From IMG/VR virus record IMGVR_UViG_3300025065_000027, positions 1 to 31,541 of that record: a stretch of DNA of 31,541 nucleotides; one strand, given 5' to 3'. The notes beneath the pieces are model-generated. The model had not been told where the DNA came from. It saw only the letters and a list, made by a program, of their open reading frames with translations, and did no database searches. Position numbers and translations under genes: made by a program. The stretch's first letter is position 1; each line of letters starts with the position of its first letter. Shown piece by piece: positions 1 to 31,541 of this stretch. The stretch is from a virus.

Positions 1-201
1 AAGGATTTAAGATGATAAGAGAATTAGTAATATTCATAATCTTTGGAACTATTATAATATACCTATTAGCAGACTTAGACCTATTGCCTGATTGGTCTGA
101 ATGGAAGGAGTTATTGATACCATGAGCATATTCAAACCGAAGAAAGATGATTTAGGAAGAGAATTACAGGCCAACAAAGAGATGAACACGATGAATGTTG
201 G
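1..201. repeat. Left copy of terminal direct repeat (circular overlap)
   Basis: This segment recurs at 31341-31541 with one difference (T at 75, C at 31415). The difference is silent, a TTA versus CTA leucine codon in the 37-aa peptide. Genes run straight through the junction, so the simplest reading is a circular molecule of about 31,340 bp written with a 201-base overlap. True terminal repeats remain possible. Confidence 0.85.
12..125 (+). CDS. 37-aa single-span membrane peptide
   Basis: The ATG lies 2 bases after the stop of the 930-aa gene when the circle is closed, and its TGA overlaps the next ATG (ATGA at 122-125). Residues 4-19 are a continuous hydrophobic helix rich in Ile, Phe and Leu. 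The tail is acidic with two Trp and ends LLIP. The tight coupling on both sides is the main evidence that it is expressed. It is probably a minor virion or assembly membrane peptide. I recognise no family. Confidence 0.55.
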   Translation: MIRELVIFIIFGTIIIYLLADLDLLPDWSEWKELLIP

Positions 202-718
202 GGCTTCTGATGGTATTTCTACCGAATATCAGCTTGACCAGAAGGAAGACCAGAAAGAACTGGCAAGATGGCAGCAGGATATAGGACCAGAGGTAGATAT
301 GATGATCCATAGGTTGAGGAGAGAGATCAATACAGGCACAGCTGATTCTCCTGAATGGGTACAGTCAGAATTACCCCCTATGTGCAACGATAGGGCCATT
401 GCGATGATGGTTGATCTGATACAGCCTCTAACCTCAAAGAACCTGATGATGTCAAAGTACAAAGAAGAATGGATATTCAACAGGTTGAGGAGCATCACTT
501 GCGATGTTATCGGGAATATTTCAGTTATGAACTCATATTATGAGATAAACCTTGCAGACGCAAATATCATAGTTCAAATATTCAGAAGTACAGCCGAGCC
601 AACTTTCTTTAGAGCATTAGGAGGCAATGAAAAAGAATATCTTGGAAAAGTGATTGTAGCAAAGCACCTGAAGACAGAAGGAGAACAAAAACAGCCAAGG
701 AGAAGTATATTTGGATAG
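122..718 (+). CDS. 198-aa soluble protein of unknown function, structural operon
   Basis: I chose the ATG at 122 because it overlaps the preceding TGA and has AAGGAG at 105-110; an in-frame ATG at 101 has no such support. The protein is mostly polar and predicted helical, with no signal peptide or membrane span. Its N-terminus is Lys/Asp-rich and it has a short basic tail (QPRRSIFG). Two WI/WQ-containing helical stretches lie around residues 50-135. The neighbours are virion-type genes, so a scaffold or virion-associated role is possible, but no family is recognised. A partial copy reappears at 31462-31541 because of the circular overlap. Confidence 0.7.
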   Translation: MSIFKPKKDDLGRELQANKEMNTMNVGASDGISTEYQLDQKEDQKELARWQQDIGPEVDMMIHRLRREINTGTADSPEWVQSELPPMCNDRAIAMMVDLIQPLTSKNLMMSKYKEEWIFNRLRSITCDVIGNISVMNSYYEINLADANIIVQIFRSTAEPTFFRALGGNEKEYLGKVIVAKHLKTEGEQKQPRRSIFG

Positions 719-732
719 GAGGTTAGCTAAAA

Positions 733-864
733 ATGGACCATACAGTATACCAAGCTCTTATCGAGCTTGACGAAAAAATAAACTACATACACAATGAGTT
801 GGTTAAGAAAAATATTTTGCCCAAACCAAAGGAGGAAAAAGATGCCAAGGAGGAGAAGAAGTAG
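733..864 (+). CDS. 43-aa charged peptide
   Basis: It has a strong Shine-Dalgarno AGGAGGT at 717-723, 9 bases before the ATG. The same leader, 20 identical bases from AGGAGG to ATGG, precedes the 222-aa gene at 1772. The peptide has an amphipathic helix near its start and a Lys/Glu-rich tail. Its last 23 bases overlap the start of the next gene. The function is unknown. Confidence 0.6.
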   Translation: MDHTVYQALIELDEKINYIHNELVKKNILPKPKEEKDAKEEKK

Positions 865-1096
865 CGAGTTACAGCGTGACGTAGGTGGATTTGTCGGAGC
901 TGGAGTCACATTAGGTATTGGATCAGGCATTGCAGCAGCAGCAGGTGGTGGAGCAATAGTAGGACCAGCATTTGCAACAGCAGGTGGATTGATGGCACCA
1001 GTTGGAGCTGCAATGATGGCAAAGCACGCATTCAAACAGGTAAAGAAGTTTCCAAAGAGCAAAATCAGTTTGAAATATAAGAAACCTAGGAGGTGA
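842..1096 (+). CDS. 84-aa basic/Gly-Ala-rich hydrophobic protein
   Basis: The start at 842 is set by GGAGG at 831-835; a longer reading from 794 lacks a site. The protein opens MPRRRRSS. Residues 15-62 are a Gly/Ala-rich hydrophobic stretch, with two likely membrane or helical-hairpin segments, and it ends in a Lys/Arg-rich tail. Positive tails on both sides of a hydrophobic hairpin suit a small virion membrane protein that touches DNA. Its neighbours are a protamine-like peptide and a long basic protein, which supports a nucleoprotein or virion role. This is inference; no family is recognised. Confidence 0.7.
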   Translation: MPRRRRSSELQRDVGGFVGAGVTLGIGSGIAAAAGGGAIVGPAFATAGGLMAPVGAAMMAKHAFKQVKKFPKSKISLKYKKPRR

Positions 1097-1101
1097 TAAG
1101 T

Positions 1102-1218
1102 ATGGGTAAACAGAAACGAGTCAAGGGCCACCTTAGAGTAAGGAGGACTGACTATAAAAAAAAGAAAGATAGGATGTTGCGCAACCTTAGAAAGGCAAGG
1201 CGAGCAAGGAGAAAGTAA
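1102..1218 (+). CDS. 38-aa protamine-like basic peptide
   Basis: GGAGGTGA sits just upstream of the ATG. Twenty of 38 residues are Lys or Arg (9 Lys, 11 Arg), and one 4-residue run is pure Lys. The gene ends 1 base before the ATG of the next one. Such a peptide most likely neutralises packaged DNA, comparable in role to the small basic DNA-binding VP2 of fuselloviruses, though I see no sequence match. A ribosomal-protein-like fragment is a less likely alternative. Confidence 0.65.
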   Translation: MGKQKRVKGHLRVRRTDYKKKKDRMLRNLRKARRARRK

Positions 1219-1219
1219 C

Positions 1220-1720
1220 ATGAAAGACATAAAAAAAATGCTTGGGAAACCAAAGAATGTGTTTCCACCACAGAAAAAAACGATTAGTTTGCTTGGAGTA
1301 GACGCAAAGCGACCTACAAGAGATGCTGATGGAGATAAGGTAGTGAACGTTATGGATTGTGAGCCATACAACAAGAATAGGCAAGGATTTATCCATAATA
1401 TCAAAGCAAGATTAAAGGAAAGTTCAGAGAGGAGAGCAGCGTTAAGAGAAGAAAGAAAAGAGATAAGGGACGTAGCGTTTAAAGCTCGAGTAGAAGAAGA
1501 AAAAAAGGTAGCTGTAGAAAGAGCAAGGAAGCGAGTTAGAGAAGGCGGAGCCTTGACAAGATTAGCAAAAAGTTTTGTTCCACCAAAGAGATCAAGATTC
1601 AGAAGGATTAAAAGGAAGAAGAAAGGTAAGACTAGGACAATATTGGTAAGTAACGGAGAGGAAAGAGAGCCTCAAAGGAAAATGCCCAACCTTGAGGATT
1701 TCAAGATTCCAGGTTTATAG
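1220..1720 (+). CDS. 166-aa basic coiled-coil protein with Ca-binding-like loop
   Basis: Residues 35-51 read DADGDKVVNVMDCEPYN. This fits the D-x-D-x-D-x-V-x-N-x-x-D-C-x-P-x-N loop of thrombospondin type-3-like calcium motifs, which recur in archaeal and viral proteins. Residues 60-110 form a highly charged helix, probably a coiled coil, and 110-145 are Lys/Arg-rich. The gene sits in the run of basic genes directly after the protamine-like peptide. A virion core or DNA-condensing role is inferred. The motif is visible; the function is not proven. Confidence 0.7.
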   Translation: MKDIKKMLGKPKNVFPPQKKTISLLGVDAKRPTRDADGDKVVNVMDCEPYNKNRQGFIHNIKARLKESSERRAALREERKEIRDVAFKARVEEEKKVAVERARKRVREGGALTRLAKSFVPPKRSRFRRIKRKKKGKTRTILVSNGEEREPQRKMPNLEDFKIPGL

Positions 1721-1771
1721 TCTCGAAAAGACATCATACCACTAGAATTGCCCAAAGGAGGTTAGCTAAAA

Positions 1772-2440
1772 ATGGTAGATCCAAAGAGTATAGGAAGCGC
1801 ATTAGGAAACGTGTTCAACACTCAGATGATTGATGCGTTAGTAAGGTATATGGGATATACCTTAACCGCAGTTGTCATACTTGCGGTATTTGTGTTGATA
1901 TACCTGTTCATACAGTATAAGTATAAGGTAACTTGGCCCATCCTTCACATAAGTAAAGGGGGGACAACAGCAGAGATAATCGGTTATAAACATGATCGGG
2001 CAAGGAAGATCAAGGTTAAAGGTGTTGAGAAAACCCATTTCCTGTTCAGTAGGAAGACATTACCTCCTGATCTGATTGACCAAAACTATGTAAAACCAGG
2101 AAACAAAGTTCCTTTGCTTAGGGTTGGAGAGAATGAATTTAGGCATATGCCTTCTTTAATAGTTGAAGAAGGCACAATCAGTGATTTTACAGCATTAAAG
2201 CCTGAATGGCAATATTGGAATATGCTTAGTACACAGGAAGCAAACCAAGCCTACCAAAGTGAAGACGCACATAAGCGTATCATGTTTATGACGGTTGCGA
2301 CTGTCGTGTTCTGCTTGATTGCAGCAGGATTTGCAGTATGGGCAAGCGTTAAAGCTCCTAACAGGATAGCTGAGTCATTCGATAAGTTTGGCTCAAGCTT
2401 TATGCAGGTTGCTAAATCAATTGGTGGTTCCCCACCATAA
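1772..2440 (+). CDS. 222-aa two-span membrane protein
   Basis: The start has AGGAGGT at 1757-1763, in the same 20-base leader as the gene at 733. One membrane helix lies at residues 27-47 and a second at about 170-192. Between them is a soluble domain of about 120 residues, rich in basic residues near the first helix (YKHDRARKIKVKG) and so probably inside the cell or virion. The C-terminus ends Gly-Gly-Ser-Pro-Pro. It lies between the basic core genes and the fibre gene, as expected of a virion membrane protein. The family is not recognised. Confidence 0.75.
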   Translation: MVDPKSIGSALGNVFNTQMIDALVRYMGYTLTAVVILAVFVLIYLFIQYKYKVTWPILHISKGGTTAEIIGYKHDRARKIKVKGVEKTHFLFSRKTLPPDLIDQNYVKPGNKVPLLRVGENEFRHMPSLIVEEGTISDFTALKPEWQYWNMLSTQEANQAYQSEDAHKRIMFMTVATVVFCLIAAGFAVWASVKAPNRIAESFDKFGSSFMQVAKSIGGSPP

Positions 2441-2448
2441 AAATATGA

Positions 2449-5400
2449 ATGAAAAAAACAATAATCTTGGCGGTGATGATGATTAGTATGATTACCTTAG
2501 TTGGAGCTACAGATTATTGGGACTGGCTGACCAAAGCCAGAGCAGACTCTTTGTATTTCCAGAAAGGTTTTGACTTATTCTTGAGAAACAAATCTATATT
2601 TGACGCTTCTGAGATATGGGTTGAGGATATTTTCTTCTCAGGCAACATAACTCAGTATAATACTGCCCAGATCAATGGAACATTGATGCCTTCAGTAGAC
2701 AGTACATTTGATTTAGGCAGCCCTGTGTTCAGATGGAACAATGTTTATGCTATAAATCTGGTTGGTGCTTTGGACTGGAGCAACATAACCAACGCACCTT
2801 CTGGAGTTGCTGCTTGGAATCGTTCTGGAACTGATGTGTTCTTGGCTAATGATGGCGGCAACGTCGGCATTGGGACAACGGCACCAGGGGTTGTTTTAGA
2901 TGTTGTTAGTGCTGGTGCTTCACGTTTTACACGTGAGTATGCTACTGATGCTAATACAGCTCGCAATGCTTTTACGGTAAGAAGGTCTTATGATGGTGGA
3001 GCAGGAGCTGATGGTATTGGTGCTTTGGTTGGTTTTGTCGCAGAGACAGAGACCGAAGGAACAATGGAGGCTGGAGGTTATATAGGAGTAGTTCTTACTG
3101 ATGCGACAGCGGGAAACGTGGATGGTGCTTTAGTATTTAATACGATAACGGCCAGTGGTGCTTTTAGTGAAAAAATGAGGATAATTGATACTGGCAACGT
3201 CGGCATTGGGACAACAGCACCCGATACAATGCTACATCTACAATCAAGCACAGCGGACGTAGCCAACCCTATTTTAAAACTTGAAAATACAAATGCAGAT
3301 CCATATGGAACAGAGCTTACTTTCGAGTTAGATACAGCTTCACCAGCAGCAACTGATGAGATAGGAAAATTCTCATTTTTCAGCCGCAACTCAGCAGCAG
3401 AGCGCATACAATATGCCAATGTGTTTACAACAATTGCCGATGCTACTGATGGTTCTGAAGATGCTTTCTTCTCGTTTAGAACGATAGCAAATGGTACATT
3501 TGCCGATAGAATGGTTATAAAAGACGGCAATGTCGGCATCGGGACAATATCACCTAACAGACTAATAGAGATAGCATCAGCTAAACCTTTTATCAGGTTC
3601 AACGATACTGACGGAGATTCCTATAATGAAATCCAAAATAGTCATGGTGCTATGATCCTAGCTGCCGACGAAGATGGGGCATATGGTACTGACGCATACA
3701 TCAGATTTGACATAAATAATTCCAATGTAATGTGGCTGAAACAGAACGGCAACGTCGGCATCGGGACAACGGGGCCAGCTGGTTTATTACATGTTCAGAC
3801 TGCTGCAACGGGTGGAGCTGGCACAACAGCTTTATTTGAAAGATTTGAACCTGCTGCTGCTAACGTAGCATGGACATCTGCTCGTCTTTTAGCAACGAAG
3901 GTTGCTGCTATGGGTAACGGATGGGGCACGGCACTTACATTTAATGTCCAGGACGATGAAGCTGTAGTAAATAAGATAGGGGCTATTGCAGCGGTAAGGA
4001 AGGAAGGGGATAATATAGGAGAACTTGTGTTTATGACTGGCACAGGCGGTAGTTCTGAATATATGAGAATTGATAAGGACGGCAACGTCGGCATCGGGAC
4101 TGCGTCACCAGCTATTGCCTCTGGTGGTGGATTAAATGTCGCTGACAGTAATGCCCAATCTAATGTAGTTGTTGATACGTTTGATGATGGGGCATCTCGG
4201 TCGAATCTTTTTCTGCGTAAATCTGATTCAGACACAATTGGTACGAAAGCAGAAACTGATGATGGTGATTTATTGGGGGTTATTGGTTTCCATGGAGTAG
4301 ATAGCGATAGTGATTATACTTATGGGGCTATTATTAAGGCAATACAGAATGGTATTGCAAGTGGCACAAATGTTCCTGCTGACTTATATTTAGAATCTGG
4401 TGCTTCTGGTGGAACGAATACTAATCAGTTAGTATTACACCATGACGGCAACGTCGGCATCGGGACAATATCACCTAACAGACTAATAGAGATAGCATCA
4501 GCTCAACCTTTTATCAGGTTCAACGATACTGACGGAGATTCCTATAATGAAATCCAAAATAGTCATGGTGCTATGATCCTAGCTGCCGACGAAGATGGGG
4601 CATATGGTACTAACGCATACATCAGATTTGACATAAATAATTCCAATGTAATGTGGCTGAAACAGAACGGCAACGTCGGTATCGGAACAAAGAAACCAAC
4701 ATATAAACTCCAAGTAACACATACTGGACAGTCAGCACTCAATGTATCAGATACATTATTTGTAGACGGAACAACTGGAAACGTCGGGATAGGAACTTCA
4801 AGTCCTTCTCCATCAGGAGCATTCGGGCTTCATATCAACGGCTCTGACCAACATACAGTATTTGAACTGGAAAGCGGAGCAAGCGACAAAGATGCTTTCT
4901 TTACATACACTACAGATAAAAATGAACATAAAGTAGGTTACGATGCAAGTGATTCTGTATTTAAGATAGCACATGCAGCAAGTTTCGCAAACAATGACTT
5001 TGTAGTAAACGACAAAGGACAGATAGGGATGGGAACAAACGCACCAGCAGCCTGTCTACACATACAAAATGACTCTAATCCGATGATGAGAATAACAGAT
5101 GCTGGAACAGACACATTAGTACTAGGAGTAGACGGTTCAGGAATAGGCGTACTAGGCATCCAAGTCGGTGACTTGGACTTAAGGACAGGAGCAAGCTCAA
5201 CAGACATCAGAGGCGGAACGAGCAGGTTATATATAGATAGTGGAACTGGGAATGTTGGGGCAGGAACAACTACACCAAATGAAAGACTTACTGTTATTGG
5301 ACATATCAATTACACTGGAAACATAACAGGAGGTAATCTTATCTATGGTCAAATGGGTGAAAAGTTTGGTTGGGATACCCCTATGACTGTAACTTTCCCA

Positions 5401-5793
5401 TCATCTGGAGTATATTATAATGTTACTAACATGACTTATACTAAGTTAAATGGTTTTACTTATACTGATGCTAATCAGACTGATGGTGGAAGTTATTTAA
5501 CTGCTCAAGTGGCTGGAACCTATAAAGCAGATGCGCATTTTTCGGGTGCTGGAACTGCTGCTGGTGGTGCTTATGGGATTGTAATAGCTGAGAATTTTGA
5601 TAAATCTATAAATGAGGAAAATTGTTATGCTCATGTAGATGGTTTAGCATCTAGTATTGGTTTTTCAATTCATTGTGCGTTTGATTTGAAAGTTGGAGAT
5701 ACTGTAAACATCCAAGTAGAAGATGAAGCAGATCCGACAAAGAGTATAATGATTAGTACCCATAATCTTGTTTTAACTAGGATAGGTGATTAA
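2449..5793 (+). CDS. 1114-aa secreted fibre protein with GNVGIGT repeats and C1q/TNF-like head
   Basis: A signal peptide (residues 1-20, ending LVGA) is followed by a linker. Then come ten copies of a GNVGIGT-x-x-P motif spaced by 60-120 residues, a signature common in phage and archaeal surface fibres, where the motif forms trimeric beta-prism or coil joints. Residues about 969-1114 look like a C1q/TNF-type beta-sandwich (GVYYNV, AGTYKADAHF, LKVGDTVNIQV). The likely job is a trimeric host-recognition fibre secreted with the virion. Two segments (3531-3758 and 4452-4679) are near-identical internal duplications. No Shine-Dalgarno is seen; the ATG follows the previous stop by 8 bases. Confidence 0.85.
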   Translation: MKKTIILAVMMISMITLVGATDYWDWLTKARADSLYFQKGFDLFLRNKSIFDASEIWVEDIFFSGNITQYNTAQINGTLMPSVDSTFDLGSPVFRWNNVYAINLVGALDWSNITNAPSGVAAWNRSGTDVFLANDGGNVGIGTTAPGVVLDVVSAGASRFTREYATDANTARNAFTVRRSYDGGAGADGIGALVGFVAETETEGTMEAGGYIGVVLTDATAGNVDGALVFNTITASGAFSEKMRIIDTGNVGIGTTAPDTMLHLQSSTADVANPILKLENTNADPYGTELTFELDTASPAATDEIGKFSFFSRNSAAERIQYANVFTTIADATDGSEDAFFSFRTIANGTFADRMVIKDGNVGIGTISPNRLIEIASAKPFIRFNDTDGDSYNEIQNSHGAMILAADEDGAYGTDAYIRFDINNSNVMWLKQNGNVGIGTTGPAGLLHVQTAATGGAGTTALFERFEPAAANVAWTSARLLATKVAAMGNGWGTALTFNVQDDEAVVNKIGAIAAVRKEGDNIGELVFMTGTGGSSEYMRIDKDGNVGIGTASPAIASGGGLNVADSNAQSNVVVDTFDDGASRSNLFLRKSDSDTIGTKAETDDGDLLGVIGFHGVDSDSDYTYGAIIKAIQNGIASGTNVPADLYLESGASGGTNTNQLVLHHDGNVGIGTISPNRLIEIASAQPFIRFNDTDGDSYNEIQNSHGAMILAADEDGAYGTNAYIRFDINNSNVMWLKQNGNVGIGTKKPTYKLQVTHTGQSALNVSDTLFVDGTTGNVGIGTSSPSPSGAFGLHINGSDQHTVFELESGASDKDAFFTYTTDKNEHKVGYDASDSVFKIAHAASFANNDFVVNDKGQIGMGTNAPAACLHIQNDSNPMMRITDAGTDTLVLGVDGSGIGVLGIQVGDLDLRTGASSTDIRGGTSRLYIDSGTGNVGAGTTTPNERLTVIGHINYTGNITGGNLIYGQMGEKFGWDTPMTVTFPSSGVYYNVTNMTYTKLNGFTYTDANQTDGGSYLTAQVAGTYKADAHFSGAGTAAGGAYGIVIAENFDKSINEENCYAHVDGLASSIGFSIHCAFDLKVGDTVNIQVEDEADPTKSIMISTHNLVLTRIGD
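3531..3758 (+). repeat. Internal duplication in fibre gene, copy 1
   Basis: This segment recurs at 4452-4679, offset exactly 921 bases and so in frame, with only two or three mismatches. It encodes one full GNVGIGT module (NRLIEIASA through MWLKQNG). The other modules are far more diverged, so this copy arose recently or is kept alike by recombination. Confidence 0.95.
4452..4679 (+). repeat. Internal duplication in fibre gene, copy 2
   Basis: This is the second copy of the module at 3531-3758. Differences include an A-to-C change (Lys to Gln) and a G-to-A change (Asp to Asn). A different module follows each copy, so it is a duplicated or shuffled domain rather than a simple tandem repeat. 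Confidence 0.95.
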
Positions 5794-6052
5794 CATCAAA
5801 AAAGCAATAATAATACTATTGTTTATCTTGTTGTTGACGATAACAACAACAGCACAAGACCAATTGATGGATGACGAAAAGGTAGAAAGATATTTAACGA
5901 ACAGGTTATCAGTAAGGGGGATAGATACATTTGAGGTACTATCAACTGAATTGATAGACGAACTAAGAGTTTCAAAGGTTTTGATAGGAAGCATAGAATA
6001 TACCCACATCACAAGGGAATCAAATATCCAGAAAATTGAAAATGCAAAATGA
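5786..6052 (+). CDS. 88-aa secreted protein
   Basis: It starts with GTG at 5786, inside the fibre gene end, and its TGA overlaps the next ATG (ATGA). Residues 5-22 are a hydrophobic signal or anchor helix, followed by TTTAQDQ. The rest is a small mixed alpha/beta domain without cysteines. Coupling to the fibre gene suggests a fibre-associated or virion surface protein. No family is recognised. Confidence 0.6.
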   Translation: MINIKKAIIILLFILLLTITTTAQDQLMDDEKVERYLTNRLSVRGIDTFEVLSTELIDELRVSKVLIGSIEYTHITRESNIQKIENAK

Positions 6053-6714
6053 AACTAAAATGTTTAACAATATTGATGATGGCACTGTTGTTGTTTCCGA
6101 TAACGTTAGGTTTAAAAGAATGCAAAAGTGTGGTGGAGAAGAAAGATATCCCTTGTATGATGATATCTTCTTGGGAGTATCCAAACGATTGTGGAACATA
6201 TACTGTAGGATTGTACGACAGTACACCTACATTATTAGACACATTTTCAATGGACAATTACTCCACGACTGGTCGGTGCAATATAACGTTCAATTATACA
6301 GCCAAGGGGAGTTATCTACTGAATATGAGTTCAGGGGATTCAGCAAGTATAATTGTGGAGAGTGTGGATAATATGGCAAGCTTATCTATAATCATATTTG
6401 TATTGCTTATAACAGCAGGCGTTTTCTTTTTACCAAGACTATTAAAGAACTTTAGCAATAATGAGATACTAAATACTACACTCAAGGGATTGTGTATCAT
6501 ATTAGGATTGTTTTTATTGTCTCTAAGCACAGCTATGTTATCTACTATAGCAGATAACGCAGGGATAGAAGTGACAAGAGAGATATTCAGGTTTTTATGG
6601 CTTATCAACTGGGCGATATATGTAGCCATGATCATAGTAGTACTCAGATTTGGATGGATGGCCCTACACATGTGGAATCAAAAGAAACAAGACAGGCAGA
6701 TGGGGTTTGAATGA
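6049..6714 (+). CDS. 221-aa membrane protein with Cys-containing ectodomain
   Basis: A signal peptide at residues 1-21 is followed by an extracellular domain of about 85 residues. That domain has four cysteines (LKECKS, IPCMM, NDCGT, GRCNIT) and several N-x-S/T sequons. Three membrane helices occupy about 110-205, and the tail is short and basic. The gene overlaps its neighbours by ATGA on both sides. The layout suits a virion envelope protein displaying a disulfide-bonded domain. No family name can be given. Confidence 0.7.
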   Translation: MKLKCLTILMMALLLFPITLGLKECKSVVEKKDIPCMMISSWEYPNDCGTYTVGLYDSTPTLLDTFSMDNYSTTGRCNITFNYTAKGSYLLNMSSGDSASIIVESVDNMASLSIIIFVLLITAGVFFLPRLLKNFSNNEILNTTLKGLCIILGLFLLSLSTAMLSTIADNAGIEVTREIFRFLWLINWAIYVAMIIVVLRFGWMALHMWNQKKQDRQMGFE

Positions 6715-6896
6715 AATCGATAAATGCAAGGATAGACCCAGTATTCCGCAAAGATGCGCCAAGGTTTATTGAGATATTAGAGAAGCAAGGCAAGGTGAAA
6801 CCGATAAGTACTTATGGAAAGAAAAGAAGTATGAGGGTAATCACAGTACAAGTGCATAACTTATTGGAGGAGATAATGTTTGGCAAGAAAAGATAA
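6711..6896 (+). CDS. 61-aa basic protein
   Basis: The gene overlaps the upstream stop (ATGA). It is a small basic protein with a helix around residues 14-26 and no membrane span. Its last 17 bases overlap the TTG start of the next gene, and it carries that gene's GGAGGAGA ribosome site. The function is unknown. Confidence 0.55.
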   Translation: MKSINARIDPVFRKDAPRFIEILEKQGKVKPISTYGKKRSMRVITVQVHNLLEEIMFGKKR

Positions 6897-7377
6897 GAAA
6901 GGAAGCATCCAGGATTTGGTCTTCATATTCGTTTCATTAGTCGTAGTTGGAATCTCATTGCTTATAATATTTAAGGTTTCTGATTCAATAAACAGTAAGA
7001 TGCAGGCAAGTAGTGAAGTAAACGATAGAGGAAAGGCAGCATTTACTGAATTAAATGATATGTACCCAGGGGTTATAGATAACTCGATCTTACTATTTAT
7101 GATCGGCCTCTGTATAGTAGCATTAGTTCTTGCAGCCTTAGTTAGGTTCCATCCAGTGTTCTTTGTGTTCTACATAATAATATGGATAATCATAATCTAT
7201 CTTAGCGGAGTATTTAGTAACCTGTATTTAGCTTATGCAAACCATGCTGATCTGGTTTCAGTAGCGGAACGATTGACGTTTACAACAAATATAATAGGGT
7301 ATCTACCCTATATAATAGGTGTTATTGGATTTATATTAGCAGTAGTTATGTATAAAAACTGGCAGACCGCACAATGA
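6880..7377 (+). CDS. 165-aa multi-span membrane protein
   Basis: The TTG start at 6880 is supported by GGAGGAGA 7 bases upstream. One helix lies at about residues 12-30, then a soluble loop of about 40 residues, then three helices (about 66-86, 90-112 and 136-158). The charge pattern puts the loop outside. It overlaps the adhesin start by ATGA. It is probably a virion or assembly membrane protein; a holin-like role cannot be excluded. Confidence 0.65.
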   Translation: MARKDKKGSIQDLVFIFVSLVVVGISLLIIFKVSDSINSKMQASSEVNDRGKAAFTELNDMYPGVIDNSILLFMIGLCIVALVLAALVRFHPVFFVFYIIIWIIIIYLSGVFSNLYLAYANHADLVSVAERLTFTTNIIGYLPYIIGVIGFILAVVMYKNWQTAQ

Positions 7378-9797
7378 AAAAGACAATATTATTGCCAATT
7401 GTAATGGCAGTTTTGATGTTGCCATTTATATATGCGGAGCTTTGTTCTACTGATTGGATCGACTATAATCAATCTAAAGGAGGTATGGATACGGGAGAAA
7501 CAACTTGGAATAATACTGTTGGATTTAATCATCTAAAGATGGCTGATGGTGGTTGGCTAAATATTGATATCGCTGGTTCTAGAGCAAACTATTCAAATGA
7601 ACAAGGAAATGCTAATTCTGAATTTAGTATGCACCTAGTGACTAATGGCGCAACTATGCCAGACCCAATAGTTAATCTAAGTGACCCTATAAATGGCACA
7701 ATCAAGTGGTGTTTTTATGATAATCAAAGTGAACAGACGACACATATGGATATCTATGATGAGAATGAGAATCTTCTGATTGCAGTTGGAGTACGTGAAG
7801 ATGCAACACACTATCGTGTGAATGATAACGCCGTATGGAAACAAACAATGATCAGGCCTACAACACCAACATGGATGTGTTTCAGGGCAGTCTCAAACGG
7901 AACAGACATAAATGTGAGCTACGACGGAAATGGAACAACTATCTACAACCTAACGACTACTGTAGAAGGAAGAAGCATGTACACAGCAAGGATAGAGAAT
8001 GACTTTTCAGCTGGTTCATTCTTTTATGACAGCCTCTTCATCTATGAAAATTCAACATGCCCAGTTATGTCCCCTATCCCAAAAGTAACGATAACAAATC
8101 CACCAGATGCTACGACTAATTCCTCAACAACAATGGATGTAAGATTCAGCTATGAAGATGGGGATAATACTTCAATAAACTGTACCCTTTATGTTGAAGG
8201 TATCCAACCAGTGTCTAACGCAAGCACAAAAAGATTTAATGTTACCACCTTGTCTGTCACTCTGATAAATGATTCGACCTATAGTTATAATGTATCATGT
8301 TTTGATGGAGTAAATACAGGCAATGCTACTACCAGGACATACACACTTGATACACCACCAATAGTAAGCATAACATCTCCTCAAGCAAGCGATACATTCA
8401 GAGAAGGAAGTATCACTATAGAGACAAGCATAACCGAGACACACTACAACCAAACCACTTTCTTCCTCAAGAATGAGACAGGCACCACTATAACCAGCAT
8501 AAGCAATACCAACGGGTCATTCACCAATGTATTCAATGACGTATTGTTTGAAGATTATGGTGAATCGATAATAATAAATGTGACCCACAAAGATAATTTC
8601 AGCAAGGTTGGAAGCGACAAGGTAACATTGTTCAGGTCAAGACTGACTAACTGTTCAGGGATATACACAAATACAACAGCATTGAAAGTTCTATTGATAA
8701 ATGAATCGACTGATGCTATCATAAATGGGACGATGGAATTCTTATTCAGTTTTTATAACCAGGAGTCATCTATCTCTGAACAGAACTATTCCACAATAGT
8801 GAAAAACACACGCAACATATCGTTCTGTATATTCCCGACAAATGCGACATTGATCACTTCTACAAACATAGATTTCACTTCAGACGGGATAACACACTTT
8901 AAGTATTTCACAGATGAATTAAACCTTAGCAATATCACCAAAACATTATCCCTTTACGTTTCAGAAGGGACTACTCAAATAACACTCAACGTAAAGGATA
9001 CTTCTAGCAATGATCTGGAAGGGGCAGTGATCATAATAGATAAGTTCAGCATTGCAACCAATTCATACAAAACAGTGGAGATATTAGAGACTAGCTTTGA
9101 CGGAAATGCTTATGCTAATCTCATATTAAACACAGCTTACTACCGCTTTACAATCAAATATGGTGGTGAAGTAAAGAAGGTGACTGACAAACAAAATGTG
9201 GTATCAACAACATTAAACTTTCAGATTAATCTGTTAGCCGACGATTGGTATGTTGATTTTGACAAATATCAGGATATCAGCTACAATCTATCTTTTTCAA
9301 ATAGTTCTATAAAAAAGTTTAGGCTGCAATGGTATGATCCTAATTCAAAACTTAGCCAGATATGTCTAAGTGCAAAAGAAGTAAACAGGACAGGTAGTAA
9401 AGAATTGAATGGAACTGCAAGGTGTGCATCTACTTACAGTGGAGAGATATTGTATGATATCGGCAATGAATCACAGGTATTTGATAAACGATTCCTTGCT
9501 ACAGCATATGTCATAATAAATAAGAATAAATTTATATTAGATTCATTAGAACAGAGTTTTCTCACGATGGAAGGGATCTATGACGACAAAGACCATTATG
9601 GTGTGTTTGTAACGTTTTTATTCGTGTTAACCCTATTCTACATAGCTTTGTGGCACCCTATACCTGCTATACTATTTGGTATAACAGGGATAGGAATAAT
9701 GAGAGTGTTGCATATATTCAAGATGTCGTGGGTTTCGTTCATAACATTAATCGTTGTTGGGATTATAACAATATGGAGGATTAATAACGCAAAATGA
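7374..9797 (+). CDS. 807-aa membrane-anchored adhesin, possible VP4-like host-attachment protein
   Basis: A signal peptide covers residues 1-21. Residues 22-215 resemble a concanavalin/LamG-type beta-sandwich. Residues about 230-420 contain Ig-like domains with the N-C-T-L-Y and N-V-S-C-F-D pairing common in archaeal surface proteins. A further beta-rich part follows, and at least three membrane helices lie at 742-802. It carries dozens of N-x-S/T sequons. A roughly 800-residue, C-terminally anchored adhesin close to the small two-helix capsid genes matches the layout of fuselloviral VP4. That analogy rests on architecture, not on sequence identity I can check. Confidence 0.75.
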   Translation: MKKTILLPIVMAVLMLPFIYAELCSTDWIDYNQSKGGMDTGETTWNNTVGFNHLKMADGGWLNIDIAGSRANYSNEQGNANSEFSMHLVTNGATMPDPIVNLSDPINGTIKWCFYDNQSEQTTHMDIYDENENLLIAVGVREDATHYRVNDNAVWKQTMIRPTTPTWMCFRAVSNGTDINVSYDGNGTTIYNLTTTVEGRSMYTARIENDFSAGSFFYDSLFIYENSTCPVMSPIPKVTITNPPDATTNSSTTMDVRFSYEDGDNTSINCTLYVEGIQPVSNASTKRFNVTTLSVTLINDSTYSYNVSCFDGVNTGNATTRTYTLDTPPIVSITSPQASDTFREGSITIETSITETHYNQTTFFLKNETGTTITSISNTNGSFTNVFNDVLFEDYGESIIINVTHKDNFSKVGSDKVTLFRSRLTNCSGIYTNTTALKVLLINESTDAIINGTMEFLFSFYNQESSISEQNYSTIVKNTRNISFCIFPTNATLITSTNIDFTSDGITHFKYFTDELNLSNITKTLSLYVSEGTTQITLNVKDTSSNDLEGAVIIIDKFSIATNSYKTVEILETSFDGNAYANLILNTAYYRFTIKYGGEVKKVTDKQNVVSTTLNFQINLLADDWYVDFDKYQDISYNLSFSNSSIKKFRLQWYDPNSKLSQICLSAKEVNRTGSKELNGTARCASTYSGEILYDIGNESQVFDKRFLATAYVIINKNKFILDSLEQSFLTMEGIYDDKDHYGVFVTFLFVLTLFYIALWHPIPAILFGITGIGIMRVLHIFKMSWVSFITLIVVGIITIWRINNAK

Positions 9798-10213
9798 AAT
9801 TCGATACATACCTAATCTCAATATTGTTGGCAGGAGTGATAATAGTAAGTGGATTGAATATAGTAGCAGACCAAGAGATACAGTATGGTGTGCATTTGAA
9901 TGATACTATATTCACAAAAGATAATCTTACAGCCGATATCCAGGATTTACATGGTAATGTTAGCAATCAGATGAAAGAAGGGATAGAAGCACCAGAAGCT
10001 AGTTCAGACACAGCATTAGACAACATATTTATAGGTGGAATCAGTGTACTAGGTAAGATATGGCAATCTGTAAGGATAGCTGGAAAATTCCTGAACAACT
10101 TTGCTGTTTCATTAGGGATACCATCGTTCATATTAAACATTTTCATGATGATATTGATGGCAGCAATAATATTTGCATTAATCCATTTATATTTACGTTT
10201 TCAACCAAGGTGA
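9794..10213 (+). CDS. 139-aa two-span membrane protein
   Basis: It overlaps the adhesin stop by ATGA. An N-terminal signal or anchor helix lies at residues 7-25, followed by a polar, acidic stretch with two sequons. A second helix lies at about 112-133, before a short basic end (RFQPR). It is probably a virion envelope component acting with the adhesin. No family is recognised. Confidence 0.65.
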   Translation: MKFDTYLISILLAGVIIVSGLNIVADQEIQYGVHLNDTIFTKDNLTADIQDLHGNVSNQMKEGIEAPEASSDTALDNIFIGGISVLGKIWQSVRIAGKFLNNFAVSLGIPSFILNIFMMILMAAIIFALIHLYLRFQPR

Positions 10214-10217
10214 TACA

Positions 10218-10532
10218 ATGCCAATACCACCCTCATATAACATATCAATCGTTGCAAACAGCTCTGGGATAATCCCATTGATGCAGAATGTAAACTCTCA
10301 ACTTATGAGTGGTTACTTTGGGATATTAGTATTGATGGCGATATTCTTGATCAGCATGATATCTTTCTTTGTATCTACAACCCATTTTGGCAAATCATTG
10401 GCTGGAAGCAGTTTTATAACGTTTATCATGTCTGTGTTCCTGTCAACCTTAGGGATATTAGAGGTACAATATATTGGGATAACCCTTGTTGTCTGGACAT
10501 TGAGCATATTCTTCCTTTCAGGTAAAGATTGA
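10218..10532 (+). CDS. 104-aa three-span membrane protein
   Basis: It starts 4 bases after the previous stop. Three hydrophobic helices lie at about residues 35-53, 66-80 and 84-100, after a polar N-terminus with sequons. It is the last gene before the capsid promoter and is probably a virion or assembly membrane protein. Confidence 0.6.
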   Translation: MPIPPSYNISIVANSSGIIPLMQNVNSQLMSGYFGILVLMAIFLISMISFFVSTTHFGKSLAGSSFITFIMSVFLSTLGILEVQYIGITLVVWTLSIFFLSGKD

Positions 10533-10549
10533 CGATTTGTTCACATATA

Positions 10550-10557
10550 TTTATATA
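10550..10557 (+). promoter_or_regulatory. TATA box of the capsid-gene promoter
   Basis: TTTATATA lies in the 95-base gap before the first capsid-like gene, 71 bases before its ATG. That places transcription start near 10580 and gives a leader of about 45 bases carrying a strong GGAGGTGA. This fits a separate, highly used late promoter. Confidence 0.6.
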
Positions 10558-10627
10558 CTATTCTTTAGGTTGAAGATTCTACATAGTTCGTAAAATAATT
10601 CCTGTGTTAGCAGGGGAGGTGACACAC

Positions 10628-10897
10628 ATGAAGATTATGAACAAAAAAGCAGTCATACAACAACTTCTACCAGTAGTTATCGCATTGGTTTCTATCGGTA
10701 TAACTCTTGTGGTAGGATTTTTGATATTAAGTGAAGTTGCTGCAAACTCAACAGTTACAGCTGACGCTAACGCTTCTGAAGCAGTAGACCAAGTTCAACA
10801 GGCTATGGATGACATACCTGGATGGCTACCAATAATTGTTATAACAGTTATCGGAGCATTGCTATTAGGTCTTGTTGCATTTTTCAGAGCAAGGTAA
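10628..10897 (+). CDS. 89-aa major-capsid-like protein 1 (spindle-shaped virus type)
   Basis: The start at 10628 is set by GGAGGTGA at 10614-10621. A basic N-terminus is followed by a hydrophobic helix at residues 12-34, a polar loop ending QAMDDIPGWLP, a second helix at 65-86, and the end FFRAR. Two hydrophobic helices in under 100 residues, several paralogous copies and a strong promoter are typical of the major capsid proteins of fuselloviruses and other spindle-shaped archaeal viruses. A pilin-like role is a weaker alternative, because the second helix sits at the very C-terminus. A hairpin terminator follows. Confidence 0.7.
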   Translation: MKIMNKKAVIQQLLPVVIALVSIGITLVVGFLILSEVAANSTVTADANASEAVDQVQQAMDDIPGWLPIIVITVIGALLLGLVAFFRAR

Positions 10898-10935
10898 ATA
10901 GTGACAATTAGCTAACCTTTTGGGTAATTCACCTA

Positions 10936-10964
10936 GTGGCCTGGGCAAGGCCACCCCTTTTTTT
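10936..10964 (+). terminator. Intrinsic-type terminator/attenuator after capsid gene 1
   Basis: A perfect 7-bp stem (GTGGCCT 10936-10942 with AGGCCAC 10948-10954) around a 5-base loop is followed by CCC and seven T (10958-10964). It lies between capsid-like genes 1 and 2. Partial readthrough would make protein 1 more abundant than proteins 2 and 3. Confidence 0.7.
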
Positions 10965-10991
10965 AAAGGGTACTATATAGGAGAAAAAACT

Positions 10992-11291
10992 ATGAAACTT
11001 AAAAAGGGTCAATCCCTTGCAGGTCTCCAAGCCATTATTGTACCATTGATCGGTGTAGCAATCGTATTAGTGATTGGATTCTTGATTATAGCCGAAACTC
11101 AAACGCAGATAGAGAGCACATCTGGAATACAGTGTTCCTCTGACGCATCTGCTAATGGAAGCATAGGCTGTAATGCAAGCAGACAGGTCCAAGAAGCTAT
11201 GAGTGATGTGCCGCAATGGTTGCCGATAATAATTATAACATTGATCGGAAGTTTATTGCTTGGTTTGGTTGCTTATTTCAGAGCTAGGTGA
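10992..11291 (+). CDS. 99-aa major-capsid-like protein 2
   Basis: I start at ATG 10992, after AGGAG; an upstream in-frame extension would run through the terminator hairpin. The layout matches protein 1: MKLKKGQS, helix 1 (about residues 12-34), a loop with two cysteines, EAMSDVPQWLP, helix 2 and FRAR. The loop is longer than in protein 1 and has N-G-S and N-A-S sequons. It is probably a second capsid subunit, as VP1 and VP3 are in fuselloviruses. Confidence 0.7.
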   Translation: MKLKKGQSLAGLQAIIVPLIGVAIVLVIGFLIIAETQTQIESTSGIQCSSDASANGSIGCNASRQVQEAMSDVPQWLPIIIITLIGSLLLGLVAYFRAR

Positions 11292-11296
11292 CTAGA

Positions 11297-11683
11297 ATGA
11301 AAAAGCAGAAGAAAGCCCAAGTTCTGGGCAATCTCCAAGCGGTAATAATACCAGTGATCGCAGTAGCCTTAGTATTGGTTATTGGTTTTGTTATAATGGC
11401 TGAGATGAAGGACCAAGTGATAGACACACAATCAGGCTCGCTATGTCCAACAGGGTATAGCATAAACAGTTCTGATAGTGGTTTACTTTGTTGTAATTCA
11501 ACAGGTGGACAGACATGCGGTGCTGGTAATACAACTGACGCAAGCATGACATTTGCTTGGAACGGAACCTCAAAGACTCAAGAAGCGATGAGTACTATCC
11601 CAACTTGGTTGCCAATTATCATTATAACGATTATTGGCAGTTTATTGTTAGGACTGGTTGCTTTTTTCAGGGCTAGAAGGTAA
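11297..11683 (+). CDS. 128-aa major-capsid-like protein 3
   Basis: AGGTGA precedes ATG 11297 by 5 bases. Helix 1 and helix 2 match proteins 1 and 2 (EAMSTIPTWLP, then FFRARR). The loop between them has grown to about 70 residues with four cysteines (LCPTG, LLCCN, QTCGA) and sequons, so it is the most elaborate surface loop. The 3' end overlaps the convergent minus-strand gene by 36 bases. Confidence 0.7.
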   Translation: MKKQKKAQVLGNLQAVIIPVIAVALVLVIGFVIMAEMKDQVIDTQSGSLCPTGYSINSSDSGLLCCNSTGGQTCGAGNTTDASMTFAWNGTSKTQEAMSTIPTWLPIIIITIIGSLLLGLVAFFRARR

Positions 11684-11947
11684 AAGAACTATTTTTTTTT
11701 CTTTTCCTGTTAAGTTGGTGTCAAAGAAGCCGAAACTATTTATAGGAATATTCTGACAGATACAGTGCTGTTTCTCATAGTTTTCTTTAAATTCTTTAAC
11801 ATATGTGTAACCTTGTATGTATCCAATAGCCATGCCGACATACATGAATAGGATTATTGTTAGTATTATCAAGCCTAACTCTACATATTTTGGATTTATT
11901 TTCTTTGTGTCTATTTCTTCTTCTGTTTCATCTATTCTTCCTTCCAT
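11648..11947 (-). CDS. 99-aa single-span membrane protein
   Basis: It has an acidic N-terminus (DETEEEIDTKK), a membrane helix at about residues 22-46, and a polar tail with CIC and one sequon. This is the last gene of the minus-strand domain and ends inside the capsid 3 gene. Its start overlaps the upstream gene by 20 bases. The function is unknown. Confidence 0.55.
   Translation of the reverse strand: MEGRIDETEEEIDTKKINPKYVELGLIILTIILFMYVGMAIGYIQGYTYVKEFKENYEKQHCICQNIPINSFGFFDTNLTGKEKKIVLLPSSPEKSNQS
11692..11705. terminator. T-rich terminator of the structural transcription unit
   Basis: Nine T, a C and four T on the plus strand follow the last capsid-like gene by 8 bases. Archaeal RNA polymerase stops at such T-runs. 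The site lies inside the 3' end of the convergent minus-strand gene. Confidence 0.6.
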
Positions 11948-12143
11948 TCTTTAGCCCCCTCAGTGCAGATGGTGTCAATATTATGCTGTTTACTATAGTT
12001 ATTGTAGCTATTATAGCAACAATCGGCATACCTACTTTAATAGGAACAAATATACAAAAAACAACACCTGCTAAAAAAAATACTAGTCCATGTTGTATCA
12101 ACCACATCAAACCTTCATCAATTCCCATTATTTTTTTTTGCAT
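11928..12143 (-). CDS. 71-aa two-span membrane protein
   Basis: GGTGAT lies 6 bases before the ATG. Two hydrophobic helices occupy about residues 17-35 and 38-57, with a strongly basic C-terminus (LKNGRKNR). It overlaps both neighbours by 16-20 bases, typical of this packed membrane-gene cluster. The function is unknown. Confidence 0.55.
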   Translation of the reverse strand: MQKKIMGIDEGLMWLIQHGLVFFLAGVVFCIFVPIKVGMPIVAIIATITIVNSIILTPSALRGLKNGRKNR

Positions 12144-12331
12144 GTTATCACCTTATACTGTTCGTACCAATCCTCGCAATATCGCTTGAGGAAGGCCCTA
12201 TTTACATACATTCCATAGCCAAATAACAGCAAAAGCAGCCACCAAAAGCTAAGTTTTAGCTGTTCAAACACTATGATCAGTGCTATCATAACAAGCGGAA
12301 CGATGATCTGTTTTGCTTTGAACTTAGCCAT
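12128..12331 (-). CDS. 67-aa two-span membrane protein
   Basis: A basic N-terminus is followed by helices at about residues 8-22 and 29-43, then a basic tail with two cysteines. The start lies inside the end of the 199-aa gene, and the stop lies inside the next gene's start. The function is unknown. Confidence 0.55.
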   Translation of the reverse strand: MAKFKAKQIIVPLVMIALIIVFEQLKLSFWWLLLLLFGYGMYVNRAFLKRYCEDWYEQYKVITCKKK

Positions 12332-12885
12332 TTCCTATCCTTCTCGAATGATTTGAATACAATAAACTGGATCATATTCAATATGAAAAGAGAGATTATA
12401 GAAGGAACCTTAAACCCTTTTTTGTATGGCGTTAGGTTTTCCATCACCTTCATATCACCTACCTGTTCTACATATTTCTCAGCCCTCTCTTCTTTTGGTA
12501 ATGGTATCACTGATTCATAGTTGTATATCCTTATGTTTTGTACCACTATCCCCATATAGATAAACGTGATTAACACTAAAAACCAAACCATTGCATACCT
12601 AAAGTATGAATTATTAAATATATTTATATCATTATAGCGTAACAGATAATACCACACTAATGCCAGTGCCCCACCTGCTTTGACTATGACTAATATCCAT
12701 ATCGGAATGCCCATCAAAAACAAAGGGTTTGTCTCGCCTTCTTCTGAATGTTTCTCGATGACCATCCCTGTCGTGGTTATATCTAGTATAACCAACAATA
12801 AAAAAGAAAAAACAAATATTTTCCTTAGTCCAAATTCTCTAGGTCTCCTAATTTCTTTTCCCATCTGTTCAAACTCATCAGGCAT
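12286..12885 (-). CDS. 199-aa four-span membrane protein, DUF5658-like
   Basis: Helices lie at about residues 23-43, 56-80, 95-115 and 165-180. Helix 1 and the following loop read LDITTTGMVIEK...ETNPLF. The pattern of an Asp and Thr pair in helix 1, a Glu-x-Asn-Pro loop and a Lys in helix 2 resembles the archaeal DUF5658 membrane family. The biochemical role of that family is unknown to me. The start overlaps the upstream gene by 61 bases; the in-frame ATG at 12864 is an alternative. Confidence 0.6.
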   Translation of the reverse strand: MPDEFEQMGKEIRRPREFGLRKIFVFSFLLLVILDITTTGMVIEKHSEEGETNPLFLMGIPIWILVIVKAGGALALVWYYLLRYNDINIFNNSYFRYAMVWFLVLITFIYMGIVVQNIRIYNYESVIPLPKEERAEKYVEQVGDMKVMENLTPYKKGFKVPSIISLFILNMIQFIVFKSFEKDRKWLSSKQNRSSFRLL

Positions 12886-13079
12886 ACCAATGAGAGCAGC
12901 ATAAAGAATACTCCTCTGTATATTATACTCCTCACTAACACGCTAAACAATGTGGCCCCACTCAACAAGACAACAATCCATTGTGTCCATATGTTTGCCC
13001 TTAGCCCAGTCAATAAAGCTCGCTGGTAGATTCCTTTGTCCTCTTTCTTTATATCTCCCACATCTATTACCTTATTCAT
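12825..13079 (-). CDS. 84-aa two-span membrane protein
   Basis: A soluble N-terminus of about 28 residues precedes helices at about 32-50 and 53-68 and a charged tail. The ATG overlaps the stop of the signal-peptidase-like gene by ATGA. The two may therefore be co-translated. The function is unknown. Confidence 0.6.
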   Translation of the reverse strand: MNKVIDVGDIKKEDKGIYQRALLTGLRANIWTQWIVVLLSGATLFSVLVRSIIYRGVFFMLLSLVCLMSLNRWEKKLGDLENLD

Positions 13080-13639
13080 CTAATCACATCCACCTTGCCA
13101 ATGATATCTTGGCGAGGTACTTCTTCGACATAGTCCTCATAAGAATAGCCAGATGTATGGACTATGCTCCCTTTAAAACCAACAATCCTGTGGATAGTAA
13201 ATTTGTGTTCGACGTATCGATTACTTGTCTTGTATATGATGATGTCACCGACATTGATAGGATCATGCCTATTGATATAGCAAAACTCCAATGTGTTGTT
13301 ACAATTGATGAAAGGCAGCATGCTTCCAGTGCATTCTTCAAAGTAATAATCAACACCAGATTCCTTTTCACTTATAGGATAGAACAATCTCTTTGTCTTT
13401 CCACCAGGACATCTTGTCCAATGCGCATTCTGAGTCCTTTCTTTCTCCCTGAATCGTGATAATGAGGTATTGCATTTAACCAATCTGATCTCCATATCAT
13501 CTATCTTGTCCTCATCCTCCACGTAAACTTCTTTTGTGATAGTCTTGATAGTCGGTTCGCATCCTTGTTGTTCTTGATCAAACATACCTACAGGAGTACA
13601 ACCTACAAGCAATAGTAATATTATGTATCTAATCATCAT
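13076..13639 (-). CDS. 187-aa lipoprotein with signal peptidase I-like (S26) domain
   Basis: The N-terminus is a lipoprotein signal (hydrophobic residues 5-12, lipobox LVGC with Cys14). A helical, charged region follows, then a domain with the order of motifs of S26 signal peptidases: TGSMLP (Ser106), INVGDIIIY (130-136), TIHRIVG (His150) and DYVEEVPRQDIIGKV. His rather than Lys as general base marks the archaeal/ER type, and Asp169 is a candidate third residue. Cellular enzymes are anchored by a membrane helix, so the lipid anchor is odd. It may process viral capsid or surface proteins, or it may be a catalytically dead relative. Confidence 0.65.
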   Translation of the reverse strand: MMIRYIILLLLVGCTPVGMFDQEQQGCEPTIKTITKEVYVEDEDKIDDMEIRLVKCNTSLSRFREKERTQNAHWTRCPGGKTKRLFYPISEKESGVDYYFEECTGSMLPFINCNNTLEFCYINRHDPINVGDIIIYKTSNRYVEHKFTIHRIVGFKGSIVHTSGYSYEDYVEEVPRQDIIGKVDVIR

Positions 13640-13778
13640 TAAGCCTCTTGCTGCCTTTTATATCGACAAGCCATTCGTATTTATGTTCATCACAATAACC
13701 ATTTAGGTTAGGTGAATTTCTGCAATATTTATATTTACAGAACCTCATATAAGGACTTGTTCCTATTTCATATTTCAC
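13629..13778 (-). CDS. 49-aa zinc-binding peptide
   Basis: The GTG start has GGTGAT 5 bases upstream and overlaps the previous stop (GTGA). Cys14 and Cys19 (CKYKYC) followed by YCDEH make a C-x4-C-x9-C-x2-H knuckle. This is the same form seen at the N-terminus of many phage HNH nucleases, but no nuclease domain follows. It is probably a stand-alone zinc finger that binds nucleic acid or protein. Confidence 0.55.
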   Translation of the reverse strand: MKYEIGTSPYMRFCKYKYCRNSPNLNGYCDEHKYEWLVDIKGSKRLNDD

Positions 13779-13990
13779 CTTATATCACCGCCTAACTTTC
13801 TTGATATTGATCCGACTGATTGCTGTAATGTTTTCTTCTTAAAGATGATAAGTGGTATTTCCAGTATTGCATAGTACATTGCAATCATACATATCACCAT
13901 TATACAGACGACGAAATGTATTCCTAAGAACATTAATGCAAAAACCCCATTTATCCTATTAGTCAACTTCATCTTTAATCTACTTATCAA
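13775..13990 (-). CDS. 71-aa single-span membrane protein
   Basis: The TTG start overlaps the previous TGA (TTGA) and has GGAGG about 5 bases upstream. One long or two short hydrophobic helices cover residues 15-50, flanked by basic ends. The function is unknown. Confidence 0.55.
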   Translation of the reverse strand: MISRLKMKLTNRINGVFALMFLGIHFVVCIMVICMIAMYYAILEIPLIIFKKKTLQQSVGSISRKLGGDIR

Positions 13991-14214
13991 CAGCCTCCCT
14001 TCATCTCGAATTCTATATTGCCTACTTTAACTCTTATTTCATTGCAGCCTGCTTTCAATTTGGTAGGAAACTTCTCTTCTGCTATCCTGAATAATGCTTC
14101 AACTCTTTTCATGATATCATTAAAACTGCTGCAGCCAATTTGTTCATCATTTAAATAGAGATGCCAATAATCTGTCCCTTTTTCTATTCTTATTTTCATT
14201 CTTGATTTCCTCAT
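13987..14214 (-). CDS. 75-aa small soluble protein
   Basis: It has mixed alpha/beta content. Beta-like KIRIEKGTDYWHLYLND is followed by a helix and a final beta hairpin (IRVKVGNIEFEMKGG). A second ATG at 14199, preceded by GAGGA, may be the true start. It has two or three cysteines with no metal pattern. The function is unknown. Confidence 0.55.
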   Translation of the reverse strand: MRKSRMKIRIEKGTDYWHLYLNDEQIGCSSFNDIMKRVEALFRIAEEKFPTKLKAGCNEIRVKVGNIEFEMKGGC

Positions 14215-14223
14215 CAATCATTT

Positions 14224-14401
14224 CCATTAGCCATAGCCAGAGCCAGAGCCATAGCCATCGCCATCGCCAGAGCCAGAGCCAGAGCCATCGCCATCGCCAG
14301 AGCCATAGCCAGAGCCATAGCCAGAGCCAGAGCCATCGCCAGAGCCATAGCCAGAGCCAGAGCCATAGCCAGAGCCAGAGCCATAGCCAGAGCCATCGCC
14401 A
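14224..14401. repeat. GCCNNN hexamer tandem repeat
   Basis: About 29 GCC triplets recur every 6 bases. The three variable bases are limited mainly to ATA, AGA, ATC and AGT-like forms. The repeat encodes the Gly-Ser-Tyr protein on the minus strand. It shares the GCC anchor with the pentamer arrays at 21.5 and 23.1 kb but has coding periodicity. Confidence 0.9.
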
Positions 14402-14424
14402 GACTTATTATCTTCGTAAGACAT
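14227..14424 (-). CDS. 65-aa Gly-Ser-Tyr/Asp repeat protein
   Basis: After MSYEDNKSG the whole protein is a run of G-S-G-Y, G-S-G-S and G-D-G-S units ending GYG. The DNA is a hexamer repeat GCCNNN read on the opposite strand, in frame with the codons. Such low-complexity chains are flexible linkers or sticky, phase-separating segments. The antisense frames are also open because of the repeat and should not be annotated. Confidence 0.6.
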   Translation of the reverse strand: MSYEDNKSGDGSGYGSGSGYGSGSGYGSGDGSGSGYGSGYGSGDGDGSGSGSGDGDGYGSGSGYG

Positions 14425-14425
14425 A

Positions 14426-14794
14426 TTATTTACTCCAAACTCCGACTCCTTTTATTGACCTCTGTGCTTCTTTGCTTACTGGGATTATTTCTATAACTTC
14501 TGTCAAAATCACTTCTGGAACTTCTACAGGAAATTTACACGATTCTGGTTTTGAAGTTCCCCTTGTTGCTAACTCGCTTAAACTAGCCGCACCATCCCAA
14601 TACCATATTCTTCTAGCGTCTTTCAATGTAACTTCCTTTCCATCTTTTCTAAAAAGAAATCCTGCGAAAACCCCTGCAGAGTATGTTCTTACCATGACAT
14701 ATTTCATGCCTTTTGATTTCTCTTTCTCCAATTTCTCAATAAGTTTGTTACGCTTATTGTCCAATTCTTTTATTTGTTCCTCGATGTCCTTCAT
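14426..14794 (-). CDS. 122-aa DUF6948-like protein
   Basis: A coiled-coil N-terminus (residues 1-28) is followed by a compact domain. Its motifs are YVMVRTYSAGVFAGFL, ARRIWYWDGAASLSEL and CKFPVEVPEVILTEVIEI. I recognise these as the phage- and plasmid-borne DUF6948 family, whose function is unknown. It lies 1 base from the Gly-Ser repeat gene. The C-terminus (GVGVWSK) matches the usual end of the domain. Confidence 0.65.
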   Translation of the reverse strand: MKDIEEQIKELDNKRNKLIEKLEKEKSKGMKYVMVRTYSAGVFAGFLFRKDGKEVTLKDARRIWYWDGAASLSELATRGTSKPESCKFPVEVPEVILTEVIEIIPVSKEAQRSIKGVGVWSK

Positions 14795-14927
14795 TTTCTA
14801 TCCCTCCTCGACTTATTTGTTCCCCATAACTTTTCCTGCAATTCCCGCAATACAATATTCCAGCCAGACTGATTGTTATCTCAGGCTTGCCGCAAAAATC
14901 ACAGTTCCAAGATAATTTGGCTTTCAT
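14754..14927 (-). CDS. 57-aa zinc-ribbon peptide
   Basis: Two C-x2-C knuckles (CDFC and CGNC, residues 9-12 and 27-30) separated by 14 residues form a zinc ribbon, followed by a polar tail. The ATG is 1 base after the upstream stop. Its 3' end overlaps the DUF6948-like start by 41 bases. It may be a nucleic-acid-binding accessory. Confidence 0.6.
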   Translation of the reverse strand: MKAKLSWNCDFCGKPEITISLAGILYCGNCRKSYGEQISRGGIENEGHRGTNKRIGQ

Positions 14928-14928
14928 C

Positions 14929-15111
14929 TTAGTTGATTGACTTACCTCTCAAACTGATTAGCTTATCCTTCACGTTCAATGTCTTCGGTACTTTTATCTT
15001 ATTGATTTCATAGAACAATTCATTAAAAGCTTGTTTGTAAGTTATCTCGTGGAGCATGATTCTCTTTGTCAACTCCAATGACAACATCTTGATTTCTTTT
15101 TTTGTTTTCAT
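14929..15111 (-). CDS. 60-aa basic helical protein
   Basis: GAGGAAAG precedes the ATG. The protein is rich in Lys and Leu and probably all-helical, with no motif I can name. It is adjacent to the zinc-ribbon peptide. The function is unknown. Confidence 0.5.
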   Translation of the reverse strand: MKTKKEIKMLSLELTKRIMLHEITYKQAFNELFYEINKIKVPKTLNVKDKLISLRGKSIN

Positions 15112-15150
15112 CTTTCCTCTATTCCAAATAATTTCTACTTCTGCTCTTTT

Positions 15151-15240
15151 TTAGTCTAATTTATCTTTAAGCAACTTTTTAAGTTCATTCAATAATAATA
15201 AGATACATATTCCTAAATATGTAGTATCTTGTATATACAT
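15151..15240 (-). CDS. 29-aa membrane micropeptide
   Basis: The ATG shares its first base with the last base of the upstream TGA (TGATG). It has a hydrophobic stretch (LGICILLLL) and an amphipathic Lys-rich end. Coupling supports expression, but the ORF is very short. Confidence 0.35.
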   Translation of the reverse strand: MYIQDTTYLGICILLLLNELKKLLKDKLD

Positions 15241-15653
15241 CAGTTATCTACCTCATCAGCAATTCTTCTCCTTATTTCTGTTCTTGACATCAGTTTCTCC
15301 CCGAATATCTCTTTTGCTTTTTCCATAGTTTCGATTCTATCTTTATCAACCCTGAGCTTGTTTTTCTCTTCAAATAACCAATCAATAAACTTTTCAATCG
15401 CTTCTTTAACATCTATTACATATAACTTTCTTATGCTATGATATTCTGGTGAGTCATCAAACACCTTATCACTTAATGTCTTTTTCTCTTTTATTATTTC
15501 CCAATCATCAGCTAAAAAAGCCTTTGTATTTCCATAATATGTTGTGCCATCTTGCCAATGCAAACAATTATCTTGACCTTCATATAGGTACAGTTCACTA
15601 TCCCAACAGATTCTTCTTATCTTCTTTCCGCAAAGTGATTTTAAAAAGTTCAT
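15240..15653 (-). CDS. 137-aa Tad2/DUF2829-like protein, candidate anti-defence
   Basis: Residues 1-56 fit the Tad2 (DUF2829) pattern: a short start, G-K-K-I-R-R-x-x-W (residues 9-17), beta strands with LYLYEGQDN and LHWQDG, and the closing L-A-D-D-W-E-I-I. In phages, Thoeris anti-defence Tad2 sequesters cyclic ADP-ribose-type signals as a tetramer. Here a helical C-terminal extension of about 75 residues is added. GGAGGGGAGA precedes the ATG. Many phage proteins share this fold without proven anti-defence activity, so the function is provisional. Confidence 0.55.
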   Translation of the reverse strand: MNFLKSLCGKKIRRICWDSELYLYEGQDNCLHWQDGTTYYGNTKAFLADDWEIIKEKKTLSDKVFDDSPEYHSIRKLYVIDVKEAIEKFIDWLFEEKNKLRVDKDRIETMEKAKEIFGEKLMSRTEIRRRIADEVDN

Positions 15654-15725
15654 TCTCCCCTCCGTCTGTAAACCATCCTTAACACCAAGTCTTGCGAGGT
15701 TTGAATCTAGCGGAGTTCGGGGTGC

Positions 15726-15848
15726 CTAGACACACCTTCTTCTCCTGAACCTTTCGCACTTAGTGCAATGATTAAATCCAGTAACTCTTGCGGGTTTAGT
15801 ATGAAAGGCGATGTGCACGACACTTCTTCCAAAGCGGCTGCCAGACAT
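15726..15848 (-). CDS. 40-aa basic Cys-containing peptide
   Basis: AAGGA lies 6 bases before ATG 15848. It contains HCTKC and a strongly basic RFRRRRC end, enough for a half zinc site. A longer reading back to 15980 would overlap the well-supported zinc-ribbon gene upstream and is rejected. The function is unknown. Confidence 0.4.
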   Translation of the reverse strand: MSGSRFGRSVVHIAFHTKPARVTGFNHCTKCERFRRRRCV

Positions 15849-15849
15849 T

Positions 15850-16170
15850 TTATCCTTCGCAGTTACCTCGATAATGTTTGCACTTCTTGTTTTTACAGTA
15901 GTACAATCCATCAACCCTGAACATTTCACCTTTACAAAGAGGACAGTCCTTCTTAGTACTGTCATTATGTTTAAATCCACCAGTCTTTATTGTTAAAGAT
16001 AGATAAGAATCTTCTGTTTCTTCCCAATCAGTTAGGAATCTATCTATATCTCCAATCAAATCATTTTGTAAAGATATTAGTCCTTCTTTTCTCTTCCTAT
16101 GGTTATATAGCTCTTTTAGCATAAAACTCTTAATCTCTTGATGTAACATTGTCTTTATTTCTTGAATCAT
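15850..16170 (-). CDS. 106-aa protein with C-terminal zinc ribbon
   Basis: A helical N-terminal region (residues 1-65) precedes a zinc ribbon: CPLC at about 76-79, then CKNKKCKH at about 92-99. The ATG overlaps the upstream stop (ATGA). Ribbons of this form often bind nucleic acid. The function is unknown. Confidence 0.6.
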   Translation of the reverse strand: MIQEIKTMLHQEIKSFMLKELYNHRKRKEGLISLQNDLIGDIDRFLTDWEETEDSYLSLTIKTGGFKHNDSTKKDCPLCKGEMFRVDGLYYCKNKKCKHYRGNCEG

Positions 16171-16415
16171 TTTTTATCAAAATTCTCAGTAAATGTAGTC
16201 TCTAACTCGATTAACATTTTCTTGAAATCATTGTACCATCTGTCTTTATGTCTTGACTTTGTGTCAACATTTCCTTTGCTGTTGAAAAACCTATATGCGT
16301 TTGCCCATTCTCTTTCCCATAAGTCCCAAATGTTTATTCTTTTCATCTTGAACTGTTCTTCTCCTCCTGACACAGTGATTAGTTTATAATTTTCGCATTT
16401 TTTATGACAATTCAT
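16167..16415 (-). CDS. 82-aa protein with N-terminal CHKKC
   Basis: It begins MNCHKKCENYK and contains a Trp-rich helix (IWDLWEREW). An alternative start is the internal ATG (MKRINIW) preceded at a distance by GGAGGAG. It overlaps the next gene by ATGA. The function is unknown. Confidence 0.5.
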   Translation of the reverse strand: MNCHKKCENYKLITVSGGEEQFKMKRINIWDLWEREWANAYRFFNSKGNVDTKSRHKDRWYNDFKKMLIELETTFTENFDKK

Positions 16416-16462
16416 TTCTTATAAATTTCCTCATAATTTTTATGATAGTGATTAAACCGTAA

Positions 16463-16756
16463 CTAAACTATCAACTCCTTTAAACATTCTTTTTTATATT
16501 TATCTTCTAATCCATTATTTCTTATAAATTCAAAAGCCCATTTTTGATAATCCCTATATTTTGTCTCTAATCTTTTAATTTCTTTTTTTAATTCTTCTTT
16601 ATCTTCATCATAAAAAAGAAGGAAATGATTTACTGCCTTCTCAATTCTCTTATTAAGGGTTTTTGGATACATTGGTCTAATATATCCATTTCTCCTTATA
16701 GTTTTGTAGCCATATTTCTTCTGTAGGAATTTAATTATCTTTTCTTTGTCTTTCAT
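16463..16756 (-). CDS. 97-aa basic helical protein
   Basis: It is Lys- and Tyr-rich and mainly helical. A coiled-coil segment (EDKEELKKEIKRLETKYRDY) occupies the middle. It is a probable cytosolic protein of unknown function in the strongly AT-rich part of the minus-strand domain. Confidence 0.55.
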   Translation of the reverse strand: MKDKEKIIKFLQKKYGYKTIRRNGYIRPMYPKTLNKRIEKAVNHFLLFYDEDKEELKKEIKRLETKYRDYQKWAFEFIRNNGLEDKYKKECLKELIV

Positions 16757-16769
16757 GTTTAGTCACGAT

Positions 16770-17000
16770 TTAAAGTTTTAATTTCGCTTTCTTTCTTAAA
16801 TATTCTATAATTGCTCTATTCTTTGCGTAAGCTACTATCATACAACCCATATCCCAATCATCACATATTGATTGTGCGAAAACATCAAATATTCTTCTTA
16901 AATCTATGTTTTCTGGGTCTCTTTGCCATTCATCAAATGACTTAATATCATAACTTAATCTTTTATTCTCTTTTTGTAATCTTGTTATTTCTTTGTTCAT
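16770..17000 (-). CDS. 76-aa helical protein preceded by MVFNEVFK leader
   Basis: A short coiled-coil N-terminus is followed by a region with DVFAQSICDDWDMGC. Its ATG overlaps the stop of an 8-codon leader ORF (16997-17023), which carries the GAGGT ribosome site. The function is unknown. Confidence 0.5.
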   Translation of the reverse strand: MNKEITRLQKENKRLSYDIKSFDEWQRDPENIDLRRIFDVFAQSICDDWDMGCMIVAYAKNRAIIEYLRKKAKLKL

Positions 17001-17023
17001 TTGAAAACCTCGTTGAACACCAT
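16997..17023 (-). promoter_or_regulatory. Mini-leader ORF MVFNEVFK overlapping next start
   Basis: A GTG or ATG start, FNEVFK and a TGA that overlaps the following ATG. Near-identical DNA precedes the gene ending at 18056, and related MFN leaders sit at 17303 and 18641. The embedded GAGGT may act as the ribosome site for the downstream gene. Confidence 0.45.
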
Positions 17024-17058
17024 AACAATCAAATCCAGTAACTATTGAATTTAATCGC

Positions 17059-17083
17059 TGTCAATGTTCAAATTCCAGTTCCG
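17059..17083. repeat. 25-bp direct repeat, copy A
   Basis: The segment around AATGTTCAAATTCCAGTTCC recurs at about 17657-17681. There it forms the C-terminal codons (LGTGI) of a 56-aa gene. Here it is non-coding and looks like the relic of a duplicated gene end. Confidence 0.8.
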
Positions 17084-17102
17084 AGTTTAACATTAATTAT
17101 GT

Positions 17103-17306
17103 TTAGTAGTCAAAACCTATTTCTTTTCTATCTTCTTTTCGTAAGCCCCTACATAGGTCTCTTAACTGCGTTCTATAGCTTTTAATCTCTTTTTCAATCC
17201 TCTGTATTTCTTTGTTATGTTTACCTATTTCAAGTTCTTGGCTTATTATACATTCCTTTAACAACTTAACTTCTCTTCTAAGATGTTTCTTTATTTCTAA
17301 ATTCAT
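17103..17306 (-). CDS. 67-aa coiled-coil protein
   Basis: Heptad-like Leu/Ile spacing with many Lys and Glu runs over residues 5-50, so it is probably a dimeric coiled coil. The ATG overlaps the stop of the mini-ORF MFNSQNQK (17303-17329). The function is unknown. Confidence 0.5.
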   Translation of the reverse strand: MNLEIKKHLRREVKLLKECIISQELEIGKHNKEIQRIEKEIKSYRTQLRDLCRGLRKEDRKEIGFDY

Positions 17307-17329
17307 TTTTGGTTTTGACTATTGAACAT
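17303..17329 (-). promoter_or_regulatory. Mini-leader ORF MFNSQNQK overlapping next start
   Basis: It begins with the shared ATGTTCAA string and ends in ATGA at the start of the coiled-coil gene. An AGGAGGTG lies about 30 bases before it. It is the second member of the MFN-leader series. Confidence 0.35.
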
Positions 17330-17381
17330 AATGCTAAACGTGAATTGCACCTCCTGCACAAGCAGCACTTAGTGAAAAAAA

Positions 17382-17645
17382 TCACGACAATCCACATCTG
17401 TCGTAATCCTCTGGTAAAAAATGGAAGTCAATTTTCTCTCTAGTTTTCTTATTTAAAATTGTTGTTTGTTTTCCACATAACATATTGCCCACATCTATAA
17501 CTATGCAATCATTTTCTTTACAATGTTCTCTAGCAATATTTTCCATACATTTAACTTTATTATCACAATAATCATCCATTTTTTTACATCCATTAACAAA
17601 TAACAATGTTAGGATACACAATCCAATTAAAGTGATTTTTTTCAT
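17382..17645 (-). CDS. 87-aa Cys-rich lipoprotein
   Basis: It has a signal peptide with lipobox V-N-G-C (Cys20). The mature part holds six further cysteines (DYC, VKC, EHC, NDC, MLC, DRC), suggesting disulfide bonds on the cell surface. It may be a surface factor such as superinfection exclusion, which is speculation. The ATG lacks a clear Shine-Dalgarno. Confidence 0.6.
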   Translation of the reverse strand: MKKITLIGLCILTLLFVNGCKKMDDYCDNKVKCMENIAREHCKENDCIVIDVGNMLCGKQTTILNKKTREKIDFHFLPEDYDRCGLS

Positions 17646-17656
17646 TTTGTATAATG

Positions 17657-17681
17657 TTAATGTTCAAATTCCAGTTCCGAG
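17657..17681. repeat. 25-bp direct repeat, copy B
   Basis: This is the partner of 17059-17083. It covers the last codons and stop of the 56-aa gene. Confidence 0.8.
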
Positions 17682-17834
17682 TGGATTCCCATTAATCCAA
17701 TTCTTTTCATAACATTTGTTCACCCTATTACAGACTTTTCTAATCTCCATTTTAATTATTTTAATAATTATATCTACTCCATCTGAGTTTTCTATTGCAA
17801 ATCCGATTTTTTCTCTTAAAACTTTTTCATTCAT
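17664..17834 (-). CDS. 56-aa protein of unknown function
   Basis: I start at ATG 17834 because it overlaps the TGA of the 42-aa membrane peptide upstream (ATGA). A longer reading to 17900 would sit out of frame inside that gene. It is helical with two cysteines (VCNRVNKC) and ends GNPLGTGI, encoded by the 25-bp repeat. Confidence 0.45.
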   Translation of the reverse strand: MNEKVLREKIGFAIENSDGVDIIIKIIKMEIRKVCNRVNKCYEKNWINGNPLGTGI

Positions 17835-17959
17835 TTTATTAATAATAAAAAGACACAAATTGTAAATAATAATAAGTAAAAGGGCATATATATACACCAA
17901 AACTTTTCACTAAATTCAATCATTTTTCCTGTTGCATCAAACTTATCTTCTTTTTCCAT
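17831..17959 (-). CDS. 42-aa single-span membrane peptide
   Basis: A polar N-terminus of about 18 residues is followed by a hydrophobic helix rich in Leu and Phe (about residues 22-41) that ends at the stop. It is coupled to the next gene by ATGA. The function is unknown. Confidence 0.45.
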   Translation of the reverse strand: MEKEDKFDATGKMIEFSEKFWCIYMPFYLLLFTICVFLLLIK

Positions 17960-17981
17960 TTTAGTTCTGGGGGTTTAAAGT

Positions 17982-17996
17982 CGTTCCGTAGGAACG
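17982..17996. promoter_or_regulatory. 6-bp inverted repeat CGTTCC-GTA-GGAACG
   Basis: A perfect dyad with a 3-base centre lies in the roughly 95-base gap upstream of the 42-aa gene. It may be an operator or a small hairpin. No T-run follows on either strand. Confidence 0.4.
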
Positions 17997-18055
17997 ATTG
18001 CGTATAAGTTCCCATATATAGCATTGCTATTAATTTCAACTTCTTTTCTCTTCGA

Positions 18056-18229
18056 CTACATTTTTGTTAATAAAATCTGTTCTATATTTATCACACTTGG
18101 TTGCTCTTTCATCTTTAGATGATAATTGAATACTTTGGATTTGGCATCATTGATATCCTTAGCTTTGATATGATAACAATTGATACACATTTCATTTACA
18201 GCTTCAACATAAAATATCTTTTCTTCCAT
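18056..18229 (-). CDS. 57-aa soluble protein
   Basis: ATG 18229 has GAGGT 7 bases upstream. The in-frame ATG at 18250 would add MFNEVFK, the leader peptide that is separately terminated before another gene. The domain begins with a beta strand and a C-I-N-C pair (MCINCYHIKAKDINDAKSKV), a small alpha/beta layout. The function is unknown. Confidence 0.5.
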   Translation of the reverse strand: MEEKIFYVEAVNEMCINCYHIKAKDINDAKSKVFNYHLKMKEQPSVINIEQILLTKM

Positions 18230-18264
18230 TTTGAAAACCTCATTGAACATAATAGATGCAGTTC

Positions 18265-18474
18265 TCACGACGGACTGCATTTTCTATCTTTACATACAGT
18301 TGATAAACATTGGTTATCTTTATATATTCTAGGTTTAATTTTACAATCGTCATCATAGCAATCTGTTGTGAAACTGCTATTAAGTGAAGTTTTTGAGTAA
18401 CCTAATTCTTCTAAAAACTTTTCGCCTTCTTTTGTTAGACTTAATATCTGTTCTCCACACTTAGTACATTTCAT
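18265..18474 (-). CDS. 69-aa Cys-rich zinc-ribbon protein
   Basis: I use ATG 18474, directly after the stop of the 55-aa membrane gene. The longer frame to 18540 is antiphase inside that gene. MKCTKCGEQ gives one C-x2-C knuckle. Five more cysteines (TDCYDDDC, NQC, VCKDRKC) could complete one or two zinc sites. Confidence 0.55.
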   Translation of the reverse strand: MKCTKCGEQILSLTKEGEKFLEELGYSKTSLNSSFTTDCYDDDCKIKPRIYKDNQCLSTVCKDRKCSPS

Positions 18475-18476
18475 TT

Positions 18477-18644
18477 TCAAAGTAATCGGCTTATCACCAA
18501 TAAAAAACCTATCCCTCCAACAATAACTATTGACATCCATATGAACATTAACCCAAAGAGTATGTAATAGTTATTTGGTAATCCTCCTTTACCAAACTCA
18601 TCATGAGTCATTGTATAGTGGAACTTTTCCAGATTAGTGGTCAT
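18477..18644 (-). CDS. 55-aa single-span membrane peptide
   Basis: Residues 1-27 are polar, and 28-51 form a hydrophobic helix (YYILFGLMFIW through GFLLVI). The ATG overlaps the stop of a 22-codon leader ORF. The function is unknown. Confidence 0.5.
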   Translation of the reverse strand: MTTNLEKFHYTMTHDEFGKGGLPNNYYILFGLMFIWMSIVIVGGIGFLLVISRLL

Positions 18645-18709
18645 TTTCTATCACTCTTTCCGTCTGACGACGATTCTATCTTATAGGTTCTCATTTTTTC
18701 ATTGAACAT
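18641..18709 (-). CDS. 22-aa MFN leader peptide
   Basis: It starts with the shared ATGTTCAATGA string, encodes MFNEKMRTYKIESSSDGKSD and two more basic residues, and ends in ATGA at the next gene. It may be a translational leader rather than a functional peptide. Confidence 0.3.
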   Translation of the reverse strand: MFNEKMRTYKIESSSDGKSDRK

Positions 18710-18720
18710 AATTTAAGGGA

Positions 18721-18758
18721 ATCCAACAGGGGATCATTGGGGAAACCCCTTATTGGAT
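18721..18758. terminator. Nested inverted repeat after the W-x-G-K gene
   Basis: Outer arms ATCCAA and TTGGAT enclose GGGGAAACCCC. It lies 12-50 bases downstream of the minus-strand gene ending at 18770, so it could fold as an RNA hairpin in that transcript. There is no T-run, so processing or stability is as likely as termination. Confidence 0.5.
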
Positions 18759-18769
18759 GGACTCACACT

Positions 18770-19069
18770 CTATTGAGGTGTACCCAGTATTGCGTCCTTC
18801 TGGTTAACTAAACCACACTCTACCTTCATTGTTTTTCCTACCCACTGTCCGCTATCTTTTCCATACGCCGCAGCCAGTCTTTTTATTGTTGTCTTATTTG
18901 GGATATAGTTTAGCTGTTTCCCATCCATATCCACCACAAACGACGGTTTCATTTTACCGTCCTGCATCGGCTTCTCTACTCCAGCAGATACAAACACTAT
19001 ACTCTTTGTCGGACTCGACCTAACAACGTCTAATGTCACTGTAGACTCCAGGTATTTTGTCATGTCCAT
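18770..19069 (-). CDS. 99-aa conserved phage-type protein (W-x-G-K motif)
   Basis: GGAGGT lies 5 bases before ATG 19069; the longer frame from 19084 lacks a site. The sequence LNYIPNKTTIKRLAAAYGKDSGQWVGK matches the pattern of small phage proteins with N-K-T-N-x-x-x-L-x-x-x-Y-G-D-x-x-x-x-W-x-G-K, often found in replication or recombination clusters. A beta-rich, OB-like fold is likely. The exact role is unknown to me. Confidence 0.6.
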   Translation of the reverse strand: MDMTKYLESTVTLDVVRSSPTKSIVFVSAGVEKPMQDGKMKPSFVVDMDGKQLNYIPNKTTIKRLAAAYGKDSGQWVGKTMKVECGLVNQKDAILGTPQ

Positions 19070-19080
19070 TTTTACCTCCA

Positions 19081-19311
19081 TCAACTTTTTAGTTGATCTT
19101 CAAGTTGTCTTATCTTTCCTTTTTGATAGTATATCATACCAAAAGTTGCTCCAATAAACATTGACATAGTAGCCATGGTAGCACAAGTAATCAGATTGAA
19201 TCCAAAGAAACGGATATATCCATAGTTTGCAAATGTCATTACTGATGCAAAACATATTATATCAACTATTATCTTAAACCCATCACTAATCTTTCCTTTT
19301 TGTTGTTTCAT
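19081..19311 (-). CDS. 76-aa two-span membrane protein
   Basis: Helices lie at about residues 13-33 and 38-60, with a charged C-terminal helix (GKIRQLEDQLKS). Its start is adjacent to the stop of the 49-aa membrane gene (TAGATG). The function is unknown. Confidence 0.55.
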   Translation of the reverse strand: MKQQKGKISDGFKIIVDIICFASVMTFANYGYIRFFGFNLITCATMATMSMFIGATFGMIYYQKGKIRQLEDQLKS

Positions 19312-19461
19312 CTAAACCACCCTTAAAACTCTCAGAGTTACCTCTAAGACTACTAACATTACTAAAATAGCAATTGCTATTGCAGACACCCATATCACAA
19401 ATGCAAACGCATTATTGGTTATACTTTGCTTAGTTACATTGTAATCTCTTTCCTCTTTCAT
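19312..19461 (-). CDS. 49-aa single-span membrane peptide
   Basis: GGAGAGGAG abuts the ATG. One hydrophobic helix covers about residues 18-40, and basic residues close the chain. It is directly coupled to the 76-aa gene. The function is unknown. Confidence 0.5.
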   Translation of the reverse strand: MKEERDYNVTKQSITNNAFAFVIWVSAIAIAILVMLVVLEVTLRVLRVV

Positions 19462-19500
19462 CTCCTCTCCCTCTTTCTCCTTTCCCAATAACCTTCGTAG

Positions 19501-19599
19501 TTAACGTTCATTCCCACAAACCTCACACACATCTGTGCTAATATCCTGGAAATTGCCGCAATCCCCGCATTTCCATAGTGTATCATCGTAATCATTCAT
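19501..19599 (-). CDS. 32-aa zinc-ribbon micropeptide
   Basis: CGDC and CEVC knuckles (residues 11-14 and 25-28) make a compact zinc ribbon (W-K-C-x2-C ... C-x2-C-G). It overlaps the upstream stop by 8 bases. Despite its length, the regular metal pattern argues that it is real. Confidence 0.55.
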   Translation of the reverse strand: MNDYDDTLWKCGDCGNFQDISTDVCEVCGNER

Positions 19600-19858
19600 T
19601 GTCTTGTTCTTTTGCTGTTCTTTGTAAGAGATTGTACCCATTCTCCACCTCCAAAAGATGTTCATAGTGTTGTTTTAAACGCATTGTAAGCGTTACCACA
19701 GCAATATTATTGATTATAAGAGTAATTATTGGCCAAGATAGTATATTGCTTTGTGAGAACCATAACAATAATAATATTAGGTTGGATATGGCTGTCCATG
19801 CCATTAAAAGTATGGCGATTTGCTGTTTGTTTAACTGATATAATAGATTTTTTGTCAT
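19592..19858 (-). CDS. 88-aa two-span membrane protein
   Basis: ATG 19858 overlaps the stop of the RING-like gene (ATGA). Helices lie at about residues 14-33 and 40-58, then a helical tail. The function is unknown. Confidence 0.55.
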   Translation of the reverse strand: MTKNLLYQLNKQQIAILLMAWTAISNLILLLLWFSQSNILSWPIITLIINNIAVVTLTMRLKQHYEHLLEVENGYNLLQRTAKEQDNE

Positions 19859-20118
19859 TCTTCTATAATAGCACCACAAAAGAATTGGTACTCCTCTAAC
19901 CTATGTTTACATATGAATGCATCAGGGTCCCTGAAGTTTTCAATGCATTTCCTATGGAATATTGTTTTTCCCTTACAATATTCACATAAATATACTATTT
20001 CACCAATGCTAAAGTGAGTGTGGCAGATCTTGCATTGTTTTTTATCTATTTCTTCATTATTGAGCAATACCTGCCAATATGCTTCGGGCCTTAATAATTC
20101 AGTGTTTTTAATCTGCAT
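19855..20118 (-). CDS. 87-aa RING/treble-clef-like zinc finger protein
   Basis: The metal ligands are ordered C-x2-C (CKIC), then CEYC, then FHRKC, then ICKH. This is a two-zinc cross-brace pattern similar to RING or C1 fingers. Such fingers are uncommon in archaeal viruses. It may mediate protein binding; ligase activity cannot be claimed. The gene follows the ribbon-helix-helix gene. Confidence 0.55.
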   Translation of the reverse strand: MQIKNTELLRPEAYWQVLLNNEEIDKKQCKICHTHFSIGEIVYLCEYCKGKTIFHRKCIENFRDPDAFICKHRLEEYQFFCGAIIEE

Positions 20119-20137
20119 TTTCCAATATATATATTCA

Positions 20138-20395
20138 TTAAAAGGTTAAATATACGTTTTTTTTCCTTTTTTCTGCGATTTTTTCCTCTTTTTCGTTAAT
20201 TTTTGCCAATTCTGCGTCAAAATAGGCCAATTTTGCAGCGGTTTTTGCACGAATTTCGAGCAGATCAGCCTTTTCTTTGGGTGTTCCAGCCATAATCTCA
20301 ATTCCAACTTTTAGAGCCTGGAACCAATGGATGTCATGCGCTACGGCTAGTTTGTAGGTCTCCTCGTCGAGAGTGGTGTGGATATTCTTTGTCAT
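20138..20395 (-). CDS. 85-aa ribbon-helix-helix regulator with coiled-coil tail
   Basis: Residues 3-40 (NIHTTLDEETYKLAVAHDI, then a helix ending GIEIMAG) fit the ribbon-helix-helix (CopG/Arc-like) fold. A beta ribbon binds DNA as a dimer. Residues 45-78 form a charged coiled coil. A perfect 9-bp dyad lies 32-54 bases upstream of the ATG and is a plausible self-operator. No clear Shine-Dalgarno is seen, so the message may be nearly leaderless. Confidence 0.7.
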   Translation of the reverse strand: MTKNIHTTLDEETYKLAVAHDIHWFQALKVGIEIMAGTPKEKADLLEIRAKTAAKLAYFDAELAKINEKEEKIAEKRKKNVYLTF

Positions 20396-20426
20396 TTGGC
20401 CTGTGTGTGGTGTATGTTTTTAGTAT

Positions 20427-20449
20427 ATGTACAGTCCTGTACTGTACAT
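20427..20449. promoter_or_regulatory. Operator-like dyad ATGTACAGT-CCTGT-ACTGTACAT
   Basis: A perfect 9-bp inverted repeat with a 5-base spacer lies between the TATA-rich tract at 20484-20515 and the ATG of the ribbon-helix-helix gene (minus strand). Its position at the expected transcription start fits repression of its own promoter. Confidence 0.65.
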
Positions 20450-20475
20450 CCTACGGGAATGCACACCTACCACAA

Positions 20476-20555
20476 CCCCCCCCGTAATATTATTATATAT
20501 AATATTATATTTTTTTATATAATTTTTTATATTTTTATATAATTTTTTCATTTTT
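20476..20555. promoter_or_regulatory. C8 tract plus 70-bp A/T-only-like region
   Basis: Eight C (20476-20483) are followed by about 70 bases that are nearly all A/T, with TATATAATAT and repeated TTATATAATTTTTTATA words. It must hold the TATA box of the regulator gene. It could also serve as a duplex-unwinding element. It overlaps the 3' end of the 62-aa gene. Confidence 0.5.
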
Positions 20556-20723
20556 TTCGCTTGCAACTATCAAACAAAATCCACTCATAATGAACAGATA
20601 AGTTAATGCTGCTACAATTGCTGTAATTGGTTTATTTAAGATAATAACACCTGCAAGGGACGCAAACATTATTCCAAAAAACAATAGTCTTGTAATTAGA
20701 TATCTATTTTTGCTATTTTTCAT
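20535..20723 (-). CDS. 62-aa two-span membrane protein
   Basis: GAGGTTGAA precedes the ATG. Helices lie at about residues 9-29 and 34-53, and the tail is charged. It is the last gene of the short operon started at 21392. The function is unknown. Confidence 0.55.
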   Translation of the reverse strand: MKNSKNRYLITRLLFFGIMFASLAGVIILNKPITAIVAALTYLFIMSGFCLIVASEKNEKII

Positions 20724-20732
20724 TTCAACCTC

Positions 20733-20855
20733 TCACTTTTCATCTTTAGTAACATTAAATACAAAAATATAACCAAATATCAATGCCAAAATGATTTTAA
20801 TAGCCAATCCTATCCTTGTTGACATGATGTCTGGTGTGGTAAATGGGTCTAACAT
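20733..20855 (-). CDS. 40-aa single-span membrane peptide
   Basis: GGTGATAA precedes the ATG by 5 bases. Residues 14-34 are a hydrophobic helix, with a charged end. The good ribosome site supports the gene. The function is unknown. Confidence 0.5.
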   Translation of the reverse strand: MLDPFTTPDIMSTRIGLAIKIILALIFGYIFVFNVTKDEK

Positions 20856-20881
20856 TATTTTATCACCTTCTAAATTTTGTT

Positions 20882-21142
20882 TCATTTTATTTTATCATAT
20901 TCCTTTAATGCTTCACCCATAAAATACAATAATCCAATGAATAATCCTACAAAAATGGATAATAACATCAAAACACTAAGTATCCATCTAACTACTTCAA
21001 TATTAGTTAAACTCTCTAGTTCATTGAAGTACCTTAATACATCAATCGTATGATCCAATAACCATATCATTGAAGAAATTAAAATTCCAGAAAGGATACT
21101 ACATATCATCAAATTTGTCTTTGGTTTTATATCAAATCTCAT
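20882..21142 (-). CDS. 86-aa two-span membrane protein
   Basis: ATG 21142 overlaps the stop of the zinc-finger gene (ATGA); a longer frame to 21217 is antiphase inside that gene. Helices lie at about residues 12-30 and 52-74. The function is unknown. Confidence 0.55.
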   Translation of the reverse strand: MRFDIKPKTNLMICSILSGILISSMIWLLDHTIDVLRYFNELESLTNIEVVRWILSVLMLLSIFVGLFIGLLYFMGEALKEYDKIK

Positions 21143-21279
21143 TTCAACTTCCCATACATCACGTGATGTTTTCCAATTTTTGAGTGTCTTGTGTGGGCCT
21201 TTTTGCATAGGCGGCAATAGTATTGAGGTGTTTGTGATCCGCCATGCATATAGTCAAATAGTTTGCGTTTGGTTCTCAT
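21139..21279 (-). CDS. 46-aa C2H2-like zinc finger peptide
   Basis: CRLC (residues 22-25) followed by H29 and H32 or the HH at 38-39 gives a C2H2-type site in a basic peptide. It is coupled on both sides by ATGA and follows a ribbon-helix-helix peptide. It may bind DNA. Confidence 0.55.
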   Translation of the reverse strand: MRTKRKLFDYMHGGSQTPQYYCRLCKKAHTRHSKIGKHHVMYGKLK

Positions 21280-21392
21280 TTTACCTCTTTATCACACAGA
21301 CTAAGGATAAACTCTCTCCAGTTCCTATCTCCTTTGGCCTTCTCAAGACGGGCATAGTCCTTGTCTTCCATCGGAATATTCAGTGTTTTCAT
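21276..21392 (-). CDS. 38-aa minimal ribbon-helix-helix protein
   Basis: The chain is almost exactly one ribbon-helix-helix unit: strand KTLNIPMEDKDY, helix ARLEKAKGD, turn RNW, helix REFILSLCD. AGGTGAT lies upstream. As first gene of its operon it is a candidate transcription repressor that acts on the promoter at 21437. Confidence 0.6.
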   Translation of the reverse strand: MKTLNIPMEDKDYARLEKAKGDRNWREFILSLCDKEVK

Positions 21393-21436
21393 TGTATCAC
21401 CTCTAAAAAACTAAATAACTAAGTTATATATAATAA

Positions 21437-21446
21437 TTTATATAAA
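21437..21446 (-). promoter_or_regulatory. TATA box TTTATATAAA
   Basis: It lies 45 bases before ATG 21392 on the minus strand, so transcription would start near 21410. The box is itself palindromic, and a second TTATATATAA lies at 21424-21433. It drives the ribbon-helix-helix/zinc finger/membrane operon. Confidence 0.55.
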
Positions 21447-21459
21447 CTTGTTAGTGAAA

Positions 21460-21487
21460 ACAAGCAGCAGGTTTCCCCACTGCTTGT
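21460..21487. other. Hairpin ACAAGCAG...CTGCTTGT beside array 1
   Basis: A perfect 8-bp inverted repeat with a 12-base loop sits between the promoter above and the first unit of the pentamer array. It may end transcription of the array or mark its edge. Confidence 0.6.
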
Positions 21488-21490
21488 GAA

Positions 21491-22039
21491 CTTGCCTTGC
21501 TATGTTTTGCCACGCCCAGCCTAGCCCAGCCTAGCCATGCCGAGCCTTGCCCCGCCCCGCCGAGCCCAGCCTTGCCATGCCGAGCCTTGCCACGCCACGC
21601 CATGATCATAAAAATACCTTGCCTTGCTATGTTTTGCCACGCCCAGCCTAGCCGAGCCAGGCCTTGCCATGCCGAGCCTTGCCACGCCACGCCATGATCA
21701 TAAAAATACCTTGCCTTGCTATGTTTTGCCACGCCCAGCCTAGCCCAGCCTAGCCATGCCCCGCCCCGCCGAGCCCAGCCTTGCCAGGCCAAGCCGTGAT
21801 CATAAAATAAATACCTTGCCTTGCTATGTTTTGCCCCGCCAAGCCATGCCAAGCCCTGCCGAGCCTTGCCATGATCATAAAATACCTTGCCTTGCTATGT
21901 TTTGCCCCGCCAAGCCATGCCAAGCCCAGCCAAGCCAAGCCACGCCTAGCCCCGCCAAGCCGTGATCATAAAAATACCTTGCCTTGCTATGTTTTGCCAA
22001 GCCCCGCCTAGCCCTGCCGAGCCATGCCTTGCCAGGCCG
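21491..22039. repeat. Pentamer array 1: six units of (NNGCC)n
   Basis: Each unit begins with CTTGCCTTGCTATGTTTTGCC, followed by 7-18 NNGCC pentamers (18, 11, 13, 7, 11 and 8 in units 1-6). Units 1-5 end in an A/G-TGATCATAAAATAC-type spacer; unit 6 ends in GTGAACATAAAC. The pentamer phase never slips within a unit. Units 1-3 share sub-strings, as do units 4-5, so growth was by unit duplication and whole-pentamer gain or loss. No protein is encoded: the conserved spacer falls in different frames from unit to unit. This fills the 660-base gene-free stretch 21393-22052. It is much richer in GC than its AT-rich neighbours. Confidence 0.95.
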
Positions 22040-22052
22040 TGAACATAAACAA

Positions 22053-22535
22053 CTATTTACCTGGAAATGGTATTGACATCGTGTTGGTATTGCTCATAGC
22101 ATTCGCTTTCTTATATACCAACCTTCCGTTCTCAGCAGCAACTCTTATAGCACCAAATACAGCACCGATATACAATATCTCTTTCTGTTCAGTCGGTGAA
22201 AGGCTGTTGAAGAATTGGCCCTGTAATGTCTTTTGTGTCTTGTCTGCTCTCTTCACAGCACGATCTATCCTTCCAAGCTTGTTTACTAATATTGGCATTG
22301 TATCTGAACCTTCTGCTATCTTTACCCCATATCCTCTGATGGCCGAGTAAACAAGTTTTGCCCTTCGGAATGCACTCCGAAGGTATTGTTTTCCTTTGTT
22401 GTCCATATTGATATGTGTTTCTGATTGTATCTGCATATAGCTAAGCTCCTTTCCTGGCTTGAACTTCTTTATGTATGATTCAAGCTTTAATGTTTCCTCG
22501 CTAACTTCTGGTATAGTTTTCATCCCTCTTCCCAT
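22053..22535 (-). CDS. 160-aa protein of the array-flanked cassette
   Basis: GGAGGGAATAAA precedes the ATG, which overlaps the RAMP-like gene by 16 bases. Residues 28-60 (GKELSYMQIQSETHINMDNKGKQYLRSAFRRAK in register) look like a winged-helix or similar helical DNA-binding unit. The C-terminal half is helical (FNSLSPTEQKEILYIGAVFGAI). It ends 14 bases before array 1. I do not recognise a named family. It probably works with the upstream protein. Confidence 0.65.
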   Translation of the reverse strand: MGRGMKTIPEVSEETLKLESYIKKFKPGKELSYMQIQSETHINMDNKGKQYLRSAFRRAKLVYSAIRGYGVKIAEGSDTMPILVNKLGRIDRAVKRADKTQKTLQGQFFNSLSPTEQKEILYIGAVFGAIRVAAENGRLVYKKANAMSNTNTMSIPFPGK

Positions 22536-23083
22536 TTTATTCCCTCCACTTCAAATCTGCCATAGTATCCCCAGTTCTTTGGTCTGAACCTACCCACTCC
22601 AATTATCTGCCCAGCTTCCCTAAGAACTTTCTCAAACACTTCCTTTGTTATAATGTCGTCGAATATAACAAAAGTTACTTCACCACGCCATTTCTGGACT
22701 AATGGAAAGCATTTCTCGACTCTTGTTGTTCCTCCACGCCTGCCATCAGAAGGGACAAGCACCCATTCAGAATCGACTTTCTCTTTTGTTATAGGTAAAA
22801 CTAATGGTTGGAATACAAGTATCCCACTCTGAAAGTTCTTTGTGTATTTGCTCTTTCCCTGTCCTGGAATCGGTAACGACAGGTATGTTGCTGCTTCCTT
22901 TATACAATTGGCAAATGCCATCGGTGGTATAAATATATTACCTTCCTTTGTGCAATGGCATTTCTCACGCCAAGTTCTAGCTTCATAATCTGCATGAAGC
23001 TCTTTGCTTTTCTTCTCTGCTTTGTGGTATCTTCCCTGTGAATAGGGAGATACACTAACCAATTTACATATTGCTTTCCTCAT
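22520..23083 (-). CDS. 187-aa conserved phage-type protein with RAMP-like C-terminus
   Basis: It starts M-R-K-A-I-C-K-L-V-S-V-S-P-Y-S-Q-G-R-Y-H. It contains a H-x-D-Y-E-x-R-T-W-R-E-K stretch, FIPPMAF and SDGRRGG, and closes with IIGVGRFRPKNWGYYGRFEV (about residues 160-179). I recall relatives of this pattern from phage genomes. The glycine-arginine loop between two strands resembles RAMP (Cas5/6/7-type) RNA-binding folds. This similarity is a pattern judgement only. The gene opens a two-gene operon placed between the two pentamer arrays. Confidence 0.6.
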   Translation of the reverse strand: MRKAICKLVSVSPYSQGRYHKAEKKSKELHADYEARTWREKCHCTKEGNIFIPPMAFANCIKEAATYLSLPIPGQGKSKYTKNFQSGILVFQPLVLPITKEKVDSEWVLVPSDGRRGGTTRVEKCFPLVQKWRGEVTFVIFDDIITKEVFEKVLREAGQIIGVGRFRPKNWGYYGRFEVEGIKWEEG

Positions 23084-23114
23084 TTCAGTTCCTCTGGTTT
23101 TTACCTCTTTGGGT

Positions 23115-23391
23115 AAAATACCTTGCCTTGCTTTGCTATGCCCCGCCTAGCCCAGCCGAGCCTTGCCAAGCCAAGCCACGCCTTGCCACGCCTAGCCCCG
23201 CCCAGCCTAGCCCCGCCAAGCCCCGCCTTGCCATGATCATAAAATACCTTGCCTTGCTATGTTTTGCCAAGCCACGCCCCGCCGAGCCGAGCCATGCCAC
23301 GCCATGCCGAGCCTTGCCAAGCCAAGCCATGCCGTGCCTCGCCTCGCCTTGCCGAGCCACGCCCTGCCACGCCTAGCCATGCCTTGCCAAG
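23115..23391. repeat. Pentamer array 2: two units of (NNGCC)n
   Basis: It holds two units of 18 and 24 pentamers. The first begins with a variant leader (TTGCCTTGCTTTGCTATGCC). A standard ATGATCATAAAATACC spacer separates them. It lies immediately upstream of the RAMP-like gene and overlaps a 20-codon ORF on its far side. The variable dinucleotide set is the same as in array 1, with GT and TC found only here. Confidence 0.95.
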
Positions 23392-23435
23392 TAAACATCA
23401 AATATGCCTGTTAATATCATTCCAGTAAGGTTCAT
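23373..23435 (-). pseudogene. 20-codon ORF running into array 2
   Basis: Its ATG overlaps the upstream stop (ATGA), as real genes here do. It begins like a membrane peptide (MNLTGMILTGIFDVYLA), but the reading frame enters the array and stops. It may be a gene cut short when the array arrived or expanded. Confidence 0.3.
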
Positions 23436-23575
23436 CCATTCTTCAACCTCCGCAAACAAGCAGCATATTGGTGAACATCAATCTCACCGTCTTCATACAA
23501 ACATCTAAGGATAGAAGCCCAAGTGGCATCGCTTGGGACATAAATTCTTGCTAACCTCTGGGTAATCTTAACCAC
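23432..23575 (-). CDS. 47-aa small helical protein
   Basis: It starts at GTG 23575, overlapping the acidic gene by 8 bases. The sequence DATWASILRCLYEDGEIDVHQYAACLRRL suggests two or three short helices, perhaps a small helix-turn-helix. It is moderately supported by coupling at both ends. Confidence 0.4.
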   Translation of the reverse strand: MVKITQRLARIYVPSDATWASILRCLYEDGEIDVHQYAACLRRLKNG

Positions 23576-23696
23576 CCCACAAATAATCCTCAAATTCCTT
23601 GTCCCATACTTTAAAACTTTTACTTTCTAAACCTTCTTCTTTGTCCTCTTCCTGTTCTTGTTCTTCTTCTTCCTCATACAGTTCTTCTTCGTTCAT
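23568..23696 (-). CDS. 42-aa strongly acidic peptide
   Basis: More than half of residues 3-24 are Glu, Asp or Gln-Glu runs; the end carries aromatic residues (VWDKEFEDYLWGG). It overlaps the lipoprotein stop by ATGA. Acidic small proteins can mimic DNA, which would suit an inhibitor, but this is conjecture. Confidence 0.5.
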   Translation of the reverse strand: MNEEELYEEEEEQEQEEDKEEGLESKSFKVWDKEFEDYLWGG

Positions 23697-23908
23697 TTGT
23701 TAACCCCTTCAATTATTTTATCTTGGCAACTTTTGCTTGCATTAATATAAAAATCATGGTATTGATCGCAATCTACAGTTATTATTGTTTGGCCACCACG
23801 AATGGCACTACCAGAATATCTAAAACATTTAGTTTCACATGAACCACTAAGTGCACAGCCTGTAACTAATAATGTTAATACAATCATGATCTTGATTAAG
23901 TTTTTCAT
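23693..23908 (-). CDS. 71-aa lipoprotein
   Basis: It has a signal peptide with lipobox V-T-G-C (Cys18). The mature part has four more cysteines (SCETKC, VDC, SCQ). AGGAGGTTAGC precedes the ATG, close to the leader used by two structural genes. It is a surface lipoprotein of unknown function. Confidence 0.65.
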   Translation of the reverse strand: MKNLIKIMIVLTLLVTGCALSGSCETKCFRYSGSAIRGGQTIITVDCDQYHDFYINASKSCQDKIIEGVNK

Positions 23909-23931
23909 CTGCTAACCTCCTTGTTTGGGTG

Positions 23932-24013
23932 CAGACCAGGTATCTTAGGGAAAAGAGGTGATCGGCTGGGTGTGCATCCAGCCCACACAAAACCCATCCA
24001 TAGCACCTGGTCC
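23932..24013 (-). ncRNA. Possible structured RNA or leader element
   Basis: Outer arms GACCAGGT (about 23934-23941) and ACCTGGTC (about 24004-24011) pair perfectly and extend by a further GC pair past one mismatch. An inner stem GGCTGG/CCAGCC lies at about 23960-23980. It occupies the gap just before the lipoprotein ribosome site on the minus strand, where a leader regulator would sit. It does not resemble a tRNA. Confidence 0.4.
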
Positions 24014-24031
24014 GCATGATATATGATTACG

Positions 24032-24190
24032 CTATGGACTGTGATGCTGTTGTATCTCTTTTAGCATATCATGTAATATATCTAGTGTACTGTTAACCTT
24101 ATCAACACGCTTTTCTAAAACGTTCAATCTGTTCTGTAATGAATAGACTGCGCATTCAGTGTCATAAACTCTTTGTTTTACTAATGGCAT
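24032..24190 (-). CDS. 52-aa coiled-coil peptide
   Basis: Regular hydrophobic heptads (VYSLQNRLNVLEKRVDKVNSTL) occupy residues 15-45. No ribosome site is clear. It is a probable oligomerising peptide. The stop lies 18 bases from the structured element. Confidence 0.5.
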   Translation of the reverse strand: MPLVKQRVYDTECAVYSLQNRLNVLEKRVDKVNSTLDILHDMLKEIQQHHSP

Positions 24191-24236
24191 TTTGTATTTT
24201 GTGAAACAGTAATTAGCCGATGTGGAAAATTACCGA

Positions 24237-24416
24237 CTATAATTTAATTGGTTTAGCATTATTTTTTATGTATCTAAAAGGAGATGATATGAAAGCACTC
24301 CAATTTGATTCTTTGAGTTTTTCATTATAATAAATATCTCCAATAACTTTTATACCAACAATTAAATATATAACATTAATAATCAATTCTGTAATTAATT
24401 TTTTAAGCCATTCCAT
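24237..24416 (-). CDS. 59-aa membrane-associated protein
   Basis: A hydrophobic helix covers about residues 5-27 (TELIINVIYLIVGIKVIG), followed by a polar, basic half. TTG 24425 is an alternative start. The function is unknown. Confidence 0.45.
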   Translation of the reverse strand: MEWLKKLITELIINVIYLIVGIKVIGDIYYNEKLKESNWSAFISSPFRYIKNNAKPIKL

Positions 24417-24445
24417 TTTAATCAAAGTAATTTTCCATTTTGTAT

Positions 24446-24655
24446 CTACACATCTCCGATTGCATTATCTCCACTCTCTTTTGTTGGTTCTCCACCCTCT
24501 ACCTTAGTTTGTTGCGTAGTATCTTTTGGCGAAGAGACTGTTGAGGGTGGAGTTGGATGTTTACTTAGCATATGCTGCTTCATCAGATACGCTATGTGCT
24601 TTTCATGGTATCCCTTTATCACTTTTTCACATTGTTTACATTTCATTTCTTCCAT
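24446..24655 (-). CDS. 69-aa C2H2-like zinc finger protein
   Basis: GGTGG precedes the ATG. MKCKQCEKVIKGYHEKH followed by QHMLSKH gives C-x2-C and a His-rich helix, a classical C2H2-like finger. The C-terminal 35 residues are a Pro/Thr/Ser-rich disordered tail. It overlaps the recombinase end by 20 bases and may act with it as a DNA-binding accessory. Confidence 0.6.
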   Translation of the reverse strand: MEEMKCKQCEKVIKGYHEKHIAYLMKQHMLSKHPTPPSTVSSPKDTTQQTKVEGGEPTKESGDNAIGDV

Positions 24656-25598
24656 TTATACCACCTTTAGTCTCATTAGTTCTATTTAGAGTAGTACTAC
24701 TATTTAAGTCTTTCTCTTTTTCTCTATTTTCCACTGGAAAAGTAGGTTGTGGAGTATCTAGGTTGTTACTTGGCAATGGTTCTTGCTCGAATGCCTTATG
24801 GGCTTTGTGCTGCAACTCTTCTGTATCAACAGCTGTATAAACCGCTGTAGTCTCAAGCCTTGAATGCCTTAGATATTCCTGTATCTCTCTTAAATCAAAG
24901 CCTAAACGCCTTAGATGGGTGCCACAAGAGTGCCTTAAGGCATGGTTGAACACCTCATTATCCTGCTTGTATGGTAGAATGTTTTTAATGTGCTTCTTCA
25001 ATTCATACAATGCTTTAATCCTTTGGTGTTTAATCTTAGGCCACCAAAATATATGTTCATAGTACTCTGGCCTATCCTCAAGGATTAAATCCATAACCCT
25101 ATTATCTATGTAATGCTTGATTAAGGCATACGTATGGTCCTGGAGTAGCATATTGAACTCTTTGTTACCTTTCCCAATACCTTTAACCTTCTTATTGACC
25201 ATATCAAAGTTTTTTACCTTTAACTGCATAACTTCGCTGATCCTTAAGCCGCATTCATACATCAATCGAATGATTATGGCCATTCTTTTATCATTTGTGT
25301 TGTCTAGTATCGCTTTTACTTCTTTTTCTGTAAAATAGATTATCTCTTTCTTCTTAGCTCTTGATTTCTTAGTAGGCACCATTAGATCTCTTAGTTTAAG
25401 GCATTCAATAACTGTTTTTAAGAAGGATCTGTAAACATTATGCTTTCTTTGGCATAATTGGTCTATTGTTTCCTGGGTTAAGTCTTTATTGAGCAATTTG
25501 TTTGCATAATAGCCATAATTTTGCTTTATGTTTGTACTGTACTCATGCAGCTGTAGATATTCTTTATATTTGGTTAATTGTTCATTATCGAATAGCAT
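24636..25598 (-). CDS. Tyrosine recombinase / integrase
   Basis: It is 320 aa, with an N-terminal SAM-like DNA-binding domain (about residues 1-85) and a catalytic domain (about 90-275). Catalytic motifs are GLRISEV (Arg I), HALRHSCGTHL (His-x-x-Arg box), LRHSRLETT (second His) and TAVYTAV (nucleophile Tyr). It cuts and joins DNA through a 3'-phosphotyrosine, for integration or multimer resolution. A Ser/Thr-rich tail of about 40 residues follows. GGTGAT lies before the ATG. The gene is whole, unlike integrated SSV-type copies, and no att core is recognised. Confidence 0.92.
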   Translation of the reverse strand: MLFDNEQLTKYKEYLQLHEYSTNIKQNYGYYANKLLNKDLTQETIDQLCQRKHNVYRSFLKTVIECLKLRDLMVPTKKSRAKKKEIIYFTEKEVKAILDNTNDKRMAIIIRLMYECGLRISEVMQLKVKNFDMVNKKVKGIGKGNKEFNMLLQDHTYALIKHYIDNRVMDLILEDRPEYYEHIFWWPKIKHQRIKALYELKKHIKNILPYKQDNEVFNHALRHSCGTHLRRLGFDLREIQEYLRHSRLETTAVYTAVDTEELQHKAHKAFEQEPLPSNNLDTPQPTFPVENREKEKDLNSSTTLNRTNETKGGINGRNEM

Positions 25599-25630
25599 AA
25601 TATCACCTAGTGGTACTTTTAATGTAGATA

Positions 25631-25640
25631 GTTATAAATT
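25631..25640 (-). promoter_or_regulatory. TATA-like box of the recombinase gene
   Basis: AATTTATAAC on the minus strand lies about 35 bases before ATG 25598. Spacing is short but workable for an archaeal promoter. Confidence 0.4.
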
Positions 25641-25654
25641 TATTGGTTTGTGGT

Positions 25655-25956
25655 TTATTCTCCCTCATAACATGGCTGAAAATCAATAGATAATGCTAGT
25701 ATTGTGCCCTTTTTTGTTATCTCTGCATATACTGGGTAATAACCATCTCCTATCCCCGAAGTACCAACTACCCCTGCCCCAGGCCTCCCACTCTTGAAAT
25801 TGTCTCTCCGTCCCCATTGAATTCAAACTCGTCTGCTACAACTTTATATTTCTCCTTCAAGGTTTCCAAAAACAACATATCTTTCTTTTCTTCTGTATAT
25901 GTCATTTCATCATACCATCTACACATCTCCTTATCTTTTATTTTTTTGTATTTCAT
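25655..25956 (-). pseudogene. Frameshifted or programmed -1 gene, DUF4241-like end
   Basis: The frame from ATG 25956 runs 62 codons to a TAG at 25768. In the -1 frame it continues VVGTSGIGDGYYPVYAEITK to a TAA at 25655, joining seamlessly in the GGGGTAG stretch. The S-G-x-G-D-G-x-Y-P-V-Y motif resembles the end of DUF4241-type proteins. With the shift the product is about 100 aa. The cause may be an indel, a sequencing error in a G run, or -1 frameshifting. Confidence 0.6.
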
Positions 25957-26116
25957 TCTTTACACCTCGTTTTTGTTTTAATCTAGTCTGCTTTATTTTC
26001 CAATTTCTTTTAACAACCATCATCAACTTTTTTTTATCCATATCATAATATTTATTTAATCTCTTTATTGTGTCTTTGTAAAATCTCCTTTTTTCAATAA
26101 ATTTTTTGAATAACAT
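25931..26116 (-). CDS. 61-aa very basic protein
   Basis: It is Lys/Arg-rich throughout (KRRFYKDTIKRLNKYYDMDKK and beyond), helical, probably nucleic-acid binding. It overlaps the frameshifted gene start by 26 bases. No Shine-Dalgarno; a TATA-containing palindrome lies 19 bases upstream. Confidence 0.5.
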   Translation of the reverse strand: MLFKKFIEKRRFYKDTIKRLNKYYDMDKKKLMMVVKRNWKIKQTRLKQKRGVKNEIQKNKR

Positions 26117-26134
26117 TTTAAAAAAGTTATTAAA

Positions 26135-26152
26135 AGGGGTTTATAAACCCCT
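26135..26152. promoter_or_regulatory. 18-bp perfect palindrome with central TTTATAAA
   Basis: AGGGGTTTATAAACCCCT overlaps the last codons and stop of the 42-aa gene and lies just before the 61-aa basic gene. The central TATA word suggests a promoter inside an operator; a 3' hairpin is the alternative. Confidence 0.55.
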
Positions 26153-26269
26153 CTTTTCAATCTCTTTATTTAATGCTGTTCTTAATCCCCTGATTTGTTC
26201 ATCATTTGCTTTAATCAAATAATCACCTAGTCTTTTAAACTCCTTTGCTGTTAGTCCGTTTATATTCAT
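26141..26269 (-). CDS. 42-aa small helical protein
   Basis: A compact all-helical peptide (LTAKEFKRLGDYLIKANDEQ and beyond). The stop falls in the palindrome. It is the second gene of an operon with the 45-aa gene. It could be a small regulator or antitoxin-like protein; no family is recognised. Confidence 0.5.
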   Translation of the reverse strand: MNINGLTAKEFKRLGDYLIKANDEQIRGLRTALNKEIEKRGL

Positions 26270-26288
26270 TTTTCACACCTCATATAAA

Positions 26289-26312
26289 CTATTGGCCACC
26301 CATGGCCAATAG
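26289..26312. repeat. Inverted repeat CTATTGGCCA-CCCA-TGGCCAATAG
   Basis: A perfect 10-bp stem with a 4-base loop sits exactly at the end of the 45-aa reading frame. As RNA it would be a stable hairpin between two genes of one operon, probably for mRNA stability or partial termination. Confidence 0.7.
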
Positions 26313-26426
26313 TCTATTTATCTCTTTTGTTGTTTGGTATGGATCACAACAGAATACACTTATTACATATCCATCATTCGTTGTGATTGTCCCCATATCC
26401 TTTTCATATATTGTTTGTTTTTTCAT
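26289..26426 (-). CDS. 45-aa small protein
   Basis: AGAGGTGACACA gives a strong ribosome site before the ATG. Two adjacent cysteines (VFCCDPY) lie mid-chain. The last seven codons form one half of an inverted repeat. The function is unknown. Confidence 0.55.
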   Translation of the reverse strand: MKKQTIYEKDMGTITTNDGYVISVFCCDPYQTTKEINRLLAMGGQ

Positions 26427-26467
26427 TGTGTCACCTCTTTACTATATAGATTAGTATAGGATAGGTA

Positions 26468-26476
26468 GTATATAAA
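26468..26476 (-). promoter_or_regulatory. TATA box of the small-gene operon
   Basis: TTTATATAC on the minus strand, about 45 bases before ATG 26426, with ACTATATAG nearer the gene. The predicted start near 26445 leaves a short leader with a strong ribosome site. Confidence 0.55.
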
Positions 26477-26567
26477 TGTTTCGATTATTTGATAAAAACT
26501 TTTAAGCATAGATTAAACTATTTAATCAATAAAAACAGAATTCAAATTTCATTTATAAATCAAAAAA

Positions 26568-26783
26568 CTATAGCTTTCCTGGTGGTACATCTGAACGGTT
26601 CTTTCTTGCTTCATAATATTTTTTACCACTCTTTGAAATCCGATAACCTAGATCAAGAAGAAGTAAGAAACCTTCTTGTTTGATACTTTTCCTGGTTCCA
26701 GTCTGATGATATTTTTTTTTGTTTCTTTTCAGCTTTCTGATCTTGGCCAAATGTTTGAGTAATTTAGTTCGGTTCATAACCAT
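26568..26783 (-). CDS. 71-aa basic phage-type protein
   Basis: GGGGGTG lies 7 bases before ATG 26783. Residues 1-32 are highly basic. The end (SGKKYYEARKNRSDVPPGKL) matches a pattern, S-G-x-x-Y-Y-E-x-R-x-N-R-S-D, that I know from many phage and plasmid proteins of unknown function. It is probably DNA-associated. A palindromic TATA element lies directly upstream. Confidence 0.6.
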   Translation of the reverse strand: MVMNRTKLLKHLAKIRKLKRNKKKYHQTGTRKSIKQEGFLLLLDLGYRISKSGKKYYEARKNRSDVPPGKL

Positions 26784-26796
26784 TTGTTTGCACCCC

Positions 26797-26810
26797 CACT
26801 ATATATAGTG
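26797..26810. promoter_or_regulatory. Palindrome CACTATATATAGTG
   Basis: A perfect 14-bp palindrome sits 14 bases before the start of the 71-aa gene. Its core ACTATATATAGT recurs at 28308-28319 in the divergent control region, so both sites may bind the same regulator. Confidence 0.55.
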
Positions 26811-26852
26811 ATTTGGGTTCATTGATACTATATAGGTTTATATTACCCCTTG

Positions 26853-26874
26853 CTACATTATATACATAATGTAG
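26853..26874. terminator. Inverted repeat CTACATTAT-ATAC-ATAATGTAG
   Basis: A perfect 9-bp dyad lies 2 bases beyond the stop of the ATPase gene on the minus strand. It would form an RNA hairpin at the mRNA 3' end. It could also be an operator for the promoter that follows. Confidence 0.5.
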
Positions 26875-26875
26875 G

Positions 26876-27865
26876 TTATATTACTATCCCCCCCTTGAGG
26901 GGGTGTTTATTGAGTATGTTAGTAGCATTGTCACCGAATGAGTCTTTAAACTTGGCTTCCGTAGCAATATCCTTATATTCTTTAAAAATGCGGTCGATAG
27001 AGCGTTTAACATATGGTTTCTCGCCATAAACTTCGTTAGTTATCTTCTCCATTAGTTCAAAAACTTCTGGGGTTTTATATCCCATCTTTTTATAATATAT
27101 ACCAAATGCTTTCTTAAAATTAATGTCCTTTGATTGGCTCTCTTGCTCTTTATGTCTCTCCGCAAATCGTTTTAAGCTATCCTCTTTTTTCTTGAGGTAA
27201 ATTTCTTTATCGACGCAATATTGATTGGTAAACGAACCGATAAAGTTACATTTGATAAGATTATAGTTCTTTTGTCGTCGAGATTTTGCAATATCAAATA
27301 ATATCTGTTTCTTTTTCTTATTGAAGAATTCAAATTGCCCTCGAGAAAACTTTACAATTGGTTGTCCGTTCTCCTCGATAAGTTTTTCTTTTCTATAGAC
27401 GTTAATAAGGCATTCACTCCGAGCTACTGATATATTTTCTTTGAGTTCAAAGAAGTCTGGGCATACAATTACAAAGATATGATTCAACTGGCCGCATTCC
27501 GCAAAAAAATCTAACAAGTCTTGTTGGAATGCCTTCATTGCTTTGCTCGCCGCTAAACCTTCCCTTCCCTCGTCGTAATGAATGATAGAATACTTAGGCA
27601 ATGTCTGAGCTTTCTTTACCATTTCTTTATTATCAAAGAATATATTGTCGAGAGAATAGGCATTCGGGTTTAATTTCTCTAGTTTGTAGGCGAGATATGC
27701 GCATACTGTCATAGCCAATACGCTTTTACCGACTCTAACGCCTCTATCTCCAGTGATCAATAGGACAAAGTCCCAATCTGATGTTACATTATAGACGAGA
27801 GAGTTCAATGTCTTAGCTAAGTACCCGTCTATATACCAACTGCCGCCTTTCCATGGGAATTTCAT
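26876..27865 (-). CDS. P-loop ATPase, packaging/morphogenesis type
   Basis: It is 329 aa. Walker A GDRGVRVGKS is at residues 39-48 and Walker B YSIIHYDEG at 92-100 (Asp98, Glu99). Next come GLAASKAMKAF, FFAECGQLNHIFVIVCPDFFEL (a sensor-like strand at about 130-136) and SVARSECLINVYRK. The order resembles Zot-like and A32/FtsK-related ATPases of viruses and plasmids that move DNA or assemble virions. The C-terminal 130 residues are charged and helical, suited to partner or DNA binding. It follows the 130-aa gene by 2 bases. Genome packaging is the favoured role, replication the alternative. Confidence 0.8.
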   Translation of the reverse strand: MKFPWKGGSWYIDGYLAKTLNSLVYNVTSDWDFVLLITGDRGVRVGKSVLAMTVCAYLAYKLEKLNPNAYSLDNIFFDNKEMVKKAQTLPKYSIIHYDEGREGLAASKAMKAFQQDLLDFFAECGQLNHIFVIVCPDFFELKENISVARSECLINVYRKEKLIEENGQPIVKFSRGQFEFFNKKKKQILFDIAKSRRQKNYNLIKCNFIGSFTNQYCVDKEIYLKKKEDSLKRFAERHKEQESQSKDINFKKAFGIYYKKMGYKTPEVFELMEKITNEVYGEKPYVKRSIDRIFKEYKDIATEAKFKDSFGDNATNILNKHPLKGGIVI

Positions 27866-27867
27866 TC

Positions 27868-28260
27868 TTATCGACCAGCTAAGGCATACCTAGGGTCTGA
27901 TTTCTTAGAGATATTCATGCCATAGCTTTGCTCTTTGTTTCTTAACACCATCTCCCAATCATAAAAGCCATGTATTATATCCATATCAATACTTGGTTGG
28001 CCTTCCTCTTCTGCTTTCCTTATCTTTTGGTAATTGGTCCTGTTATCTTTATAGTTTTTTGTCTGTTCAGTATCATCTTTGTCGTCCATAACCGCAAGGA
28101 GTTCAAAAAAGTACGCCTCAAGGTATGCAAAGTAATCGTGTATGTCCCCACCACGTCGAGAATCAGCCAATGCCTTCTTTATCTTATCAATTCGCATGAG
28201 AGTAGCGATGGCAGAATTAAAATCAGATTGTTCTTGCTCTTCTATCTTATCTTTTGGCAT
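27868..28260 (-). CDS. 130-aa helical partner of the ATPase
   Basis: It is the first gene of the minus-strand domain, with leader AGTTAGCTAGAAA before the ATG. It is all-helical and charged, with FNSAIATLMRIDKIKKALAD and YFAYLEAYFFELLAVM segments and no membrane span. The 2-base spacing to the ATPase suggests a shared complex. No family is recognised. Confidence 0.65.
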   Translation of the reverse strand: MPKDKIEEQEQSDFNSAIATLMRIDKIKKALADSRRGGDIHDYFAYLEAYFFELLAVMDDKDDTEQTKNYKDNRTNYQKIRKAEEEGQPSIDMDIIHGFYDWEMVLRNKEQSYGMNISKKSDPRYALAGR

Positions 28261-28306
28261 TTTCTAGCTAACTTCTAGTGTTTATTACCCACTGGACAAG
28301 GTGGTA

Positions 28307-28320
28307 TACTATATATAGTA
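28307..28320. promoter_or_regulatory. Palindrome TACTATATATAGTA in the divergent region
   Basis: A perfect 14-bp palindrome, with a degenerate second copy (TATTATATATAGTATTA) about 25 bases on. It lies 47-60 bases before the minus-strand start at 28260, where a TATA box would be. It shares its core with the element at 26797. Confidence 0.6.
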
Positions 28321-28368
28321 TGTACCCATATTATATATAGTATTACATGTACTAAAAAATCCAAACTT

Positions 28369-28405
28369 TATAAACCTTTCTATCTCTCAAATAGAAAAGT
28401 TTATA
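28369..28405. promoter_or_regulatory. 15-bp inverted repeat with TATA words in both arms
   Basis: Arms TATAAACCTTTCTAT and ATAGAAAAGTTTATA pair with one mismatch around a 7-base centre. Each arm contains or abuts a TATA word (TTTATAAA 28367-28374, TTTATATAA 28400-28408). This is suited to a divergent, jointly controlled promoter, or to an origin. Confidence 0.6.
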
Positions 28406-28475
28406 TAAACCCATACATAAGGCAAGTATAGTTAGTGCAAATAAATCATTTCCTCAACAGTTCAACAAAAATCAG

Positions 28476-28545
28476 GTGCTAGTCAACATGGTAATATTGC
28501 AACACCCCCGAATGTGTTTATTACTTCTTAAGGCTAGCACTTTTT
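28476..28545 (+). ncRNA. Nested hairpin leader with T5 tail
   Basis: Outer arms GTGCTAG (28476-28482) and CTAGCAC (28534-28540) enclose GTAATA/TATTAC (28491-28496, 28519-28524), which encloses AACAC/GTGTT (28501-28505, 28514-28518). Five T follow at 28541-28545. It lies in the predicted 5' leader of the 930-aa gene, like an attenuator or structured leader. With the two entries above it accounts for the 297-base gap 28261-28557. Confidence 0.5.
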
Positions 28546-28557
28546 CTCACCTCAAAG

Positions 28558-31350
28558 ATGGTAAGAGTATTTAGAACACCAGAAGGCAAGACAGTAACGA
28601 TTACTAGGAGTGAGGTAGTACCTTCTGCTGACTGGACAATGATATCAAACACCAGTACACCTCAAGTACAGACAACAACACAAAAGATACCAACACCCCA
28701 AGGGGCAACTGGAAATGAAAGACAGATCATTGAAAAGACAAACTTAATAAATAAAAAGAGAGCTGAACTGCAAGGCATACGGGACAATATATCGAGATTG
28801 GAAATAGAACTCATAAAACACCCTAGTTCTGAAATGATACAACAACAACTAAAGTCACAAAGGAGATCATTAGATAGACAACATAGGATAATAAGCAATG
28901 CAGAGAGAAGGTTACAGCAAGCTAGAGATAGGATGGGTGGGATTCCTGCTGAACAAAGGGAAGTGATAGATAAAGAAACAGGCAAATCAGTTCCATTCCA
29001 TAAGAAAAGGATAGGTGCAGTAGTGAGGGGTGGAGAAGTTACAAGGGAGACAGTTGAAGCTGCACGACAAAAAGGTTTACAAGAAGGATTTTATGACGTG
29101 AAACTTGTAGAACAAGAACAACCTGAACTAAAAGAACAAGAACTAATTGTTAGACCACTGAGTACAAGAGGAGAACCAACTGGTCCTTGGACATTGAGAA
29201 AGAGTGTAGGTGGTCAAGCAGTAGAACTAGAAGAACAACCGCCACCAGGCATAAGAGAACAAGAACTATTCATCAGAGAAGTAAGGCCAAGTGGGGAGCG
29301 TGGAGAATGGCAACCTAGAAAAGCATTAAAAGGCGTTCTTGAACTAAAAGAAACACCAGTCGAGGTGATGAGAGAAGAGACAACAACAAAACAAGAGTTT
29401 GTCAGACATTTAGAGACCAAACTCAAAGCCAAAGGTCAGTTTGAAGGAGAACAGATTGTATCATTTCCATATGTTGGTGGTTTTGCTCTAGTGCCAGAAA
29501 CAGCAAAAGCACAGCCAACATTTGAAAGAAAACTAGGCACTGGTATAATGTATCATTCACTTACAGTTATTGAAAAAGCAAAGTTTCAATACGAAAAGGC
29601 AAACAAAAAGATTTCTGGTTGGTTAAAGAAAGTAACGCCATCAATGAAAGGTATTGAAGAATGGAAAATTAGAGGAGAAGAAAGCAAGATCAGGAAATGG
29701 GAGAGAGAACACTTGCCAGATTGGTTGGCAGGCCCTAAGGTGACAAGAAAACAGCAAGACAAAGACTTTATTGCTGGCTTAAGACGTGGAGCTTATGAAG
29801 ATATTAGGGAAAGGCCATTAAAGTTTGCAGTAACTGCAGCAGCATTTGTTGGAGTAAGTGGAGTATTACAGCTAGGCGGTGCAGCTTTAGCAGCAAAAGG
29901 TGTACAGATATGGAAACCTATAAAATATAGTTTTGCCATTGGTCTGCCAGCAGTGTATGGCTTGGCAAAGTACCAACAGATTAAAATGCTGCCAACTAGG
30001 AAAGCAAAATATGAGGCAGGTGGTAGGATAGCGACAGAGCTTAGTGCTATGGTTATTGGTACAGGAATAGGCTCAAGATTATGGCCAAAGATTGCTGGTT
30101 ATATTAGAACAAGAGGTATGAAAGAAGTGCTAGCAGAAGAAATAATTGAACCCAAAGTTTTAACTGGAGAAAAAACATTTCCAACAGCACCAACACGAGT
30201 CCATATGAAGAAATTTATTGATACAAAGTATAGGTTGCCAGGCACAGAAGAGAGATTAGGAGTTTGGCACGCAGGGCCAGAGACATTTGCAAAGACAACA
30301 ATAACCAAAGTAGGAACAAGTGAACTGCCAGGGTTATATACAAGCCCATCATTGAGTCAATACTTTTTGAAGGTAAGCAAAGGAAGCTCAGTATATGGTG
30401 CAGAGCTGTTCCCCCAAGGATTGAGACCGACAGCAGTATATGTTTACCCTAAAGGGATAAGCAGATTATTTGGTGGTAGAGGAACAATGTATAAATTCTT
30501 ATTGCAGAAAGCACCTAAAGGCAAAGCATATGTGCCAGGCATAAAGTCAGAGATTGAGGCAATCATACCACCAGAAACAAAACTGTTTAGGGCAAGAGCA
30601 AGATATTATACTAAAGTTGAGGGTGTTAGAGTGCCGATCTATGAGTATGAAGTTCAAGGAGCAGGTGCACTTAAACTGCTTGGTGGCAAAGTGCCAAAAG
30701 CATTGCCATTTAAGAGGATTGTCAGCTCTTATTCATACACAAGGGCACCATTGACTAGCCCATTAGGTTTTGCAGTGAGTTATAAATTATCTAAAGTATT
30801 GAGCTATAAGCCAAGCTATTATACTCCAAGTTATAAGAGCATAACATCTTATGTACCATCTTACAAAACATCTTACAAGCCAAGCTATGCTATAAGCTAC
30901 AAGCCAAGTTATGTGCCAAGCTATAAGCCGAGTTATACTCCATCCTACAAGCCCAGTTACAAGCCTAGCTATAAACCATCTTACAAGCCATCATACCAAC
31001 CTAGTTACAAACCAAGTTACAAGCCTAGCTATAAGCCTTCATATAAGCCAAGTTATAAGCCATCATATAAGCCCAGTTACAAACCTTCATATAAACTTAG
31101 TTATAAGTTATCTTACAAAGAAAGCTACAAGGAATTGTTCAAGCCATCACCTCCTCCCATCAAGATCAAACCTAAACCATTGATAGGGAAAACGAGAGTT
31201 AAGCGGAAGAAAAAGAAGTTAAGGAGAAGAACCATATACAACCCAAGCTTAGAGGCAACCCATCTGCTAGAAGTAGGAGAAGCACCAGACGTGTTAACAG
31301 GAATAGAACTAAGGCCAATCCCAGTTGGGAGGATGGCAATAAGGATTTAA
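28558..31350 (+). CDS. 930-aa virion-type protein with possible ADP-ribosyltransferase domain and KPSY repeat tail
   Basis: The N-terminus has a coiled coil at about residues 58-125. Then comes a charged linker with LKEQELIV/REQELFI repeats, a hydrophobic region at about 422-505 (two or three possible spans), and a domain at about 560-700. In that domain GVWHAG (His571), GLYTSPSLSQYF (592 on) and KSEIEAIIPP (Glu665, Glu667) follow the H/R, S-T-S and E-x-E order of ADP-ribosyltransferases. Residues 741-859 are about 28 Ser-Tyr steps of KPSY type; a Lys/Arg-rich segment precedes the end. It is the first gene of the structural unit. No clear Shine-Dalgarno. The enzyme call is tentative. Confidence 0.75.
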   Translation: MVRVFRTPEGKTVTITRSEVVPSADWTMISNTSTPQVQTTTQKIPTPQGATGNERQIIEKTNLINKKRAELQGIRDNISRLEIELIKHPSSEMIQQQLKSQRRSLDRQHRIISNAERRLQQARDRMGGIPAEQREVIDKETGKSVPFHKKRIGAVVRGGEVTRETVEAARQKGLQEGFYDVKLVEQEQPELKEQELIVRPLSTRGEPTGPWTLRKSVGGQAVELEEQPPPGIREQELFIREVRPSGERGEWQPRKALKGVLELKETPVEVMREETTTKQEFVRHLETKLKAKGQFEGEQIVSFPYVGGFALVPETAKAQPTFERKLGTGIMYHSLTVIEKAKFQYEKANKKISGWLKKVTPSMKGIEEWKIRGEESKIRKWEREHLPDWLAGPKVTRKQQDKDFIAGLRRGAYEDIRERPLKFAVTAAAFVGVSGVLQLGGAALAAKGVQIWKPIKYSFAIGLPAVYGLAKYQQIKMLPTRKAKYEAGGRIATELSAMVIGTGIGSRLWPKIAGYIRTRGMKEVLAEEIIEPKVLTGEKTFPTAPTRVHMKKFIDTKYRLPGTEERLGVWHAGPETFAKTTITKVGTSELPGLYTSPSLSQYFLKVSKGSSVYGAELFPQGLRPTAVYVYPKGISRLFGGRGTMYKFLLQKAPKGKAYVPGIKSEIEAIIPPETKLFRARARYYTKVEGVRVPIYEYEVQGAGALKLLGGKVPKALPFKRIVSSYSYTRAPLTSPLGFAVSYKLSKVLSYKPSYYTPSYKSITSYVPSYKTSYKPSYAISYKPSYVPSYKPSYTPSYKPSYKPSYKPSYKPSYQPSYKPSYKPSYKPSYKPSYKPSYKPSYKPSYKLSYKLSYKESYKELFKPSPPPIKIKPKPLIGKTRVKRKKKKLRRRTIYNPSLEATHLLEVGEAPDVLTGIELRPIPVGRMAIRI
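30778..31131 (+). repeat. 12-bp KPSY-coding tandem repeat
   Basis: AAG-CCN-AGY-TAY codon blocks repeat with many silent differences (AGT/AGC/TCA/TCT for Ser, TAT/TAC for Tyr). Synonymous scatter means selection on the peptide, not fresh DNA slippage. Confidence 0.9.
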
Positions 31351-31351
31351 G

Positions 31352-31465
31352 ATGATAAGAGAATTAGTAATATTCATAATCTTTGGAACTATTATAATAT
31401 ACCTATTAGCAGACCTAGACCTATTGCCTGATTGGTCTGAATGGAAGGAGTTATTGATACCATGA
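31352..31465 (+). CDS. 37-aa membrane peptide, second copy at circle overlap
   Basis: It is identical in protein sequence to the gene at 12-125. The ATG lies 2 bases after the stop of the 930-aa gene, which shows the true genomic context of the peptide. Confidence 0.55.
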   Translation: MIRELVIFIIFGTIIIYLLADLDLLPDWSEWKELLIP

Positions 31466-31541
31466 GCATATTCAAACCGAAGAAAGATGATTTAGGAAGA
31501 GAATTACAGGCCAACAAAGAGATGAACACGATGAATGTTGG
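31462..31541 (+). CDS. Partial copy of the 198-aa gene at window end
   Basis: These are the first 80 bases of the gene at 122-718, cut by the window edge. It should be merged with that entry when the circle is closed. Confidence 0.6.
   Translation, partial: MSIFKPKKDDLGRELQANKEMNTMNV

Follow-up and report, generated by a model that had tools for sequence, protein, structure and literature searches.

Repeat Tracts Flanking Two Genes

A script recount of the window, i.e., the whole 31,541-nt stretch of viral DNA analyzed here, found eight uninterrupted tracts of NNGCC pentamers on the + strand, all in one phase, of which six fall within 21507-22038 and the other two within 23138-23388. These contain 118 pentamers in total, or 110 after omitting the first pentamer of each tract, a constant lead-in whose NN is TT in seven of the eight and AT in the other. 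The recount agreed with the original prediction of 110 pentamers in eight units without a phase slip, and its hand-counted NN frequencies (AA 15, AC 14, TT 14, GA 13, CC 13, TA 11, AT 11, CA 10, AG 3, CT 3, TC 2, GT 1; GG, GC, CG and TG absent) were reproduced exactly. Its coordinates (21491-22039) took in six of the units, the two further units at 23138-23388 lying outside them. Five phased GCCs occurred 86 times in the window, versus none in 100 dinucleotide-preserving shuffles.

Read on the minus strand, the tracts become (GGCNN)n, with GGC fixed and NN variable, and it is on this minus-strand RNA that the constraint falls, in keeping with the earlier proposal of a constrained, strand-asymmetric tract rather than random decay. 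The tracts flank two genes, 22520-23083(-) and 22053-22535(-). In most units the minus-strand layout is ATGATCAT or a near variant, followed by the (GGCNN)n tract, then AAAACATAGCAAGGCAAG and an AT-rich spacer.

We numbered the tracts v1 to v8, all on the minus strand. Upstream of the two genes lie v1 (23266..23388), with 24 NN and a terminal AA (AA AT TA GT AG GT TC AA GA GA AC AT TT TT AA TC AT GT AT TC TC GG GT TT), and v2 (23140..23232), with 18 NN (AA GG TT GG TA TG GG TA GT AA GT TT TT AA TC TG TA GG). Downstream are v3 (21996..22038; 8 NN, CT AA AT TC AG TA GG TT), v4 (21904..21961; 11 NN, TT GG TA GT TT TT TG TT AT TT GG), v5 (21833..21870; 7 NN, AA TC AG TT AT TT GG), v6 (21728..21795; 13 NN, TT CT AA TG TC GG GG AT TA TG TA TG GT), v7 (21636..21693; 11 NN, GT GT AA TC AT AA CT TC TA TG GT) and v8 (21509..21601; 18 NN, GT GT AA TC AT AA TG TC GG GG AA TC AT TA TG TA TG GT).

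The constant 3' tail and spacer after v1 (AAAACATAGCAAGGCAAGGTATTTTATGATCAT) occupy 23233..23265(-), and slightly altered copies follow v3 to v7 on the same strand (21962-21995, 21871-21903, 21796-21832, 21694-21727 and 21602-21635). The tail AAAACATAGCAAGGCAAG follows seven of the eight tracts, v8 included, with v2 having the variant ATAGCAAAGCAAGGCAAGG. No stable hairpin was predicted in the tail (z +0.9 to +1.4, pseudoknots being outside the folding model). The six-unit array is closed by a stem-loop at 21460..21487(-), with a 12-pair stem and a fold z-score of -3.63, which is a candidate transcript end. An Rfam scan of 20400-24000 returned nothing relevant, and thus gave no hint of hammerhead ribozymes separating the units.

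Some units have NN segments in common (v6 with v8, v7 with v8, and v4 with v5, in runs of up to six NN), while v1 and v2 have no long guide segment in common with other units. The idea that units differ by whole pentamers only held for the phase, but NN letters were also substituted, as with CT in v7 against TG in v8. The pattern suggests that guides turn over and that units recombine with one another; of the "actively written" tract first envisaged there was no sign.

Identity of the Two Genes

Arrays of this kind have a published counterpart. VIPR, described in a preprint from the Doudna group in April 2026, is a noncontiguous RNA-guided system, possibly older than CRISPR (bioRxiv 2026.04.26.720920; PMC13142463). 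Its components are a RAMP protein (Vipr), a vap gene, and vrRNAs made of alternating GGY and variable NN. The NN letters serve to read double-stranded DNA, one base being skipped each time, and competing phages and satellites make up most of the natural targets (PMC13142463). Seven types have been published, from bacteriophages and archaeal viruses, with vrRNAs of 9-16 NN and, in the SUSP1 clade, a structured tail with a pseudoknot (PMC13142463). The belief that nothing known in archaeal viruses matched the arrays was thus mistaken, the same architecture being described in that preprint.

The gene at 22520..23083(-), vipr, encodes a 187-aa protein of phrog_4652, a family whose annotated function is unknown. 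When a family alignment (A1, 69 members) was run against the PDB with hmmsearch, it matched 36pp, "SUSP1 Vipr protein" (E = 1.2e-43), and a Felix O1-type relative matches the 36pp sequence almost identically. An AlphaFold2 model of the window protein (mean pLDDT 94.9, pTM 0.88) had as its nearest solved folds the Csm3/Cas7-type CRISPR RAMPs, with Z up to 12.6, and predicts a Cas7/Csm3-type RAMP fold with high confidence. Identity to family members outside its own clade was about 15-28%. Neither Pfam nor NCBIfam contains a model for Vipr or vap, and a search of viral contigs for the closest relatives, with the single Vipr protein as query, gave none.

The second gene, vap (Vipr-accessory protein; 22053..22535(-), 160 aa), overlaps the vipr stop. 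An iterated profile built from its product matched, in Felix O1-type phages, the gene that comes immediately after vipr (E = 2e-28). The model of this protein (pLDDT 88.2) has a predicted winged-helix-like N-terminal domain and long helices, with weak matches to DNA-binding winged helices. The product is likely a DNA-binding protein, as the vaps of some VIPR types are.

Arrays and vipr Occur Together in Other Viruses

A metagenome search for NNGCC tracts, as originally suggested, was productive when viral contigs were scanned for eight phased GCCs, yielding at least 120 loci, many of them with long tracts in which NN varied freely; a 15-base tail pattern gave no near relative of this virus. 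An iterated profile search from the window gene found a vipr homologue in 85 of 120 viral loci that had been retrieved through their arrays and nothing else, and the remaining 35 had mostly single short tracts or small totals. Near vipr-family genes, 342 of 349 tracts were on the sense strand and 7 on the opposite strand.

Because the 120 loci had been fetched by their arrays, gene-first sampling was added. In annotated GenBank tailed phages with vipr (the Felix O1 group, LESphi2 and DSL-LC04), the gaps adjoining vipr-vap contain (GGTNN)n or (GGCNN)n tracts. Vipr was also found in seven of 371 genomes of DPANN (the phylum of a Candidatus Nanoarchaeia assembly), with GGC arrays adjoining the gene in four of the seven, GGT array(s) in one and a GTT-like array in one.

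Individual loci showed departures from the usual form. In one DPANN genome (L367:736-948), an uninterrupted tract of 42 GGYNN repeats, far above the reported 9-16, follows the Vipr gene. In another (L375, 28% GC), an array some 570-960 bases downstream from the start of vipr has the consensus GTT/GGT/GAT-NN, possibly a low-GC variant of the GGC-NN repeat. In L065 and L119 the array lies on the strand opposite to that expected from the nearest vipr match, which in L119 is partial.

Avoidance of C after GGC

The original prediction had described an almost eight-letter dinucleotide alphabet, but comparison with other family members did not support such a special alphabet: these use all 16 dinucleotides, and the only general avoidance is of C after GGC. 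On the RNA strand, NN starting with C is missing or rare in the window (3/110). Across 93 vipr loci, C stood right after GGC in 12.1% of cases, versus a background of 28% and 25.6% after GGT, and C was not strongly depleted at the second NN position. GGT was used more often before C (14.6% versus 5-9% otherwise; Fisher p = 2e-8, with counts uncorrected for relatedness). The lack or rarity of NG dinucleotides in the + strand NN slot of the window reflects this family-wide avoidance.

The simplest reading of the bias is avoidance in the guide RNA of GGCC, a self-complementary word, although restriction-site avoidance could also lie behind the GGCC depletion. The AT-rich content of the guides and the segments common to units may explain the remaining NN bias. 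A uniform NN distribution in relatives, with free point mutations and phase slips, had been put forward as grounds for refutation; NN usage family-wide comes close to being that broad, yet this fits a guide code and leaves function unrefuted. The GGCC-avoidance rule, effected partly via GGT before C, would be needed by anyone decoding vrRNAs.

Assignment to VIPR and Alternative Readings

Judged by its sequence, the locus has the components that define VIPR: Vipr, an adjoining vap, flanking GGC/NN tracts and an invariable 3' tail. We consider it highly probable that this is a VIPR system and that the tracts are eight vrRNAs, because of the profile match to 36pp, the RAMP fold, the linkage of arrays to the gene, the sense-strand orientation of the tracts and the position of vap downstream. 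As in the VIPR of Escherichia phage SUSP1 and its Felix O1-type relatives (bioRxiv 2026.04.26.720920; PDB 36pp), a RAMP protein is followed directly by a small vap, and the genes are flanked on either side by GGY/NN vrRNAs with constant tails, all in sense orientation. Against this reading stand the lack of a target match in searches of limited reach, the distant Vipr sequence, the tail without a predicted stable hairpin, and tracts of 7-24 NN versus the reported 9-16. The last three also set the window apart from the SUSP1/Felix O1 type, as do its use of GGC only, its eight units versus four, and the fact that no tailed-phage packaging genes were recognized among the proteins scanned.

Class 1 CRISPR-Cas systems have the RAMP fold in common with the window Vipr (Z 12.6 for Csm3 and 12.3 for Cas7 of type VII), but the locus has a single RAMP and a pentamer guide. 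There is no repeat-spacer array and no cas operon, and the genes separating the arrays are vipr and vap alone.

The trp RNA-binding attenuation protein (TRAP) binds (GAGNN)11, in which the repeats are binding sites and not guides. Like these sites, the window arrays present a fixed triplet and two free letters on RNA, and the window protein has a predicted RNA-binding fold, so that the arrays might be titration or regulatory sites for a TRAP-like filament or ring, with NN as mere spacers. We regard this as very unlikely: the predicted fold is that of a RAMP, different from TRAP, the triplet is GGC and not GAG/UAG, and in the published homologue NN serves as the guide letters. Some units also have up to six successive NN in common, which would be needless for spacers, although duplication alone could explain this.

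A selfish, functionless microsatellite grown by replication slippage would account for the tandem period of 5, and for the common segments by duplication, but it has next to no chance of being right given that NN varies widely around an unchanging GGC, that a constant tail follows each unit, and that arrays across a great diversity of viruses accompany a single gene, on one strand. Equally improbable is a low-complexity protein encoded by the tracts; long ORFs do cross them, e.g., 21451-21852(-), but the period of 5 runs through all frames, and the tracts of other members lie in noncoding gaps beside vipr.

Proposed Mechanism

Under the VIPR reading, the locus would form one minus-strand transcription unit, comprising two vrRNAs, vipr, vap, six vrRNAs and the stem-loop. 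Each vrRNA would consist of a (GGCNN)n tract and the constant 3' tail, and vrRNA reads from the GGC strand would be expected to end after GCAAGGCAAGG. By homology with SUSP1, Vipr subunits would line up along the vrRNA, each holding one GGC and presenting NN, and the ordered NN letters would base-pair with a single strand of the DNA duplex, following a gapped NNxNNx pattern in which one base is skipped. The bound complex would then keep the target, most likely a rival virus or a mobile element, from being transcribed, and vap, as a likely DNA-binding protein, would help. Because the window Vipr is distant from the characterized protein, the code is here carried over a long evolutionary distance.

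If this is correct, VIPR extends to a divergent branch, with a complete locus, whose eight guides can be decoded, in a virus that is probably archaeal, and the guides amount to eight concrete target predictions. The guide arrays had been picked out from the raw sequence by a reader without knowledge of VIPR.

Targets, Relatives and Host

The eight guides, decoded with the one-base-skip rule, gave best scores against the window equal to those of shuffled guides. For v1, v2, v6 and v8, exact sub-patterns were sought in viral contigs, and for v1 in genome contigs too; rescored over the full guide, their matches were at chance level, as were those of v1 and v8 sub-patterns with up to three mismatches in the 371 DPANN genomes. 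The best score, for v2 in L228 (28/38), was about as expected from the number of matches. These searches were partial, covering sub-patterns or up to three mismatches, and the right element may be absent from the data.

In a tree of 77 family members and one Felix O1-group sequence, the window Vipr formed a fully supported clade on a long branch with its two closest relatives, L036 (IMGVR 3300037504_000599; 57% identity) and L034 (IMGVR 3300044993_000356; 49%). This clade sits within a 31-row clade that holds the Felix O1-type sequence, inside which the long-branch joins are uncertain. Both relatives resemble the window in having vap downstream and a tail with a similar AAGGCAAGG end; in L034 this is AACACAAGGCAAGG, similar to the CAAGGCAAGG end of the window tail. 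They differ in lying on GC-rich contigs with fewer units, which in L034 are placed between vipr and vap.

The window ATPase has relatives in 6 of the 371 DPANN genomes (35% identity at best, E = 4e-39), and Vipr is also present in two of these six; a search of genome contigs by ATPase for the closest relatives gave none. The host is probably archaeal, from DPANN. A bolder proposal, which we consider rather improbable, is that the window, L036 and L034 represent a VIPR type outside the seven published, having guides as long as 24 dinucleotides and a tail that lacks the structure reported elsewhere, and that the window virus infects DPANN archaea and targets rival archaeal viruses.

Three other repeats were seen in the window. 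A hexamer array at 14228-14403 also repeats GCC (GCCATA/GCCAGA); it lies in a minus-strand ORF (14227-14424) whose ATG is preceded by a GGAG site and whose product would be a Gly/Ser/Asp/Tyr repeat protein, and the array is probably coding rather than a vrRNA. A 1114-aa protein encoded at 2449-5793(+), similar to the tail-fibre families phrog_9942 and phrog_18345, has repeated VGIGTT motifs, and tandem SYKPSYKP repeats encoded at 30874-31130(+) lie near the C terminus of a 930-aa protein.
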